This document shows positions 1 to 64,000 of a stretch of DNA of 64,000 bases, in pieces (the first letter of the stretch is position 1; the number at the start of each line of letters is the position of its first letter). Source of the stretch: Pseudophaeobacter flagellatus (GTDB lineage Bacteria; Pseudomonadota; Alphaproteobacteria; Rhodobacterales; Rhodobacteraceae); NCBI RefSeq assembly GCF_021228235.1, contig NZ_JAJQRG010000011.1, forward strand, positions 1 to 64,000, given 5' to 3'. Made by a program: the position numbers and the translations under genes. The notes beneath the pieces were generated by a model that saw only the letters and a program-made list of their open reading frames with translations, was not told where the DNA came from and ran no database searches.

Positions 1-137
1 AAAAAACCCGCAAACCTCACCTAAATACCGCCCAGAACCCTTGCCACAAACCACAAACATCCCAAACCAGCACTTACCCACAACATTACCCACAGACTCA
101 CTCCCGAGTCGCGCCAAACATGCACCAAACCAAACCG

Positions 138-2255
138 CTAGCCGGCGGCGCGGGCCAAGGGCTTTTGCGGGGTAATGCGCACTGGCACCCCGTTAAAGGC
201 GGCATTGCCGCTGATCGGGTCGATACGGCTATCATCGGTCAGGTCATTGATCGACACGGTCTGAACCTGGGTGGCGGTATTCAACCGTCCCTGACGTTGG
301 CCCCAGCCCTGCGGAATGGAGACCACCCCCGGAGCGATGTCCTCGCTGATCTCGATGGGCAGGCAGGCCTTGCCGGTGGCGCTGTCAATCTGGACCTCTT
401 GCGACTCGACCAGGTCCAGGCGCACCGCATCTGTGGGGTTGATCTGCAGGGTGCAGCGATTGCGGCCCTTGACCAGCCGAGGGCTGTTTTGCGTCCAACT
501 GTTATGACTGCGCACCTGACGGCGACCGATCATCACCAAGGGGAACTCTGCGCTGACCGGGCGTTCAAACGCAAGCAGCCGCGGCAGATCATCTAGGAAG
601 ACCTGCGGTGCCAGCGCCAGCCGACCATCTGGGGTTTCCAGACGCGCGGCGATATTGGGCACCAACGGACCCAGATCGACCGACCCCGCCGGTGCGTTCT
701 GCAGCGCTGCAAGCGAGGCCGCCTCTGGATGGTGCCCCTGCGACAGCAAAGCCTCAAGCATCTGGGTGGGAGACGGGCCGATCCGGTTGGACCCCGAGAG
801 CCGTGCCGCCAGCCGGGCGATCACTTCCCATTCCTGCGGGTTGCCATTGGGTGGCGCAAAGATTGGTGGCGCATAGGCGGCAGTATTGTGCACGGCAAAA
901 CTGTGGAACACCATGTCATAGATGTCTTCTTCCAGCGCCACAGAGGCGGGCAGGATTAAATCGGCATGGCGGGTGGTGTCATTTATATGCAGGTCGATCG
1001 AGACCATGAAATCCAGCTGCGCCAAGGCGCGGTCAATACGCGGCCCATTGGGTGCAGTCAGCACCGGATTACCCGCCACCGTGACCAGCGCCCGGATCTG
1101 GCCTTCACCTGGGGTTTCCATTTCCTCGGCCATGACCGAGACCGGGAATTCGCCATTATACAGGGGCTGCTGCGACACCCGCGAACGTTTTTCAGGGTAT
1201 TTGCGCCGCTGACCCTTGCGGCTGCTCATACCGACATAATCCAGTGCCGGGGTGGTGAACATCGCCCCCCCCGGACGATCAAAATTGCCGGTAATTATAT
1301 TAAGCACATTATTGGCCCACTGGCACAGGCCACCGAAGCTCTGGGTTGAGGCCCCCATACGGGCATAGCACACCGCCGATTTGGCCTTGGCAAAATCATA
1401 GGCCAGGCTGCGGATCGTGGCAGCGGCAATGCCGGTGTGCTGCGCCGCAAGATCAGCGGTAAAGGGGCGCACTGCAGCCTTCAGGACCACAAGCCCATCG
1501 GTGATATCCTTCAGCGCGCCCAGATCCGCCAACCCCTGAGCAAAGACTTCGTGGATCAGCGCCAGCAGCAAGAAGGCGTCGGTTTCGGGCTGAATGAACA
1601 GGTGCTCACCTGCGCGCGTGGCGGTTTCGGTACGGCGCGGATCAACCACCACCACCCGGCCGCCACGGGCCTTGATTTCATCCATGCGCTTACCAAAGCC
1701 GGGCGCCGTCATCATCGACCCATTAGAAACCACCGGATTGCCGCCCAGGATCAACATCAGATCGGTACGCGCCAGATCCGGCACCGGGATCAGCATCGGA
1801 TGCCCCAGCATATGAACCGAGGCCACGTGATGCGGGATCTGGTCCGCCGTCGCCGAGGAATAGCGATTGCGGGTGCCAAGCGCCTTGACCAGCCCCGGCA
1901 GGTTTAGCAGATTGCCGAATTTATGCGCATTTGGATTACCCAGATAAACGCCAACCCCATTATTTCCATGAACATCCTGCACCGCGCGCAGGCGCTCTGC
2001 GGCAAAGTCGAAGGCCTCTTCCCAGCTGATCGGAACAAAGCTGCCATCAACCTTTTTCAGCGGCTGGGTCACCCGGTCGGGATCGATGCGGAAATCCTGC
2101 AGGGCGATGGCCTTGGGGCAGATATGCCCACGCGACAGCGGATCCGCCGGATTGGGCTTGATCGCATGCACCCTGTCTTCATCATGGGTGATCACCAACC
2201 CGCACATGGCCTCGCAGATATTGCAGGTTCGGTACTGGGTTTTCAGGTCGCTCAT
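138..2255 (-). CDS. Molybdopterin-dependent oxidoreductase (formate dehydrogenase/BisC-like)
   Basis: 705-residue enzyme of the molybdopterin oxidoreductase (DMSO reductase) superfamily. The N-terminus has the [4Fe-4S] ligand pattern C11-x2-C14-x3-C18-x27-C46, followed by the molybdopterin domain, and the C-terminal third (from about residue 580) looks like the dinucleotide-binding domain. No in-frame TGA, so it is not a selenoprotein. I chose the ATG at 2255 because a good ribosome site (CCGGAGG on the minus strand) precedes it; an in-frame ATG lies 30 bases upstream. No partner subunit genes are adjacent, which fits a stand-alone cytoplasmic enzyme with an unknown electron carrier. Substrate cannot be told from sequence: formate, biotin sulfoxide, or another oxo-transfer substrate are possible. 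The modABC genes at 16463-19068 could supply its molybdenum. Confidence 0.85.
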   Translation of the reverse strand: MSDLKTQYRTCNICEAMCGLVITHDEDRVHAIKPNPADPLSRGHICPKAIALQDFRIDPDRVTQPLKKVDGSFVPISWEEAFDFAAERLRAVQDVHGNNGVGVYLGNPNAHKFGNLLNLPGLVKALGTRNRYSSATADQIPHHVASVHMLGHPMLIPVPDLARTDLMLILGGNPVVSNGSMMTAPGFGKRMDEIKARGGRVVVVDPRRTETATRAGEHLFIQPETDAFLLLALIHEVFAQGLADLGALKDITDGLVVLKAAVRPFTADLAAQHTGIAAATIRSLAYDFAKAKSAVCYARMGASTQSFGGLCQWANNVLNIITGNFDRPGGAMFTTPALDYVGMSSRKGQRRKYPEKRSRVSQQPLYNGEFPVSVMAEEMETPGEGQIRALVTVAGNPVLTAPNGPRIDRALAQLDFMVSIDLHINDTTRHADLILPASVALEEDIYDMVFHSFAVHNTAAYAPPIFAPPNGNPQEWEVIARLAARLSGSNRIGPSPTQMLEALLSQGHHPEAASLAALQNAPAGSVDLGPLVPNIAARLETPDGRLALAPQVFLDDLPRLLAFERPVSAEFPLVMIGRRQVRSHNSWTQNSPRLVKGRNRCTLQINPTDAVRLDLVESQEVQIDSATGKACLPIEISEDIAPGVVSIPQGWGQRQGRLNTATQVQTVSINDLTDDSRIDPISGNAAFNGVPVRITPQKPLARAAG

Positions 2256-2545
2256 GGTTGCCTCCGGCTGGATCATCTGTTTCATGGCCTAGAATACAGA
2301 GCCTAGCCGACCGTTCCCGCCCTTTGCAGGGTGTTATTTTGCTGCTTTGCCGTCAGGACCAAACGTAACTTTGCACAGCCCAGATCAAAATCCCGCAATT
2401 TTACCCCCTGTTCCGATCCAAACCCAGGCAAAAGCCTGTCAAACACCATCAAGGATATGTAAACTAAATATGAAGAATTTTCGGGTTTGCTACGACTCCG
2501 ACGAGTGACCGATTTTTCTTGTGGCAGGTGCAGGGCGATAAAACG

Positions 2546-3730
2546 ATGACCACACAGGAACAAGACACTCTCGGGCAAGGGGGTGCCGACGAACTCCTTA
2601 TCCTTGCAACCTCGACCGGGCGCAGTTTCATGCAGTTTTTTGTCGAAACCCTGGCCGATTGCTTTGGTGCCGATATCGTCTCTATCGGGGAACTGATGGT
2701 GATGGAGGACGACCGGTTCAACGTCCTTGCCGGCTATATGAATGGCGCAGCCATTACCGACTTTTCCTATCAGTCCTGCGTGACCCCCTGCTGCAATGTG
2801 GTCAACACCTCGCAGCCCCATGTGCTCTTGTGTGATGCTCAGGCGGCCTACCCGGACGACGAAATCTTTATCGAACAACAGATCCAAAGCTATGTCGCCA
2901 TGCCGCTAACAAGCCCAGAAGGCGAATCCATTGGCGTGATCCAGGCCTCTTGGCGGCGTGAACTTGACCAGCAAGAAGCCGATAACGTCATTGAAATCAT
3001 GGGAATGTTCGTTAGTCGGCTCAGCGCAGAGCTGGTGACGCTACATGCGATGCGCATTCTGTCGGCCCTGGCAGAAGGCCCCGACCGCACCGATAATCTC
3101 GGCACGTTGAGCTTGCTGTGCGAACAAATGCAAACCGCCCTGAAGGTGCGCGCAGCCTTTATCGCCGAACGCATTTCCGACGATGAAAGCCATTTCCGCG
3201 TCCTGGCCTTTTGCCAGGATGGCAAGCCGATCACTGAATCGGAAGGCCAGAAAGTTGCCTATCACATCGGCCCCTGTGCGCGGCTCAAGGAACAGGATAT
3301 CGTACTGACCCATGGCCCGCTGCCGCAGATGTTCCCAAATCAAGCGCCCCGCCCAGGCAGCGAACCGGCGGATAGCCTTACCTCTTATCTGGGGCTGAAT
3401 ATTCGCAATGAAGCCGACCAGGTCATTGGTCATCTTGCGCTGCAACATGACCGCGATCTGATGGACAAAAGCCTAGAATCGGACCTGTTCAAACTGCTTT
3501 CATCGCGAGTGACATCGGAACTGCGCAAATACCAGGCGGAACAGCAAGCCGAGCGCATACCGCAGGCCGCGCAGGACATACCAAAGCAGGTTATGAACGG
3601 GATCCACCAAAAGCTGGACCTGATGCACGGACGTCTTGCCGATCTAGCTGCACAGAAAACCGATGTTCCCAACAGCGAATTGCAGATCCTGCAGGCAGAA
3701 GTGACCGCGATGCAAAAACTGCTGCGCTAA
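2546..3730 (+). CDS. Tandem GAF-domain sensor protein without output domain
   Basis: 394 residues. Two GAF-like domains can be seen, roughly residues 15-165 and 175-330. Each has a cysteine-containing loop followed by a YxAMPL- or YLGLNI-type strand and an IG-containing strand, as in the GAF domains of PAS/GAF sensors. The last 60 residues are helical and probably form a coiled coil. There is no kinase, cyclase or DNA-binding domain, so it probably works by binding another protein or as a free-standing sensor; this is inference. The first domain carries a cysteine cluster (CVTPCC) and might sense redox state or a metal. I prefer ATG 2546 over the in-frame TTG at 2519. It is divergent from the molybdoenzyme gene, with about 290 bp between them. 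Confidence 0.7.
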   Translation: MTTQEQDTLGQGGADELLILATSTGRSFMQFFVETLADCFGADIVSIGELMVMEDDRFNVLAGYMNGAAITDFSYQSCVTPCCNVVNTSQPHVLLCDAQAAYPDDEIFIEQQIQSYVAMPLTSPEGESIGVIQASWRRELDQQEADNVIEIMGMFVSRLSAELVTLHAMRILSALAEGPDRTDNLGTLSLLCEQMQTALKVRAAFIAERISDDESHFRVLAFCQDGKPITESEGQKVAYHIGPCARLKEQDIVLTHGPLPQMFPNQAPRPGSEPADSLTSYLGLNIRNEADQVIGHLALQHDRDLMDKSLESDLFKLLSSRVTSELRKYQAEQQAERIPQAAQDIPKQVMNGIHQKLDLMHGRLADLAAQKTDVPNSELQILQAEVTAMQKLLR

Positions 3731-4024
3731 CGCCCTATCCCGCTGCCATCTTTCGATAAAGACCTACCCGGCCTGGCACTCTGCGAGAGCCTTCGCGCCG
3801 CCGCCCGGGGCGAGGTATTTATAGTCCTTTCGGTCATCTGTATCTACCCGCGCTCGCCCCTCAAGGCCAACCCTCTGGACTGGGCCGCCGGGATCGGCGT
3901 CGGGCTGCTATGGGTATTGACCGACAGTACCACAGCAATACCTGCGACGGGTTATCGCGTTCTGCGGATTGTACTCCGACTGATTGGCACCGTTCTTCTG
4001 GTGCCCCCGAACCCATCTCATTGA
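3731..4024 (+). other. Coding-like open frame with no ATG start (possible gene remnant)
   Basis: This 412-bp gap before the next gene holds 97 uninterrupted codons in the same frame as the GAF gene, directly after its TAA, ending at TGA 4022-4024. The translation reads like protein, with three hydrophobic stretches (for example VFIVLSVICIY and WAAGIGVGLLWVL) separated by basic and proline-rich turns. No ATG opens it and there is no convincing ribosome site; TTG or CTG codons exist. It could be the 3' remnant of a membrane protein gene, a small gene with a rare start, or chance in a GC-rich region. Confidence 0.25.
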
Positions 4025-4142
4025 AAATTATTGTCAAGTTAGAAGCAAGAGCCCGACTTTCGCCACAACCCACCCACAACCGATGCATTTCGATTGCTTA
4101 GCCCTGTTCTCGACCAAAGACGTTACTGCGAGGACACCCGAA

Positions 4143-4667
4143 ATGGACCATCGAGAAAATGCAGCAATCCCAGCCGCAAAATCCGGACCCACCAGAGGTA
4201 TCAAAACCTATCTGCTAAATCTTGGCGAAGCGATTGCGACCCTCGCGCTCGTGGCTCTGACCTTGCTCAGCCCGGCGGAGCCTGCTGCAGCGACGGGTCA
4301 GCCCCCCTATGTTGTTCGCGATGATCGTGGCGGTTTTCTGCGAGAGCGCCTGATAGAGCTGCGCGAGCTGCGCGCCTCGGGGCGGCAGGTCGAAATCCGT
4401 GGAAGGGTTTGTTATTCAACCTGTACCCTGCTGCTAAGCCTGCCCAATACCTGCATTTCGCCACGAACCCAGTTTGGGTTTCATGGGCCCTCTGAAAGTG
4501 GTCACCCCCTCTCGCCAGAGAAATTCGACTATTACTCCCACATTATTGCCCAGCACTACCCAGCGAAACTGAACCAATGGTATATGCAGACGGGGCGCAA
4601 GCGCATCAAACGCCTGTTCAAGATCAAAGGCAGCGAAATTATCCGCATGGGTGTGCCCGCCTGCTGA
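4143..4667 (+). CDS. Small secreted/anchored protein, resembles COG3904-type periplasmic proteins
   Basis: 174 residues. I chose the ATG at 4143, preceded by GAGGA. A hydrophobic segment at about residues 25-50 (ending PAAATGQ) is either a signal peptide or a membrane anchor. The mature part contains a YSTC motif (Ser92) and a later FGFHGP motif (His114). These resemble the CASAC and GxH signatures of the ClpP/SppA-like periplasmic proteins grouped in COG3904. The protein is short for that family and catalysis is not shown. The last 30 residues are basic, with a C-terminal cysteine. No operon partner: the gaps are over 100 bp on both sides. Confidence 0.6.
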   Translation: MDHRENAAIPAAKSGPTRGIKTYLLNLGEAIATLALVALTLLSPAEPAAATGQPPYVVRDDRGGFLRERLIELRELRASGRQVEIRGRVCYSTCTLLLSLPNTCISPRTQFGFHGPSESGHPLSPEKFDYYSHIIAQHYPAKLNQWYMQTGRKRIKRLFKIKGSEIIRMGVPAC

Positions 4668-4834
4668 GAGACCGCACCTCGGCAACCGCAATAGGTAAGG
4701 CCAGGCCCAGGGCTGGTGCCGAAAAAGATCACCAAACAACCAAAACAAGATTATATTCCGCATAGCATAGTGCATCTTTGATGCCCCTCTTTGGTGATTT
4801 TGACTAAAGTGCAAAACCAGCAGAGGGATTTGCC

Positions 4835-5983
4835 ATGACCACATTTCACAATCGCCTGACGGCCCTGCGGCGCCAGCTGCATCAGCAGCCCGAACTGGGC
4901 TTTCAGGAACAGCGTACCAAAGCCCTTGTGGCGCAGCGGCTGCGGGATCTGAACCTGGAAGTGCATGAAGGCATCGGCGTCATTGGGTTACTTCGATCCG
5001 GCACCGGCAATCGCGCCATCGGGTTGCGGGCCGATATGGATGCCCTGCCGATCCAAGAGATCAGCCGCCATGACTACGTCTCGCAGTGTCCCGGTGTGAT
5101 GCATGCCTGCGGTCACGATGGGCATATGGCTATGGCGCTTGGGGCGGCAGAAAAGCTGGCGGCAGATCCGGATTTTGACGGCACCGTGGTGTTCATCTTT
5201 CAGCCCAACGAAGAACACGGGCTGGGCGCGCGCGCTATGCTTGACGCCGGCCTGCTGGATCAGTTTCCGATGCAAGAGGTCTATGCCATCCACAATCTGC
5301 CCGGTGCCCCGCTGGGTCAGGTGGCAACCCGTGTCGGGCAAATCTGCGCCAGCGAGAGCCTGTTTGAAATCACCCTGCACGGTCAGGGCGGTCACGCCTC
5401 GATGCCGCATGTCGGGATTGAGGTGCTGAGCCTGGGTGCCGAACTGGTCATGGCGCTGCAGACCATCGTTTCGCGCAAGCTGCATCCGGCGGCTGGGGCG
5501 GTGGTCTCGGTCACCGAATTCATCACCGATGGGCAGCGCAATGTCCTGCCCGGGCAGGTCACGCTCAAAGGCGACGTGCGTGCCCGCCTGCCGACCGACC
5601 GCCAGGCGCTGGAACACTTTATCCGCCAGATCAGCACCGGCCTGGCCGCCGCCCATGGCGCCCAGGTCGAAATCAGCTTTGACACCGAGTTCATCGAAAC
5701 CCTGAATGCGCCAGAGCCGGTACAGGCCCTGGTTCGGGTGGCGCAGGCGCAGGGCTTGGAGACCCTGGCTGACTGCCCCCCGATGACCTTCTCTGAGGAT
5801 TTTGCCCATTTCACCGCCGCTGTGCCAGGGTGCTTTTTCCTGCTGGGCAATGGCACCGATGGGCCACATGGTCAGCCGCTTCATGCGGCAGACTATGATT
5901 TTAACGATGCGCTATTGCCGCTCGGGGCCGAGCTTTGGGCCGCCCTGGTGCGCGATCGCCTTCCCAAGCGAAAGACCGCGTGA
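4835..5983 (+). CDS. M20-family amidohydrolase (N-acyl amino acid deacylase)
   Basis: 382-residue zinc hydrolase of the M20D (HipO/AmaA-like) family, which removes acyl groups from N-acyl amino acids. The metal-binding signature HACGHDGH is at residues 90-97, the general-base region QPNEEHG at about 124-130, and a YAIHN motif at about 150. Length is normal for the family. It is the first gene of a three-gene operon; its TGA overlaps the ATG of the diaminopropionate ammonia-lyase gene (TGATG). In Escherichia coli the ammonia-lyase YgeX sits next to the M20 protein YgeY, so the pairing suggests the substrate is an N-acylated diamino acid. That is inference. AGAGGG precedes the start. Confidence 0.85.
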   Translation: MTTFHNRLTALRRQLHQQPELGFQEQRTKALVAQRLRDLNLEVHEGIGVIGLLRSGTGNRAIGLRADMDALPIQEISRHDYVSQCPGVMHACGHDGHMAMALGAAEKLAADPDFDGTVVFIFQPNEEHGLGARAMLDAGLLDQFPMQEVYAIHNLPGAPLGQVATRVGQICASESLFEITLHGQGGHASMPHVGIEVLSLGAELVMALQTIVSRKLHPAAGAVVSVTEFITDGQRNVLPGQVTLKGDVRARLPTDRQALEHFIRQISTGLAAAHGAQVEISFDTEFIETLNAPEPVQALVRVAQAQGLETLADCPPMTFSEDFAHFTAAVPGCFFLLGNGTDGPHGQPLHAADYDFNDALLPLGAELWAALVRDRLPKRKTA

Positions 5984-7176
5984 TGTCAGACCTGCTTCCC
6001 TTTGCCAAACTGGACCACTTTACCGCGACGAAACAGCCAGGTGATGCCGCCGTCCGGGTGATCACACCTCAGGATTTTGCCGCCGCCCGCACGGAGATTT
6101 CCCAGTGGCCCGGCTACAGTGCGACGCCGCTGGTATCTCTGGCGTCCTTGGCCACCAGAATCGGCGTCGGAGCGGTGCTTTACAAGGACGAAGGTCCGCG
6201 GTTTGGGCTGGGCAGTTTCAAGGCGCTTGGCGGGTCTTATGCGGCTCTGCGGGTGTTGCAGCGCGAAATTTCAGCCCGGCTGGGCCATGCAGTCACGCTG
6301 GCGGATATTCGCAAAGGCCAATACCGCGAAGAGGCCGCGAAAATCACCTTGGTATCGGCCACCGACGGCAATCACGGGCGCTCGCTCGCTTGGGGCTGCC
6401 AGCGTTTTGGCGCGCCCTGCCGAATTTATATTCACGCCGAGGTCAGCGCGGGTCGCGCGGCGGCGATGCATGATCTGGGCGCCGAAGTAATCCGCATTGA
6501 TGGCGATTATGACGCCTCGGTCTTGCTCGCGAAACAGGACGCAGCAAAAAACGGCTGGTTTGTGGTCTCCGACACCTCATGGGAGGGCTATTCAGAACCG
6601 CCCCGCGATGTGATGGCCGGCTATGGCGTTATGGTGCAAGAGATCTGTGATGCACTGAAACAGCCGCCCACCCATGTGTTCTTGCAGGGTGGGGTTGGAG
6701 GACTAGCGGCCGGGGTTGCCGCAGGCCTGCGCCAGCACTGGGGCGCGCAGTCGCCACGGGTGGTCATAGTTGAACCCGCCTTGGCCGCTTGCCTCATTGC
6801 CAGTGGCCGCGCCGGTCAGTCGACCAATTTTGCCATTAAAGAGGAAACCCTGATGGCTGGCCTGTCCTGCGGCGAGCCATCTCCCATGGCCTGGCAGATC
6901 CTGTCCGAGGAAGCCGCCGATTTCCTGACAATTCCGGATAGCCTGGTGGCCCCTTCTGTGCGGCTTCTGGCCCGCCCACTGCCGGGGGATCCCAGCATCG
7001 AAGCCGGTGAAAGCGCGGTTGCAGGGCTTGCAGCATTGATTGCTGCCTGCGCCGATCCTGCGCTGGCGCAGCAGTTGGGGCTAGCAAGCGACTCGCGGGT
7101 CTTGCTGATCGGCTCTGAAGGTGTCACCGACCCCGAAATCTTTGACCGGATCATGGCGGGCAGCGATGTTGCATAA
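5983..7176 (+). CDS. dpaL: Diaminopropionate ammonia-lyase (PLP enzyme)
   Basis: 397 residues, the usual length for DpaL/YgeX, which converts 2,3-diaminopropionate to pyruvate and two ammonia. It is a fold-type II PLP enzyme. K80 in GLGSFKALGG is the expected Schiff-base lysine, TDGNHGRS is the substrate/phosphate loop, and GGVGGLAAGVAAG is the glycine-rich phosphate-binding loop. The start at 5983 overlaps the TGA of the M20 gene, and its own 3' end overlaps the M24 gene by 11 bases, so the three proteins are probably made from one transcript. A threonine or serine dehydratase-like activity is the main alternative, but the N-terminal KDEGPRFGLGSFK motif is typical of DpaL. Confidence 0.85.
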   Translation: MSDLLPFAKLDHFTATKQPGDAAVRVITPQDFAAARTEISQWPGYSATPLVSLASLATRIGVGAVLYKDEGPRFGLGSFKALGGSYAALRVLQREISARLGHAVTLADIRKGQYREEAAKITLVSATDGNHGRSLAWGCQRFGAPCRIYIHAEVSAGRAAAMHDLGAEVIRIDGDYDASVLLAKQDAAKNGWFVVSDTSWEGYSEPPRDVMAGYGVMVQEICDALKQPPTHVFLQGGVGGLAAGVAAGLRQHWGAQSPRVVIVEPALAACLIASGRAGQSTNFAIKEETLMAGLSCGEPSPMAWQILSEEAADFLTIPDSLVAPSVRLLARPLPGDPSIEAGESAVAGLAALIAACADPALAQQLGLASDSRVLLIGSEGVTDPEIFDRIMAGSDVA

Positions 7177-8335
7177 CCCGCCAGAGCGCGGCTTTGCCCA
7201 GGCTGAATTTGCCGCCCGCACCCAAAAGGCACAGGCGTTGATGTTGGCGCAGGGTCTCGACGGCCTGCTGCTGCTGTCCGAACCAGAAGTGCGCTATTTC
7301 AGCGGCTTTCACACCCTGTTCTGGCAAAGCCCGACGCGCCCCTGGTTTCTGTTTGTACCCGCCACCGGCAAGCCCATCGCGGTGATCCCTGAAATTGGTG
7401 CCGCCCTGATGCGTCAAACCTGGGTCGACGACATTCGCAGCTGGAGCGCCCCTGCCCCGCAGGACGATGGCATCACCCTGTTGCAAGAGCTTCTGGCACC
7501 ACTGGCGCAACGGCGCGGTCGCCTCGGGATCCTGACCGGGCACGAAACCGCCTGGCGAATGCCGCTGGCAGACTGGCAGCGGCTGCTGACCTGCCTGCCG
7601 GGACTGGAACTGGCAGATGCCACCGGGCTGGTGCAAGGCCTGCGCATGGTCAAGTCCAAGGCCGAGATCGCCAAGCTGTCCCATATCTGCGCCATCGGAT
7701 CTGCAACCTTTGCTAAAGTGCCGGAACTGGTTGCGCAGGGCATGCCCTTGGAAGAAGCCTTTCGGGCCTTTCGCTGCGCCGGGCTGGCGCAGGGGGCAGA
7801 TGATCTACCCTATCTGGTCGGCGGTGCCGGGCCGGGCGGCTACGTTGATGTGATCTCGCCACCGGGACGCCGCGCCCTGCAAGACGGCGATATCCTGATG
7901 CTGGACACTGGTGCCAGCTGGGATGGCTACTTCTGCGATTTTGACCGAAATTTTGCGATTGGCTCTGCCGATGACGCGGCCCGCCGCGCCTATGATGTAC
8001 TGTGGCGCGCCACCGAGGCAGGGCTGGCGGCGGCCAGACCGGGTAACAGCTTTTGCGATCTGTTCCAGGCTATGCAGCGCGTCATTGCCGAGCTGGACCA
8101 GCAGGGCGGCGACATCGGGCGGCTGGGGCACGGGCTGGGAATGCAGCTGACCGAACAGCCCTCTATCGCTGCGTTTGAGCACAGCAGGCTGAAGCCAGGC
8201 ATGGTGCTGACGCTGGAGCCTTCGCTAGGGTACGGTGATGGGCTAATCATGGTACATGAGGAAAATATCGTCATCACCGATCAGGGGGCAAGGCTGCTCA
8301 GCCAGCGCGCCGCGCCCGAGCTGCCAGTAATTTAG
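7166..8335 (+). CDS. M24-family metallopeptidase (Xaa-Pro peptidase/creatinase-like)
   Basis: 389 residues: a creatinase N-terminal domain (about 1-150) and a pita-bread M24 catalytic domain (about 155-389). Metal ligands are recognisable: the two Asp of MLDTG...CDFDRNF, the His of GHGLGM, and the Glu of TLEPS and HEENIV. The start codon lies inside the end of dpaL. Family members cleave Xaa-Pro bonds or open C-N bonds of small molecules such as creatine or ectoine. Beside an amidohydrolase and an ammonia-lyase it more likely acts on a small nitrogen compound than on peptides (inference). The N-terminal domain does not read like the ectoine hydrolases I know. Confidence 0.8.
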   Translation: MLHNPPERGFAQAEFAARTQKAQALMLAQGLDGLLLLSEPEVRYFSGFHTLFWQSPTRPWFLFVPATGKPIAVIPEIGAALMRQTWVDDIRSWSAPAPQDDGITLLQELLAPLAQRRGRLGILTGHETAWRMPLADWQRLLTCLPGLELADATGLVQGLRMVKSKAEIAKLSHICAIGSATFAKVPELVAQGMPLEEAFRAFRCAGLAQGADDLPYLVGGAGPGGYVDVISPPGRRALQDGDILMLDTGASWDGYFCDFDRNFAIGSADDAARRAYDVLWRATEAGLAAARPGNSFCDLFQAMQRVIAELDQQGGDIGRLGHGLGMQLTEQPSIAAFEHSRLKPGMVLTLEPSLGYGDGLIMVHEENIVITDQGARLLSQRAAPELPVI

Positions 8336-8437
8336 CCGGGAATTTGGTCGATCTTACAGGGGCCAAGCAGAGCATTGGGCCTGGACGGGCTAGATATTCA
8401 GCTTGTCCTTTGTCGGGGTTCCACGCTTTATCTGCAT

Positions 8438-8887
8438 ATGGATGACAAAGATCTCAAGATACTGAAACAGGTCCAGCGCAATGCCCGCCTGACCGCAGAG
8501 GCGCTGAGCGCCGAGTTAGGCCTATCGCCAGCGGCCGTGCAAAAACGGCTGAAACGGCTGCGCGAGACCGGGGTGATCGAACGCGAAATCGCGGTGCTAT
8601 CTGCTGCCAAGCTTCGCCGCGAGATGACGGTGATTGTCGAAGTGATACTGGAGCGCGAAAGCCGCCAGCATCTGGATGCATTCAAACAGCGCATGCGGGC
8701 GTCACCGCAGGTACAGCAGTGCTATTACGCCACTGGCGCCGCCGATTTCATCCTGATTGTCGTGGTCCAGGATATCACTGAATATCAGGCGTTTACCCAA
8801 GAACACTTCTTTGATGAATCAAATGTCAGCCGGTTCAACAGCTCGGTGGTGATGGAACGGGTCAAAGTCTCGCTTGATGTGCTATAG
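8438..8887 (+). CDS. Lrp/AsnC-family transcriptional regulator
   Basis: 149 residues: N-terminal winged helix-turn-helix (about 1-60, with LSAELGLSPAAVQKRLKRL as the DNA-reading helix region) and a C-terminal RAM/AsnC effector domain (about 65-145, with the YYATGAADFIL strand). Such proteins form octamers and sense amino acids. The ATG at 8438 matches the usual Lrp N-terminus; an upstream in-frame TTG at 8375 would add 21 unlikely residues. It lies 102 bp after the M20-dpaL-M24 operon on the same strand, so it probably controls that operon in response to the amino acid being degraded (inference). Confidence 0.85.
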   Translation: MDDKDLKILKQVQRNARLTAEALSAELGLSPAAVQKRLKRLRETGVIEREIAVLSAAKLRREMTVIVEVILERESRQHLDAFKQRMRASPQVQQCYYATGAADFILIVVVQDITEYQAFTQEHFFDESNVSRFNSSVVMERVKVSLDVL

Positions 8888-8970
8888 GCCACCCCCGGGG
8901 CCTGTTGGCTCATGGCTATACTCTTAGACAAAACCGCCTTATGATTGTGCTTAATCAGGAGCAGAGTCAC

Positions 8971-9660
8971 ATGAAGGCTACATTCAGAGACGTCAAATCG
9001 GACATCATGGCTAAAATCACCTCTGGTGAATGGGAGCCAGGCAGGCTGCTGCCCAATGAGATGGATCTGGCCGAAATCTATGGCTGCGCCCGGGCCACCG
9101 TCAACCGCGCGATGCGTGAATTGGCCGATGAAGGCGTGGTCGAACGCCGCCGCAAAGCTGGCACCCGCGTGCGGATGGCACCGCTGCGCCAGGCACGGTT
9201 TTCCATCCCCATCGTGCGGGTCGAGATCGAAGAGCAAAATTCCACATACCGCTATGCGCTGGTCAGCCAGGAAGTTGCGGCGGCACCGCAGTGGCTGCGC
9301 GCCCGGTTGCAGCTGGCGGCCGATTGCCCGGTTCTAAGCCTGACCTGTATGCATTATGCAGATGGCGCACCCTATCAGTTCGAAGAACGCTGGATCAGCC
9401 TTGGCCTGCTGCCACAGGCCCAAGAGGCTGATTTTTCCGAAATCGGGCCAAATGAGTGGCTCGTGTCAACCGTGCCGTTTTCGGATGCCGAGATTGCCTT
9501 TTCGGCGACAGCAGCAACGCCGGACCTAGCGGATCACTTGGGCTGCGCGCAGGGGGCGGCGCTATTCACGGTTGAACGCTCTACCTGGCTGAAAGGCGAA
9601 GCCATCACCTTTGTCCGCCAGAGCTTCCGTCCCGGTCACCGTATGACCTCGCGCTATTAG
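8971..9660 (+). CDS. hutC: HutC, GntR-family repressor of histidine utilisation
   Basis: 229 residues: GntR winged helix-turn-helix (about 1-70, including LLPNEMDLAEIYGCARATVN) followed by a UTRA ligand-binding domain. HutC proteins repress hut genes and are released by urocanate. AGGAG lies 9 bases before the ATG at 8971; an in-frame start at 8905 would add an atypical tail. The gene faces hutU tail to tail, with two hairpins between them. The probable target is the palindrome at 15031-15044 between hutI and hutF. Confidence 0.9.
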   Translation: MKATFRDVKSDIMAKITSGEWEPGRLLPNEMDLAEIYGCARATVNRAMRELADEGVVERRRKAGTRVRMAPLRQARFSIPIVRVEIEEQNSTYRYALVSQEVAAAPQWLRARLQLAADCPVLSLTCMHYADGAPYQFEERWISLGLLPQAQEADFSEIGPNEWLVSTVPFSDAEIAFSATAATPDLADHLGCAQGAALFTVERSTWLKGEAITFVRQSFRPGHRMTSRY

Positions 9661-9667
9661 GCAGGTG

Positions 9668-9696
9668 CCAAGCGCGCGGATCATGGCCGCGCTTGG
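9668..9696. terminator. Hairpin after hutC
   Basis: Nine-base-pair GC-rich stem (CCAAGCGCG / CGCGCTTGG) with an 11-base loop, eight bases past the hutC stop and between two convergent genes. There is no T run, so intrinsic termination is likely but not certain. Confidence 0.45.
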
Positions 9697-9713
9697 GGGG
9701 GGCAGCAGGGGGT

Positions 9714-9741
9714 GGCAACGGGTCCGATTGAACCCGTTGCC
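9714..9741. terminator. Hairpin after hutU
   Basis: Perfect ten-base-pair stem (GGCAACGGGT / ACCCGTTGCC) with an eight-base loop, 10 bases beyond the hutU stop. Its place between convergent hutC and hutU suggests a bidirectional terminator. No T run follows on either strand. Confidence 0.5.
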
Positions 9742-9750
9742 GCTGGTGTT

Positions 9751-11433
9751 TTACTTCAAGATGCCAGGCAAGCGCAGATTGTGCACGCGGGCGCATTCCT
9801 TGGCCTCTTCATAACCCGCATCAGCATGGCGCATGACGCCCGAAGCCGGGTCGTTCCACAGCACACGCTCCAGCCGCTTGGCCGCCGCATCGGTTCCATC
9901 GGCGCAGATCACCACACCGGAATGCTGGGAAAAGCCCATGCCAACGCCGCCACCATGGTGCAGCGACACCCAGGTCGCGCCCGAAGCCGTATTGGTCAGG
10001 GCATTTAGCAGCGGCCAATCCGAAACCGCGTCAGAACCATCCATCATGGCTTCGGTTTCGCGGTTGGGCGAGGCCACCGAACCAGAATCCAAATGGTCAC
10101 GGCCAATGACAACCGGCGCGCTCAGCTCGCCGTTCTTGACCATCTCATTAAAGGCAAGCCCGGCCCGATGGCGATCGCCCAGACCAATCCAGCAGATCCG
10201 CGCCGGCAGGCCCTGAAAGGCAATGCGCTCATCCGCCATGTCCAGCCAGTTGTGTAGATGGGTGTTCTCGGGGAACAGCTCTTTCATCTTGGCGTCAGTC
10301 TTGCGAATGTCTTCGGGATCACCAGACAGCGCCACCCAGCGGAAGGGACCAATACCCCGACAGAACAGTGGCCGGATATAGGCGGGGACAAAGCCGGGGA
10401 AATCAAAGGCGTTTTCCAGCCCTTCTTCCAGCGCCATTTGGCGAATGTTATTGCCATAGTCCACGGTGGGAACACCCATGGCATGGAATTTGCACATCGC
10501 ATCCACCTGCACGCGCATGCTGGCGCGGGCGGCTTTTTCGACGGCTTTCTTGTCGGTCTCGCGCTTTTCCTTCCACTCGCCCATGGTCCAGCCCTGCGGC
10601 AGATAACCGTTCACCGGGTCGTGGGCCGAGGTCTGATCGGTGACGATATCGGGGCGGATGCCCCCTGCTTCGGCGCGGGCCAGCAGCTCTGGGAAGATAT
10701 CGGCGGCATTGCCCAGCAGGCCAACGGATTTAGCCTCGCCTGCCTTGGTCCAGCGCTCGATCATTGCCAGCGCTTCGTCCAGGGTTTCAGCCTTTTCATC
10801 CAGGTAGCGGGTGCGCAGGCGGAAATCGAGGCTATCGGGATTGCATTCCACAGCCAAACAGCAAGCGCCGGCCATGACAGCCGCCAAAGGCTGAGCACCG
10901 CCCATGCCGCCAAGGCCACCGGTCAGAACCCATTTGCCTGTCAGATCGCCATCATAGTGCTGGCGCCCAGCTTCGGCGAAGGTTTCATAGGTACCCTGCA
11001 CGATGCCCTGGGTTCCGATGTAGATCCACGAGCCTGCGGTCATCTGACCGTACATCATCAGACCTTTTTTATCGAGCTCGTTGAAGTGATCCCAGTTGGC
11101 CCAATGCGGCACCAGGTTGGAGTTGGCAATCAGTACCCGCGGTGCATCCGCATGGGTTTTAACGATGGCGACCGGCTTGCCAGATTGCACCAGCAGGGTT
11201 TCATCGTCTTCCAGGTCTTTCAAGCTGTCAACGATGAGGTCGAAATCATCCCAGGTACGCGCGGCGCGGCCGATACCACCATAGACCACCAGCTCATGCG
11301 GGTTTTCGGCCACATCCGGGTGCAGGTTGTTCATCAGCATCCGCATCGCCGCTTCGGTCTGCCAGCTTTTCGCGGTGATCTCGGATCCTGTGGGCGGATA
11401 GATATCACGGGTATTCTTGCGGGGATCGGTCAT
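9751..11433 (-). CDS. hutU: Urocanate hydratase
   Basis: 560 residues, the normal length for HutU, which hydrates urocanate to imidazolonepropionate using tightly bound NAD+. The NAD-binding glycine-rich motif [11 protein letters not shown] is clear, as are the conserved [13 protein letters not shown] and TDQTSAHDP stretches. It is the last gene of hutI-hutH-hutG-hutU; its ATG overlaps the hutG TGA by four bases, so translation is probably coupled. Confidence 0.97.
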
Positions 11434-12233
11434 GTTGTACCTCCGGTCTGAGGAGCCCAGTCAGCCAGGCTGTTGAGTATATGTTTCAGGTGAACACGCA
11501 GGCGGCTGGCCTTGGTCTGGTCATAGGTCCAGGGCGCAGCCTCGGCGCTAAGATAGGTGGATTGCGCCAGTTCCATCTGGATGGCGTGCAGCCCTTCGTC
11601 CGGCAGCCCATAGTGGCGGGTGGTCCAGCCGCCCTTGAAGCGACCATTCAATACCGAGCTGTAGCCTGCAGCCTCGGCGCAGATCCCGGTGACAATCTGT
11701 TCGATGCCGGGATCACAGGTGGCGCCCAGATTGGTACCGGTGTTGAAATCCGGCAGAGTGCCATCAAACAGAAACGGGATATTCCCCCGGATCGAATGGC
11801 AATCATAGAGAATAGCAAAGCCGTGCAGATCCCGCACCCGCATCAGCTCGGCCTCCAGCGCGGCATGATAGGGCTCGTGAAAAGCGTCTCGGCGGGCGTC
11901 AATCTCGGCGGAGCTGGGGGGCTGATCCCAAATATCATGGCCATCAAAATCCGTCAGCGGCACCAGCGTCGTGGTGTTTTGCCCCGGATAGAGCGAACGT
12001 CCCGAAGGGTCGCGATTGGCATCAATCACATAGCGATGAAAGGTGGCACGTACCGTAGTGGCCTGGGGTACAAGCCCTTCATAAAGCTGGTGAATATGCC
12101 AATCTGTATCATCCAGCCCCCGCCCCCGTGGGTTTAGTTTAGCCAGGATATCGGCAGGCACATGGGTGCCAGTATGCGGCAGGCCCAGCACCAGGGGGCT
12201 GTCGCCCCGATGGATTTCAACTGGATCAATCAT
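11430..12233 (-). CDS. hutG: N-formylglutamate deformylase
   Basis: 267 residues of the N-formylglutamate amidohydrolase family. Conserved motifs include [10 protein letters not shown] near the N-terminus, DANRDPSG, and YDCHSIRG, which hold likely metal ligands. It performs the last step of the pathway, N-formylglutamate to glutamate plus formate. Together with HutF (15060-16436) this defines the two-step deiminase/deformylase branch rather than the single-step formiminoglutamase. The ends overlap hutH and hutU by four bases each. Confidence 0.93.
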
Positions 12234-13768
12234 GCAGAGAGCTCCGGCATGGGGACATCGGTGCAGCGGGCGATAGCGCCGCTGGTGATCAGCGCCGAGG
12301 CGGCTTCGATGTCGGGGGCAGTATAACGGTCATCGCCCAGGGGTGAGACCTGCGCGCGCAGCTGTGCCATGACCTGCGACAGCGCCGGGCTGGTTGCCAG
12401 GGGCGCGCGGAACTCGACACCCTGCGTCGCGCAGAGCAGCTCTACCCCGAGGATGCGTTCCAGGTTCTGCAGCATCTGCCCAAGGCGGCGCGCGCCATGG
12501 GCCGCCATCGACACGTGGTCTTCCTGATTGGCCGATGTTGGCGTGCTGTCGGTGACACAGGGGTTGGCCAGATGCTTGTTTTCGCTCATCAATGCGGCGG
12601 TCGTCACTTCGGCGATCATGTAGCCCGAATTCAGGCCGGGGTTTGGCGTCAGGAAGGGCGGCAGATCGTGGCTCAGCACCGGGTCGACAATCAGGGCGAT
12701 GCGGCGCTGCGCAATCGCGCCGATCTCGGCAATTGCCAAGGCAATCATGTCAGCGGCAAAACCGACAGGCTCGGCGTGGAAGTTCCCCCCGGAAACGATC
12801 AAGTCAGCGCCCACCAGCACCAGCGGATTGTCGGTGGCAGCATTGGCTTCGATCTCAAGCGTCTGCGCCGCCTGACGCAACACATCCATCGCCGCGCCGA
12901 CAACCTGCGGCTGGCAACGAATGCAATAGGGATCCTGCACCCGGGCGTCATCCTCGCGGTGGCTTTCACGGATGACCGATCCCTCCAGCAAGGCGCGCAT
13001 GGTGGCGCCGGCCTCGATCTGGCCCCGATGGCCGCGCAGCGTATGGATTTCGGGTTGCAGCGGCGCGGTGGACCCCATGATGGCATCAGTGGTCAGCGCC
13101 GAGGTCACCAGCGCGCTTTGGGCAGCGGCCCAGGTGCCAAACAACCCGGCCAGGCCAAACGCAGTGGAAAATTGGGTGCCGTTGATCAGCGCCAGCCCTT
13201 CTTTGGGGCCAAACTCAATCGGAGTCAGACCGGCGGCGGCCAGGGCCTCAGCGCCGGGCATGATCTCGCCGTTATACTCGGCCTCGGCAGCGCCCATCAT
13301 CACAGCGGCCATATGCGATAGCGGTGCCAAATCCCCCGAAGCCCCAACCGAACCCTGGGCGGGAATAACCGGGGTGACGCCCGCCTCCAGCATGGCCTCC
13401 AGCAGATCGACGACCTCTAGCCGCACGCCCGAGGCACCGCGCCCCAGGCTCAGCAGTTTGAGCACCATCATCAAGCGCGCGTGGCCACGTGGGATGGCCG
13501 GACCGACGCCACAGCAATGGCTGAGAATCAGATTACGCTGCAGCGTGGCAGTGTCCTGCGCCGCGATCTTGACGCTGGCCAATTTACCAAAGCCAGTGTT
13601 CACGCCGTAAACTGCGGCATTGCCGGCGGCGGCCGCGGCGATGCGGCTCTGGGCAAGTTCAATGGCGGGGCGGCAGGCTGCATCCAGGCGCACGGGGCAT
13701 TCTGTGCGAAACACATGTTCCAACTCTGCTAGGGAAACATTGCCGGGGGTCAGGGTTACTGTGGTCAC
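12230..13768 (-). CDS. hutH: Histidine ammonia-lyase
   Basis: 512 residues. HutH deaminates histidine to urocanate, the first step of the pathway. The Ala143-Ser144-Gly145 triad in [12 protein letters not shown] forms the MIO electrophile, and YGVNTGFG near residue 54 is the conserved N-terminal motif. Translation appears to begin at GTG 13768, four bases overlapping the hutI stop (GTGA) and preceded by GGAGG. Confidence 0.96.
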
Positions 13769-14976
13769 TTGGAACCTCCAAAAATGCGGTCATGAAGCGG
13801 GTTAAAGCCGATGCGATAGGCCAGTTCAGCCGGGTGGCTGACATCCCAGATGGCAAGATCAGCGCGCCGACCAACAGTGAGGGTGCCGCAATCGGTCAGG
13901 CCAAGGGCACGGGCGGCATGGGATGTGACGCCGCGCAGAGCCTCCTCCGGGGTCATGCGGAACAGGGTGCAGCCCATGTTCATCGTCAGCAACAAAGAGG
14001 TCATCGGCGCAGAGCCGGGATTGCAATCCGTTGCTAACGCCATCGGCACACCCGCCGCGCGCAGCGCCGCGATAGGCGGTGCCTGGGTTTCGCGCAGGGT
14101 GTAGAATGCGCCGGGCAGAATAGTGGCAACGGTGCCCGCTGCGGCCAGGGCCTCTACGCCATCTTGATCCAGATATTCGATATGATCCGCCGAGAGCGCG
14201 CCATATCCCGCCGCCAACTTCGCCCCGCCAAGGTTCGACAGTTGCTCGGCATGCAGCTTCACTGGCAGGCCCATCTCTTGGGCAACATCAAAGACTAGCG
14301 CGATCTGATCCGGGGAAAAGGCGATGCCTTCGCAGAACCCATCGACAGCGTCGACCAGCCCCTCCTCATGCGCCGCACGCAGGGTGGGGATGCAGACATC
14401 GGTGATATAGGCATCCGGGCGGTCGCTATACTCCGCCGGGATTGCATGGGCACCAAGGAAGCTGGTCACCACCCGAATGGGACGGTGTTGCGGCAGGGCA
14501 CGGGCGGCGCGCAGCATGTTCAGCTCGGTCTCGCGGTCCAGCCCATAACCGGATTTCACTTCGATGGTACTGACCCCTTCGGCCAGCATGGCATCAACCC
14601 GGGGCAGCGCCTGGGCGATCAGCGCATCAACGCTGGCGGCGCGGGTCGCAGCGACGGTGGAAACAATACCGCCACCGGCACGGGCCACCTCTTCGTAGCT
14701 GGCCCCGTTCAGCCGCAGCTCAAACTCTGCGGCACGGTTGCCGCCGTGCACAACATGGGTGTGGCAATCAATCAGCGCCGGCGTCACCAGCCGGTTCCCC
14801 AGATCAGTTTTGGGCAGATCAGCATAGCGCGTCGGCAGCTCTGCCTCGGCACCGATCCAGGCGATCTTGCCATCGACCAGGGCAATCGCTGCCGCCTCTA
14901 TCAGACCATACGGCACTGCCGTCTCGCCCATGGTTGCAGCGCGAAGCGCGACTAAAACTTGATTGACGTCCTGCAT
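13765..14976 (-). CDS. hutI: Imidazolonepropionase
   Basis: 403 residues of the amidohydrolase superfamily; opens the imidazolone ring to give N-formimino-glutamate. The metal motif [12 protein letters not shown] is at about residues 69-80, with further ligand motifs KLHAEQ and ATDCNPGS. I start it at ATG 14976, which has GAGG just upstream; a longer frame to 15096 would run through the operator and into hutF. It is the first gene of the minus-strand hut operon and is divergent from hutF, 83 bp away. Confidence 0.95.
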
Positions 14977-15030
14977 ATCTGCCTCACCAATTCTGCATTT
15001 CCCTCTTTTCTGGTACAAATCAATATGCCA

Positions 15031-15044
15031 TATGTCTAGACATA
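15031..15044. promoter_or_regulatory. Probable HutC operator
   Basis: Perfect 14-bp palindrome TATGTCTAGACATA in the 83-bp gap between divergent hutI and hutF. Its core TGTCTAGACA fits the TGT-N4-ACA type half-sites recognised by HutC-like GntR repressors. Position suggests that one operator controls both transcripts. The identity of the bound protein is inferred. Confidence 0.7.
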
Positions 15045-15059
15045 AAATGAGGACGTGAC

Positions 15060-16436
15060 ATGACCGTGATCTTTGCAAACCGAGCTCTTCTGGCAACTGG
15101 CTGGGTACAAAACACCCGGCTGACCCTGCGCGATGGTGCGATTAGCGCCATTGAAACGGGGGTCAAACCACAGGCCGGAGATCAGCGTGTCGATACGGTT
15201 TTGCCGGCGCTGGCCAATCTGCACAGCCACAGTTTTCAGCGCGCCATGGCCGGGATGACGGAATACCGTAAGGCCGGGCGTGATAGCTTTTGGACCTGGC
15301 GCGACCTGATGTACCGCTTTACCGCGCATCTGACCCCAGAGCAGATCGAAGCCATCGCGGCGCTAGTGTTCTTGGAGATGCAGGAAGCAGGCTATGCCTC
15401 GGTTGGAGAATTCCACTATCTGCACCACCAGAAATCTGGCAGTCCCTATGATAATCTCAGCGAACATTCCGACCGGATCATGGCGGCTGCCCAGCTCAGC
15501 GGTATTGGCCTGACCCATCTGCCGGTGCTGTACAGCTATGCGGGCGTTGGCAAACAGCCGCTGGAACCGGGTCAGATGCGCTTTGGCAATGATGTGGACC
15601 GTTTCTGCCAACTGGTCGATCAGGCCCGCGCCCATGCCAAAGCCACCCTGCCCGCAGATTGCCGGGTTGGTATCGCGCCGCATTCGTTGCGTGCCACCGC
15701 GCCCGATGATCTGGTGGCTGTTCTGGCCGCCCAGGGCAATACTTCGAATCCGGTGCATATCCATATCGCGGAACAACCCAAAGAAGTGCAGGAGGTGCGG
15801 GCAGGTCTGGGCGCACGCCCGGTAGAGTGGCTGTTGGACAATGCGCCGGTTGATCAAAACTGGTGCCTGATCCACGCCACCCATATGACCGAGCCTGAGA
15901 CCCGTGCGATGGCCGGTTCTGGCGCGGTGGCGGGGCTGTGCCCGGTGACCGAAGCCAACCTTGGCGATGGCCCTTTCAACGGCCCAACCTACCTAGAGGC
16001 CGGCGGTGCCTTTGGGGTTGGGTCGGATTCGAATGTGCTGATTTCGCTCACCGAAGAGCTGCGCACCTTGGAATATTCCCAGCGCCTGCGCGATCTATCG
16101 CGCAATGTGCTTGTGCAGGGCGAAGGGTCGGTTGGCCATGCACTTTATTCCGGGGCAGCCCAGGGCGGTGCCCAGGCGCTGGGGCGTACGGCCGGGACCA
16201 TCGCGCCGGGCCAACTGGCAGATCTGGTTGCGATCGACAGCAATCATCCCTCGCTCTGTGCGCTTGGCCAAGATCAATTGTTGGACGGGCTGGTCTTTGC
16301 GGCCAAGGATCATGTGGTCACCGACCTGTGGTCTGCCGGACGGCACTGTGTTCAGGCAGGGCGCCATATCGCACGGGATCAAATCCTGACCCGGTATCGC
16401 AGCGCCATGGCAGAGCTGCTTGCAGCAATTGACTAG
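15060..16436 (+). CDS. hutF: Formimidoylglutamate deiminase
   Basis: 458 residues of the amidohydrolase superfamily (ATZ/TRZ-like group). It hydrolyses N-formimino-L-glutamate to N-formylglutamate and ammonia. Metal-ligand motifs are [10 protein letters not shown] near residue 56, HIAEQ, HATHM and GSDSN. Length is typical. The ATG at 15060 has GAGG nine bases upstream and lies just after the palindromic operator, so repression should block it directly. Presence of HutG completes this branch. Confidence 0.95.
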
Positions 16437-16462
16437 TCGCCCCCTCCCCCGCCGCCCTGGGG

Positions 16463-17560
16463 CTATGGGGCAGCAGCCGCGCTGCTGCTCACATCGCTGC
16501 GGGCAATGGCAACAGATTTGACCACCGCATAGCAGTGGCTACCCGGCGCCAGTTCCAGCACCTTGGCTGATCGGCGTGTGATACGGGCCAACACCCGGCC
16601 CGCATCGGTTTTTAACGATACCATTGCGCCAGGGCCGCTGCCACTGCGGATATTTTCCACCTCTGCGGGCAGAATGTTAAGCGCGGACAGGCCTTCGGGT
16701 TTTTGCCGGGACAGAATAACATCCTGGGCTAGAATACGCAGACGCAGCAGGCAGCCCGGAGCCTGTGGCACCTGTGGCAAAAACAGGGAAATACCGCCAG
16801 CCGACAGCTCGCTCAGCCCATCGGGATGGTGGCGCAGCAACCGCGCTTCGAGCAGAGCACCAGCCGCCCGCACCCCGGTTGGCATCACCTGCGCATCCCC
16901 CAGAACCTCGGCGGCGCTGCCCTGACACTGCACCCGGCCATCCTTCAGCACCACAACAGAGGTGGCCAGTCTGGCAACCTCGGCGGCGGAATGGCTGACA
17001 TAGAGAACCGGGATTTTCACCTCGTCGCGCAGCCGTTCAAAATAGGGCATAATCTCTTCCTTGCGGGCGGCGTCCAGCGCCGCCAGAGGCTCATCCGCGA
17101 GGATCATATCGGGCGCAGAGAGCAACGCGCGGCCAATGGCAACCCTCTGCTTTTCGCCGCCCGATAGACCGCTCGGTCGCCGCTCTAGCAAGGGCGCGAT
17201 GCCCAGCATTGCAATAATCCGGTCAAAATCTTCCCGCGCCGCGCCTTTTGGCGCGAACCAACGGCCAAACAACAGGTTCTGGCGAACGTTCAGATGGGGG
17301 AACAAGCGGCCTTCTTGAAAGATATAGCCAATGCGGCGACGGTGCGGCGGCAACCAGATCCCGCGCTCCAGATCAAACAACACCCGGTCATGCAGCGCCA
17401 CCCGCCCGCTCTCGGGGCGGTGCAATCCGGCCACTGCGTTGACAACAGTGGTTTTTCCCGCGCCTGATCCACCAAACAGCACGGTCACACCCGTGGGCGC
17501 CTGAAAGCGGACATCCAGGGTAAACCCCGGCAATTGCTGCACCAGATCGACCTCAAGCAT
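16463..17560 (-). CDS. modC: Molybdate ABC transporter, ATP-binding protein
   Basis: 365 residues. N-terminal ABC ATPase with Walker A GGSGAGKTT (about 31-39), signature LSGGEKQR, Walker B ILADEPLAALD, and an H-loop YVSHSA. The C-terminal part (about 295-355) is a TOBE/Mop-like molybdate-binding domain, typical of ModC. I use ATG 17560, which overlaps the modB stop (ATGA). It energises molybdate uptake through ModB. Confidence 0.92.
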   Translation of the reverse strand: MLEVDLVQQLPGFTLDVRFQAPTGVTVLFGGSGAGKTTVVNAVAGLHRPESGRVALHDRVLFDLERGIWLPPHRRRIGYIFQEGRLFPHLNVRQNLLFGRWFAPKGAAREDFDRIIAMLGIAPLLERRPSGLSGGEKQRVAIGRALLSAPDMILADEPLAALDAARKEEIMPYFERLRDEVKIPVLYVSHSAAEVARLATSVVVLKDGRVQCQGSAAEVLGDAQVMPTGVRAAGALLEARLLRHHPDGLSELSAGGISLFLPQVPQAPGCLLRLRILAQDVILSRQKPEGLSALNILPAEVENIRSGSGPGAMVSLKTDAGRVLARITRRSAKVLELAPGSHCYAVVKSVAIARSDVSSSAAAAP

Positions 17561-18252
17561 CACGCGCCTCCGATCCGTTTGCTGACCCGGCGTGCCAAGA
17601 CTTCCGACAAGACCAACGTACCCATGGCCACCACAACAGAAACAGCCACCAGTCGCAGCGCCGCAGATTCACCGCCGGGCTGCTGCAAGAAGGCATAGAT
17701 CGCCGAGGGCAGCGTCTGCGTCTGGCCCGGAATATTCGAGACAAATGTAATGGTGGCGCCGAACTCTCCCATGGCCTTGGCAAAGGCCAGGATGCCCCCC
17801 GCCAGGATGCCCGGCAGGATCAGCGGCAGGGTCACGCTGACAAAGACCCAGAACCGGCTGGCGCCCAGGGTCGCGGCGGCCTCTTCCAGTTTGGGATCAA
17901 CCGCTTCGATCGACAAGCGGATGGCCCGCACCATCAAAGGGAAGCCCATGATGGCAGCCGCCAACGCCGCGCCGGTCCATTGAAAGGCGAACACAATGCC
18001 GATCTGCTGTAGCGCACTGCCGACCGCGCTTTGCGGGCCAAAGATCAAAAGCAGCAGATAGCCCGTCACCACCGGCGGCAGGATCAGCGGCAAATGCACC
18101 AACCCATTGAGCAGGTGTTTGCCGGGGAAATGCCAGCGCGCCAACGCATAGGCGGCGAAGATACCAAAGGGCAGCGTCAAGAGGCTGGCCCAGATCGAAA
18201 CCTTGAGAGACAGCGCCACCGCCTGCCATTCCTCGGGGCCAAGCCAGCTCAT
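17560..18252 (-). CDS. modB: Molybdate ABC transporter, permease
   Basis: 230 residues with about five membrane segments and the binding-protein-dependent permease EAA loop (EEAAATLGASRFWVF, about 142-156) that contacts ModC. Length and order modA-modB-modC are standard. Its start is six bases past the modA stop. Confidence 0.92.
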   Translation of the reverse strand: MSWLGPEEWQAVALSLKVSIWASLLTLPFGIFAAYALARWHFPGKHLLNGLVHLPLILPPVVTGYLLLLIFGPQSAVGSALQQIGIVFAFQWTGAALAAAIMGFPLMVRAIRLSIEAVDPKLEEAAATLGASRFWVFVSVTLPLILPGILAGGILAFAKAMGEFGATITFVSNIPGQTQTLPSAIYAFLQQPGGESAALRLVAVSVVVAMGTLVLSEVLARRVSKRIGGA

Positions 18253-18258
18253 GCGGGG

Positions 18259-19068
18259 TTACTCCACATCAACGTCAAAGCCCGCCTCAAGAAAGGCCGC
18301 ACGCGCCACGGGCCCTTGCAGATAGGCATACAGGCTGGCGGCCGCCGGGCTGGGCGCTGTCTCGGCATTGGCCACCGGCCGGATCAGCGCCAGCGGATAG
18401 CGGATCGGCGCATGACTTTGAGACGGAAATTCGGCCAGGATCATAACGCGGGGTTCCGCCCGCGCGTCACTGGCATAGACCACCCCCAGCGGTGCCGCCC
18501 CCGCCGCCACCAGCGCAAGTGCTGCGCGCACATTGTCCGCCTGGGCAACCTGCGGTGCCAACCGCTGCCACAGCCCCAACCACTGCAACGCCGATTTTCC
18601 ATAGATCCCAGCCGGCACCGCCTGCACCAGCGCCATAGCCAGTTTGCCCTGCCCCAGCTGCGCCATCAGACCCGGATCGTCAAAGCCAGAAATCGGCTGA
18701 CCACTGTCGCGCGGAGCAACAAGAACAAGGTGATTGCCCAACAAATTTCGTCGGCTGTTGGGCAGCACATGCCCCTTGGCTTGCAGATAATCCATCCAGT
18801 CGGGGCTGGCGGGTAAGTAGATATCAGCCGGGGCACCTAGGCTGATCTGACGCGCCAAAATCGAGGACCCCGCAAGCGAGATTGCCAGGCTATAGCCGGT
18901 TTCTGCCTCAAAAGACTGGCTGATTTCGTCCAGGGCGTTTTTCAGGCTGGCAGCTGCAAACAGCGTCACATCTGCTGCGCGCAGACTTCCTGCTGCGCCA
19001 AGCATGACCGCCAGAGCCAATAGGCCGGGCCAGGCAGCCGCTGTCAGGAATCGAGTGATGCGGGACAC
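18259..19068 (-). CDS. modA: Molybdate ABC transporter, periplasmic binding protein
   Basis: 269 residues starting at GTG 19068, preceded by GGGAGGG nine bases upstream. A longer in-frame start at 19182 would place about 38 polar residues before the signal peptide and overlap the hairpin region. The signal peptide (about 1-33) ends SLRAAD. The mature protein has the ModA signature VTLFAAASLKNAL and a GSSILARQI ligand loop. First gene of modABC. No ModE-type operator could be recognised upstream. Confidence 0.9.
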   Translation of the reverse strand: MSRITRFLTAAAWPGLLALAVMLGAAGSLRAADVTLFAAASLKNALDEISQSFEAETGYSLAISLAGSSILARQISLGAPADIYLPASPDWMDYLQAKGHVLPNSRRNLLGNHLVLVAPRDSGQPISGFDDPGLMAQLGQGKLAMALVQAVPAGIYGKSALQWLGLWQRLAPQVAQADNVRAALALVAAGAAPLGVVYASDARAEPRVMILAEFPSQSHAPIRYPLALIRPVANAETAPSPAAASLYAYLQGPVARAAFLEAGFDVDVE

Positions 19069-19170
19069 GACGTCAGACCCTCCCGCAGCCTGCTTCAGAT
19101 ACCTCCCCCTTGGGGTAGCTTTGCGATCTATGCGGGGCAAGTCAAATCTGTAAATCGCAGCGCATATCAC

Positions 19171-19208
19171 GCCAAAGCCCACACCAGTTTCATGGTGCGG
19201 GCTTTGGC
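19171..19208. terminator. Large hairpin between cheD and modA
   Basis: Long inverted repeat, GCCAAAGCCC-a-CACC and GGTG-c-GGGCTTTGGC, around an eight-base loop. It begins about 18 bases beyond the cheD stop and would end the mcp-cheB-cheD transcript before modABC. No T run follows on the minus strand, so efficiency is uncertain. Confidence 0.5.
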
Positions 19209-19226
19209 AAAAGAGGTCACGCGCGA

Positions 19227-19793
19227 TCAGAACAGGGTCAAACCACCCGGATCGGCCGCGGCTGGAGCCTGGGCTGGCTTTGGCGCCGGACGACGGGCTG
19301 CTGCCATTTCCTGCTCGCCAAGGCGGCGGTCGTTTTCAACCCGTGTCTGCTGGGCGCTTCCGGAAACTGCATGAAAACGCACACGCCGGGCCGAGGTCCC
19401 GCCAACACTGGAGGAAATCACCGGAATGCCTTCGTCCTGTAGGAAGCCCTGCACAAAATGCGCGTTAGAGGCCCCAATGTCCGACAGGTTGACCGACATT
19501 TTTGCCCCGCCAAAGACCTTGGCCTTCAGGTTTTGCCGTTGGGCCCCCTTTTTCATGATGCCGTTGATCAATAGTTCCATCGCATGGATACCATAGCGCG
19601 CGTTGACATCATTGCCGTTTGCATTGGCCAATAGGAAGTGATTCATACCGCCAACGCCGTTTTCTGCGTCATAGATACAGGCGGCAATGCAAGAGCCTAA
19701 AACAGTAGAGAACACCACTTTTGGGTCAGTCGAAACCCGGTATTCGCCCTGCAGGACCGTGACCGAGGTAGTATTGGCAAAAACTGTTGTCAC
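19227..19793 (-). CDS. cheD: Chemoreceptor glutamine deamidase CheD
   Basis: 188 residues. CheD deamidates glutamines on chemoreceptors and in some bacteria modulates CheC. The catalytic Cys35 (VLGSCIAACIY) and His52 (GGMNHFLLA) are both present. Translation from GTG 19793 is supported by GGAG six bases upstream; the frame stays open for 195 bases further up but that part is inside cheB in another frame. The C-terminal 25 residues are Ala/Pro-rich and not part of the core. It follows cheB by 22 bases. Confidence 0.9.
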   Translation of the reverse strand: MTTVFANTTSVTVLQGEYRVSTDPKVVFSTVLGSCIAACIYDAENGVGGMNHFLLANANGNDVNARYGIHAMELLINGIMKKGAQRQNLKAKVFGGAKMSVNLSDIGASNAHFVQGFLQDEGIPVISSSVGGTSARRVRFHAVSGSAQQTRVENDRRLGEQEMAAARRPAPKPAQAPAAADPGGLTLF

Positions 19794-19815
19794 AGTACGC
19801 TCCTTATCAACATAA

Positions 19816-20823
19816 TCAGGACTTGGCGGCCTGAAGAAGAGCCCCAGCCATACGGGCAAGGGAGACTTGTTTTTCTGCGGCGCCAGTTTCCCAAGCAACC
19901 CTTGGCATACCATAAACCACAGAAGACTTTTCATCCTGTGCAAAGGTGGCAGCCCCTGCTTTGCGAAGTTCCAACAGTCCTCTGGCACCGTCTTGGCCCA
20001 TGCCCGTCAGGATCGCTGCAACTACGTCACTCCCATATGGCACTGCAGAGGTGAACAACGCGTCAACAGACGGAACATGACCGGAAATCGGCGGGCCTTC
20101 TTTCATACGGGTGCGCATCGGTTTGCGCTGAGTCATACCCATATGGCGACGCTGACCTGCGGCAATGTAGACATGGCCGACCTCCAGCTTTGTATTGTCT
20201 TCGGCCTGGACCACCTTGGCGGCGCAGATCCGATCCAACAACGACACAAGGCCCTGACCAAAATTCTTGCCAGTATGCTGCACGATCATGGTCGGCGGGC
20301 ATTGCGCCGGAAAACCAACAAGAACACTGCGCAGAGCCTCTACGCCACCGGTGGAAGAGCCGATCAAGATGATTTTCTTGAAGTCTTTCACAGGGGCAGC
20401 TGCCCCACCCCCCATCCCTCGGGGGCCAGCCTGTTCACGCCTTGGCGCCTTGACCATCATGTCAAAATACTGGGAAAATTGCTGTGGCGTATCGGTTTTG
20501 GTCAGCTCAAAGATGCCGGCACCGACATTCAGCAAGGGCGAGGACGTACGCGCAGGCGTCGCCCCCGCACTGTCCATCACCGCCACCCAGCGCGTATCAA
20601 GCGCCGAGAACAAGGCCAACATCATCTCAAACTCGGGCAGTTTGGTGAACCCGTCCTCGACAAAGGCAAACACCGGCTGTGCGGCCTCTGCCTGATTGTA
20701 GGCCATCATAAGGTTATTCGCCAACAGCACCTTCATTCCCGGATAGCTGGCTTCCATATGGCTTTGAATTGAACGAGCAAAGGCCCGGTCTGTTGTAATG
20801 ATCAATAGGTTCTGAGGCTGCAA
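19816..20823 (-). CDS. cheB: Chemotaxis methylesterase CheB with degenerate receiver domain
   Basis: 335 residues. The C-terminal methylesterase domain (about 148-332) is intact: catalytic Ser157 in GSSTGG, His183 in IVQHT, Asp278 in GMGQDG. It demethylates and deamidates chemoreceptors. The N-terminal 125 residues have receiver-like length and spacing, but the usual acidic pair is replaced by ITTDRAF and the phospho-acceptor strand reads VFAFVEDGF, without a clear LDxxMP motif. Control by CheA phosphorylation is therefore doubtful. A Gly-rich hinge lies at about 132-144. Confidence 0.88.
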   Translation of the reverse strand: MQPQNLLIITTDRAFARSIQSHMEASYPGMKVLLANNLMMAYNQAEAAQPVFAFVEDGFTKLPEFEMMLALFSALDTRWVAVMDSAGATPARTSSPLLNVGAGIFELTKTDTPQQFSQYFDMMVKAPRREQAGPRGMGGGAAAPVKDFKKIILIGSSTGGVEALRSVLVGFPAQCPPTMIVQHTGKNFGQGLVSLLDRICAAKVVQAEDNTKLEVGHVYIAAGQRRHMGMTQRKPMRTRMKEGPPISGHVPSVDALFTSAVPYGSDVVAAILTGMGQDGARGLLELRKAGAATFAQDEKSSVVYGMPRVAWETGAAEKQVSLARMAGALLQAAKS

Positions 20824-20904
20824 TGTGTCACCCAGTCAGGTTGATCGGTAAGAACCGAAGTTAATGGTCAGCCCGGGGCAGTTTGGCACCCCGGAGAGCG
20901 TCAC

Positions 20905-23277
20905 TTAAAAATCTTGCCACAGGTCCTTGGCGGCATTTCCATCTGCTGCAAAGGCTGCGCTACCGGACGACACAAGGGCGTCATCCACTTCCCAATCAAC
21001 GCCACCATGGGCAGATGGGAGCTGGCCCGCAGGCACGGCACTGGATTGATCTGGCTGCACCCGGGCCACGGTTGCGCCCGCCTTGATGCGAAAACCAGCA
21101 ACCAATTGCGAAAGCTGCGTCGAATCAGAGTTGAGCAAATGCCCAGCGGCGGTTGCCTGTTCCACCATGGCGGCGTTTTGCTGGGTCACCTGATCCAGCT
21201 GGGTCACCCCGGTGTTGATCTCGTTCAGGCCCGTGGATTGCTCCACCGCGCCCTCGGCGATGCCGGACACCAGTTTCGAAATATGGCTGACCTGGCCAAC
21301 GATGCTTTCCAGCGCTTCGCCCGCCTTGCCCACCAGATCAACGCCACGCGCCACCTGTTTCGAGCTGTCACCGATCAACGTCTTGATTTCCATCGCCGCA
21401 TCCGAAGACCGCTGCGCCAGGGCGCGCACTTCGGAGGCCACAACCGCAAAGCCTTTTCCAGCCTCGCCAGCCCGGGCCGCCTCGACCCCGGCGTTCAGTG
21501 CCAAGAGGTTGGTTTGGAAGGCAATATCGTCAATCACCGAGATGATCTGACCGATGTGGTTCGAGCTTTGCTCAATCTCGGTCATCGCCGAAACCGCGCT
21601 CTGCACCACCTCGCCGCTGATCTCGGCCTCTTTCTTGGCCGCTTCCATCGTCGCCTCGACGCTGCGCGCCCCCTCGGCGGCGGATTTGACGCTTGCGGTC
21701 AGCTCGTCCATCGCGGCGGCGGTCTCTTCCAGCGTGGCCGCCTGGCTTTCGGTACGATGCGACAGATCATCCGAGGCACGGCTGATTTCAGTCGCGCCAT
21801 TGCGAATGGAACCCGAGGCTTCGATCACCTTGGAAACAGTGCCGCTAAGCGTGTCTATGGTCTGGTTGTAGTTCTGGCGCAGCTTCTCATGCTCCCCCGA
21901 GAAGGCCTGTTCAATCGGCTGCGAAAAATCACCTTCGGACAGCCGCACCAGACCGGCACTCAGGTTTTCAACAACAATCTGTTGTTCCTGCTGCAATTCG
22001 GCGCGCTGTTCTTCCGCGATTCTGGCCTGTTGCAGATCTTCCTGCATGCTTACCAAGGTTTTTCCGATCGCCCCGATTTCATCACCGCGACCTGCCTCTG
22101 GCACATCGGTATTCAGGTTACCTGAAGAGACTGCCTCCATACTGCGGCAAATCCGGTCCAGTGGTCGGGTAATGGTGCCAGCAAAGAGCCAGCCCAGGAT
22201 CGACATGACAGCAGCGCCGACAATGGATGCGAGCACCAAGATATTGCGATCATGCACTACGGGCGCCAGCAGCTCGTCTCTGTCCTGTTCAATTGCAATG
22301 GCCCAATTGGTGCCCAACATTTGAATATGTTCAGCATAGGCGGCGACCTCCTGGCCACGCAGGCCTGTTGCATCCGTGGTAAAGGCGCCGCGCTCTGCCA
22401 GGGCCTCTGTGAGGTAGGATGTGGCGGGCAACTGATCAAGGGTGGCATGGCCACCTTCAAACCGAGACGTGGAGCGCGCCCTGAGGTCATCCCCAACCAG
22501 GAAGACTTCGGCCGTGTCACCGATGCCTTTTGCATCATTCATAATGCCATCAATGAGGCCAACCATCATCTGCACGATGATAACACCAACGGTTTGGCCA
22601 GAGTTTGACACGATCTTGGTAGCCACAAAGGCTGAAGGCATGTCGCCGCTGGGGCCGTAGGGCCGGATGTCAGAAAAGATAACTTCGCCTTCTGCGGCAT
22701 CCAATGCAGCCCGGAACAGATTGCCCAGATCCGAATCCTTATAGGGGCCGGTCATAAGGTTGGTGCCATAGTCGTCTTCTTTGAAGACGCTATAAATCAC
22801 ATCCCCAGGCATGCTGATCAGGAAGGCATCATAATACCCCTTGGCCGTCAGCAGGGTACGAAAGGCCGGATGAAACTTTGAATGATGAATATTGTAGGGA
22901 ATCGTCTGTTTCCCACGATCCAGATTATGCCGTTCGCCTTGCGGGAATGGGTTGTCAGTAATATAGGCCGCGCGCGCCACATCAGAGGCCTCGGGGCCCA
23001 GATTGCTCCAGGCGGCTGAGAGCCGTTGCAGCGCCGTTGCCGTTGACGGGTTTGCCGCCAGTGTCATCAGATCCGCATTGATGCCGCGGAAAAGCGATTC
23101 CAGCGCGGTTTTGCGCCCGGCAATCAAGGATTCGAACTGATTCTCGGCTTGATTAAAGGCGCTTTTTTGAAAGTTGACCGTACTGACCGTAACAATAATA
23201 GCTGTAAGCAGCGCACCAAAGCCAACCACAAACAGTGGCAACTTGAAGGCAATCTTGAGAGATCTCAGACCCTGCAT
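20905..23277 (-). CDS. Methyl-accepting chemotaxis protein
   Basis: 790-residue transmembrane chemoreceptor. TM1 is at about residues 11-33, a long periplasmic sensor region (about 34-335, probably helical/Cache-like) follows, then TM2 near 340-362, a HAMP domain, and the signalling coiled coil whose hairpin tip RAGEAGKGFAVVASEVRAL lies near residue 600. The start at ATG 23277 has a strong GGAG upstream. Transcribed with cheB and cheD, which modify it. The ligand is unknown. Confidence 0.9.
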   Translation of the reverse strand: MQGLRSLKIAFKLPLFVVGFGALLTAIIVTVSTVNFQKSAFNQAENQFESLIAGRKTALESLFRGINADLMTLAANPSTATALQRLSAAWSNLGPEASDVARAAYITDNPFPQGERHNLDRGKQTIPYNIHHSKFHPAFRTLLTAKGYYDAFLISMPGDVIYSVFKEDDYGTNLMTGPYKDSDLGNLFRAALDAAEGEVIFSDIRPYGPSGDMPSAFVATKIVSNSGQTVGVIIVQMMVGLIDGIMNDAKGIGDTAEVFLVGDDLRARSTSRFEGGHATLDQLPATSYLTEALAERGAFTTDATGLRGQEVAAYAEHIQMLGTNWAIAIEQDRDELLAPVVHDRNILVLASIVGAAVMSILGWLFAGTITRPLDRICRSMEAVSSGNLNTDVPEAGRGDEIGAIGKTLVSMQEDLQQARIAEEQRAELQQEQQIVVENLSAGLVRLSEGDFSQPIEQAFSGEHEKLRQNYNQTIDTLSGTVSKVIEASGSIRNGATEISRASDDLSHRTESQAATLEETAAAMDELTASVKSAAEGARSVEATMEAAKKEAEISGEVVQSAVSAMTEIEQSSNHIGQIISVIDDIAFQTNLLALNAGVEAARAGEAGKGFAVVASEVRALAQRSSDAAMEIKTLIGDSSKQVARGVDLVGKAGEALESIVGQVSHISKLVSGIAEGAVEQSTGLNEINTGVTQLDQVTQQNAAMVEQATAAGHLLNSDSTQLSQLVAGFRIKAGATVARVQPDQSSAVPAGQLPSAHGGVDWEVDDALVSSGSAAFAADGNAAKDLWQDF

Positions 23278-23733
23278 TTCTTTCTCCTGAGGCTTTACTG
23301 CGGCAATGCGCATCGGAACTAAGCGTCAGACTGCAGAAGAGATGTTAATTTGCCGCTTACGCCGCTGGCACAGTGTTTTGAAGTTTAGCAATTTACCCTG
23401 AATTCGCCTGATCTTGGCAGGTTTCAGGGACCCGGGACCGCCATTTTGCGCTGCTGAACAGCATGGCAAAACAGCCCGTATATATACGGAGCGGAATTGC
23501 GAACCTTTCACGGACACGTGCAGATGTTTCATTTTCTACCATTCCCACCGCTTGCAAGAATCACCTCGAAGACTGGGAAAACTTTAAGAAAATCAAGAAT
23601 TGTCCCTGGTTACGGAGCGCACAAAACCGCTTTTCTGACATCTTGCAGCAATCAATTGTTAAGCCAGACGACCTAACTATGGAGCCATCGAATACACACA
23701 TGTCACCGACAACGGGGGTGAGAATCGCGGAAG
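23278..23733. promoter_or_regulatory. Divergent regulatory region between mcp and che operons
   Basis: 456 bp without a convincing gene. It must hold the promoters for the mcp-cheB-cheD transcript (left) and the STAS-cheY-cheA operon (right). The only distinct structure I can see is a perfect 14-bp palindrome CCGTATATATACGG at 23476-23489. No clear -35/-10 or sigma-54 element could be assigned. Confidence 0.5.
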
Positions 23734-24021
23734 ATGACCACAGAAACGCAGAAACACCTTTTGGATTTGCCAAATGCATTTGCCGAGTTGAGTCCGCTTG
23801 CGACTTTTCTGGGCGAGGCGCGCACCGCTGCTGTCGAGATTGACTGCAGCAATGTAGCAGCAATGCCATCGCGTTGCCTGCAACTGCTTCTCAGTGCCGA
23901 GCAGCAGTGGCGCTCTGAAGAATTGGGGTTCGCGGTAACCCATATTACCGAATCCTGCCGCAACTCCCTGACGCTCTTGGGTCTAGAGCCCAACCGATTT
24001 GAAGACGAGGTAACAGCATGA
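23734..24021 (+). CDS. Small STAS-like chemotaxis-locus protein
   Basis: 95 residues. Length and the pattern of an N-terminal strand, VEIDCSNVAAMPSRCLQLLL, and a final helix with SLTLLGLEPNRF fit a SpoIIAA-like STAS domain. Such a protein precedes cheY-cheA in several alphaproteobacterial chemotaxis operons. Its 3' end overlaps cheY by four bases (ATGA). Role in signalling is unknown; anti-sigma-antagonist-like binding or a CheX-like adaptor are guesses. Confidence 0.65.
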   Translation: MTTETQKHLLDLPNAFAELSPLATFLGEARTAAVEIDCSNVAAMPSRCLQLLLSAEQQWRSEELGFAVTHITESCRNSLTLLGLEPNRFEDEVTA

Positions 24022-24392
24022 AAACCAAAGTATTGGCAATCGACGATTCCCGCACCATTCGAAACCTTCTTGCAGCTACGTTGGAAGAAGCTGGTTTCGA
24101 ATACGTCAGCGCCGTTGACGGACGTGAAGGCGTCGATATGTACGAAGATGTCGCTCCTGACGTTGTCATCACCGACATCAACATGCCCAACCTGGACGGA
24201 TTTGGCGTCATTGAAGAGCTGCGCGGCACCGATATCAACTCCAAGGTTCCAATCCTGGTTCTGACCACCGAAAGCGCGCCTGAAATGAAGGCCCGTGCCC
24301 GCAATGCAGGGGCAACCGGCTGGATCACCAAGCCATTTGACGATGCCTCCCTGATCTTTGCGCTGAAGCGCGTGACCGGAGCCGCGGCGTAA
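24018..24392 (+). CDS. cheY: CheY response regulator (first copy)
   Basis: 124-residue stand-alone receiver. Acidic pair Asp9-Asp10, phospho-acceptor Asp53 (ITDINMP), switch Thr84, and Lys105 (ITKPFDD) are all in place. It overlaps the STAS gene upstream and precedes cheA by one base, so it is probably the main phosphorylation partner of CheA. Confidence 0.9.
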   Translation: MKTKVLAIDDSRTIRNLLAATLEEAGFEYVSAVDGREGVDMYEDVAPDVVITDINMPNLDGFGVIEELRGTDINSKVPILVLTTESAPEMKARARNAGATGWITKPFDDASLIFALKRVTGAAA

Positions 24393-24393
24393 G

Positions 24394-26565
24394 ATGGCTG
24401 GCTCCATTCAGGACACCTTCTTTGAGGAGTGCGAAGAACTCCTTGAAGCAACGGATGAGGGTCTGAGTGCCATCGAAGGTGGCAATCATGACCCAGAGGT
24501 AGTCAATGCCGTATTCCGCGCAGTTCACTCGATCAAGGGTGGCGCGGGCGCATTTGGCTTGAACGAGTTGGTGGCTTTTGCCCACAGATTTGAGACCGTT
24601 TTTGATGAAGTCCGCGCAAACCGGATGGAGCTGGACGAACCCCTGATCCAGCTGTTGCTGCGCTCTTGTGACCACCTGTACAATCTGGTGGCGGTTGCCC
24701 GCGATGGCGGCGAAACCGATCAGGCGCATCACGACATGCTGATCGAAGCGCTGGACAAGTATATTCCTGAAGAGGAAGAGGACCTGACGTTTGAGCCCAT
24801 GGGGCTGGGCGGACCGATAGATATTGCCGCAATCGATATACCACAGGCGCCCACGGAAGAGACCTATCAGATCCACTTCCGCCCTTTGAAGGACATGTAC
24901 AGCACAGGAAACGAACCCTTTTTCCTGTTCCAGGCTCTGCAAGAGATGGGCCCGCTGGAAATCGTGCTTGACGATTCTGAACTGCCTGGTTTTGACAGTC
25001 TGGATCCGGAAGAAAGCTATCTGAGCTGGAATCTGACCCTGACCACCAGCGAACCACGATCCACTGTAGAAGCCGTCTTTGAATTTGTTGAAGGCCTCTG
25101 CGAACTGTCAATCGAAGGTGCGGGTGATGCGGATGCGGATGCCGCAGCTCTGGCTGCTTTGGACGCCGTCTTCGGGTCGGCCCCTGTAGACCTTACCCCG
25201 GTAGCGGAGCCCACAACCATGGTTGAAGAGACAACAACACCCCCTTTTGAACAGCCGGCCCCCGTGCCGACGCCTGAAGCACAACCAGAAGCCTCTGGCG
25301 CCAAACCTTCAGCCCCCAAAGCCGAGAGCACAAAATCAGAGCAGCGTGGGCCGAATCCAACACTGCGTGTGGATCTCGAACGGGTGGACCGGCTCATCAA
25401 CGCTGTTGGGGAGCTGATTATCAACCACTCGATGCTGGCACAGCAAATTGCCAATCTCGATGTGGCCGATGTACGGGACGTTGAAACAGAACTCGAGGGC
25501 TTTAAGAATCTGGCCCGCGACATTCAAGAAGGCGTCATGTCCATCCGGGCACAGCCGGTGAAACCGTTGTTCCAACGCATGGCCCGGATTGTACGAGAAG
25601 CGTCAAGTGCGACAAGCAAGACCTGCAAGCTGGTGACAGAAGGCGAAAACACCGAAGTCGACAAGACAGTGATCGAACGCCTGGCAGACCCTTTGACGCA
25701 TATCCTGCGCAACGCAGTCGATCATGGCATCGAATCGCCCGAAAATCGGGAAAGCGCCAATAAAAACAGGATTGGTGAAATCCGGCTGAGCGCCTCACAC
25801 CGATCCGGCTCTGTCTGTATCGAAGTCAAAGATGACGGCGCAGGGGTCAACCGCCCCCGTGTGAAGCAGATTGCCATCGACAAGGGCCTGATTCCCGAAA
25901 ACGCCGAGCTGACTGATAGCGAGATCGACAATCTGTTGTTCCTGCCAGGGTTCTCGACAGCGAAAGAGGTCTCCAACCTCTCGGGTCGTGGGGTTGGCAT
26001 GGATGTGGTCAAAAACGCCGTGACCGGACTTGGCGGACGGATCAATATCAGCTCCACGCCGGGTAAGGGATCAACCTTTACCATCATCCTACCTCTGACC
26101 CTCGCGGTTATGGATGGCATGGTGGTTTCAGTGGCGGATCAGACCATGGTGGTTCCGATCACCTCGATCGTCGAAACAATGCGCGGCAATGACGATATGA
26201 TCAACAACCTGGGCGCCGATGGCACGTTGCTGTCTATCCGCGGCAGTTTTGTTCCGATCTGTGACGTCGCCGGCGCGCTTGGCCTGCGCAAGGAAGACAA
26301 CGACCGCCCTCCCGGCGTCTACCTGCTGGTAGAAACCGAAACCGGACAACGCAGCGCCCTGGCAGTGGATGACATCCACGACCAACGCCAGGTCGTCATC
26401 AAAAGCCTTGATGGTGTCTGCGGAGAAATTGCCGGCGTCGCCGCCGCAACCATCCTAGGGGACGGCAAGATCGCTATGATCCTTGATCCTGAAAGCATAC
26501 TGGCAACCTCGCCTACCACGGCAGGTGCCTTTGACACCGAGCGGAGAATGAGCAATGCAAGCTGA
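24394..26565 (+). CDS. cheA: Chemotaxis histidine kinase CheA
   Basis: 723 residues with the CheA domain order: P1 HPt with phospho-His45 (RAVHSIKGGAGAFG), P2-like region, a Pro/Ala-rich linker (about 275-325), P3 dimerisation, P4 ATPase with N box LRNAVDHGIE and G boxes DDGAGV and GRGVGMDVV, and the P5 CheW-like domain at the C-terminus. It takes input from receptors via CheW and phosphorylates CheY. The 3' end overlaps cheW by 11 bases. Confidence 0.95.
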   Translation: MAGSIQDTFFEECEELLEATDEGLSAIEGGNHDPEVVNAVFRAVHSIKGGAGAFGLNELVAFAHRFETVFDEVRANRMELDEPLIQLLLRSCDHLYNLVAVARDGGETDQAHHDMLIEALDKYIPEEEEDLTFEPMGLGGPIDIAAIDIPQAPTEETYQIHFRPLKDMYSTGNEPFFLFQALQEMGPLEIVLDDSELPGFDSLDPEESYLSWNLTLTTSEPRSTVEAVFEFVEGLCELSIEGAGDADADAAALAALDAVFGSAPVDLTPVAEPTTMVEETTTPPFEQPAPVPTPEAQPEASGAKPSAPKAESTKSEQRGPNPTLRVDLERVDRLINAVGELIINHSMLAQQIANLDVADVRDVETELEGFKNLARDIQEGVMSIRAQPVKPLFQRMARIVREASSATSKTCKLVTEGENTEVDKTVIERLADPLTHILRNAVDHGIESPENRESANKNRIGEIRLSASHRSGSVCIEVKDDGAGVNRPRVKQIAIDKGLIPENAELTDSEIDNLLFLPGFSTAKEVSNLSGRGVGMDVVKNAVTGLGGRINISSTPGKGSTFTIILPLTLAVMDGMVVSVADQTMVVPITSIVETMRGNDDMINNLGADGTLLSIRGSFVPICDVAGALGLRKEDNDRPPGVYLLVETETGQRSALAVDDIHDQRQVVIKSLDGVCGEIAGVAAATILGDGKIAMILDPESILATSPTTAGAFDTERRMSNAS

Positions 26566-27034
26566 AGTAAAAAGTAATGACCAAGAAGTTAAGCACGCTC
26601 AGTTTAGCGAGTTTGTGAGCTTCACCGTCGCGGGGCAGGCCTTCTGTCTGAAGATCACCCAGATCCGTGAGATTCGTCGCTGGTCGCCGGTCACCATCCT
26701 GCCCCATGCACCTTCGGACGTGTTGGGCGTGATGAACCTGCGTGGAGCGGTGATCCCGATCTATGACCTCTCGGCCCGGTTTGGCCTGGAAACCACCGAA
26801 GCCAGCGAGCGCAATGTTGTGATCGTCGTCTCTTCGGATGGCAAACCCGTTGGCCTGCTGGCCGAATCCGTCTCTGAGATCATCTCGATCGATCCTGAAG
26901 AGATCCAGGAAACACCCCCGGTCGATAGCCGCAACACGATGGAATATATCCAGGGCATCATTTCACATGATGAAACCATGGTGCGGATCATCAACCTGGA
27001 CGCAGTTATCTCTGTTCCAGAGCAGGTGCTCTAA
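26555..27034 (+). CDS. cheW: Chemotaxis adaptor CheW
   Basis: 159 residues, a single CheW domain with the FTVAGQAFCLKITQIREI opening and the LRGAVIPIYDLSARFGL core. It couples receptor to CheA. The start lies within the cheA 3' end behind GGAG, and its TAA overlaps the cheR ATG. Confidence 0.93.
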   Translation: MQAEVKSNDQEVKHAQFSEFVSFTVAGQAFCLKITQIREIRRWSPVTILPHAPSDVLGVMNLRGAVIPIYDLSARFGLETTEASERNVVIVVSSDGKPVGLLAESVSEIISIDPEEIQETPPVDSRNTMEYIQGIISHDETMVRIINLDAVISVPEQVL

Positions 27035-27900
27035 TGCTTGCTGCGGGTTCCATCGGCTCCGCGACCGACGGGTTCAACCTGACGGATCAGGATTTTGAGG
27101 CAATTGCTGATTTTGCCTACAAACACTTTGGGCTGTCGATGTCGAGCAGTAAGAAACCCCTGGTTTCTGCGCGGCTTGCCCGCCAGCTGAGACAGCAGAA
27201 TGTCGTTAACTTCAAAGACTACCTGACCCGTTTGAATGGCAAGAACAGTGACGCAGAGCGCAGCAAATTGCTGTCGCTGCTGACCACCAATGTCACACAT
27301 TTCTTCCGTGAGCCGCATCACTTCGATACCCTGCGGACCGATGTCTTGCCGCAGTTGATCGAACGGGCGCGAAATGGGGGACGGGTCCGGATCTGGTCTG
27401 CGGGGTGCTCCAAGGGGCCGGAACCCTTTACCATGGCGATGATCGTGCACAGCATGTGCCCGGAGATCGGCAAGTATGATTTCAAAATCCTGGGAACGGA
27501 TATTGACCCGCAGGTTATCAAACTCGCGCAGGCTGCAAAATACCCGCGGGACGAACTGGACCAGATCCCGGCTGAATACCGCAGCCTGGTCCCCAAGATG
27601 GAACCAGATGGGCGTATGCCCGAAAATCTAAGGTCGATGATCACCTTTGGGGTGCTGAATTTGATCGAACCTTTCCCATTTAAGGGAAAATTCGACGCAA
27701 TTTTCTGCCGCAATGTGGCCATCTACTTTGATACACCGACCCAGCAGAAGGTCTGGCAAGCCTTTCAACGCTGTTTGACCCCCGGAGGATATCTGTTCAT
27801 CGGCCACTCGGAACGCATGTCCGGGCCGGCCGAGGCAAAACTGAAAACTTCTGGAATCACGACCTACATCAACACTCCCCACGGAGGCGATGCTCAATAA
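27034..27900 (+). CDS. cheR: Chemoreceptor methyltransferase CheR
   Basis: 288 residues: N-terminal helical domain (about 10-85) and SAM-dependent methyltransferase domain. The SAM motif WSAGCSKGPEPFTMAM is a variant of the usual CSxGEEPYS form; VTHFFREPHHF and FCRNVAIYFD motifs are present. It methylates receptor glutamates, opposing CheB. Starts on the cheW stop (TAATG). Confidence 0.93.
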   Translation: MLAAGSIGSATDGFNLTDQDFEAIADFAYKHFGLSMSSSKKPLVSARLARQLRQQNVVNFKDYLTRLNGKNSDAERSKLLSLLTTNVTHFFREPHHFDTLRTDVLPQLIERARNGGRVRIWSAGCSKGPEPFTMAMIVHSMCPEIGKYDFKILGTDIDPQVIKLAQAAKYPRDELDQIPAEYRSLVPKMEPDGRMPENLRSMITFGVLNLIEPFPFKGKFDAIFCRNVAIYFDTPTQQKVWQAFQRCLTPGGYLFIGHSERMSGPAEAKLKTSGITTYINTPHGGDAQ

Positions 27901-27933
27901 ACGAGCAGACAAGAGCAACACGAGGAAAACATC

Positions 27934-28320
27934 ATGAGCTTAAAAGACTCTCTACGCGTTATGGTCGTGGATGATATGTCCACAAGCCGCGGCATCATTA
28001 CCCAGTGTCTGGACGAGCTTGGCATCAAGAATTACATGGTCGAAAACAACGGCCAGTCGGCCTTTCAAAAGTTGACGACGACGCCTGTGCATCTGGTTCT
28101 GTCTGACTACAACATGCCGGGCATGGATGGTCTGGGCCTGTTGCAGGCGGTACGCACCAATCAGGCAACCCAGCGTCTTGGCTTTATTCTGGTGACGGGC
28201 AAACCAACACCAGAAATCATCGAAGTGGGTAAAAAGCTCGGGCTGAACAATATCATCCGCAAGCCTTTTACTGTTGCGACCATGAAGCAGGCGATCGAAC
28301 AGGTCGTCGGGCGGCTGTAG
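27934..28320 (+). CDS. CheY-like response regulator (second copy)
   Basis: 128-residue receiver domain, with Asp13-Asp14, phospho-acceptor Asp58 (LSDYNMPGMDG), Thr88 and Lys110 (IIRKPF). It is distinct in sequence from the CheY at 24018. With two CheY proteins and no CheZ visible, one may drain phosphate from CheA as in other alphaproteobacteria (inference). Good AGGA-rich leader before the ATG. Confidence 0.9.
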   Translation: MSLKDSLRVMVVDDMSTSRGIITQCLDELGIKNYMVENNGQSAFQKLTTTPVHLVLSDYNMPGMDGLGLLQAVRTNQATQRLGFILVTGKPTPEIIEVGKKLGLNNIIRKPFTVATMKQAIEQVVGRL

Positions 28321-28322
28321 TC

Positions 28323-28673
28323 ATGAATGTGCAAAGCAAAAGCGTACAAAGCGTACAAAGCGATACGATTTCGGGACTAAGCGCCATTTCAGCGCGTGAA
28401 ATGCGGCAGCTCTATTCCAAGGTGCAAACCCTAGAGGATGTGGTCCACGATATCTTTGATCGTGGCACCAAACCGAACCGCCAGGAAACCCAGTCGTTGC
28501 AGGATTTTGATTTGGTGATGCAAACGCTTGCAGGACTGGCCAAGTTCTATGAGCAGGTCGAAACCCAGGTTTTGGACACGGGCGCAGCAGATCTTCAAGC
28601 GGCAACCGAAACGGTTACGCTGCAGAAGCTACGGGATCGCCTGAGTGAAATCGGGAACTTTATTCCCTCATAA
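28323..28673 (+). CDS. Unknown small helical protein at the end of the che operon
   Basis: 116 residues, not recognised. Two bases after the second CheY gene and followed at once by an intrinsic terminator, so it belongs to the che operon. The N-terminus is Ser/Gln-rich with a short VQS repeat, the remainder (about 25-115) is predominantly helical. A CheZ-like or CheY-binding role would fit the position, but no catalytic motif of CheZ can be identified. Confidence 0.7.
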   Translation: MNVQSKSVQSVQSDTISGLSAISAREMRQLYSKVQTLEDVVHDIFDRGTKPNRQETQSLQDFDLVMQTLAGLAKFYEQVETQVLDTGAADLQAATETVTLQKLRDRLSEIGNFIPS

Positions 28674-28698
28674 GGGGAAAGACCCAGAAAAACCGATC

Positions 28699-28736
28699 AA
28701 AGCCGCTTGAGCCTGTCTCTTGAGCGGCTTTTTTCC
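28699..28736 (+). terminator. Intrinsic terminator of the che operon
   Basis: Stem AAAGCCGCT / AGCGGCTTT with partly paired loop bases and a run of six T residues, 25 bases after the last che stop codon. A textbook Rho-independent terminator. Confidence 0.88.
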
Positions 28737-28803
28737 CTTTCTTTGCAGCGGCAACGCGTTAGATTACCAATAAGGCGCGTTTTGTCTCTGTATTGGTAAT
28801 GGT

Positions 28804-30300
28804 ATGGCTGGTTTTTTCAAAATCCTGGCAGCAGCAGTCTGCCTTATACTCCCCCAGATGGGCGAGGCCGGGCGGGATAGGATTGCACTGGTGATTGGCA
28901 TGGCCGACTACCAGTATTTGCCGCCGTTGCAAAACACGCACAATGACGCCAGTGGCATGGCCCAAAGTCTGGAAGGTATCGGCTTTGACGTGATCCTCGC
29001 GCTGGATGCCACGGCGCAGGACCTGACCCGCCTGCTGGAAGATTTTGCCTTTCGCTCCGAAGTAGCCGACCTGGCGCTGGTCTACTATGCTGGGCATGGC
29101 ATCGAGGTACAGGGGGAAAACTTCCTGATTCCGGTGGATGCCGAGGTCACCAACAATCGTGATGTGCAGCGCCAATCCGCCTCATTGAAACAACTGCTGG
29201 CGGCAGTGGATCGGGCGCGCAAGATGCGTATCGTCATCTTGGATAGCTGCCGCGACAACCCGCTAGGGGATGCCATCGCCCTGGATCAGATTGCCGAAGC
29301 CACAGCCCCCGTAGAAGAAACCCGCAGCAGTGGCGGCGGCGGCATGGCGGCGGTGGATCCTGAGCGCGGCACCCTGGTGGCCTTTGCTGCGCGGGATGGC
29401 CAGGTGGCGCTGGACGGCACCGGCAACAACAGTCCCTATGCCCAGGCGTTGATGCAGAAAATGGTGCAGCCCGGGCTAGAGATCAGCCTGATGTTTCGCC
29501 AGGTACGTGACCTTGTTCTGGAAAAAACCGGAAATCGGCAAGAACCCCATACCTACGGGTCGTTGACGGGGGTCCCCTTCTATTTGGCCTCTGCAAGCGA
29601 TGGTGAGGCCCTGCCGGCTGGCACCTCTGACTCTTGGTCAGCAATTAAACCAGATCAGGAAGAACAGCTACTGGCCCTGGCCGAACTGGGCGACACCCGC
29701 TCCATGCTGGGCCTGGCCTATATGCGGCTCAACCCCAATGCGGGGCAATTTGACCCAGCGGCCGCCGTGGCCTTTTTGGAACGGGCAGCGGCCGCCGGCG
29801 CACCTGAGGCCCAGTTCGAACTGGCAAAGCTTTATGAACGCGGCACCGGGGTGGCAGCGGATCCACAGAAAGCGCTACAGCTATATCAGGCGGCCGCACG
29901 ACAAAATTTCGCCGATGCAATCAATGATCTAGGCTTCCTACACCATCAGGGCGGCCTTGGTCTGCCTGCTAATCCACAAAAAGCCTATGGCTTCTTTCAA
30001 CGGGCTGCAGAACTGCGCCATCCGCAGGCGCAGTTCAATTTTGCAGCCCTGATCGACGATGGCCTGGTTCCAGACAAGGGCCCGCAGGATGCCGCCCGGT
30101 TCCTCTATGCTGCCCTACGCACGGGCAGCAGCGATGTGCTCGACCTGCTAAGCAAACGCCCTAATATGTTCACATTGGCAACCCGCCGGGCCTTGCAAAG
30201 CGAGCTGAGAGCGCATGAATTTTATCAAGGCTCTATTGACGGCGATTTTGGCCCCGGCACCCAACGCGGTATCCGCCGGGCCTATGGGTTGGAAGACTAA
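28804..30300 (+). CDS. Secreted caspase-like (C14) protein with Sel1 repeats and peptidoglycan-binding tail
   Basis: 498 residues. Signal peptide (about 1-22), then a caspase/metacaspase p20-like domain with His98 in YYAGHG and Cys149 in LDSCRDNP, the catalytic dyad. An acidic and Gly-rich linker follows (about 160-180). Sel1/TPR repeats fill about 285-435, and the last 40 residues (FYQGSIDGDFGPGTQRGIR) look like a peptidoglycan-binding PG_binding_1 module. Predicted periplasmic. Such caspase-Sel1 proteins are common in alphaproteobacteria with unknown targets. It starts the envelope gene group leading to the kinase and T6SS genes. Confidence 0.8.
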   Translation: MAGFFKILAAAVCLILPQMGEAGRDRIALVIGMADYQYLPPLQNTHNDASGMAQSLEGIGFDVILALDATAQDLTRLLEDFAFRSEVADLALVYYAGHGIEVQGENFLIPVDAEVTNNRDVQRQSASLKQLLAAVDRARKMRIVILDSCRDNPLGDAIALDQIAEATAPVEETRSSGGGGMAAVDPERGTLVAFAARDGQVALDGTGNNSPYAQALMQKMVQPGLEISLMFRQVRDLVLEKTGNRQEPHTYGSLTGVPFYLASASDGEALPAGTSDSWSAIKPDQEEQLLALAELGDTRSMLGLAYMRLNPNAGQFDPAAAVAFLERAAAAGAPEAQFELAKLYERGTGVAADPQKALQLYQAAARQNFADAINDLGFLHHQGGLGLPANPQKAYGFFQRAAELRHPQAQFNFAALIDDGLVPDKGPQDAARFLYAALRTGSSDVLDLLSKRPNMFTLATRRALQSELRAHEFYQGSIDGDFGPGTQRGIRRAYGLED

Positions 30301-30358
30301 GTCACCCGTAATTGGGCGATGCAGGAATATAAGCAGTAATAAGTGAAAGGTTTTCTTC

Positions 30359-30988
30359 ATGTTACGTTGTCTCAAAACGACCCTTGCCACAGCTCTTATT
30401 CTTGGACTTGGCCTGTTTTCACCGCTGGCGGCGCAGGAAACCGGGGACACCGGTTCCGACACCAGTGATTATGGTGGATATTCAGAATACGGAAGCGAAG
30501 AAAACGAAGAAGGCGAGGGCAACCCCACTGGCCGATCTCCGACCTCGCGGGTCAGTTCTGTGCCACAGATTGCCAGCCGGTTGGGACAGGCCCCGGCGCT
30601 TTGCAATGGCAGCGCCGGGTTCGTTGTCGATTGCCTGGCAGAACGGCTGGAAGCCGTAATAGCTGATGCCACCCAGATGGGCGGTCATGACGAAATGAAG
30701 CAAATCCTGAGCGACACGGCAGAAGAGCTGCGCCAGCTGGCCCGCGACAATTCCGACCCAAACCAACCCCGGGCAAGGCTGCGTAGCGCTGATGGTCAAT
30801 ATTCCTCCAGGCCCTTGGTTTCCATCGCCCCAGAAAAGCGCGCCAGCAGCTACCAGCAGGCCCTCGTTATCCTGGAAGAAGCCGAAACGCGATTGCTGCG
30901 CTCCTCCACCCAGTCCGCTGCACGCGCCAGCCAGTACCAGCAACTGGCCCAGGCGATAGGGTCAAACAAAATCCTGCTCCGCTCATAG
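30359..30988 (+). CDS. Secreted hypothetical protein
   Basis: 209 residues, not recognised. Signal peptide (about 1-24, ending PLAAQE), a short acidic Gly/Ser/Tyr-rich low-complexity stretch (about 26-55), then a helical domain with two cysteines (about 80 and 90) that might form a disulfide. It lies 58 bp after the caspase gene on the same strand and converges on the M15 peptidase gene. Confidence 0.75.
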   Translation: MLRCLKTTLATALILGLGLFSPLAAQETGDTGSDTSDYGGYSEYGSEENEEGEGNPTGRSPTSRVSSVPQIASRLGQAPALCNGSAGFVVDCLAERLEAVIADATQMGGHDEMKQILSDTAEELRQLARDNSDPNQPRARLRSADGQYSSRPLVSIAPEKRASSYQQALVILEEAETRLLRSSTQSAARASQYQQLAQAIGSNKILLRS

Positions 30989-31041
30989 CCTCCCCCACAG
31001 TGCGCCATTCCTGTTGCGGGTTAGGGACAGCGACGGCCGTG

Positions 31042-31881
31042 CTACAGAAGGCCTTCGCTCATCCAGCTGTCCAACTGGCTGCGGCTAATTTCGAAGTGCA
31101 TGCTGTCTTCGCGGCGAAACCCGGCCCCCCAGACCCAGCCCTCGTCAAAGAAAAAATCCGCCATGATAGTCAAGCCCAACTGGGTTTTTCCATCGGTGAA
31201 ATTGTCCAGTTGACCATCAATATTCAGATCCACCGCCAGGCCATAACTATGAGTCGAAAGTGAATCTGTTGTGCCACGGATACGCCGCACACAGAGCGCC
31301 CCCGCCGTATTAATCCGGTTATAGAGGTCGGGGTCGGCCTTACGGATATTCTCAAACACCACCTTCAGGCTCTCGATGGCTGGGCGCAGCATGCTAACCC
31401 GAATGGGGCCTACCTGCTCTGTCACCAGCTTTGCCTTCAGATCAGGATTGGTCATGGGTTGGCAGGTGTCACTCAGGCTTTCGCGCGGACGGCCCAACCG
31501 CTCTGTCAGGTAGCGCCCGCCAGTCACCTGTAGCCCACGATTGACATTGACCCGATCGGCAATCAGCACAACCTGAGCATAGTCCAGATCGGCCCCTTCG
31601 GTCTGATCCCAGATTGCACGCTCTGCCTCGGCAGAGGAAGCCTCTGGCGCCATCTGACCGCCGCCAGCCAGCGGCAAACGTGTCACCTCGGTTTGCAGAT
31701 CGCTCAGCCGTAGCTGCAAATCCTCAATCTGTTGCCGCAGCATTTCGATTTCAATTCGCGCGGTGGAATCAACCGCCGCGCCCTGAAAATCTTCCTCCGA
31801 GAGCAGCCATTTCAGGCCCATCCAGACCGCAGGGGCCAACAGCAGCCCCAGACATACAATAATCGCCGGCAGAACCCGCAT
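31042..31881 (-). CDS. Membrane-anchored M15-family peptidoglycan peptidase (TagX-like)
   Basis: 279 residues. An N-terminal membrane segment (about 4-24) and a short coiled coil (about 43-68) precede a VanY/M15 zinc peptidase domain. Zinc ligands His211 (HSYG), Asp218 (AVDLN) and His262 (MHFEIS) are visible. Substrate should be peptidoglycan stem peptides. The anchored M15 peptidase TagX of Acinetobacter opens the wall for T6SS assembly, and the neighbourhood here suggests the same job (inference). Confidence 0.78.
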   Translation of the reverse strand: MRVLPAIIVCLGLLLAPAVWMGLKWLLSEEDFQGAAVDSTARIEIEMLRQQIEDLQLRLSDLQTEVTRLPLAGGGQMAPEASSAEAERAIWDQTEGADLDYAQVVLIADRVNVNRGLQVTGGRYLTERLGRPRESLSDTCQPMTNPDLKAKLVTEQVGPIRVSMLRPAIESLKVVFENIRKADPDLYNRINTAGALCVRRIRGTTDSLSTHSYGLAVDLNIDGQLDNFTDGKTQLGLTIMADFFFDEGWVWGAGFRREDSMHFEISRSQLDSWMSEGLL

Positions 31882-32043
31882 AACACCCTCTACTCAATAC
31901 CAACACCATTCAAGAACGGTGGACACGGCGAGTAAAGTCTTTTGTCGCCCCGGCGGCGATCTTATCCCCACCGCCCCATTGGCAGAACCGATCCTGTGGT
32001 ATAGACTTTTTCATGAGTTGTTTTTCAGTATAGGGGGCACGTT

Positions 32044-32622
32044 ATGGTCCGCGTTAAATTTGGTATTGCCTGTCTCTGCTCAGCCCTGCTTCTTCCGGTC
32101 TCACTGGCGCAGGCGCAAGACAGTGATCAGGAACTCTCTGTCGAAGAGATCACCAAAGCGTTTGAACAGCAAAAAACCCGAGGCCTGGTGATCGTACCCA
32201 GTGGTGTCGGCTCGGCAGAGGCACCTGACACCCAAGAAACCGCAACCGTTGCCGCCGCAAGCGAAGAATACACCCCGGTTGAACGTCAGTCGCAAATCAA
32301 TGTGCAGATCTCTTTTGATTTTGACAGCGCCGCCCTGCGCGCCGATCAGCAGCCCAAGCTGGCAAATATGTGCGCCTCGATGAAGGCAATGGAGGGCACG
32401 GTTTTTCAGATCATCGGCCATACCGATAGTTCTGGCTCTGCGTCCTATAATGAACGGCTGTCGCTGCTACGCGCCAAGGAAGTGCGCCGCTATCTGGTCA
32501 GCACCTGCGGCGTTGCCGAAAGCATGCTGCGCGCCATCGGCATGGGCGAAACAGCCCCCTATAATGCCAATGATCCGCGCGCAGATGAAAACCGCCGGGT
32601 AGAATTCCAGGCTCTGGGCTAA
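32044..32622 (+). CDS. OmpA-family periplasmic protein
   Basis: 192 residues. Signal peptide (about 1-24, SLAQAQ) with no lipobox cysteine. The C-terminal 110 residues form an OmpA-like peptidoglycan-binding domain (FDFDSAALR, GHTDSSGSASYN, RAKEVRRYL, ENRRVEF). It lies upstream of the kinase gene, divergent from the M15 gene. It could help anchor the secretion apparatus to the wall, though TssL carries its own OmpA domain. Ribosome site AGGGGG precedes the ATG. Confidence 0.82.
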   Translation: MVRVKFGIACLCSALLLPVSLAQAQDSDQELSVEEITKAFEQQKTRGLVIVPSGVGSAEAPDTQETATVAAASEEYTPVERQSQINVQISFDFDSAALRADQQPKLANMCASMKAMEGTVFQIIGHTDSSGSASYNERLSLLRAKEVRRYLVSTCGVAESMLRAIGMGETAPYNANDPRADENRRVEFQALG

Positions 32623-32733
32623 CCCGGTGCGTTTTCCCACGGCCGCACAGGGGTCTGCGCAGTCTGGCGGATCTGTTGTGCCCCTCTGCAATGTCCCGCT
32701 GCGATCATTGACAGCAGATAAGGGCCAAGGCGC

Positions 32734-34881
32734 ATGATGAGCTCTCGGCCAAGTGATATGTTCCAGCCCGGCGACTTGCTGAACAATACCTATCGCATTG
32801 AAATGCTGCTAGGCCGGGGCGGCACCTCTGACGTCTATAAGGCGCGCTCGGAAATTTCCGGCAACCTCGTCGCCATCAAGGTGCTCAAGCATGAGCTTTC
32901 CGGCAACGAAGACTTTACCGTCTTGATGGCCCGCGAGGAAAACATCCGCGAAATTCGGCACGACGCCGTGGTGCGCTATTCCGAGAACCACCGCACCCCC
33001 GACGGCCATATCTATCTGTTGATGGATTATGTCGATGGTCCTGGCTTGGACAAAAAGCTGAAACAGGGACCAATGGAGGCCGCAGATCTTTTGATAATTT
33101 GCCGCCGTGTTGCCGAAGGCCTAAAGGCAGCCCATGCCCGTAATATCGTGCATCGCGATCTCAGCCCGGACAATATCATCCTGCGCGATGGCGATCCGGC
33201 GCAGGCGGTTATCATTGATTTTGGCATCGCCAAAGATACAAAGCCCGGCGCGGAAACCATTGTTGGCAATGAATTTGCAGGGAAATACTCTTACGCCGCA
33301 CCAGAACAGATGGCGGGGCAGACCGATGCGCGGGCCGATGTCTACGCGCTTGGCGCTTTGCTCTTGGCCAATTTTCGCGGTGCCGCCCCTTCGCTGGGTT
33401 CCAATCCTATGGAGGTGGTTGAAAACAAACAGAAAGCACTGAATACAGAGGGGCTGCCCGAGCCATTTCAACGGCTTATACAGCGGATGTGCGACCCCAA
33501 TCCAGACACCCGCCTGGGCAGCGCAGCCGAGGTATTATCCTTTCTGGACAGCCTGGACGACCCGCAAACGCCCGAGACAGCCCCTCTGCAAGAGGAGGCC
33601 ACGATCATTGTCCCGTCGGTTGCCCCAAACCCGGCGGAAAGGCACGACACCAAGCCAACCCCGACCGAGACCAACCGTAGCAAGACGCCGCTCCTAGCTG
33701 GGCTGGCGGGCCTTGTGCTGGTAGTTGCAGCCCTTGGCGCCTATTTCAGCGGTGCTTTGGACAGCGTCTTGGGGCCAAATTATCCGCAGGCGGATCCCTT
33801 CACGCTTATTGTCGAAAAACCAGAATCCGGGCAAACTCGTGCCATTGGCAACATGCCCTCGCAGGACAGCAGTGATGCCCTGGCCGCCTTGGTTGAACAG
33901 GCTGATCTGACCCTCGCACAGGGGGATATTTCCGACACTTGGGGCGACGACATCCTGGCAATGGTCTCGCCCATGATGGAACTACAGAACTGGCGTCTTG
34001 CGGTTAGCAACAATCAAGCAAAACTCAGCGGTGTTACCACCGACCCAGAGCTGGCAGCGCGGCTCAATGCCCTGTTCAAAGAGGGGTTGCCCGGCGGCAT
34101 GACCGGGCGGGCAGAAATCACCTACCGGCTACCGGTTCTCCCCATCGCCCAGGTGCGTGGGCTGGTCGGCGGCTTTGAAGACTGCGGCCCGCTCCGGGTT
34201 ACAGGCGGAACCTCTGGAGGAGGTTTTGCCCCTGATGACACAGTCAAAATCACTGGCACACTTGCCGAACCAGCGACCCGCGTGCAGCTATTTGACAACC
34301 TGCGCAAAATTGCCGGCACCCGCGAAATTGCCCTGGACACCGAGGTGTTGAATCCCGCGCTTTGCGTGGTGGAAACAGCCCTGCCCAAGGCCCCAACGGG
34401 CGATTTAGAAGTTGCCTTTCAGGTCGGAGGCGACGGCAGCCCCAACCCTTCGGGTCGCTTCTTTGTCGGGGAAAACCCGGTGATTGATGTGGTGATTCCA
34501 GCCACGATGACCAGCGGCTATCTGACCGTCTCTATTTTGGATGTATCCGGGAATGTCTTTCATTTGCTGCCCAATATTTCACGTCAGGACAATGCGATTG
34601 CCAATCTGCGCGCGGGTGCTGCCGGGCCAGTGCCCGTGCGGGTGGCCTATAGTCTGGCAGATTCTGCAGAAAACGGCGGCCTGGCCTTTCGGGTCGATGA
34701 CAGCACTCTGGGCAAAAGCCGGATATTAATGCTGCACTCGACAGAACCGCTCTTTGCTGGTCTGAGACCCACTTCTGAAAGCGCGGTAGGCTTTGCCGAA
34801 TCCCTGAAAGAGAACAGCATTAAGGACGAAGGGCTGATCCTGTCACTGGATTCCAGAATATTGGAAACCGCCCTGCCCTAG
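32734..34881 (+). CDS. ppkA: Transmembrane Ser/Thr protein kinase (PpkA-type, T6SS regulator)
   Basis: 715 residues. Eukaryotic-type kinase domain (about 20-275): glycine loop GRGGTSDVY, Lys49, catalytic HRDLSPDN (Asp142), DFG (Asp162). One membrane segment (about 319-338) links to a periplasmic part that has a BON-like stretch and a DUF4384-like domain near the C-terminus (GYLTVSILDVSGNVFHLLPN). In T6SS loci such kinases phosphorylate the FHA protein or TssL to trigger assembly, opposed by PppA. It is transcribed toward the pppA gene at 34957-35679. Confidence 0.88.
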   Translation: MMSSRPSDMFQPGDLLNNTYRIEMLLGRGGTSDVYKARSEISGNLVAIKVLKHELSGNEDFTVLMAREENIREIRHDAVVRYSENHRTPDGHIYLLMDYVDGPGLDKKLKQGPMEAADLLIICRRVAEGLKAAHARNIVHRDLSPDNIILRDGDPAQAVIIDFGIAKDTKPGAETIVGNEFAGKYSYAAPEQMAGQTDARADVYALGALLLANFRGAAPSLGSNPMEVVENKQKALNTEGLPEPFQRLIQRMCDPNPDTRLGSAAEVLSFLDSLDDPQTPETAPLQEEATIIVPSVAPNPAERHDTKPTPTETNRSKTPLLAGLAGLVLVVAALGAYFSGALDSVLGPNYPQADPFTLIVEKPESGQTRAIGNMPSQDSSDALAALVEQADLTLAQGDISDTWGDDILAMVSPMMELQNWRLAVSNNQAKLSGVTTDPELAARLNALFKEGLPGGMTGRAEITYRLPVLPIAQVRGLVGGFEDCGPLRVTGGTSGGGFAPDDTVKITGTLAEPATRVQLFDNLRKIAGTREIALDTEVLNPALCVVETALPKAPTGDLEVAFQVGGDGSPNPSGRFFVGENPVIDVVIPATMTSGYLTVSILDVSGNVFHLLPNISRQDNAIANLRAGAAGPVPVRVAYSLADSAENGGLAFRVDDSTLGKSRILMLHSTEPLFAGLRPTSESAVGFAESLKENSIKDEGLILSLDSRILETALP

Positions 34882-34956
34882 GTTCCACTCTGCTGTCTCG
34901 CCCATCCGCCTAAAGCCTCCCGCCTTTAACCAAAAGCAGGGGAAAGGCAGACCGCC

Positions 34957-35679
34957 TTAGATCACATCCACAACGATATGCGAGATATTATCCGCACCGC
35001 CGCCGTTCAGGGCGATCTGCAACAGCCGGTCGCCAACAGTTTCAAGCGGCGCGGTGGACAGGACGTCTTGCAACATTGCAAAGCTGGCATATTTGGTCAG
35101 CCCATCCGAGCAGAGCAAAAAGCGATCCCCCGACGCAATGGTTCCGCGGACCTTATCCAGATCCAGCCCATCACCGACGCCAACTGCACGGGTGATTGCG
35201 TTGGACTGCGGGTGTTGCTCTGCTTCATCCCAGCTCATCTTGCCGGCCTTTACATATTCAGCCACCGCCGAATGATCCTGGGTCAGCAGGGCGATCTCGC
35301 CGTCACGCAGGCGGTAGAGACGGCTGTCACCAGCCCAGATGCCAACAAAATGCCCATTGGCCAGGATCAACGCCACAACCGTTGCGCCGATGGTGGCCCC
35401 GCCGCGCAACTCTGCCTCGGCCTGGATCGCGCGATGGGCGCCCTGTATCCTGTCGCGCAGCCCGTGCATTTTGGCAGCGGGATCCAGTCCCTGCGCCAGG
35501 GTGGCCACGGCATCCACGATCAGCGCACTGGCAAAATCACCCGCCTGATGGCCGCCCATACCATCTGACACCAGCCAGATATCATGCTCTGGCAGGGCTA
35601 GGATCGCATCCTCATTTACCCGGCGCTTCAACCCGACATGGGTCTGCGCCACATAGCGATATGTCAAGTTCTCTGTCAT
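34957..35679 (-). CDS. pppA: PP2C-family Ser/Thr phosphatase (PppA-type)
   Basis: 240 residues. PPM/PP2C motifs: RRVNEDAIL, WLVSDGMGGHQAG (metal-binding Asp and Gly), WAGDSRLY, LCSDGLTKY, and GGADNISHIVV. It should reverse kinase action on the FHA/T6SS components. Last gene of the minus-strand T6SS run, overlapping the tagF stop by four bases. Confidence 0.92.
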   Translation of the reverse strand: MTENLTYRYVAQTHVGLKRRVNEDAILALPEHDIWLVSDGMGGHQAGDFASALIVDAVATLAQGLDPAAKMHGLRDRIQGAHRAIQAEAELRGGATIGATVVALILANGHFVGIWAGDSRLYRLRDGEIALLTQDHSAVAEYVKAGKMSWDEAEQHPQSNAITRAVGVGDGLDLDKVRGTIASGDRFLLCSDGLTKYASFAMLQDVLSTAPLETVGDRLLQIALNGGGADNISHIVVDVI

Positions 35680-36371
35680 AGTGGCGAAGCCTCCTGCCAG
35701 ATGGGGGCACCAAGATCAAACAGGCCAAGCGCCGCTTGCCCCAGCGGGAGATCCTCCGTGACCAGCAGGCGCGGTCCGCTTGCCAGATGGGTGCTCCACA
35801 GGCAGCCTGCAGGGGATTTTTCCGCCAGCAAAACACCGGCCAGCTGGGCATCGAGCTGCGGATCCCTGCCGCAACTGTCATCCGTACCGCGAAAAACAAG
35901 GGTCTTCCCCGCCTGCTGCATCGGCGCGGGGCGCAGCATATCTGCCAGGGACAACGCCGCCAGATCGGTCTCCAGCCCGGATTTGGATATATCCTTTTCA
36001 AGCGTGGAAAGCGCAATATTTTCCATCTGCTCAAACAGGGTAGAGGCCTGAAAATGATCCTGCGCCGGAGCAGCAGACCCGTCAAGCGGCACCACCAGGG
36101 TCAAGGGAAAGCGGCGCCCCACCCGATCCACCGAGGGCATCAAAACGCCCATGACCTTGCTCGGCCCTGCCGCCCCCGCCGCCAGGGTAAAACGCCACAA
36201 GGGGGCCGACATATAGTGCGGATCAAACTGGTCGCCATACTGCGTCTGCGCCGTAAGCAGCACCTGTTGCAGCCAGGCATCCCAGACCCGCACAAAGCCA
36301 GGCGGCACGTTGCTACGAAAGAAATCTCCAACTGCGGGCATCTTGCCAAAGGCTCCAAAAACATGCCCCAT
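35676..36371 (-). CDS. tagF: TagF, T6SS-associated protein (ImpM family)
   Basis: 231 residues. Opens with GAFGKMPAVGDFFR, the signature of the ImpM/TagF family, followed by VWDAWLQ. TagF is a post-translational negative regulator that in some species sequesters FHA. Its start overlaps the tssM stop by one base and its end overlaps pppA, matching the tssM-tagF-pppA order of other T6SS loci. Confidence 0.88.
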   Translation of the reverse strand: MGHVFGAFGKMPAVGDFFRSNVPPGFVRVWDAWLQQVLLTAQTQYGDQFDPHYMSAPLWRFTLAAGAAGPSKVMGVLMPSVDRVGRRFPLTLVVPLDGSAAPAQDHFQASTLFEQMENIALSTLEKDISKSGLETDLAALSLADMLRPAPMQQAGKTLVFRGTDDSCGRDPQLDAQLAGVLLAEKSPAGCLWSTHLASGPRLLVTEDLPLGQAALGLFDLGAPIWQEASPL

Positions 36372-39300
36372 TACATCGACTTCGGGCAGCTGAATTTGGC
36401 CATGGCAGGCAAAGCAAAGGGGTTCACAACAGATCCCGACTGCAACTCAAACAGGGCCAGACGGCCACCGACACGGAAATTCACCCGCCGCCGATCGCTG
36501 ACATTGGTGCGCCGCACTTCGGCCGCATCCAGCAGGCGAAACCAGGCCCAGGGTCCATCGCGGGACAGGGTGTTTTCATTGCCTCGCCGTTGCGGCAGCA
36601 GGGTAATGCGAGCCAGACCCACCGATCCAGGCCAGTTGACCGCAACCGGGGTGGGCTGGCCCATGCGGTGATTATAGGCAATCTTGGAGCCATCAATCTC
36701 CAGCAGGACCTCTTTTGCCTTGGGGTCCAACGCCTTGGGCGTGATCTGAAACTGCACCGCCGGATTGGCACTGCTATTGAAGAAGGCATCGCGGATTTCA
36801 GCGGCATATTGCATCTGCTGCAACACCGCCTGGCTGATGCCCAGATCGACATCATTCACCCGCTTCCAGGTCCAGGGGCGGCTGCGAGTATCAACGTATT
36901 TCAGTAGGTTTTCATCAAAAAACCCATCGATCAAACCACCCGGCGCAAACAGCTTGGCAAAATCCACCATGGCCACATCCGCCCGCGCGCGCCGATTAAA
37001 CGGGTATCGGTTGTCCAGCGCCTTTTGGCAAAACGGCAACACCGCAGATTGCCAGCGCGCATTGATAGAGGCCCGCGTCCCTTCCGAGGTAATCCCCGAG
37101 GAACCGGTCGAAACCTGCGTCGCCCAACGTTGAATCGGGCCATCAATCCGCGAGGCCACCTGCTGGAACTGTAACAACGCCTGCCCACTTTCCCCCGAGG
37201 TGACACCGCTGAACGACATTTTGTTCAGCTCTTGATAGACCAGTTGTAGTGAGCCCATCAGATCATCCAGCCGCGAGGGCTGCCCCTCTGGGCGAGCCAC
37301 CAGATCATGCAGCCATTGGAACCGCTCTTGCACATAGGCCCCCGGCGGTTTTGCCGTCTCACCCGGCGCATTCGCCGCCGAACTGACCAGGGCCTCCAGC
37401 AGGATTTGCCCCTGAATGGAAAGGCCAGAGCGGGTTTCGATCCCGACCACTTGCGATACGCCTTCGTTCAAGGCCTCCGAATCCAGCGTAGAGCGATCTT
37501 CCGCCAGCCGGGTTTCGCGGCTGATCTCCGTCAGGATATTCATGATCGGCGAGGTTGGGCCGGACAGCACATTGGTCACCTCGACCGCATGGCTCAGGGA
37601 TTCCAGCGGTACGATATCCACATCGCCCAGGATCTGATCATAACGGCTGATATAGTCATTGTAATAAAGATCCAGCACATCCCGGCTTAGCGCAAGAAGC
37701 GCGGCTTCGCTTTGGCCTTCGCCTGCCCGTTGCCCCAGCACCCAGGCTTCATTCTGCACCCGTTCTGAAACACTTACCGCCTCTGGCAAGAAGATGTTGT
37801 TAAAGCCCTCATAGGTAAAAATACCCTCGACCCCATCGTTCAGGGGCTTGCCTGAACTGCGCACCAACGCCCGTTTGACCGAAGGTCCGCCGATCTCTGT
37901 CAGTCGCCATTTCGGCAGGCTGGTGGCCTGATTGGAATTGATGATCCCATTATAGACCCGCTGCGCCAGCGGCATTTCCGACAGGATGTTTTGCACCTGT
38001 TCAACCAGCGGGCCATTCAGCCCGATCTCTTCCATTGGCTGCGACAGCAGGGCAGAAAGGTGATCCATCAAATCACTGCGTAGTTCAGTGCGCGCAGCGC
38101 CCGGGTAGGCGACCAGCTCCCAGTCCAGCCGCATCCATTCCTTGATCAGATCCGGGTTCATCGGTCCCTGAAGCCCAAGCATCAGATAAATCTTCAGCGC
38201 CTCATAAAGCACATCCGGGTTGTTCACATTGCCTGCAATCTGTTCTTCCAGCCGGACCAGCAGCCGCGGGAGAAAGCGCTGGTTGAGCGCTGCGCGATAG
38301 GTCTGGGCAGTCTGGGTGCCAATGACCTCACCTTGATATAGGCCGTAGGTCATGGCGCGGTCCGGCTCTGGATCAGAGAGCACGGGATTGCCCGGCATAT
38401 CCCGCAGCAGGTTCAGAGCTGCAGCCACTGGCACCAGATCGGTATCACCAACCGGGCTGGGGGGCAGCGTGCCGGCCGCCTCTTGATAGGCACTTACCTG
38501 CTGTTCGGCCTGGCCAATGAAGTCGGCATTTTTCAGATAGGAATTCACCCAGAGCCCGCCCATGGCGGCCGCCACCAGGATCGTCGCGGCGATGGCCAGC
38601 CGTCGGGTCCAGCGATAGCGCCGTTCGACCTTGTCATCGGCAGAAACCAGGCCGGCCTCAGGGAACAGCACGCCTTCGAACAGGCGGGTCAAAAAGTAAG
38701 AGCGCCCCACCCCCTGACCAGTGCCAATCGCCTGACGGCCAATGCCAAAGGTCTGCGCCATACCCAGCATCAGGCGGTCGATCGGGGTGCCTTCCTGGGT
38801 GCCCGAGGTGAAGTAAATGCCGCGCAGCATCTGACGCTGTTCATAGCGATTGTCCTGAAACACCTCGTTGAGGAAAGCCTTGGCAACGCTGCGCATGGCA
38901 GCCACCTGGCCGGGAAACCCCGCCACCAGGGCGCGGCGCTGGTGGTCCGTCTCGGTCTGCATTTTTTCTAGCAGCTGCGCGTTCATCTGCCCCAGAAGCG
39001 CGGCAAATTCCGCGTCAAAATGTTCAATCGCAGCCGGGTCTTTTTTGGTTTTGCCCAACGGCAGGGTAAAGCCCCAAACCTGTTCGCGCTCTTCCTTGCC
39101 AAGACTGTCAAAATATTCCTGGAACCCCGCGATCAGATCCGCCTTGGTGAAAAGCACATAGACCGGAAAGCGCACGCCAAGCCGCTCGCGCAGCTCTGAC
39201 AGACGACGGCGCACCGCCTGAGCATGCGCTTGCTGCGTGACCTCATCCTGCAGGGACAGATCCGACAGAGAAATCGCCACCAGCGCCCCGTTTATCGGCT

Positions 39301-39943
39301 GGCGTTTTCGGTATTTTTTCAACAGGCCCAAAAAGCCCAGCCAGGCCGCGTTATCCGCTTCGGCATCGCTTTCCTGGGTGGTGTAGCGCCCGGCGGTGTC
39401 GATCAGAACCGCCTCATTGGTGAACCACCAATCGCAGTTTCGCGTGCCGCCAACGCCGCCAATGGCGGCTTTTCCCAGCTTATCCGCCAGCGGGAACTGC
39501 AGACCAGAGTTGACAATCGCCGTGGTCTTCCCCGCCCCTGGTGGACCAATCATCACATACCAAGGCAGCACATTCAGATGCCTGCGGCCATTCTTGGATT
39601 TACGCAGCGCTGTCATCGCCTGTTTGAACTTGCTCCGCAGCTCGCCCAGTTCTTCCAGCATGACGTCATCGTCATCCACAGTTTCAACCGCTTCGACCAT
39701 GTCATCGGCCATCTTGCGATCCCGCCGCCGCCGCAGCCAGAACACCAAGGTGATGATCATCAGCACCACCACCCAGATGACAGAAATAGCAATTACCCGC
39801 GCCTGAATACTGTCAAAGGGGCGCCAATCGACACTGCCAAGATAGGGGGCAAAAAACCAGACACAGGCCGACAGAACGATGGCCAACAAGACAAGCGCTG
39901 AATAAAGCGAGCGCAACAACGGCAGAAGATAACGGCGGATCAT
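36371..39943 (-). CDS. tssM: TssM (IcmF), T6SS inner-membrane complex
   Basis: 1190 residues, normal size. Two membrane segments near the N-terminus (about 10-30 and 47-68), a cytoplasmic NTPase-like domain with Walker A GPPGAGKTT (about 133-141), a third membrane segment near 445-465, and a long periplasmic C-terminal region. With TssL it forms the trans-envelope complex. The intact Walker A motif suggests nucleotide binding. The ends overlap tssL (four bases) and tagF (one base). Confidence 0.95.
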   Translation of the reverse strand: MIRRYLLPLLRSLYSALVLLAIVLSACVWFFAPYLGSVDWRPFDSIQARVIAISVIWVVVLMIITLVFWLRRRRDRKMADDMVEAVETVDDDDVMLEELGELRSKFKQAMTALRKSKNGRRHLNVLPWYVMIGPPGAGKTTAIVNSGLQFPLADKLGKAAIGGVGGTRNCDWWFTNEAVLIDTAGRYTTQESDAEADNAAWLGFLGLLKKYRKRQPINGALVAISLSDLSLQDEVTQQAHAQAVRRRLSELRERLGVRFPVYVLFTKADLIAGFQEYFDSLGKEEREQVWGFTLPLGKTKKDPAAIEHFDAEFAALLGQMNAQLLEKMQTETDHQRRALVAGFPGQVAAMRSVAKAFLNEVFQDNRYEQRQMLRGIYFTSGTQEGTPIDRLMLGMAQTFGIGRQAIGTGQGVGRSYFLTRLFEGVLFPEAGLVSADDKVERRYRWTRRLAIAATILVAAAMGGLWVNSYLKNADFIGQAEQQVSAYQEAAGTLPPSPVGDTDLVPVAAALNLLRDMPGNPVLSDPEPDRAMTYGLYQGEVIGTQTAQTYRAALNQRFLPRLLVRLEEQIAGNVNNPDVLYEALKIYLMLGLQGPMNPDLIKEWMRLDWELVAYPGAARTELRSDLMDHLSALLSQPMEEIGLNGPLVEQVQNILSEMPLAQRVYNGIINSNQATSLPKWRLTEIGGPSVKRALVRSSGKPLNDGVEGIFTYEGFNNIFLPEAVSVSERVQNEAWVLGQRAGEGQSEAALLALSRDVLDLYYNDYISRYDQILGDVDIVPLESLSHAVEVTNVLSGPTSPIMNILTEISRETRLAEDRSTLDSEALNEGVSQVVGIETRSGLSIQGQILLEALVSSAANAPGETAKPPGAYVQERFQWLHDLVARPEGQPSRLDDLMGSLQLVYQELNKMSFSGVTSGESGQALLQFQQVASRIDGPIQRWATQVSTGSSGITSEGTRASINARWQSAVLPFCQKALDNRYPFNRRARADVAMVDFAKLFAPGGLIDGFFDENLLKYVDTRSRPWTWKRVNDVDLGISQAVLQQMQYAAEIRDAFFNSSANPAVQFQITPKALDPKAKEVLLEIDGSKIAYNHRMGQPTPVAVNWPGSVGLARITLLPQRRGNENTLSRDGPWAWFRLLDAAEVRRTNVSDRRRVNFRVGGRLALFELQSGSVVNPFALPAMAKFSCPKSM

Positions 39944-41367
39944 TGGTCGACCTCCTGCACCAGCAAGATTTCAATACGGCGATTTTTGGCGCGGCCCTCG
40001 CGGGTGCCATTATCGGCAATCGGCTCTTTTTCGGCCCGCCCCTCGGCGGATAGTCTGCCAGGATCGTCCAGCACCCGCGACATGCCCTTCATCACCGATT
40101 TGGCCCGCGCCAGCGACAGCGCCATATTGGACGGAAACCGCGACGATCGGATCGGGATATTATCCGAATGCCCCGCGACGATGACCCGGCCCTTTTCGTC
40201 GTTCAATGCCTCGGCCACCCGCGTTACTGAGGTCTGGAAGCCATCGCTCAGCTGATCCGAGCCGGATCCAAACATCCCCGACCCCGCAAGCCGAATGATC
40301 AGGGTATTGCCCTTTTGAAAGACCGAAACGATGCCCTCATCAATTTCAGGCCCCAGGAAATCGGCCACTTTTGCCACCTGTTCCTCCAGTGTCTGTATCG
40401 GCGGCGGCGGGGGGGGCGGTGGGGCACGACGTTCCAGTTGTGCAGGCGGCCCGGCATCAACAATGGTCAACTTTCCGACCACATTTTCGGTCTTGTTGGA
40501 CAGAGCCCAGCTTAGCCCCAGAAACTGCGCCAGCAGCAGGGCCGCAGTCACCCCCAGCGCGATCCAGACAAGGCGCCAGGCAGACAACACTTTGAAGGGC
40601 TTGATCACCCCTTCCCAATGGGGCGACAAATCGCGTTCTATCGGCCCACGCTGATTGCGCAGGATCCGCGCCAGAGCAGCCCGAATTTGCAAGTGTTTTT
40701 CTGCGCCGCCCTGCTCAATCCGCAACCGTCCCTCAAAGCCAAGCGACATGCACATGTATAGGAACTCCAGCATATCGATATTGGCGCCGGGTTCTTTTTC
40801 CAGCCGGGCCAGCAGATCGTAGAACCGGTCACCGCCAACAGTTTCGCGATGAAAGGTGCCCACCATGGATTGTAACCCCCAGCTGGATTGTCCGCCCCAG
40901 GGCGTGTTGAGCACCACATCATCCAGGGTCGCACAAAGCGCATAGCGGGCGACCTTTACAGTCTGCGCCGCGATCCCAGCCTGCAGGGCCCGGTTTTCAA
41001 AAGCGCGCACCTCGGCAACCACGTTTTTGCGCAGCCCGTCCGGGTCCATATGCTGGGCGCGATTGCGGATACGGCTGATCAGGGCAAACAGCGCCGAGGC
41101 ACAGGCCGCCAGGGGATTCATCCCCGTCAGCGCCATCTGGGCTGGTGTTCCGGCACCGGATTGACCCATCGGAGAGGCCTGAGCCGCCGGGGTCGCAGCC
41201 TGAGGCACACCAATGGCCGCGTCAGACGCGGCACCTGCAGCCGGGGCCGCGTCAGGCTGCGGCGTTATGGGCTGCGGCGACGCAGAGCGGCGACCACCGG
41301 GATTAGGGCGGATCACCGTCTTGTCGGTGTCCCCCGGTTCCGCAAAGGGATCGTCAAAATCGCCCAT
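39940..41367 (-). CDS. tssL: TssL (DotU) with C-terminal OmpA peptidoglycan-binding domain
   Basis: 475 residues. A low-complexity Ala/Pro/Gln-rich N-terminus (about 20-75) is followed by the DotU/TssL cytoplasmic domain (about 80-265), a membrane segment (about 267-290), a Pro-rich spacer (PPPPPPPP near 320), and an OmpA-like domain (about 345-470; GHSDNIPIR, NRRIEILLV). This is the extended, wall-binding TssL type, which may lessen the need for a separate TagL. Confidence 0.94.
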   Translation of the reverse strand: MGDFDDPFAEPGDTDKTVIRPNPGGRRSASPQPITPQPDAAPAAGAASDAAIGVPQAATPAAQASPMGQSGAGTPAQMALTGMNPLAACASALFALISRIRNRAQHMDPDGLRKNVVAEVRAFENRALQAGIAAQTVKVARYALCATLDDVVLNTPWGGQSSWGLQSMVGTFHRETVGGDRFYDLLARLEKEPGANIDMLEFLYMCMSLGFEGRLRIEQGGAEKHLQIRAALARILRNQRGPIERDLSPHWEGVIKPFKVLSAWRLVWIALGVTAALLLAQFLGLSWALSNKTENVVGKLTIVDAGPPAQLERRAPPPPPPPPIQTLEEQVAKVADFLGPEIDEGIVSVFQKGNTLIIRLAGSGMFGSGSDQLSDGFQTSVTRVAEALNDEKGRVIVAGHSDNIPIRSSRFPSNMALSLARAKSVMKGMSRVLDDPGRLSAEGRAEKEPIADNGTREGRAKNRRIEILLVQEVDQ

Positions 41368-41436
41368 GATCTATACCCCAATCACCAATCCACCAAAACC
41401 ATCCGCCACTGCAGGCAGATCAAACACGCTAGGCCT

Positions 41437-42777
41437 TTAGCCGTTGCGAATGGCCCAAAGCTCCATCTTCAACCCCGGATATTGCCCCGAGACATGCACC
41501 GCTACCCCGCCCGAGGTGGTCATCTTGCTCCAATACGGGCTTTCACTATCCATCTCGAAATAGACCACTCCGGAATGATAGGGGATTTGGCGCGGTGCAA
41601 CCGGAAGCGGCCGCAACGTGATCCCCGGCAACGCCGAATTGACCAGCTGGCGGATTTCTTCCACCGGGCCGATCTTGGCCTGACCAGCAAAATGCCGCCG
41701 CACATCTTCGGCGGGCAGATCGGCACTCACCGCCAGCACAAAACCTGCATTTCCCAAGAGCTTGCGATCGGCAATCACCCCCACCGAAATGCCATATTTG
41801 CGCTCTTCCAGTTTGATGGCGATGGCCGTCTGTTCCAGAACCGAGCTGAGATATTGCCGCAGCACCCGGATCAGCGGGGCAAAACATCCCATCAGATCAT
41901 CATGGGTATAAGCGGGCAGCTCTGGGACCTGTTTATCCGCCGCCATAAAGCCGGACAGCTCTCCGGCGAGACCCGCACACAGCATATAAAGCCGTTCGGG
42001 ATGCAGGTTTTCAATCTGGCGCAGATGCCGCACCATCGGCAACATGCGATTCACCACCGAAAGCAACATGAAATCAGAAACATCCGCCACCCCTCGGGCA
42101 GATCCCGCCTCGGCCAACCGCCCCGACAGCGCCTCCATCCGATGCGCCAAGAGCCCTTCGAGTTCGCGCAAGAAATCCTGCAGCACAGAGGCCGCCCGCG
42201 CATCCAGGCAAGAGGGAATAAAGGCCTGATCCAGAACGATTTCCTTATCAGATCGCACCTCGATGATCCGGGCCACTGGGATCGCCAGAAGGTCAGCCAG
42301 GTCATCCACTCCAAGGGCAAACTGCAACCGCATCTTGCCCACATCCAACGCCACCGGCTTGCGCTCGGTGCTGGTGACATCGGTGACCTCCTGGTTGGCG
42401 GGGCGCAACCGGCTGGCAGAGCGTTCGGCGCCGCTTAGGTCGACCTCGACCGCACCCTGGCGGCGTTGCGGCACCGTCAGATAGACCACACAGTCCTTGA
42501 TTGTACTTGGCACCTCCAGCGCGGGGGGATGCGGATCGGCCATCGGCACGCGAAAGATGCAGCCATCCTGGGTCAACCCCTCGCAGGATTTTAACGCAAA
42601 CTGGCCAATCTTCAGCGCCTCATGGTCAATTTCCAGCCCGTTCACCCCCCAGGCATAGGGACCTAAACGGCGGGCCAGGCCCGTCACCAAGCCTTCGGTA
42701 TAGCGATCTGATTGCTGGAAATGATGCGGCTGCAAAAACAGCCCCTCAGTCCAAAGCACCTTGCTGTCCCAGGACAC
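41437..42777 (-). CDS. tssK: TssK, T6SS baseplate component
   Basis: 446 residues. Opens with KVLWTEGLFLQPHHFQQ, the hallmark of TssK, which links the baseplate to TssL/TssM. I choose GTG 42777 because GGGGAG lies just upstream and the protein then begins VSWDSKVLW as in homologues; a GTG 24 bases further up is also in frame. The gap to tssL is 69 bp. Confidence 0.94.
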   Translation of the reverse strand: MSWDSKVLWTEGLFLQPHHFQQSDRYTEGLVTGLARRLGPYAWGVNGLEIDHEALKIGQFALKSCEGLTQDGCIFRVPMADPHPPALEVPSTIKDCVVYLTVPQRRQGAVEVDLSGAERSASRLRPANQEVTDVTSTERKPVALDVGKMRLQFALGVDDLADLLAIPVARIIEVRSDKEIVLDQAFIPSCLDARAASVLQDFLRELEGLLAHRMEALSGRLAEAGSARGVADVSDFMLLSVVNRMLPMVRHLRQIENLHPERLYMLCAGLAGELSGFMAADKQVPELPAYTHDDLMGCFAPLIRVLRQYLSSVLEQTAIAIKLEERKYGISVGVIADRKLLGNAGFVLAVSADLPAEDVRRHFAGQAKIGPVEEIRQLVNSALPGITLRPLPVAPRQIPYHSGVVYFEMDSESPYWSKMTTSGGVAVHVSGQYPGLKMELWAIRNG

Positions 42778-42816
42778 CTGGTTCTCCCCTTGTTTGCCCA
42801 CGCAACGCTGCGCGGG

Positions 42817-44262
42817 TCAGTCTTTCAATTTGTCCAATTGCGCCTTGTAGGCCCGCGCAAATTCGCGGCTGAACAAGTCGTGAAAATCATTTTCGGCCTG
42901 ATCCGAGATTTCGGAAAACAGACGCTCATAGACATCCCAATAGCGCGCCTTCTTACCGCGCAGCAGCCCGCTAAGACCGCCTTTGTCTTCGATCTGCGCC
43001 TCCAATGCCTTCGGGTCAAGCCGGGTTAAGACGCCTTTCAACGCCGCCTCCATGCCGGTCACCATGGCGACCTCATGCGCCTTGATGTCCTTCAGCGCCT
43101 CTTCGACGGCGGTTTCCGGGCTAAGATAGCCTTTGGTCGCGGGTTTCAGCATCGCCTCAATCGCCTGATCCGGCGTGATCGAGAACTTCAGTGGATTATT
43201 ACCCCCGGCCGAAATCATCGTCTGTTCGATGCGGAACTCTGATTTGATCGAAGTCCGGGTCATCAAAATTTCGCGCAGGCCAGTCACCAGGGTTTGCAGC
43301 ACCCGCCCCATGCGCCCCAGCGCCTTGACCGGGTCTTCGTCCCCCAGGGCATCCTCTGCCACGCCAAGACCACGTAGGAAGGCAGGCACCACGTCAGAGG
43401 TCGCTGGTTGCGCCGGTTCGCTGACTGCGGATGGCAGCGATGCGGGCGTTGGGCCGACAACATCCGGTGGGGCCGCTGGCGTAGCCTCGGGCACAGGGGT
43501 TGCGGGCGAAGCCGCTGCCGGGGGTGCGGTTGGCGTTGGTGGGACTGGCGCGGTTTCCGGCGTATCGGCGGGGCCAATACCAGAGAGGAAATCATCATCC
43601 CAATCATCCGGAATTGTCGAAGACTGGGCGCTTGGCGCAGCAAAACTATCCGCCGCCGAGGGCGAATGGCTCGGCAGGCTTGCCCCGGTGCCTTCGCGCC
43701 CATCTTTTGGGGTTTGAAAGAACGGGTCTTCCTCTTCTCCCAGCGGGGGAAGAAGATCATCAATCGGGTCAACCGGGTTCAACTGCGATGGCCCGGTCGG
43801 GTTGGAATCGCCCAGCAGATCATCCAGGAAGTCCCCGGCAGGCCCGGCATCGTCCAGCAAGGCCAGGGGATCCGGTGCATTGCTGGCCACCCCATGCGAG
43901 GCTGGTGCCTCGGCAAGCGGATCGGGAATGCTATCCATCGCCGAGGCGCTGTGAATATCCACCAGCAGTTCGTAATTGCCTATGCACAAGACATCGCCCG
44001 TATTAAGCGGCGTTGGCGTGCGCCCCAGTGGAATTTTCGAATAGTTCAGAAAGGTGCCATTGGCGCTAAGATCAACCACCACAACATTGCCGTTGTGATC
44101 CTCAATGGCGCAGTGATTGCGTGACAGCAGCTGATCCGGGTCCGGCAGAACCAGATCATTGCTGGCCCCCCGCCCGATGGTCAGGCTGGGCCCTAACATA
44201 GAAACAGGTGCCGCATCCCCCGGCATTGCGCCTGAATTCTGGAACTTGAGTGTCACCGCCAT
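42817..44262 (-). CDS. FHA-domain T6SS protein (TagH/Fha type)
   Basis: 481 residues. N-terminal FHA domain (about 10-105) with the phosphothreonine-binding GRGASNDLVL, SRNHC and SANGTF motifs. A long acidic and Pro/Ala-rich linker follows (about 110-310), containing FLDDLLGD and IDDLLPPLG, and the C-terminal T6SS-FHA domain occupies about 320-481. It should bind the phosphorylated target of PpkA and promote assembly. ATG 44262 is chosen, with GGAGGG upstream. The linker motif recurs in the TssB-TssC fusion protein. Confidence 0.88.
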   Translation of the reverse strand: MAVTLKFQNSGAMPGDAAPVSMLGPSLTIGRGASNDLVLPDPDQLLSRNHCAIEDHNGNVVVVDLSANGTFLNYSKIPLGRTPTPLNTGDVLCIGNYELLVDIHSASAMDSIPDPLAEAPASHGVASNAPDPLALLDDAGPAGDFLDDLLGDSNPTGPSQLNPVDPIDDLLPPLGEEEDPFFQTPKDGREGTGASLPSHSPSAADSFAAPSAQSSTIPDDWDDDFLSGIGPADTPETAPVPPTPTAPPAAASPATPVPEATPAAPPDVVGPTPASLPSAVSEPAQPATSDVVPAFLRGLGVAEDALGDEDPVKALGRMGRVLQTLVTGLREILMTRTSIKSEFRIEQTMISAGGNNPLKFSITPDQAIEAMLKPATKGYLSPETAVEEALKDIKAHEVAMVTGMEAALKGVLTRLDPKALEAQIEDKGGLSGLLRGKKARYWDVYERLFSEISDQAENDFHDLFSREFARAYKAQLDKLKD

Positions 44263-44270
44263 TGATCCAG

Positions 44271-44570
44271 CTACCCTCCAACCAGAACGGTGAATTCGCC
44301 CTTGACGATCAGACCGCCACAAGCCGCATTATCAGTGATACGCGCCGCTGGCATGCCGCAAATCAAAACAGTGGTAGACCCTTTGACAATGGGATGCGGC
44401 GGGGCGGCGGTGCACATATCCCCCAAACGCGCGGCTGGCAGTTTCCCGACGAGAACCGTCACCGCACAGGGCGGCAGAATGGGGGTTGGCACTGGCAGAA
44501 CCGGCGGTGGCGGCACCGAAGGCAACATGCAGGCATGCAGATCCAATACGCGGGCCTGGGGCATTCCCAT
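44271..44570 (-). CDS. PAAR-domain spike tip protein
   Basis: 99 residues, one PAAR domain and nothing else. The Pro-Ala-Ala-Arg motifs read PAARLGD and PAARITD, with metal-binding CTAAPPHP and a CGG turn. It should cap VgrG and sharpen the T6SS spike. The ATG at 44570 has AAGGAG seven bases upstream. It begins only one base past the stop of the preceding small gene. Confidence 0.9.
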   Translation of the reverse strand: MGMPQARVLDLHACMLPSVPPPPVLPVPTPILPPCAVTVLVGKLPAARLGDMCTAAPPHPIVKGSTTVLICGMPAARITDNAACGGLIVKGEFTVLVGG

Positions 44571-44571
44571 C

Positions 44572-45195
44572 TTAGATCTCCTTCTCGTTACCCGAACCAG
44601 CAGCCCCCGTCTTGGCGCCGCCCTGCCCATTACCACCGCGCGCAATATCCAGCCCGCGTGCGACCAAAACACGGCCGTGTTCTTCAAACTTATCAGACAA
44701 TTGGCTCAATGCTACCATATTCATGGCAAAGGAGGCTGCTTCTGACGCGCCCGCGGGCGCGGGATATTGGTTCAAATCCCCCGGCCCCAGCGTGCCCGGC
44801 GCATAGAGTACCGCAAGGGCGCAGTTCACCGTGTCATCATCGACATAGGCATGATCCAGCGTCAGCCGCGCCGCATCGCGGTTTTCTTCGCTGGGGTCCC
44901 GCACCCAGGCCTCTGAACAGCTAAGCGAAGCCGGATCCTTATCCGAACGCGGCCCGATGTAATCCCGCGCTGCCAGACAGGCCCACCAGACCCGTTCACG
45001 CGGCGGCAGCAAGACACCCAGCAAACGCAGCAAATCCACCAGCGCCTCCTTTTGATAGAGTTCTTGCAGCACCATCGCCGCCGGGGCCGTGGGCGGGGCC
45101 TGCAGCGGGGTCTTTAACAAGACATTGGCATGCGACAGCAGTTTGGCCACGGGATCAGGCGGAAGCTTGACCAGATTTTCAAAATTTTCCGACAT
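44572..45195 (-). CDS. Unknown protein between VgrG and PAAR genes (DUF6931-like)
   Basis: 207 residues; the fold is not recognisable from motifs, though similar proteins appear in alphaproteobacterial T6SS loci (DUF6931 as I recall; uncertain). The core is helical with a conserved-looking ERVWWACLAARDY segment (about 66-78). The C-terminal 25 residues are Gly/Asn-rich and probably disordered. No signal peptide and no toxin motif. Its place between vgrG and PAAR suggests an adaptor/chaperone or cargo protein for the spike. Confidence 0.65.
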   Translation of the reverse strand: MSENFENLVKLPPDPVAKLLSHANVLLKTPLQAPPTAPAAMVLQELYQKEALVDLLRLLGVLLPPRERVWWACLAARDYIGPRSDKDPASLSCSEAWVRDPSEENRDAARLTLDHAYVDDDTVNCALAVLYAPGTLGPGDLNQYPAPAGASEAASFAMNMVALSQLSDKFEEHGRVLVARGLDIARGGNGQGGAKTGAAGSGNEKEI

Positions 45196-45205
45196 ATTCC
45201 CCACC

Positions 45206-47317
45206 CTAGTTGATCATCGTCAGGCCGCCCTTGAGGGTCAGCATCGCATCGCCCTTGACGGTTGTCATTGGCGCCTTGGCCTCAACCATGGCGCTGCCTT
45301 CGACCTTGATCATGGGCCCCTTGATGGTCACCCCAGAGTTATCAATTTTCACCGAAGAGGGCCCAACCTGCAGCAGGATTTCCTGGCCCGCAGTCATCTT
45401 GACCTTGCCCGCCGTGACATCCACCGTCAGATTGCCAAGGCTGACCGTTTCTTCGTGGTTCCCCTTGGCGATGGTTTCGGTCAGATTGCCGGTATCTACA
45501 TCCAGCGTCATATTACCAGTCTGGATGGTTTCCGCCTTGTCGCCGGTTTCGACCACCTCGGTTCGGTTGCCCGTTTTGACCACCTCATCCATGTGCTGTT
45601 TCACGGTCAGCGCATAGCTTTTTTCATCCGCAGCGCTGACTTCGGGGTCCGGAGCATCCAGTCCGATGGTGACAGCAGAGCGGTCCTTGATCAACATCTG
45701 ATGATCTTTTTGCGCCTGCACCCGCATCAGCTCTTCGTCCTTCTTGTCGTCAAACATCAGCTCATTATAACCGCCCCCCCCCTTGGAGGAGTTGGTCTTT
45801 ATCCCCAGCTGTGTCTGATCATCGGGGTAGGTATAGGGCGGCATGGTATCGGCATTATAAAGCATACCGGTGCAGATCGGGCGATCCGGGTTGCCGTCCT
45901 CAAACTGCACCACCACTTCCTGGCCGATGCGCGGCACCGCAACCATGCCCCAGTTTTTGCCCGACCAGGGGGTGACCACCCGCACAAAACAAGAAGAGGT
46001 CTCATCTGTCTTGCCCTCGCGGTCCCAGTGGAACTCGATCTTGATGCGGCCATGTTTATCCGTCAGAATTTCCTCGCCGCTGGGGCCCACAACCGTTGCG
46101 GTCTGCAGGCCCGGCACCTGGGGCCAGGGGGTGGTCAGCGGTGCGCGAAACTGTTCGTGTTTTTCGATGGCGCCAAAGGTGCAGGCATAGGCATCACCCT
46201 TGACCTCTTCGGGGAAGTCCATATTGCGCGGCTTGATATCGCGGCGCATCTCGCCCTCTTCGGCGGCGGCAGTGGTGCGTTTTTCCCGTTCGTTGTAGTC
46301 ACCCGCCACCTGCAAATAATGGGTCGCATCCACCACCAGATATTCACCATTTGCCGGCTTGTCCGGATGATTTTCCAACTGAAAGGTATAGCCGGTTCCC
46401 AGGGTACGCAGACTGCCGGCACCGCGCCAGCGTTTGTGACGAATGGCTTCCGCTTCCATCTGCACCCGCGCCCGTTTATCGCCAAGTGCAGTGTCCTTGC
46501 GATAGCGGCCCTGATAGTCGTAGCGCTCAAAATCCTTATGACTGTGACTGCCTTTGGGAATGGCATTCTTGACCTGCAAGTCTGCCGCTGGCGACAGAAA
46601 ATCAAAATCCGTCAACGTCACCTTGCCGCCTGTCAGCACCTCTTCCTGGGCCCATTCCGAGATATGATCTTCGCGGCGCCGATCCCGGTCATCGCGCGCA
46701 TAAAATTTCACCTTTGGCTCGCCATTCACCGGCGAATGACCACTCATCCCATCACAGAGCACCAGGCTCTCTGCCGCGTTTTTATCGCTGGTGCTGTCGA
46801 AGTAGAAATAGATCCCTTCTTCCTCCATCAAGCGGCAGATGAAATCATAATCGCTTTCGCGGTATTGCAGGCAGTATTCGCGCGGCGCATAGCTTTCGCT
46901 CAGCCGGTTGCGATAATCGCTAAAGCCGTTTTCGCTAAAGATCTGCAGAATGATATCCACCGCCGACAGCTCTTGGAACACACGACTGTCGCTGGTGCGG
47001 GTCAGCAACCAGAACCAGGGGCGCACCTCGGCAACATAGAGCCCATATCCATCGCGGAAGCCCATATTTTCAACCGAGACACAGAGACCCGAGAACTTCT
47101 GATCAGTGCCTGCATCGGTCTGGACATGCAGGTTCATCGTCTGGCCCACGATGTCTTCCAGCTTGACCGCCTTGTTCTTGGATTGGAATTCTACCGTTGT
47201 TTCGGTCAGCCTGCTCAATCCTTCGCGCACGATGGCACGTTTCAGCATCAGATCCCGAACGGAATAGCTGCCGGACATCCAGACCATGTCACTGTCATGT
47301 GCTTTGCTCTCAACCAT
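45206..47317 (-). CDS. vgrG: VgrG (TssI) spike protein
   Basis: 703 residues: gp27-like domain (about 1-370), gp5 OB-fold domain (about 395-480, with KFEDGNPDRP-type motif VQFEDGNPDRPICTG), and a C-terminal beta-helix built of TGN/GN-repeats (about 575-700). No extra C-terminal effector domain. Start at ATG 47317 behind AGGAGG; the in-frame start at 47356 is less likely. Trimer punctures the target membrane, tipped by the PAAR protein. Confidence 0.95.
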   Translation of the reverse strand: MVESKAHDSDMVWMSGSYSVRDLMLKRAIVREGLSRLTETTVEFQSKNKAVKLEDIVGQTMNLHVQTDAGTDQKFSGLCVSVENMGFRDGYGLYVAEVRPWFWLLTRTSDSRVFQELSAVDIILQIFSENGFSDYRNRLSESYAPREYCLQYRESDYDFICRLMEEEGIYFYFDSTSDKNAAESLVLCDGMSGHSPVNGEPKVKFYARDDRDRRREDHISEWAQEEVLTGGKVTLTDFDFLSPAADLQVKNAIPKGSHSHKDFERYDYQGRYRKDTALGDKRARVQMEAEAIRHKRWRGAGSLRTLGTGYTFQLENHPDKPANGEYLVVDATHYLQVAGDYNEREKRTTAAAEEGEMRRDIKPRNMDFPEEVKGDAYACTFGAIEKHEQFRAPLTTPWPQVPGLQTATVVGPSGEEILTDKHGRIKIEFHWDREGKTDETSSCFVRVVTPWSGKNWGMVAVPRIGQEVVVQFEDGNPDRPICTGMLYNADTMPPYTYPDDQTQLGIKTNSSKGGGGYNELMFDDKKDEELMRVQAQKDHQMLIKDRSAVTIGLDAPDPEVSAADEKSYALTVKQHMDEVVKTGNRTEVVETGDKAETIQTGNMTLDVDTGNLTETIAKGNHEETVSLGNLTVDVTAGKVKMTAGQEILLQVGPSSVKIDNSGVTIKGPMIKVEGSAMVEAKAPMTTVKGDAMLTLKGGLTMIN

Positions 47318-47413
47318 GGCTCCTCCTTTTCCCATTCGGGACTGGGCTGCCCACATCGGGGGCCGGGCCTAAATCTGGGCGAAAATGCGCCCCTGTCATT
47401 CTGAAATTCCGCA

Positions 47414-50400
47414 TCATAAATCCGCCAGCAGCGCCGCCAATTCGGCGTCCATTTCGCCACTGTCAGCCGTATCACCATCCCCTGCAGCCCCGCTTTCGGC
47501 GTCAAAACCAGCCAAGAGCGCATCCAGATCATCCAGATCGCTGTCGCCGCCAACCGAGGCGGCCGTGCTGGCGGTGCCCTCAAGATCCAGATCATCCAGT
47601 CCCAAATCATCTAACCCCGGATCTGCGGCGGCATCTGTTGGGGCCGGGGCTGGTTCTGGCCCCGTCTCTGACGCGCTATCTGGCTGCGGTTCCTGCGCTG
47701 CCGGACCGGTCTTTTCACGCGGGTCGGCAGGCGACGGTGCTGGTGCCGGAACCCCGCTCCAGGGGCCAAGAATCTCTGACCCGGCAACAGAGAAAAACGA
47801 GGTCAGGCGCAACTCATCGCGGCCCTTGACCGCGCTGAGCGCCATAACGCCCCGGTCGTTGGCCATGGCGATTTTGTCCAGATCAATATTGCGTTCGGTA
47901 CAGGGCAACGCCACCTGATCGCCAAAGCGATCTGTCACCGTATGATAGGGCATACCCCCCAACGACATGATCGAACCCAGCTGCATCGCCGCGCCATTTT
48001 CCTTAAAAGAGCGCGCCAACAGGATTGTCACCAGTACAACCGGATTACCCCAGAGCATACCGCGCAGCCCTTCGCTCTGTGTAAACTCTTCGAAGGCAAA
48101 ACTGTCCAGCGGATCGCTCTTGGCACCATAGGGGCGGCGCAGCAGAAACCGCGGGCTGACTAGGCCCAGATGTCCGGCCTCTGGCATCTGTTGCAACGTG
48201 TCCCAGGCCCGGGCCACCAACGGCGCACGGTCCTGCTTGGCCATCGTCAAGAACCCCGGCGATAGGCTGGTGAAAAAGGGCGCATCCACATGCGCTGCCA
48301 CCCGCGCGATGCGGCCCAGCAGCTCGGCATGGGGCGGGGTTTCTTCAAACCCATAGAGCCCAATCAACGCCGAATAGCCGCCGCGCCCGGTTTCAGGATC
48401 CAGCGGCCCTTCGGTTAGCAAACGGGTCAGGCCGCTTTGCGAAAGATCATCCGCCGTCGCCAGATCTGCGGCCAGCTCCTCGGCGGAAACATCGTAAAGC
48501 ACGACTTCCAGCGTATCGTCCACCTCGACCGAGCGGGCGATCAGATCCAACGAGCGCCACTGGGCCTCAACCGATTGAAATTCAGGGTGGTGCAGCACCA
48601 GACGCATCGCATCCGACAGGGCCGCATCCACGGCCTGCTGCATCGCCGCGACATCCGGGTTGGGCAGGGCGCGAATATGCGGCCCGACGATCCGCGCCAA
48701 AAGCGCATCAATCGCCGAAGCCTCCCGCAGACTGTTGCCCTGATCCCCAATCAGCTGCTGAAAGGCGCTCAGCCGTCGATCGGCCGGTACCGCCTGCCCG
48801 CCAGACGCGCGCCTAGGCACCCGAACGGGCGTGCCAAAGCGTTTGGCCCAATCGGCCAGACTGCGGCTGGCATGGTCAACGGTAACCCCCGATTGCAACT
48901 GCTTGCGCAGACTGACCAGCTCTGAAAACAGGGCCACGTTTTCAAACAATTCATCCGGGTGCAGATCGTCAAACTCCGAGAGTTTGACCAAGATAGCCTC
49001 TTGCCCCGCACCCTCCGCCCCAAGCGGCAGGACCAGCTCGCAAGCAAACCGCTTTATCACCTCTTCCAGGGTATCCGGATCCAGAACAATGGGCGGGCGG
49101 GCCGCTAGGGCGGGACCGGTCTCTACCTGCCCGCGCGCAGCACGGCCCGAAAAATCCCCGAACAGGGCGATACGAAAGCGTTTGCGCTGCAACTGCTGCG
49201 ATGACGGACGCTGCGCAGTGATCGTGCCATAGGCAAATTCCGGCTCGCTTATGACCGGTTTTGCATCCTGTTCTGGCACTGCCATCGCAGGCTCTGCCTC
49301 CAGATCCCCAAGCAGATCATCCAGATCCGATAAATCCGCCGCCAGCGTTGCAGCCTCTGGCGCGCCGGGGCCTTCCGCAATGTCGCCCAACAGATCGTCG
49401 AGGCCAGGCTCCGCGCTGTCCGCTATCGCTGGATCAGATGGCGCATCAAGATCGGCAAGCAGCTCCGATAGCTCGTCCTCGCTTGGGGCATTAACCAGCG
49501 AGGTCGCCTCGGTCTCAGTGGCAAGGCCCGAGAGCACGGCGTCCGGATCCTCGACCTCGACGTTTTCTTCTGCATCAGGCTCTAACCCGGACAATATGTC
49601 GCCCAAATCAGCCGCATGCGCGGTATCCGTTTCGGCAGTGGTCTCCACAAGGTCGCCCAACAGGCCATCGAGGTCGAGATCCGCGTTTTCCGCTGTCGCA
49701 GGATCAGATGGCGCATCCAGATCGGCAAGCAGCTCCGATAACTCGTCCTCGCTTGGGGCATTAACCAGCGGGGTCGCCTCGGCTTTAGCGACAAGGCCCG
49801 AGAGCACGGCATCCGGATCCTCGACCTCGACGTTCTCTTCTACAACAGGCTCTAACCCGGACAATATATCGTCCAAATCAGCCGCATCCGAGGTGTCTGT
49901 TTCAACCGGGGTCTCCGCAAGATCTGCAAGCAGTTCTCCCAGGTCCGGGTTGTTATCTGCCGCAGCGCCCGCGTGGTCCTGCAGATCGAGATCCCCCAGA
50001 ATGTCGGCAAGCGCCGCGTCTTCGGAGGCAGAAAAATCCGCCTCGGGCGTCAGACTTGCAACATCGGACAGAATGTCAGCAACCTCTGGTCCGGTTTCTT
50101 GCTCTGCTTCCTTGTCACTCAAACTCTCAAGAATATCGCCCAGCTCAGGGGTCGCTTCTGCAACCTCTGCCGGGGCATGCGTGACCAGATCCCCCAAGAG
50201 CTGCGAAAGATCCTCTTCTGCCGGGTCACCTGCGCCACCCTCTGCTGGGCGTTCCTGCGCCGCAAGCTCTTTCAGGATATCCTCGGTTGGCTCTCCGTCT
50301 TGCTCCACAGGCGCATCCAGACTGTCCAGCGCCTGCGCCAGGCTATCTTCGCTTGTATCCCCCCCCGCAGCATCCTCAGCGCCAAGCGCGCCGAGATCTT

Positions 50401-51172
50401 GCAAGACCTCATCGACCTCGCCCTCCGTCGCTTGTGGATCGGATGGGGCAGAGGCCGCCAGATCATCCAGTATGGCCGCATGTGCCGGGGTGCTTTGCTC
50501 CGGTTCGCTGATTGTCGCTCTGGCCAGATCCCGCAGCACATCAGAACTGTCAGCAGCAGCCGACACCTCTGCCGGTTCAATGTTGCGCAATGCGGCAAGC
50601 ACCTCCGCGCTTTGGTCCTCTGCCGCCTTGGGCTGCGCAAACCCACGCAGGCTGTTCAAGGCATTGTCCTGATCAGTCGCGCCCGCGCTGTCGCCAGCCG
50701 CCAGAGCCGAAAGCAGGGCCGGGTCCTGCAGGATATGTTCAATCAGACCCTCGGCACCGGCTTTGCCATCCATATAGGCCATCAAGGTCCGCAACTGTTG
50801 CCGTGCCTCTAGTAGCGGGCGCAGGGCGTCCACCTTTGAAGCAATTGCACCGGGAGTAAAATCGCTCATACTTTCAAAGGTAAGATCTATGTCCAGATTG
50901 CCCTCGCCGGTCAGCGTATTGGGTACCCGAAAGGCCGCCCGTGGTGCCAGGGCCTTCATCCGGTTGTCAAAACTATCAACATCAATCTCGAGAAACTTGC
51001 GGTCCTCGACGCTAGGCTGCGATGTGGTACTTTTACCCAGAAGGTCGCTCATCACGCCCATAACAAAGGGCAGCTGCACCTTCTTTTCAGCGCCATATAG
51101 TTCGACATCATATTCGATCTGCACCCGTGGCGCCCGGTTGCGGGCAATAAATTTCTGTGAACTATCCGCCAT
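47414..51172 (-). CDS. Giant TssB-TssC-like sheath fusion with acidic repeat linker
   Basis: 1252 residues. Residues 1-160 are a TssB (VipA) domain, differing from the separate TssB at 61200-61718 at only one of the first 40 positions. About 165-650 is a very acidic linker with many DxLLxDL-type motifs and a tandem 90-residue repeat. About 660-780 is a second, divergent TssB/TssC-N-like segment (RIALFGDFSGR), and about 810-1140 resembles the TssC N-terminal domain (SPRFLLRRPYGAKSDP matches MPRFLGRMPYGSKTDP in TssC). The C-terminal sheath domain of TssC is missing, replaced by an acidic tail ending ELAALLADL. Strong GGAGG before the ATG. Role unknown: an alternative sheath cap, initiator or assembly scaffold is possible. 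Confidence 0.85.
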   Translation of the reverse strand: MADSSQKFIARNRAPRVQIEYDVELYGAEKKVQLPFVMGVMSDLLGKSTTSQPSVEDRKFLEIDVDSFDNRMKALAPRAAFRVPNTLTGEGNLDIDLTFESMSDFTPGAIASKVDALRPLLEARQQLRTLMAYMDGKAGAEGLIEHILQDPALLSALAAGDSAGATDQDNALNSLRGFAQPKAAEDQSAEVLAALRNIEPAEVSAAADSSDVLRDLARATISEPEQSTPAHAAILDDLAASAPSDPQATEGEVDEVLQDLGALGAEDAAGGDTSEDSLAQALDSLDAPVEQDGEPTEDILKELAAQERPAEGGAGDPAEEDLSQLLGDLVTHAPAEVAEATPELGDILESLSDKEAEQETGPEVADILSDVASLTPEADFSASEDAALADILGDLDLQDHAGAAADNNPDLGELLADLAETPVETDTSDAADLDDILSGLEPVVEENVEVEDPDAVLSGLVAKAEATPLVNAPSEDELSELLADLDAPSDPATAENADLDLDGLLGDLVETTAETDTAHAADLGDILSGLEPDAEENVEVEDPDAVLSGLATETEATSLVNAPSEDELSELLADLDAPSDPAIADSAEPGLDDLLGDIAEGPGAPEAATLAADLSDLDDLLGDLEAEPAMAVPEQDAKPVISEPEFAYGTITAQRPSSQQLQRKRFRIALFGDFSGRAARGQVETGPALAARPPIVLDPDTLEEVIKRFACELVLPLGAEGAGQEAILVKLSEFDDLHPDELFENVALFSELVSLRKQLQSGVTVDHASRSLADWAKRFGTPVRVPRRASGGQAVPADRRLSAFQQLIGDQGNSLREASAIDALLARIVGPHIRALPNPDVAAMQQAVDAALSDAMRLVLHHPEFQSVEAQWRSLDLIARSVEVDDTLEVVLYDVSAEELAADLATADDLSQSGLTRLLTEGPLDPETGRGGYSALIGLYGFEETPPHAELLGRIARVAAHVDAPFFTSLSPGFLTMAKQDRAPLVARAWDTLQQMPEAGHLGLVSPRFLLRRPYGAKSDPLDSFAFEEFTQSEGLRGMLWGNPVVLVTILLARSFKENGAAMQLGSIMSLGGMPYHTVTDRFGDQVALPCTERNIDLDKIAMANDRGVMALSAVKGRDELRLTSFFSVAGSEILGPWSGVPAPAPSPADPREKTGPAAQEPQPDSASETGPEPAPAPTDAAADPGLDDLGLDDLDLEGTASTAASVGGDSDLDDLDALLAGFDAESGAAGDGDTADSGEMDAELAALLADL
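49383..49652. repeat. 270-bp tandem repeat, unit 1 (inside the fusion gene)
   Basis: First copy of a direct tandem duplication exactly 90 codons long, in the acidic linker of the fusion gene (about residues 507-597). It is closely similar to the adjoining unit at 49653-49922, including an almost unchanged stretch around CTCGTCCTCGCTTGGGGCAT. The reading frame is kept. Confidence 0.9.
49653..49922. repeat. 270-bp tandem repeat, unit 2 (inside the fusion gene)
   Basis: Second copy, directly abutting unit 1 (about residues 417-507 of the protein). Differences are mostly single substitutions and not indels, so the duplication appears fairly recent. The segment could expand or contract by slippage or recombination. 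Confidence 0.9.
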
Positions 51173-52031
51173 TGTCGCCTCCTTTCAGCTCAGCGACTTC
51201 ACGACGTAGGGCCTTCAGCTCGGCGTGCAGCTCCATCACATGGGCATCAACCACATCGGTTTCCTGACGCACCAATTCGCGCAGCTGTTCAAATTCGGCC
51301 TCGGCCTCGGCCTCCACTGCGGTCTGCATGGTATTGACCAAGAGACCGATAAAGAGATTCAGCACCGAGAAAGCAGTGATCACGATAAAAGGCACAAAGA
51401 AGGACCAGGCCATGGGGTAAACCTCCATCACCGGGCGGACGATGCCCATCGACCAGCTCTCCAACGTCATGATCTGGAACAGCGAATAAAGCGACCGCCC
51501 AAGGGTGCCAAACCAGACATCAAAGGCCGCGCCATACATCAGCGTTGCCATCACCCCAAAGACATAAAAGACAATCGAGATCATCACGATCACCGCGCCC
51601 ATGCCCGGCAACGCATCAAGCAGCGCCTGCACCACCTTTCGCATCTGCGGGATCACCGACAAAAGCCGCAGCGCCCGGATGACCCGCAGCCCACGCAGGG
51701 CCGACAGCCCCTGTTTGTCGGGCAACAGGCCAACGCTGACCACCAAGAGATCAAAGATATTCCAGGCCGAGGCAAAGAATTTGAGCCGATAGGCAAACAG
51801 TTTAAGCGCCAGCTCGGCCACAAAAATGGTAAGCACCATGCTATCGATCACGCCGAGCAACCCACCGATATGACTGTTCACCACATGAGAAGTCCCAAGC
51901 CCAAGGGTCACCGCATTAAAGATGATGATCCCCAGAATGGCATTGGTCACGACCGGGCGTTCCACAAAGATGCGGGCCCGATCCTGTAGGGTCAGTTGGG
52001 TGTCGGCGCTCTGATGCACGAAGGACTCCAT
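51162..52031 (-). CDS. Voltage-gated sodium channel (NaChBac/NavBac type)
   Basis: 289 residues, one six-TM ion-channel domain. S1 begins near residue 27; S4 (about 111-132) carries Arg113, 116, 119 and 122 at three-residue spacing. The selectivity filter TLESWSM (189-195) is the bacterial sodium-channel filter. S6 is about 212-238, and a C-terminal coiled coil (about 262-284) should hold the tetramer. Its last 11 bases overlap the fusion gene, and clpV ends 71 bp upstream on the same strand. The ribosome site is weak. Roseobacters are known to carry NavBac channels; finding one inside a T6SS operon is the unusual part. Confidence 0.9.
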   Translation of the reverse strand: MESFVHQSADTQLTLQDRARIFVERPVVTNAILGIIIFNAVTLGLGTSHVVNSHIGGLLGVIDSMVLTIFVAELALKLFAYRLKFFASAWNIFDLLVVSVGLLPDKQGLSALRGLRVIRALRLLSVIPQMRKVVQALLDALPGMGAVIVMISIVFYVFGVMATLMYGAAFDVWFGTLGRSLYSLFQIMTLESWSMGIVRPVMEVYPMAWSFFVPFIVITAFSVLNLFIGLLVNTMQTAVEAEAEAEFEQLRELVRQETDVVDAHVMELHAELKALRREVAELKGGDNGG

Positions 52032-52102
52032 TTGGTTGGCGGATCACAATAAGGCGATGCGGCTTGCAGGCTTCTTCACTGCTGCGGGGCTGTGCCTGGG
52101 GC

Positions 52103-54826
52103 TCAGTCAAAATTGTATGAAAATGCCCCCTCGTTCACATCGATGGCCACCGTCGAGACCTGCTCTCCCACCATCAGGCGGCGCAGGAATTCGTTGGAAA
52201 TATCCGGCAGCATGGAATTGGTCACAATCGTGTCGATCATCCGACCACCGCTTTCCAGCTCCTGGCACTGGGCGACGATCTTGTCGACAACCGCATCGGT
52301 GTAGGAAAACGGCACACCGTGGGCCTCTTCCACCCGTTTCTTGATGCGCCCCAGTTGCAGTTTGGTGATCTCGCCAATCATATCTGGGGTAAGCGGATAA
52401 TAGGGAATGGTCACCAGACGCCCCAAAAGCGCCGCCGGAAAGATCTTCAGCAGCGGATCGCGTAGCGCCTTGGCGATGCCTTCCGGGGCGGGCATCAGGT
52501 CTGGATCAGAACACATATCCATAATCATGTCTGATCCCGCGTTAGAGGTAAGCAAGATCAGAGTATTCTTGAAATCAATCACCCGCCCTTCGCCATCCTC
52601 CATCACGCCCTTGTCAAAGACCTGAAAAAAGATCTCATGCACATCCGGGTGGGCCTTTTCGACCTCATCCAGCAGCACCACGGAATAGGGCTTGCGCCGC
52701 ACCGCCTCGGTCAGTACGCCGCCTTCGCCATAGCCGACATATCCGGGCGGTGCGCCCTTCAGACTGCTAACGGTATGGGCCTCTTGGTATTCTGACATAT
52801 TGATGGTGATGACATTCTGTTCCCCCCCATAGAGAACCTCGGCCAGGGCCAGGGCCGTTTCGGTCTTGCCAACGCCCGAGGTCCCGGCGAGTAGAAAAAC
52901 CCCGATGGGTTTGTTGGGATTGTCCAGCCCGGCGCGACTGGTCTGGATCCGTTTGGCGATCATCTGCATCGCGTGATCCTGACCGATCACCCGCTTAGCA
53001 AGATGTTCTTCGAGGTGCAGGATGGTGTCGATTTCATCCTTGACCATGCGGCCAACCGGGATGCCAGTCCAGTCGCCCACCACGCTGGCAATCGCCTGCT
53101 GGTCGACAATCGGCAAGATCAGGGCGGAATCACCCTGCAGCACTTCCAATTCGCTATTCTTACCCTTGAGCTGCTGCATCAGGGCGGCGCGCTCTTCCTC
53201 GGTTAGCGGGCTATTCGATGTGCCCTCGGCCGCCTCTTCCCCAGCATCTGCGGCATCATCCACGGGCGCGGCCCCCTCTCGAAGCTTGGCGCGCAGGTCG
53301 AGGATCTCCTGGACCACCGCTTTTTCATTGTCCCAACGGATGGTCAGAGCGGCGAGGCGCTCTTCCTCGCGGGCCTTTGCATCCGCTACGGCCAGGCGTC
53401 GCTCTGCCACCTCATAGCCGGCGGTTTCATCGCGGCTGATGATCTCCAGCTCGGTGGTCAGGGCCTCGATCCGGCGCTGACTGTCGTCAACCTCTGCTGG
53501 AACCGCGTGTTGGCTGACGGCAACGCGGGCACAGGCAGTATCCAGCAGACTTACCGATTTATCCGGCAGTTGCCGCGCCGGAATATAGCGGGCCGACAGG
53601 CTGACGGCAGCCTCAATACCCTCGTCCAGAATCTGCACCCGGTGGTGCCCTTCCAGCATCGAAGCAATGCCCCGCATCATCAGTATCGCCTTTGGCACCG
53701 AGGGTTCGTCGATTTTTACCACCTGAAAGCGGCGAGTCAGAGCCGGGTCTTTCTCAATATATTTCTTGTATTCCGCCCAAGTGGTTGCACCGATAGTACG
53801 CAGGGTGCCACGGGCCAGGGCCGGTTTCAGCAGGTTGGCCGCATCGCCAGTGCCTGCCGCGCCGCCGGCCCCCACCAGCGTATGGGTTTCATCGACAAAC
53901 ATCACGATAGGCTCCGGACTGGCCTGAACTTCATCAATCACCTGACGCAGCCGGTTTTCGAATTCCCCCTTCATCGAAGCCCCAGCCTGCAACAGCCCGA
54001 TATCCAGCACCAAGAGCCGCACATTCTGCAAGGCCGGTGGCACATCTCCGCGCGCAATCCGCAGGGCAAAACCTTCGACCACTGCCGTCTTACCCACCCC
54101 GGCCTCTCCAGTAAGGATGGGGTTGTTCTGGCGTCGCCGCATCAGGATATCGACGATCTGGCGGATCTCTTCATCGCGCCCCACAATCGGGTCGATCTCG
54201 CCCGCGCGGGCCTGTTCCGTCAGATCAGTGCAAAACTGCGCCAGCGCCTCTCCCTTGCCCATGGCACCGGGGGCCATAGCGGCAGAGGTCTCGCCGGGTT
54301 CGGCCCCGCCACCGGTGACCTTGCTGCCATCCTGGGCCGACATCCCAGCCTCGGGGGAGCCATCGGTGGCTGCAGCAAAGTTATCGGCCAGATCATCGGC
54401 GCCAATCCGCGCCAGTTCTGGCGAAATCGAGGTGAGAATATTGCGCAACGCGGGTGTCTTCAGCATCCCCAACAGCAGATAGCCACTGCGCACCTGGCTG
54501 GCGGAAAACAGCAACGAGCCCCAGACCCAGCCGCGTTCCATCGCATCCATCAAATGATCGCTCAGATCCGAAATCGCCGAGGCACCGCGCGGCAACATGT
54601 CCAGCGCGCGGGTCATTTCGCTGGAGATTTTACCAGTATCGAGATCGTAATGTGCGATAATTCGATGCAGATCGCTATCCGGCTGGGCCAAGAGCTGATG
54701 CATCCAATGCACCAGTTCCACATAGGGATTGCCGCGCATCTTGCAGAATACGGTTGCTCCCTCTACCGCCTGATAGCCCAGTTTATTGAGCTTCCCAAAT
54801 AGCGCCACACGGCTGATCTCGGTCAT
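52103..54826 (-). CDS. clpV: ClpV (TssH), T6SS sheath-recycling AAA+ ATPase
   Basis: 907 residues. N-terminal Clp-N domain, two AAA+ modules with Walker [10 protein letters not shown] (about 242-250) and GTSGVGKTE (about 640-648), Walker [10 protein letters not shown] and [10 protein letters not shown], and a middle coiled-coil domain with an acidic insert near 525-540. ClpV disassembles the contracted TssB/TssC sheath. Normal length. Confidence 0.95.
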
Positions 54827-54851
54827 GTCACTTCACTCCCTATAGGCACTC

Positions 54852-55889
54852 TTACGTTCCGGCGTGTAGACCGGGGTACAAATACAAATCGCTCACATCC
54901 GCCTGGTCCGCCTCTGGGTCCGGGCGGCTGCGAATCCAGCTGGTATGACCCAGCCGGGTTGTGCCGCCAAGACTGGCGCGCGGCACCGCATCGCCGGCAA
55001 GCACCAGGTTCACATCCCAATCCAGAAAATCCCCCAGGTAATTGCGCACAATCGCCCGCAAACGCGCCAATGCCGCACCGCCCGGCAATAGGCGTTCATA
55101 ATCCTGCAGGCTAAGCGGGCCGATACGCAGGCGAAACTTGGCAGACCGGCTCCAGACCCTCTCGCCAAGGCTGGTGTTCTGCCCCAAGCCCCCCTGCCCG
55201 CGCCCCATCTGCCAGCGGTCATCCGGTTCCAGCTCTAGCCAGCTACCGACAAATTCTTCCAGATGCACCGGCACCTGAAAGAAATCCGACAGCAGCGCCA
55301 CCAGCCCTGCAGGCGTCTTGGTACCCTGCGCCATGATTCCGGTGAAATGCAGCTTGGACAGGTCCGGCATCTCATCTCGGTTGCGCAGCCCCGTACCGTG
55401 ATAACCCGCCAGCGCCGCCACCCGGTCCGCCAGCGGATCTTCGTCGCGATCAAAACTGACCGCCGGAGCGCCCTCGGCCCAGGCCCGATAGAGCAGCGAC
55501 ATCATCCGATGCGTCAGCATATCGGCAAAGCCCACCAGCGTTGGGTCCCGATGGTTGCGGTAGCGATCGCGGGCATATTCAGTCATATGCAGTGGCAGTG
55601 GCCCCTGCGGGCCAAACAGCCCAAAGAACCGATTGGTCAACCGGGCTGGACCGTCCTTGGTGGCGGGGGTGAAACTGGCAATGGTTGAGGGCGGAAAGGC
55701 CAGTTCTGCCTCTTGCCCCAGGCGCAACGGATCCTGGCGCGGGCGGCGGCTCTCGCCCAGGCGAGGAGAGTCCCGGTAATGCGCTTCCAATACCCTCAGG
55801 GCCTGAAAAACATGGTGTTCCTCAGGGGCTTTGGCCAGCCGGTCAAAGTGGCTCAGATCATTCGGCCCAGGCCCTTTTGTGGTCGCCAT
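54852..55889 (-). CDS. tssG: TssG, T6SS baseplate component
   Basis: 345 residues. TssG motifs include FQALRVLEAH near the N-terminus, GLFGPQGPLPLHMTEYARDR (about 89-108), and LPGGAALARLRAIVRNYLG. It pairs with TssF and TssE in the wedge. Its 5' end overlaps tssF by 37 bases, and clpV begins 25 bases past its stop. Confidence 0.94.
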   Translation of the reverse strand: MATTKGPGPNDLSHFDRLAKAPEEHHVFQALRVLEAHYRDSPRLGESRRPRQDPLRLGQEAELAFPPSTIASFTPATKDGPARLTNRFFGLFGPQGPLPLHMTEYARDRYRNHRDPTLVGFADMLTHRMMSLLYRAWAEGAPAVSFDRDEDPLADRVAALAGYHGTGLRNRDEMPDLSKLHFTGIMAQGTKTPAGLVALLSDFFQVPVHLEEFVGSWLELEPDDRWQMGRGQGGLGQNTSLGERVWSRSAKFRLRIGPLSLQDYERLLPGGAALARLRAIVRNYLGDFLDWDVNLVLAGDAVPRASLGGTTRLGHTSWIRSRPDPEADQADVSDLYLYPGLHAGT

Positions 55890-57730
55890 CTGGCGATTTC
55901 CCCTCGTTTTTCAGTTGTCAGTACGGTTTCGGTGAATGTGTTGATGCTGGCGTAGCCATGGAAGAACCGTTCCAGCACCGCCCCCAGCGCATAGATATTG
56001 CTGCCTTCAAAAAAGCTCTCGTCAAAACCGATGGATATTTCCATCCCACGCACCGCCGTTGACAGGATTTCATCGCTCATCCGGCGCACGATGGGGCGGC
56101 TTGAAACCGAGACAATACCCTCTAGCTGCTTTTCGGTGACCCGGTTTCCCAGCGGCGCATATAGGCCAACCAGTTCGCGCAGGGCTTCGGCGGCCTGGCC
56201 GCGCCCGCTGTCGGCAATCGACACATAATTCAGGCTCAGATGTGAAATCAGCCGCCAGGCGGTATCCCCCTGCCCCAGCGACGGATGCGGCCGCGTTGGT
56301 GAAATCGGCAGCGTGATCTGCTTGACCGGGCCACCTTCGGGCAGATGAAACAGACCCTCATTGCCGGCCGCCAAAAGCAGTGGCAAATCGCGATTGGTAC
56401 AGATCGCCTGTACCGCCAACTGTTCCAGATCCGGCCCATAGGGCGCCTGCGAACGATCCACCAGCGTCAGGTAGACCTCAGAGCCGAGATAAGACGAACG
56501 CACCCCGCGCAGCCGTTCCTTTTCGGATCGTTCCCGCATGCGCCGTTTCAGAGTGTAATAGGCCGGGTGGGTTTCGCCGGCAGCCGTGAAATCATCGGAT
56601 GAATAAAACGGCCGGAACTCGATATCGTCGGCGCCTTCGCCGCTGATCCCGATCACCTTTTTCAGCGCGTAGATTTCAAAATCAAGCCCCGCCGTGCGGT
56701 TGGGAATAACCTGATGTTCGGTGTCGCGTGTGGTCAGCCGCACCCGATCGCAGCGCTTTTCAAACAGGTTCACCGCCGGGATACAATTGATCTGAAATAC
56801 CTCGGGCAGGACCACAGGTGCCGCTTCGCGCAGCCCTTCGCGCAGCGGAATGTAAAGATCCACCTCTGCCCCGGTGCTTTGTTGCAGCGCCGGGCGCAGC
56901 CCCTGCAGTTCAACAAAGCGAAACCTCTCGGGCATGGCAAAGAATTCCTGCAGCAGGCGGTAACCATCAAACACCCGCGCGGGCACCGGCAACAGCGCCT
57001 CATCGCGGGAAAAGCCCTTTTGCACCACCGCCCCGTCAGGCAGGGGAAGCTGCCAGTCTGCCCGCCGATCGGTCGAGCGCGCCACGATGCCCTGCACTTG
57101 GGTGCACAAGAGTTCCAGCAATGGCCAACTGTTGCCGGCAGCATTGCCCAGATAGATCTGCAAGCGATCCATATCGAGGTCGCGCAGCGGTTCTCCGTCG
57201 CTGCGTTTCAGGCGCAGCCGGATCCCGGCGCGGGCCTCATAGCCGGCGGCCACCCCGGCGGCCACCAGATCACCACGCCCGTCGATATACTGCGCCTCTG
57301 TAATTTCTACCGGCCAAAGCGTCAGATCGGCAGCGGTGCGAAATTCGCAAGCGGTCTGCGCGCCGTCTTGCAGGCGCGAGCGCAGCACCGAGCCACGCGG
57401 CATCAGATAGCCGCTTTTGACCGCCGAATTGCTGGGGTCCGGGTCAAGCCGCGCAATCATCATCGACGGGGTTGGTGCCAGATAATGCGGATAGATGATT
57501 TCCAGAAGGTTCGAGGTGAAATTGGGATATTGCAGCTCCAGCTCTAGCTGGACGCGCGCCGACAAAAAGGCAACGCCTTCCAGCAGCCGTTCAACATAGG
57601 GGTCCAGAACCTCGACCCCCTCCATCCCCAAGCGCGAGGCGATCTTGGGGTAGGCAGCTGCAAATTCTGCGCCCATATCGCGCAGATAGTTCAGCTCGTT
57701 CTCATAATGGCCCAGCAGGCGGGTATCCAT
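55853..57730 (-). CDS. tssF: TssF, T6SS baseplate component
   Basis: 625 residues from ATG 57730. The N-terminus YENELNYLRDMGAEFAAAYP and the FLSARVQLELE and YPHYLAPTPSM motifs are diagnostic of TssF. An upstream in-frame start at 57820 would overlap tssE heavily and is not used. Forms the wedge with TssG and TssE. Confidence 0.95.
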   Translation of the reverse strand: MDTRLLGHYENELNYLRDMGAEFAAAYPKIASRLGMEGVEVLDPYVERLLEGVAFLSARVQLELELQYPNFTSNLLEIIYPHYLAPTPSMMIARLDPDPSNSAVKSGYLMPRGSVLRSRLQDGAQTACEFRTAADLTLWPVEITEAQYIDGRGDLVAAGVAAGYEARAGIRLRLKRSDGEPLRDLDMDRLQIYLGNAAGNSWPLLELLCTQVQGIVARSTDRRADWQLPLPDGAVVQKGFSRDEALLPVPARVFDGYRLLQEFFAMPERFRFVELQGLRPALQQSTGAEVDLYIPLREGLREAAPVVLPEVFQINCIPAVNLFEKRCDRVRLTTRDTEHQVIPNRTAGLDFEIYALKKVIGISGEGADDIEFRPFYSSDDFTAAGETHPAYYTLKRRMRERSEKERLRGVRSSYLGSEVYLTLVDRSQAPYGPDLEQLAVQAICTNRDLPLLLAAGNEGLFHLPEGGPVKQITLPISPTRPHPSLGQGDTAWRLISHLSLNYVSIADSGRGQAAEALRELVGLYAPLGNRVTEKQLEGIVSVSSRPIVRRMSDEILSTAVRGMEISIGFDESFFEGSNIYALGAVLERFFHGYASINTFTETVLTTEKRGEIARWRPQKGLGRMI

Positions 57731-57732
57731 GA

Positions 57733-58230
57733 TCAGAGCCCCCGTTCCATTTTGACTTCTCCGGTGGTCACATCGACCTTGCTGCGCAGGTACAATTCCA
57801 GCGGCAGCGGCTGCGCCCACATGTCGGCGCGGATATCCAGCCCAATGGTCATGCCTGCCGCCTCCACATCGCCAATCAACTGCACATCCACCGTGCCTTC
57901 GATAATGCGGGGTTCAAAACTGGTGATGGCCTGTTCAATCGCGCGGCGGATCCTTTCGGCCTTTTCGGTGGTCGAGAACTCGCCCGTTACTTCGCTCAGC
58001 CCATAGTTCAATACGGAACCCGCCACCGCTGGGTAGCGGTCGCCATCAATCTGACGTCCGGCATTTTGGGTGTTGAGCAGCCAGGACAGATCGCGTTGAA
58101 TGATTTCGCGCAGCCGGTTCAGATCAATCACCCGCGCATCGCGGCTTTCCTTGCGATCCCTCGGTGCGTTGTCCGTCAATCGATCCAACAGCGAAGGTTG
58201 CAGGCGTTCGGCAAGCATCTTGTCAGCCAT
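57733..58230 (-). CDS. tssE: TssE, gp25-like baseplate protein
   Basis: 165 residues from ATG 58230 (MADKMLAERLQPSLLDRL). The gp25-like core includes NYGL and FEPRI motifs, as in other TssE proteins that start sheath polymerisation. The start lies within the tagJ 3' end and the stop is two bases before tssF. Confidence 0.93.
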   Translation of the reverse strand: MADKMLAERLQPSLLDRLTDNAPRDRKESRDARVIDLNRLREIIQRDLSWLLNTQNAGRQIDGDRYPAVAGSVLNYGLSEVTGEFSTTEKAERIRRAIEQAITSFEPRIIEGTVDVQLIGDVEAAGMTIGLDIRADMWAQPLPLELYLRSKVDVTTGEVKMERGL

Positions 58231-59062
58231 CGCTGCCGCCCAAAGCATCACTGTTGTCCAGCGCATCATCAGCACCGGCGTCGCCGATCTGCAGCTGGCG
58301 GATATCCATCAGGGCGAAATCCTCGTCACCGATGGTCAAAAGCCGCTGTCCCAGACCAATATAGGCCCCGCCACCGGCCTCTTGCCAATGGGTCGTATGC
58401 GCTAGTTGGGCCGCTGGATCCGCCGTTTCACTGCCAGGATAGCGGGTTGGGATCAGCACCGCCAAGGCACCTTCATTGGCCAGGGTCAACGTGCCTGCCA
58501 TCCAAACGGTATCGCGCAGATCGCTGGGTTCATCGATTTCAAGGCTCTGGATCTGGGCAAAGGGCAGCCAGAAATAGCGCCCATTCAGGATCACCTCCAG
58601 CACCGGGCCAAGGCGCATATCGGCATCGGCAATCCAGTCAAAGGCTGTGCCATTCACTGTTCCCGCCGTTGTCGGGGCCGCCGCATAGGCAGCCTCGCGC
58701 AGGGCCTGCGCCTGATCCACATGGCCCTGGGCCAGTTGTTTCTGCGCCTCGATCAACTGCGCCAGCCAGGGGTCTGGCTCGCCCAGGATCAAAGGGTCTT
58801 TTTCGCCCTTGAACACCTTTTCGCGGTAAACCTCACATAAGATGGCCTCTCGGTAGGCCTGCGCCATGACAGTTGCCCCGGCATCCAGTTCGGCGCTCAG
58901 CCGCAGCTGCGCCACCGCCCGCTTCCAGTCTCCCATTATGCAGAGCAGCTGAAACAGAAAGATCCGCAGCTTGGCATTGGAAGGATCCGCGCGCACCTGG
59001 GCCTGCAAGGAGGCCAGGGCCTGTTCCGGATCACCAGCCCGCAAATGCGCTTCAGGGGTCAT
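58223..59062 (-). CDS. tagJ: TagJ/ImpE, T6SS accessory protein
   Basis: 279 residues. A TPR-like N-terminus (about 1-60, AGDPEQALASLQAQVRADPS) and an ImpE/SciE domain (RYFWLPFAQIQSLEI at about 187-201). TagJ binds the TssB N-terminus and helps ClpV-mediated sheath recycling in some species. The extra TssB copy in the fusion protein could therefore be a further client (inference). Confidence 0.88.
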   Translation of the reverse strand: MTPEAHLRAGDPEQALASLQAQVRADPSNAKLRIFLFQLLCIMGDWKRAVAQLRLSAELDAGATVMAQAYREAILCEVYREKVFKGEKDPLILGEPDPWLAQLIEAQKQLAQGHVDQAQALREAAYAAAPTTAGTVNGTAFDWIADADMRLGPVLEVILNGRYFWLPFAQIQSLEIDEPSDLRDTVWMAGTLTLANEGALAVLIPTRYPGSETADPAAQLAHTTHWQEAGGGAYIGLGQRLLTIGDEDFALMDIRQLQIGDAGADDALDNSDALGGSDG

Positions 59063-59133
59063 GGGCAATACTCCGCCATGTCAAATACACATAAAGCCCC
59101 CGGACGTGCAGCCACGCCCGAGGGAAGGGCAAA

Positions 59134-59637
59134 TCAATACTCGAATTTGCCGGTTTGAACGTTCCATTGGAAAACAATCGGGCTTTCCAACTTACCTGTC
59201 TTTTGGTTGGTGGATTTATAGGTGTGCTCAATCGCGGCATAGGCCAGCGACCAGGTCTCCTCTGGGATGCCGTCATCAGTGGCCGAGATCGAATAGCTGT
59301 CGATCACCACATCTTTCAGCTTCCACACGGAATATTCCAGCAGACCTTCGGCCTGGGCATCACCAGAACGACACCAATGCATGATGATTTCCGGGCGTAC
59401 GGTGCCGTTGGCAACCGATTTGGCCAGCTCGTTCGATGCCTTGCCCATCTGCGACGTCAGCTCGATCTTGCCAAAATTGGAATTGGAATGCATGCGCTGG
59501 GTCGATCCCAGGTCGGTCATTTCAACCGCGCGTTCCACATTCCAGTTGGCAGACTGAATGACAATCCAGTTCTTGTGTTTATCTTCGGTGGCATCACCCT
59601 CGATATCCGAGATTTCCACGAACATGCTAGCAGCCAT
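59134..59637 (-). CDS. hcp: Hcp (TssD) tube protein
   Basis: 167 residues, normal for Hcp. Begins FVEISDIEGDA and contains the NSNFGKIELTSQMGKASNELAKSVANG region seen in Hcp hexamer subunits. Stacks into the inner tube expelled by the sheath. Strong AAGGAT ribosome site, 56 bp after tssC. Confidence 0.95.
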   Translation of the reverse strand: MAASMFVEISDIEGDATEDKHKNWIVIQSANWNVERAVEMTDLGSTQRMHSNSNFGKIELTSQMGKASNELAKSVANGTVRPEIIMHWCRSGDAQAEGLLEYSVWKLKDVVIDSYSISATDDGIPEETWSLAYAAIEHTYKSTNQKTGKLESPIVFQWNVQTGKFEY

Positions 59638-59693
59638 TTTGCTATCCTTTCAAACCGTAACTCATTGACAAAAATTTGAGGCCAGAGTGGTTG

Positions 59694-61190
59694 TCAGCCT
59701 CCCTTTTCCGAGGGCAATTTTGACACCAGCCGAAGCGAGACCGACAGGCCTTCCAGCTGGTAGTGCGGGCGCAGGAAGAATTTTGAGCTGTAATAACCCG
59801 GGTTGCCCTCGACCTCTTCGACCACCACTTCGGCCGCCGCCAGAGGTTTGCGCGCCTTTTCGTTCTCGGATGAAATATCGGCGTTGAAATCAACGTAATT
59901 GTTGATCCAGTTCTGCAGCCAGGATTCCATGTCCTGACGGCTTTTGAACGACCCAACCTTGTCGCGCACCATGCATTTCAGGTAATGCGCAAAGCGGCAG
60001 GTGGCAAAAAGATAGGGCAAACGCGCGCCAAGGTTGGCGTTGGCGGTTGCATCCGGGTCGTCATATTCGGTGGGCTTGTGCAGAGATTGCGCCCCCATGA
60101 ATGTTGCCACATCAGTATTCTTGCGGTGCAAGAGCGGCATCATGCCGTTCTTGGCCAGCTCGGCTTCGCGCCGGTCATCAATGGCAATCTCGGTGGGGCA
60201 TTTCTGATCCACCCCGCCATCAGTGGTCGGGAAAGTATGCGAGGGCAGCTCTTCCAGGGTGCCACCGCTTTCAACCCCGCGAATGCGCGAGCACCAGCCA
60301 TAGGATTTGAACGAGCGGGTGATATTGGTGGCCATGCCATAGGCCGCATTCACCCAGGCATATTTTTCGCTATCGGCCCCTGTTGTATCTTCCTCAAAGG
60401 CGAATTCATCCACCGGATCTGTTTTGGAGCCATAGGGCATCCGGCCCAGAAACCGCGGCATTGCCAACCCGACATATTTGGAATCCTCGCTTTCGCGCAA
60501 CGACCGCCAGGCGGCATATTCCGGGGTCTGAAAGATTTTGGTCAGATCGCGCGGATTGGACAGTTCCGACCAGCTGTCCATCTGAAACAGCGACGGCTTG
60601 GCACCAGTGATCAGCGGCGCATGGGCGGCGGCGGCAATTTTCGACATCTCACCCAGCAGTTCAATATCCGGTGGCGAATGGTCAAAATGGAAATCAGCCA
60701 CCAAAGAGCCATAGGGTTCGCCCCCCAACTGGCTGAATTCTTCGGTATAGAGTTTCTTGAAAATCGGTGACTGGTCCCAGGCGGTGCCTTTGAATTTCTT
60801 CAAAGTCTTGCCCAGTTCCTTTTTGGTGATCGGGATCACCCGGATTTTCAGCATCTCGTCGGTTTCGGTATTGTTGACGAGATAATGCAACCCGCGCCAG
60901 GCGCTTTCAAGCTGCTGGAATTCTTCGTTATGCAGGATCAGGTTGACCTGCTCTGTCAGCTTTTTGTCGATCTCGGCCACAATGCTTTCGATCGACCGCA
61001 GCGCATCATCCGAAATCAGCCCGGCATTGGCCAAGGCCTGTTCTGCCAGGGTTTTGACCGCGCTTTCCACCGCCGTTTTGGCCTGGTCGGACTTGGGGCG
61101 AAATTCCTTTTGCAACAGACTTGCAAATTCACTGGAACCAAAGGCGCTTTCATCCGGGGCGACCTCGGTCTGGAGTTGTTCTTCTGCCAT
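59694..61190 (-). CDS. tssC: TssC (VipB), sheath large subunit
   Basis: 498 residues, full length with both the N-terminal domain and the C-terminal gp18-like core (FFLRPHYQLEGLSVSLRLVS). MPRFLGRMPYGSKTDP and FAFEED motifs are conserved. Assembles with TssB into the contractile sheath. Ribosome site GGAGGTAGAT is near ideal. Ten bases separate it from tssB. Confidence 0.96.
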   Translation of the reverse strand: MAEEQLQTEVAPDESAFGSSEFASLLQKEFRPKSDQAKTAVESAVKTLAEQALANAGLISDDALRSIESIVAEIDKKLTEQVNLILHNEEFQQLESAWRGLHYLVNNTETDEMLKIRVIPITKKELGKTLKKFKGTAWDQSPIFKKLYTEEFSQLGGEPYGSLVADFHFDHSPPDIELLGEMSKIAAAAHAPLITGAKPSLFQMDSWSELSNPRDLTKIFQTPEYAAWRSLRESEDSKYVGLAMPRFLGRMPYGSKTDPVDEFAFEEDTTGADSEKYAWVNAAYGMATNITRSFKSYGWCSRIRGVESGGTLEELPSHTFPTTDGGVDQKCPTEIAIDDRREAELAKNGMMPLLHRKNTDVATFMGAQSLHKPTEYDDPDATANANLGARLPYLFATCRFAHYLKCMVRDKVGSFKSRQDMESWLQNWINNYVDFNADISSENEKARKPLAAAEVVVEEVEGNPGYYSSKFFLRPHYQLEGLSVSLRLVSKLPSEKGG

Positions 61191-61199
61191 ATCTACCTC

Positions 61200-61718
61200 C
61201 TATTCCGTGTCGCCATCGGCGTCACCGCCGGGTTTGGGCTGGGCTGCCAGGGTCTTCAGCAGGCTGGGGTCCTGGATGATCTTGGTGATCAGGTCTTCGG
61301 CCCCGGTTTTGCCATCCATATAGGTCATCAGATTGCTCAGCTGGCTGCGCGCCTCCAACAGCTCTTTCAGCGGCGCCACCTTGGCGGCGATGGCTGCGGG
61401 CTTGAAATCATCCATACTTTCAAAGGTGATATCGACCGCCATATTGCCCTCACCTGTCAGGGTATTGGGCACGGTAAAGGCGGCGCGTGGTGCCATGGAT
61501 TTCATCCGGCTGTCAAAGTTATCGACGTCTATTTCCAGAAATTTGCGATCCGCGACGGAGGGTTGCTCGACCTCGGATTTGCCGGTGAGATCCGCTAAAA
61601 CCCCCATGACAAAGGGCAGCTGGACCTTCTTTTCGGCGCCATACAGTTCCACATCATATTCGATCTGCACCCGTGGCGCCCGATTACGGGCAATGAACTT
61701 TTGTGAACTTCCAGCCAT
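61200..61718 (-). CDS. tssB: TssB (VipA), sheath small subunit
   Basis: 172 residues, normal length. FIARNRAPRVQIEYDVELYG at the N-terminus and LPFVMGVLADL are typical of VipA. Partner of TssC; target of ClpV. Its DNA and protein are strikingly close to the first 160 codons of the fusion gene at 47414-51172. Confidence 0.96.
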   Translation of the reverse strand: MAGSSQKFIARNRAPRVQIEYDVELYGAEKKVQLPFVMGVLADLTGKSEVEQPSVADRKFLEIDVDNFDSRMKSMAPRAAFTVPNTLTGEGNMAVDITFESMDDFKPAAIAAKVAPLKELLEARSQLSNLMTYMDGKTGAEDLITKIIQDPSLLKTLAAQPKPGGDADGDTE

Positions 61719-61813
61719 CTAGCTCTCCTTAACTCGTCATCAAACTTGACAAGGCCTCGTGACAAAAACACCTCTTTTGCACGGCTTGGGCACTTGCCTC
61801 CCCCTCGATTTTG

Positions 61814-62860
61814 TCAGTCGTCATCCTCCAGGCCGCCGATCAGCTGCACATTTTCCAGACCACGCGGCGCCATGTCATTCACAATGGTAAGGAAATCAGC
61901 CCCCACCAGGCGCTTGGCACGTTCCAGCAACAAGGGCAGCGGGCTAGAGGGTTCTTCCCGCTGGTAATAGGCAATAATGCGATCCAGCGTATTGGCCACA
62001 TCAGTGGGCGAATTGATTGCACCAGGCACCGCACCACCGCGCCCCGGTGCAACAGCCGCCTCTGTGTCATCAGCCGCCTCATCGTTCGCCTCTGTCGCCG
62101 GGACGTCCCTGAGGTCGCCATAGTCGCGCAGCCGTTTGCTGATCTGGCGCAGCAGTTTAATCAGCGGGTCCAATTCCGGGCCCTGCCCCGGCGTCTGCGC
62201 GTCAAACACCGCCGAAATCGCCCGGACGTCTTGCTCGGCCTGTTCGACAGCAACAAGACGTTCTGCAATTGCAGCACTGTCGCTGTCCTGGAAGGCCGCC
62301 CCGATGGTGGCACGATCCGGGACTGTATCCATGCTGTCGGGTGCAGCCAGCAGCCCTTCGGCAATTTCAATATCGCGCAGGCTAAAGCGACCAAAGCCGC
62401 GACTGTCGCTTAACGCGCAGCGCCGCAAAGAGCGAAATACGGGCGACGGCCCCCCCATCCCATCGGGCTGCCCGCACAGATCCTGCACCGCATTGATTCG
62501 CATGATCGGGTCGCCGTCGTCTTCGTCCAGCTCTGGGTGACAGCTCGGCCAGAACTGTTCCAAGCAGCCACGGATAAAACTGATGCCCTGGGCAAAGCCA
62601 ACCAGCCCATCGCGTTGCAGCACCGCATCTGTCAAGAATACCGCGGCCCGCAGATCATGGCTGCGCGCCAGAACATCCAGCGCCTTTTCTTCTACGGTTG
62701 GATAATCCGGGTCGGTTGCGTCAACGCGCTCATCACCGACAACAGTCTCTTCACCAGGCTGCGCGGCAAGCGCCATCTCTGTGAAGGCCGGGTCGTATTC
62801 AAGATTATCCCCGCTGGGGGCGTCTTCCCCTTTGGACTGTAAGAAAACAGCCAGATCCAT
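61814..62860 (-). CDS. tssA: TssA, T6SS assembly protein (ImpA N-terminal domain)
   Basis: 348 residues. ImpA_N domain (about 1-160; SGDNLEYDPAFTEM, LRAAVFLTDAVL, FWPSCHPELDEDDGDP), a helical middle region, and a short C-terminal domain (about 285-348). TssA primes baseplate and guides sheath growth. First gene of the T6SS run; its upstream region to 63038 must hold the operon promoter. Confidence 0.93.
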   Translation of the reverse strand: MDLAVFLQSKGEDAPSGDNLEYDPAFTEMALAAQPGEETVVGDERVDATDPDYPTVEEKALDVLARSHDLRAAVFLTDAVLQRDGLVGFAQGISFIRGCLEQFWPSCHPELDEDDGDPIMRINAVQDLCGQPDGMGGPSPVFRSLRRCALSDSRGFGRFSLRDIEIAEGLLAAPDSMDTVPDRATIGAAFQDSDSAAIAERLVAVEQAEQDVRAISAVFDAQTPGQGPELDPLIKLLRQISKRLRDYGDLRDVPATEANDEAADDTEAAVAPGRGGAVPGAINSPTDVANTLDRIIAYYQREEPSSPLPLLLERAKRLVGADFLTIVNDMAPRGLENVQLIGGLEDDD

Positions 62861-63038
62861 ACAGTTGACCCCCCAAAAACCAGGTCAAGCGCGATCGGAA
62901 AAAACCACATACCATATGGATATACAGAGATGCGGCAGCCTCCAGGCACGCCACTTACAAAACAATAACTTGACGTCGAGTGAGCCTTATCGCCATCTTA
63001 AAGTCAATTGTTTTTGCACCTTTTTGTGAGTGGTGGTG

Positions 63039-63890
63039 ATGTGTGCTGACCGTGTTACCGGTGACGAAATAAGGGCGATGGTGCGCGAGGGCACCAAGCG
63101 ACGGACCAGTTTTGGCTTCTGTCTGGATGACACCAAAGATGCCCTTTTGATGATCCAACCCGGCAACAAACCCGAAGCCCTGCGCGCGCCCCTGAAGAAG
63201 GCCGGTGGCAAGCCTCCCATGCTTTGGGGGACCTATGTTGTACAGGGCGATCAGATGGAAATGACCTGCGAACAGACTTCGGCAAAGGTGCTGTTGCAGC
63301 TCAAACGGTTCCTAAAGAGCAACCGCCCCAAGGTGAACGTGCTGTTCTTTGACGATGGCGGCAATATTCTGGACAGCCTAAAGCCGGAATCGGCCAGCGG
63401 GGCCACCACGCCCAGCTCGGCCGATAGCAGCGATATTGACGCCCCCGAAATTGATCCAAAGGCGGTGTTGCCGCTGAAACAGAGGATGAAACGACTACAG
63501 CCACGAATCGCCCTGGCCCCCGGCCCCCTGGAACTGAAGCTCAACCGTGCACTGGCAAAATCGGTGACCCTGATCAATGCCGGGCGGCTGCAAGAGGCCG
63601 AGGTGCTGATTCTTGTCAGTGAACGCGCCATCGCCGCCCTTGGCAAAGACCGCGAGGACGAAGAAACCACTCTCAAACGCGGTCAACGCGCCACAGATAC
63701 GCGCTCACTCGGGGAACAGGTCAAACGTGCCCAGAGCCTGCAGGCGGATGTGGCACGCGCCCCTGGCCCCGCCCGCGACCGGCTGACCCGCGCCATCCAC
63801 AAAGCCGCCAAACTGTTGAAACAACGCGACCTGGACGGTGCCCGGGATGCCATGGACAAGATCGAAAAAGCCCTGACCTCGCTGGTATAA
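63039..63890 (+). CDS. Unknown protein divergent from the T6SS operon
   Basis: 283 residues, not recognised. An alpha/beta N-terminal part (about 1-115) with TSFGFCLDDTK and VNVLFFDDGG stretches is followed by an acidic linker (about 117-143) and two related helical units (about 157-202 and 238-281). Both units open with an APGP motif and share a leucine/alanine pattern, which suggests an internal duplication. No signal peptide. Starts at ATG 63039 after three in-frame GTG codons. It lies 178 bp from tssA on the opposite strand, so it may share regulation with the T6SS. Confidence 0.7.
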   Translation: MCADRVTGDEIRAMVREGTKRRTSFGFCLDDTKDALLMIQPGNKPEALRAPLKKAGGKPPMLWGTYVVQGDQMEMTCEQTSAKVLLQLKRFLKSNRPKVNVLFFDDGGNILDSLKPESASGATTPSSADSSDIDAPEIDPKAVLPLKQRMKRLQPRIALAPGPLELKLNRALAKSVTLINAGRLQEAEVLILVSERAIAALGKDREDEETTLKRGQRATDTRSLGEQVKRAQSLQADVARAPGPARDRLTRAIHKAAKLLKQRDLDGARDAMDKIEKALTSLV

Positions 63891-63955
63891 TTCGGCGTCG
63901 CCGTCATATCCCACCGCCCCTTGCAAACCCTGTTTCAAACCCACTGGAGACTGCG

Positions 63956-64000
63956 ATGCCCCTACCCTGCCCCTCTTCCCCCCTGATTGCCCGCGGTGCT
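63956..64000 (+). CDS. Start of a partial gene at the window edge
   Basis: ATG 63956 preceded by CTGGAG, with 15 open codons to the window end. The encoded start is Pro/Ser/Cys-rich; too short to identify. It follows the unknown gene at 63039 by 65 bp and may belong with it. Confidence 0.4.
   Translation, partial: MPLPCPSSPLIARGA

Follow-up and report, generated by a model that had tools for sequence, protein, structure and literature searches.

In the 64,000-nucleotide stretch of Pseudophaeobacter flagellatus DNA analyzed here (the window), a type VI secretion system (T6SS) cluster encodes, besides separate tssB and tssC genes, a 1252-residue fusion protein of the TssCL type. The relevant features, all on the minus strand, are as follows:

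47414..51172, minus strand: tssCL-type fusion gene, 1252 aa, ATG start
51178..51183, minus strand: Shine-Dalgarno-like AGGAGG of the fusion gene, within the end of the channel gene
50699..51145, minus strand: TssB1, full TssB domain, residues 10-158 (PF05591, VipA/TssB, E 1.3e-61)
49253..50677, minus strand: acidic linker spanning residues 166-640, made up of amphipathic repeats of ~21 residues (27% D+E, 2% K+R)
47753..49252, minus strand: conserved core, residues 641-1140, a TssB' plus TssC' protomer without the gp25-like C-terminal domain (alignment, Pfam, tree, model, fold match)
48893..49177, minus strand: TssB', degenerate second TssB (PF05591, E 5.9e-7)
47789..48637, minus strand: TssC', VipB N-terminal domain, residues 846-1128 (PF05943, E 2.3e-42)
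47417..47752, minus strand: acidic C-terminal tail, residues 1141-1252 (24% D+E over residues 1131-1252)
47417..47452, minus strand: conserved C-terminal motif MDAELAALLADL-COOH, residues 1241-1252 (ends of alphaproteobacterial core ORFs)
51162..52031, minus strand: bacterial voltage-gated sodium-channel-like gene (PF00520), with an 11-bp overlap at the start of the fusion gene
52103..54826, minus strand: clpV/tssH (TIGR03345)
58223..59068, minus strand: tagJ/impE (PF07024)
59694..61190, minus strand: canonical tssC, with VipB_2 (profile matches)
61200..61718, minus strand: canonical tssB (profile matches)

The AGGAGG lies upstream of the fusion-gene ATG with a gap of 5 nt, and the encoded protein consists, in order, of TssB1, about 475 acidic residues, the degenerate TssB', the TssC N-terminal domain, and the acidic tail. 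Across the whole genome, PF05591 matched three times (tssB and twice in the fusion gene) and PF05943 twice (tssC and the fusion gene). These assignments confirm the full N-terminal TssB domain, the long acidic stretch, and the separate tssB and tssC genes noted in a preliminary description of this DNA. The second sheath-like segment of that description is also present but is a degenerate TssB, and its TssC N-terminal-like domain is present as PF05943, with the correction that the protein has lost the gp25-like C-terminal domain and the C-terminal arm.

Two PF05591 domains and one PF05943 domain in a single chain match the definition of TssCL, the same protein family already reported from roseobacter T6SSs in 2022, with no function assigned in the portions of the report cited here (PMC9515649). 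In those portions, TssCL is termed a TssB-TssC fusion with one VipB domain and a pair of VipA domains, of which one is close to TssB and the other at ~26%; it is encoded in a cluster that also holds complete tssB and tssC, and was not detected outside Alphaproteobacteria (PMC9515649). A literature search combining "TssCL" with "type VI secretion" returned this paper only, and a search on TssB-TssC fusion wording gave no further report among the matches listed. New relative to the TssCL paper are the recognition that the core is a monophyletic family in its own right, some members of which stand alone in Gammaproteobacteria and on one Burkholderiales plasmid, the missing gp25-like domain, the repeat array, the tail motif, and the linkage to the channel gene.

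A homologue search for the TssB-linker-TssC-N architecture recovered the TssB1-linker-core layout at 33 other loci (34 with that of the window; 32 distinct sequences), and dN/dS analysis indicated strong purifying selection on both ends of the fusion protein, with values of 0.017-0.091 for TssB1 in 6 of 7 pairs (the 6 computable). Because both ends are under purifying selection and the layout recurs at 33 loci, the joining of two genes by a sequencing error, which the preliminary description had raised, is refuted. One draft relative (L011) carries a frameshift, but with 34 open copies the chance that the gene is a decaying pseudogene or an assembly artefact is negligible. Among the loci examined, no complete TssB1-linker-core form was found outside Alphaproteobacteria, but the core alone was seen outside this class. 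Cores without TssB1 occur in some Rhodobacteraceae, on one Burkholderiales plasmid, and at 19 gammaproteobacterial loci. The TssB'-TssC' core forms its own monophyletic family, with 26 sampled cores in one group at 100/100, at a point where long branches meet. The tree rejected the core as a second TssC paralog, as the paralog falls outside the core clade.

TssB1 closely resembles canonical TssB, scoring 195.8 bits with the TIGR03358 equivalog (cut-off, 97.25; best stretch, residues 6-159) and retaining the TssB N terminus. Nevertheless, near-fixed differences separate TssB1 from TssB, and TssB1 is more diverged, with a within-group mean identity of 0.80 versus 0.88 for canonical TssB. As to a possible single origin of TssB1, the tree contained three label changes, and a single change was found in 0% of 200 bootstrap trees, although the starred branches force only one.

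We examined the conserved core by profile searches, alignment, and structure prediction. BLAST aligned residues 666-764 of TssB' with TssB (E 1e-6, 26% identity). In the TssB' helix expected to bind TssC, the published spacing (Pro, +3, +7, +10) was kept and hydrophobic in 28/28 rows, whereas the +14 position was hydrophobic in just 16 of the 28; in the helix-spacing count, 4 of 37 TssB1 rows fell outside the search pattern and were left uncounted. Pfam did not detect PF18945 (VipB_2, gpW/gp25-like) in the fusion protein, whereas the separate TssC contains it, and VipB_2 was missing from all 27 full-length proteins scanned (that of the window and 26 relatives). With the canonical TssC equivalog TIGR03355, the protein scored 136.9 bits, below the cut-off of 271.5. 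The AlphaFold model, which covers the conserved core, is that of a sheath protomer from which the gp25-like C-terminal domain is missing, and it structurally matches solved contractile sheath proteins in VIA-align, bearing out the sheath fold that the preliminary description had expected in this region. The alignment showed the C-terminal arm to be missing and the N-terminal stretch of TssB' to vary in length. An internal start yielding the core alone was not conserved, with an ATG and a Shine-Dalgarno-like site at most 35 residues from the core in 7 of 34 sequences.

The linker varies between species from 346 to 999 aa. Mean autocorrelation over 34 linkers peaked at lags of 3, 21, and 42, and in 20 linkers the motif count was above that of every one of 300 shuffles, whereas in the other 14 it was not. 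Of the core ORFs examined from Alphaproteobacteria, 43/43 end in the short, helix-like C-terminal motif. Among their 38 distinct ends, two (L087 and L091) missed the strict pattern, although the key positions were kept there too. The motif is also present in Eleftheria, and the gammaproteobacterial core copies have neither tail nor linker. The idea that the motif mimics the EFASLL helix of TssC was unsupported (rank 52 of 6308 windows).

The product of the overlapping channel gene closely matches solved bacterial channels across the pore: its best PDB match was 5hvx_A (E 2.5e-74), with TLESWSMGIVRPVM identical, and entries titled NavAb or voltage-gated sodium channel were among the further matches. 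We take 5hvx to be NavMs and the TLESWSMGIVRPVM stretch to be the selectivity filter. The NavAb-like channel gene tracked the fusion or core, occurring in 16/19 T6SS genomes with the core and 1/26 without it; L084 keeps the channel and has no core. A literature search on a link between sodium channels and the T6SS sheath gave no such title among the matches listed.

Our preferred explanation, held tentatively and at less than even confidence, is that the fusion protein is an accessory sheath-associated regulator in which TssB1 inserts into the sheath and the truncated protomer limits or caps growth. The interpretation in the preliminary description, which had proposed entry into the sheath at one end, is supported in part: the analysis shows the anatomy, conservation, and predicted fold, and from these we infer the sheath insertion, the end location, the effect on growth, and the partner. 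Within the TssBC sheath, TssB1 would stand in for one TssB; the acidic repeat linker would exit on the outer sheath face and hold the truncated protomer, in which TssB' would pair with TssC' within one chain, near the growing sheath. In contractile tails, the gp25-like C-terminal domain accepts the next ring. The predicted protomer would lack both this acceptor of next-ring arms and the C-terminal arm; if docked at the baseplate-distal end, it would offer no acceptor domain for the next ring, so that nothing could be built on top and growth would be limited or capped. The conserved C-terminal motif and the linker copies may dock on a partner. Since TssB1 is absent from the otherwise similar proteins L072-L075 and L118, TssB1-mediated sheath insertion cannot be the whole function, and the missing C-terminal arm and the variable TssB' N-terminal length make docking in a normal lattice doubtful. 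Also arguing against a cap, 26 of the 45 T6SS genomes of the family have no core, L084 has the channel without it, and the linker would permit the core to act anywhere nearby, with ends not the sole site.

It is possible, if somewhat doubtful, that the protein is instead a multivalent tether, with TssB1 anchored in the sheath, the repeats and C-terminal motif tying the sheath to another component or strapping along it, and the core serving as an extra docking module that ends nothing. The mean ~21-residue period, the 20 linkers with motif counts above the top shuffle, and the tail motif shared by the alphaproteobacterial cores and Eleftheria are consistent with this idea. In the Eleftheria plasmid stretches read, BLAST matches to proteins of this cluster were limited to TssA, B, C, E, F, G, K, VgrG, and the core, with Hcp genes present in the annotation. 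TssB (70.7%) and TssC (69.4%) were the closest matches, making the sheath itself a candidate partner. However, of all the parts the truncated protomer is kept most widely, the gammaproteobacterial copies dispense with tail and linker, and 14 linkers did not exceed the top shuffle. We consider it improbable that the protein is a strap or ruler, with TssB1 as anchor, ~21-residue repeats running along successive rings, the truncated protomer and a hook-like C-terminal helix closing the end, and linker length setting or limiting sheath length, possibly gated by the overlapping-gene sodium channel. Equally improbable is a plain sheath variant, a minor structural subunit whose entire chain copolymerizes: a sheath fold is predicted across the whole core, but VipB_2 is missing from all full-length proteins scanned and a canonical TssC match accompanies the core in 19/19 family and 8/8 gammaproteobacterial genomes.

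The suggestion that the protein is bait or an adaptor for ClpV or TagJ, recruiting or occupying the disassembly ATPase and thereby shielding or marking sheaths, appears unlikely. The retained TssB N terminus fits it, as does the first TssC-type helix of the core, which resembles the TssC type of the host system: in Rhodobacteraceae, FQxLIG in 13/13 core rows and [DE]F-xx-LL in the 7/7 TssC shown; in Gammaproteobacteria, [MLI]L[DE] in 13/15 core rows (exceptions, L030 and L034) and LL[DE]xA[IL] in 8/8 TssC. According to the cited portions of PMC4239648, ClpV-N is bound by LLDEII-type helices, and this motif and TagJ are almost mutually exclusive. The core gene also follows clpV at four gammaproteobacterial loci (L037, L038, L039, and L046). 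However, the helix comparison spans two lineages and short helices, Pseudomonas aeruginosa HsiC1 lacking its first 33 residues (including EFASLL) still binds ClpV1 (PMC4239648, cited portions), the tail motif is not specially TssC-helix-like, and a search of the whole 784-kb core-bearing Eleftheria plasmid gave no ClpV match.

How T6SS sheath growth ends is not settled in every system, and for Vibrio cholerae sheaths the cited portions of one report describe it as unclear which proteins make up the distal end (PMC5813253). Here a single gene tethers a normal subunit to a natural protomer that has no platform for the next ring, which makes termination and capping directly testable, and the tight sodium-channel gene link could couple sheath firing to membrane potential.

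The gene of the window resembles TssCL in lying in a T6SS cluster with separate tssB and tssC. TssB1 is 77% identical to the TssB of the same cluster but, unlike canonical TssB (VipA/HsiB1), carries a C-terminal extension of >1000 residues. The core aligns structurally with canonical TssC (VipB/HsiC1; 5n8n_B, 26% identity) but differs from it in lacking the PF18945 domain and the C-terminal arm. T6SS clusters of the Microbulbifer type likewise contain an additional TssC-like gene, a second TssC paralog next to tssC that is presumably the one named ImpD/TssC40, but its full-length members retain 122-134 residues past the VipB domain. The single-chain contractile sheath proteins of R-type pyocin, PVC, and phages likewise combine a small-subunit part with a large-subunit part; their alignments with the core span model residues ~22 to 500, and in targets such as 9qgl_4A, 9qgp_4A, 3j9r_0, 3j9q_A, and 6j0c_A (length, 350-385), the aligned range stops at residue 258-291.

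TssCL was built as the preliminary description had it: a TssB domain, an acidic linker, and a TssC N-terminal domain lie in one ORF, separate tssB and tssC genes are both present in the same cluster, and the TssC part ends before the C-terminal sheath domain. The VipB_2 domain (PF18945, gpW/gp25-like) was absent from the fusion in a Pfam scan, and the cluster's own TssC has it. The second sheath-like segment, which resembles a sheath protein, was also found, and its identity is now that of a degenerate second TssB domain. We refer to this domain (TssB') and the VipB N-domain together, residues 641-1140, as the core, for which a sheath fold is predicted with good confidence. Canonical tssB and tssC, tagJ, clpV, vgrG, and further T6SS genes surround the fusion gene.

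Parts of TssCL (residues) and genes of its cluster (window positions)
47414-51172, minus strand: fusion ORF, 1252 residues
residues 10-158, minus strand: TssB1, complete TssB domain (Pfam)
residues 166-640, minus strand: acidic linker (27% D+E, 2% K+R)
between TssB1 and the VipB N-terminal domain, minus strand: TssB', degenerate second TssB domain (profile and BLAST comparison)
residues 846-1128, minus strand: VipB N-terminal domain (Pfam)
residues 1131-1252, minus strand: acidic tail (24% D+E, 2% K+R)
51162-52031, minus strand: gene for a bacterial voltage-gated sodium-channel-like protein, within the T6SS cluster
44572-45204, minus strand: DUF6931 gene, adjoining vgrG in Rhodobacterales clusters that cover the region
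39940-41367, minus strand: TssL (DotU) with a C-terminal OmpA domain

A TssCL protein has already been published (PMC9515649, in the portion available), the sole source returned by a whole-word literature search for this name with type VI secretion.

A scan of genome contigs recovered 46 core loci, 27 in Rhodobacterales and 19 in gammaproteobacteria, and TssB1 and the core shared a single ORF in 22 of the 27. The remaining five were split by a frameshift (L011), began within the gene (L016), or ended within it (L024, L025, and L028); in L011, the Pseudophaeobacter leonis draft, the frameshift lies at 10020-10200, between linker and core. With loci from further genomes added, the homologue search for the TssB-acidic linker-TssC-N layout proposed earlier yielded 34 fusions including that of the window, 32 of them distinct (L083 repeats the L018 sequence and L082 that of L022). 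Over seven pairs, dN/dS was 0.017-0.091 for TssB1 (6 computable), 0.018-0.091 for the core (all 7), 0.15-0.26 for the linker (4 computable), and 0.08-0.17 for the tail (6 computable), figures that are rough because many dS values exceed 1.

Mean hydrophobic autocorrelation over the 34 linkers (346-999 residues) peaked at lags of 3 (0.22), 4 (0.13), 21 (0.16), and 42 (0.11), and the best lag within 15-40 was 20-24 in 26 linkers. The motif hydrophobic-x-x-hydrophobic-hydrophobic, compared with 300 shuffles each time, occurred 17 times in the window's linker, whose shuffled versions averaged about 4.9. Its count exceeded the highest shuffle in 20/34 linkers and the shuffle mean in 33/34, the exception being L026 (5 versus 5.2). 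All 43 alphaproteobacterial core ORFs, the window's included (38 distinct ends), carry a tail motif that has L at -8, -4, and -1, A at -6, L/M at -5, and D/E at both -9 and -11. The Eleftheria core has the same motif followed by one additional residue, and the gammaproteobacterial cores lack it.

By its sequence relationships, the core is an independent family. A 495- to 527-residue ORF matching it occurred at all 19 gammaproteobacterial loci, none with TssB1 or the acidic tail. Some Rhodobacteraceae have forms without TssB1 as well (L072, 600 residues; L073, 622; L074, 636; L075, 742), and another is encoded on a plasmid of the Burkholderiales member Eleftheria terrae (L118, inside an annotated T6SS cluster). 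Both PF05943 and PF05591 matched in 28/28 rows of the core alignment. When 26 cores were placed in one tree with 19 TssC proteins and 7 second paralogs (extra TssC-like genes beside tssC in Microbulbifer-type clusters), the cores formed a single group at 100/100, with a long-branch warning from the tool. L072 was placed among TssB1-bearing cores, so its TssB1 was probably lost.

Eight gammaproteobacterial genomes (L093-L117) each carry at least three TssC-like genes, namely canonical tssC, directly followed by the second paralog, and the truncated core. In G590 there is a fourth match. Stand-alone cores occur at L030 and L077, where BLAST of the adjoining DNA recognised no T6SS gene and TssC is encoded elsewhere in both genomes. 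The T6SS cluster of the Eleftheria plasmid (NZ_CP106952.1, L118/L120) combines a core with four annotated hcp genes, and ClpV was not found on the whole 784-kb plasmid.

In the Rhodobacteraceae survey, 45/198 genomes had a sheath match and 19 of these a full-length core, with TssB1 present in 13 and absent in 4, the other 2 being truncated at contig ends. The Pseudomonadota survey gave a match in 88/398 genomes and a full core in 3, counting the window's, and may miss some cores because no more than three candidates were scored in each genome. In the order of genome G317, whose core groups with Microbulbifer in the tree, 10/194 genomes gave a match at E 1e-80 or better.

The bacterial Nav-type channel gene lies directly upstream of the fusion gene with an 11-bp overlap, and a channel was the nearest recognised upstream gene at 24/24 Rhodobacterales scan loci with upstream DNA (L013, L016, and L048 begin within the gene). 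Among the T6SS genomes of the family survey, 16/19 with a core had a T6SS-linked channel, versus 1/26 without one (Fisher p 2e-8, ignoring shared descent). T6SS-linked copies outside the window's genome were 57-80% identical, and those encoded away from a T6SS mostly about 45-57%. Channels of this kind are common outside T6SS, with some match in 131/198 family genomes, and none was matched in the adjoining DNA examined at gammaproteobacterial loci. The single core-less genome with a T6SS-linked channel is G162, where the core is missing between channel and vgrG; its natural channel-bearing, core-less cluster (L084, 11384-12493) offers a ready-made comparison strain. Nine loci (L073, L075, L078, L080, L081, L082, L084, L086, and L092) have an extra 302- to 411-residue ORF between clpV and the channel; the window lacks it, and Pfam matched none of the three copies scanned (L073, L080, and L081).

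TssB1 is likely to enter the sheath, because it shows 3 near-fixed conservative differences from TssB (37 versus 17 sequences, excluding one distant gammaproteobacterial TssB kept in the TssB tree), its N-terminal arm is nearly identical, followed by a linker of the same length, and TssB-sfGFP builds into sheaths (PMC3840085, as far as the available text goes). Mean identity within TssB1 was 0.80 versus 0.88 within TssB, making TssB1 the more diverged. Two strands tie each T6SS sheath subunit to two subunits of the baseplate-nearer ring (PMC5813253, available in part). Judged from structure, a core protomer without the gp25-like C-terminal domain would offer no platform for further growth; the C-terminal arm, too, is missing from the core. 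We tentatively favour a growth-limiting or capping role for TssCL, a possibility held with some doubt, and a role as a multivalent tether follows close behind. The gp25-like domain was not found in any of 27 full-length core proteins scanned with Pfam (the window's, 15 gammaproteobacterial ORFs, L074, L075, L077, and 8 more). Gammaproteobacterial-type cores end 11-22 residues after the VipB domain, whereas full-length canonical TssC continues for 125-131.
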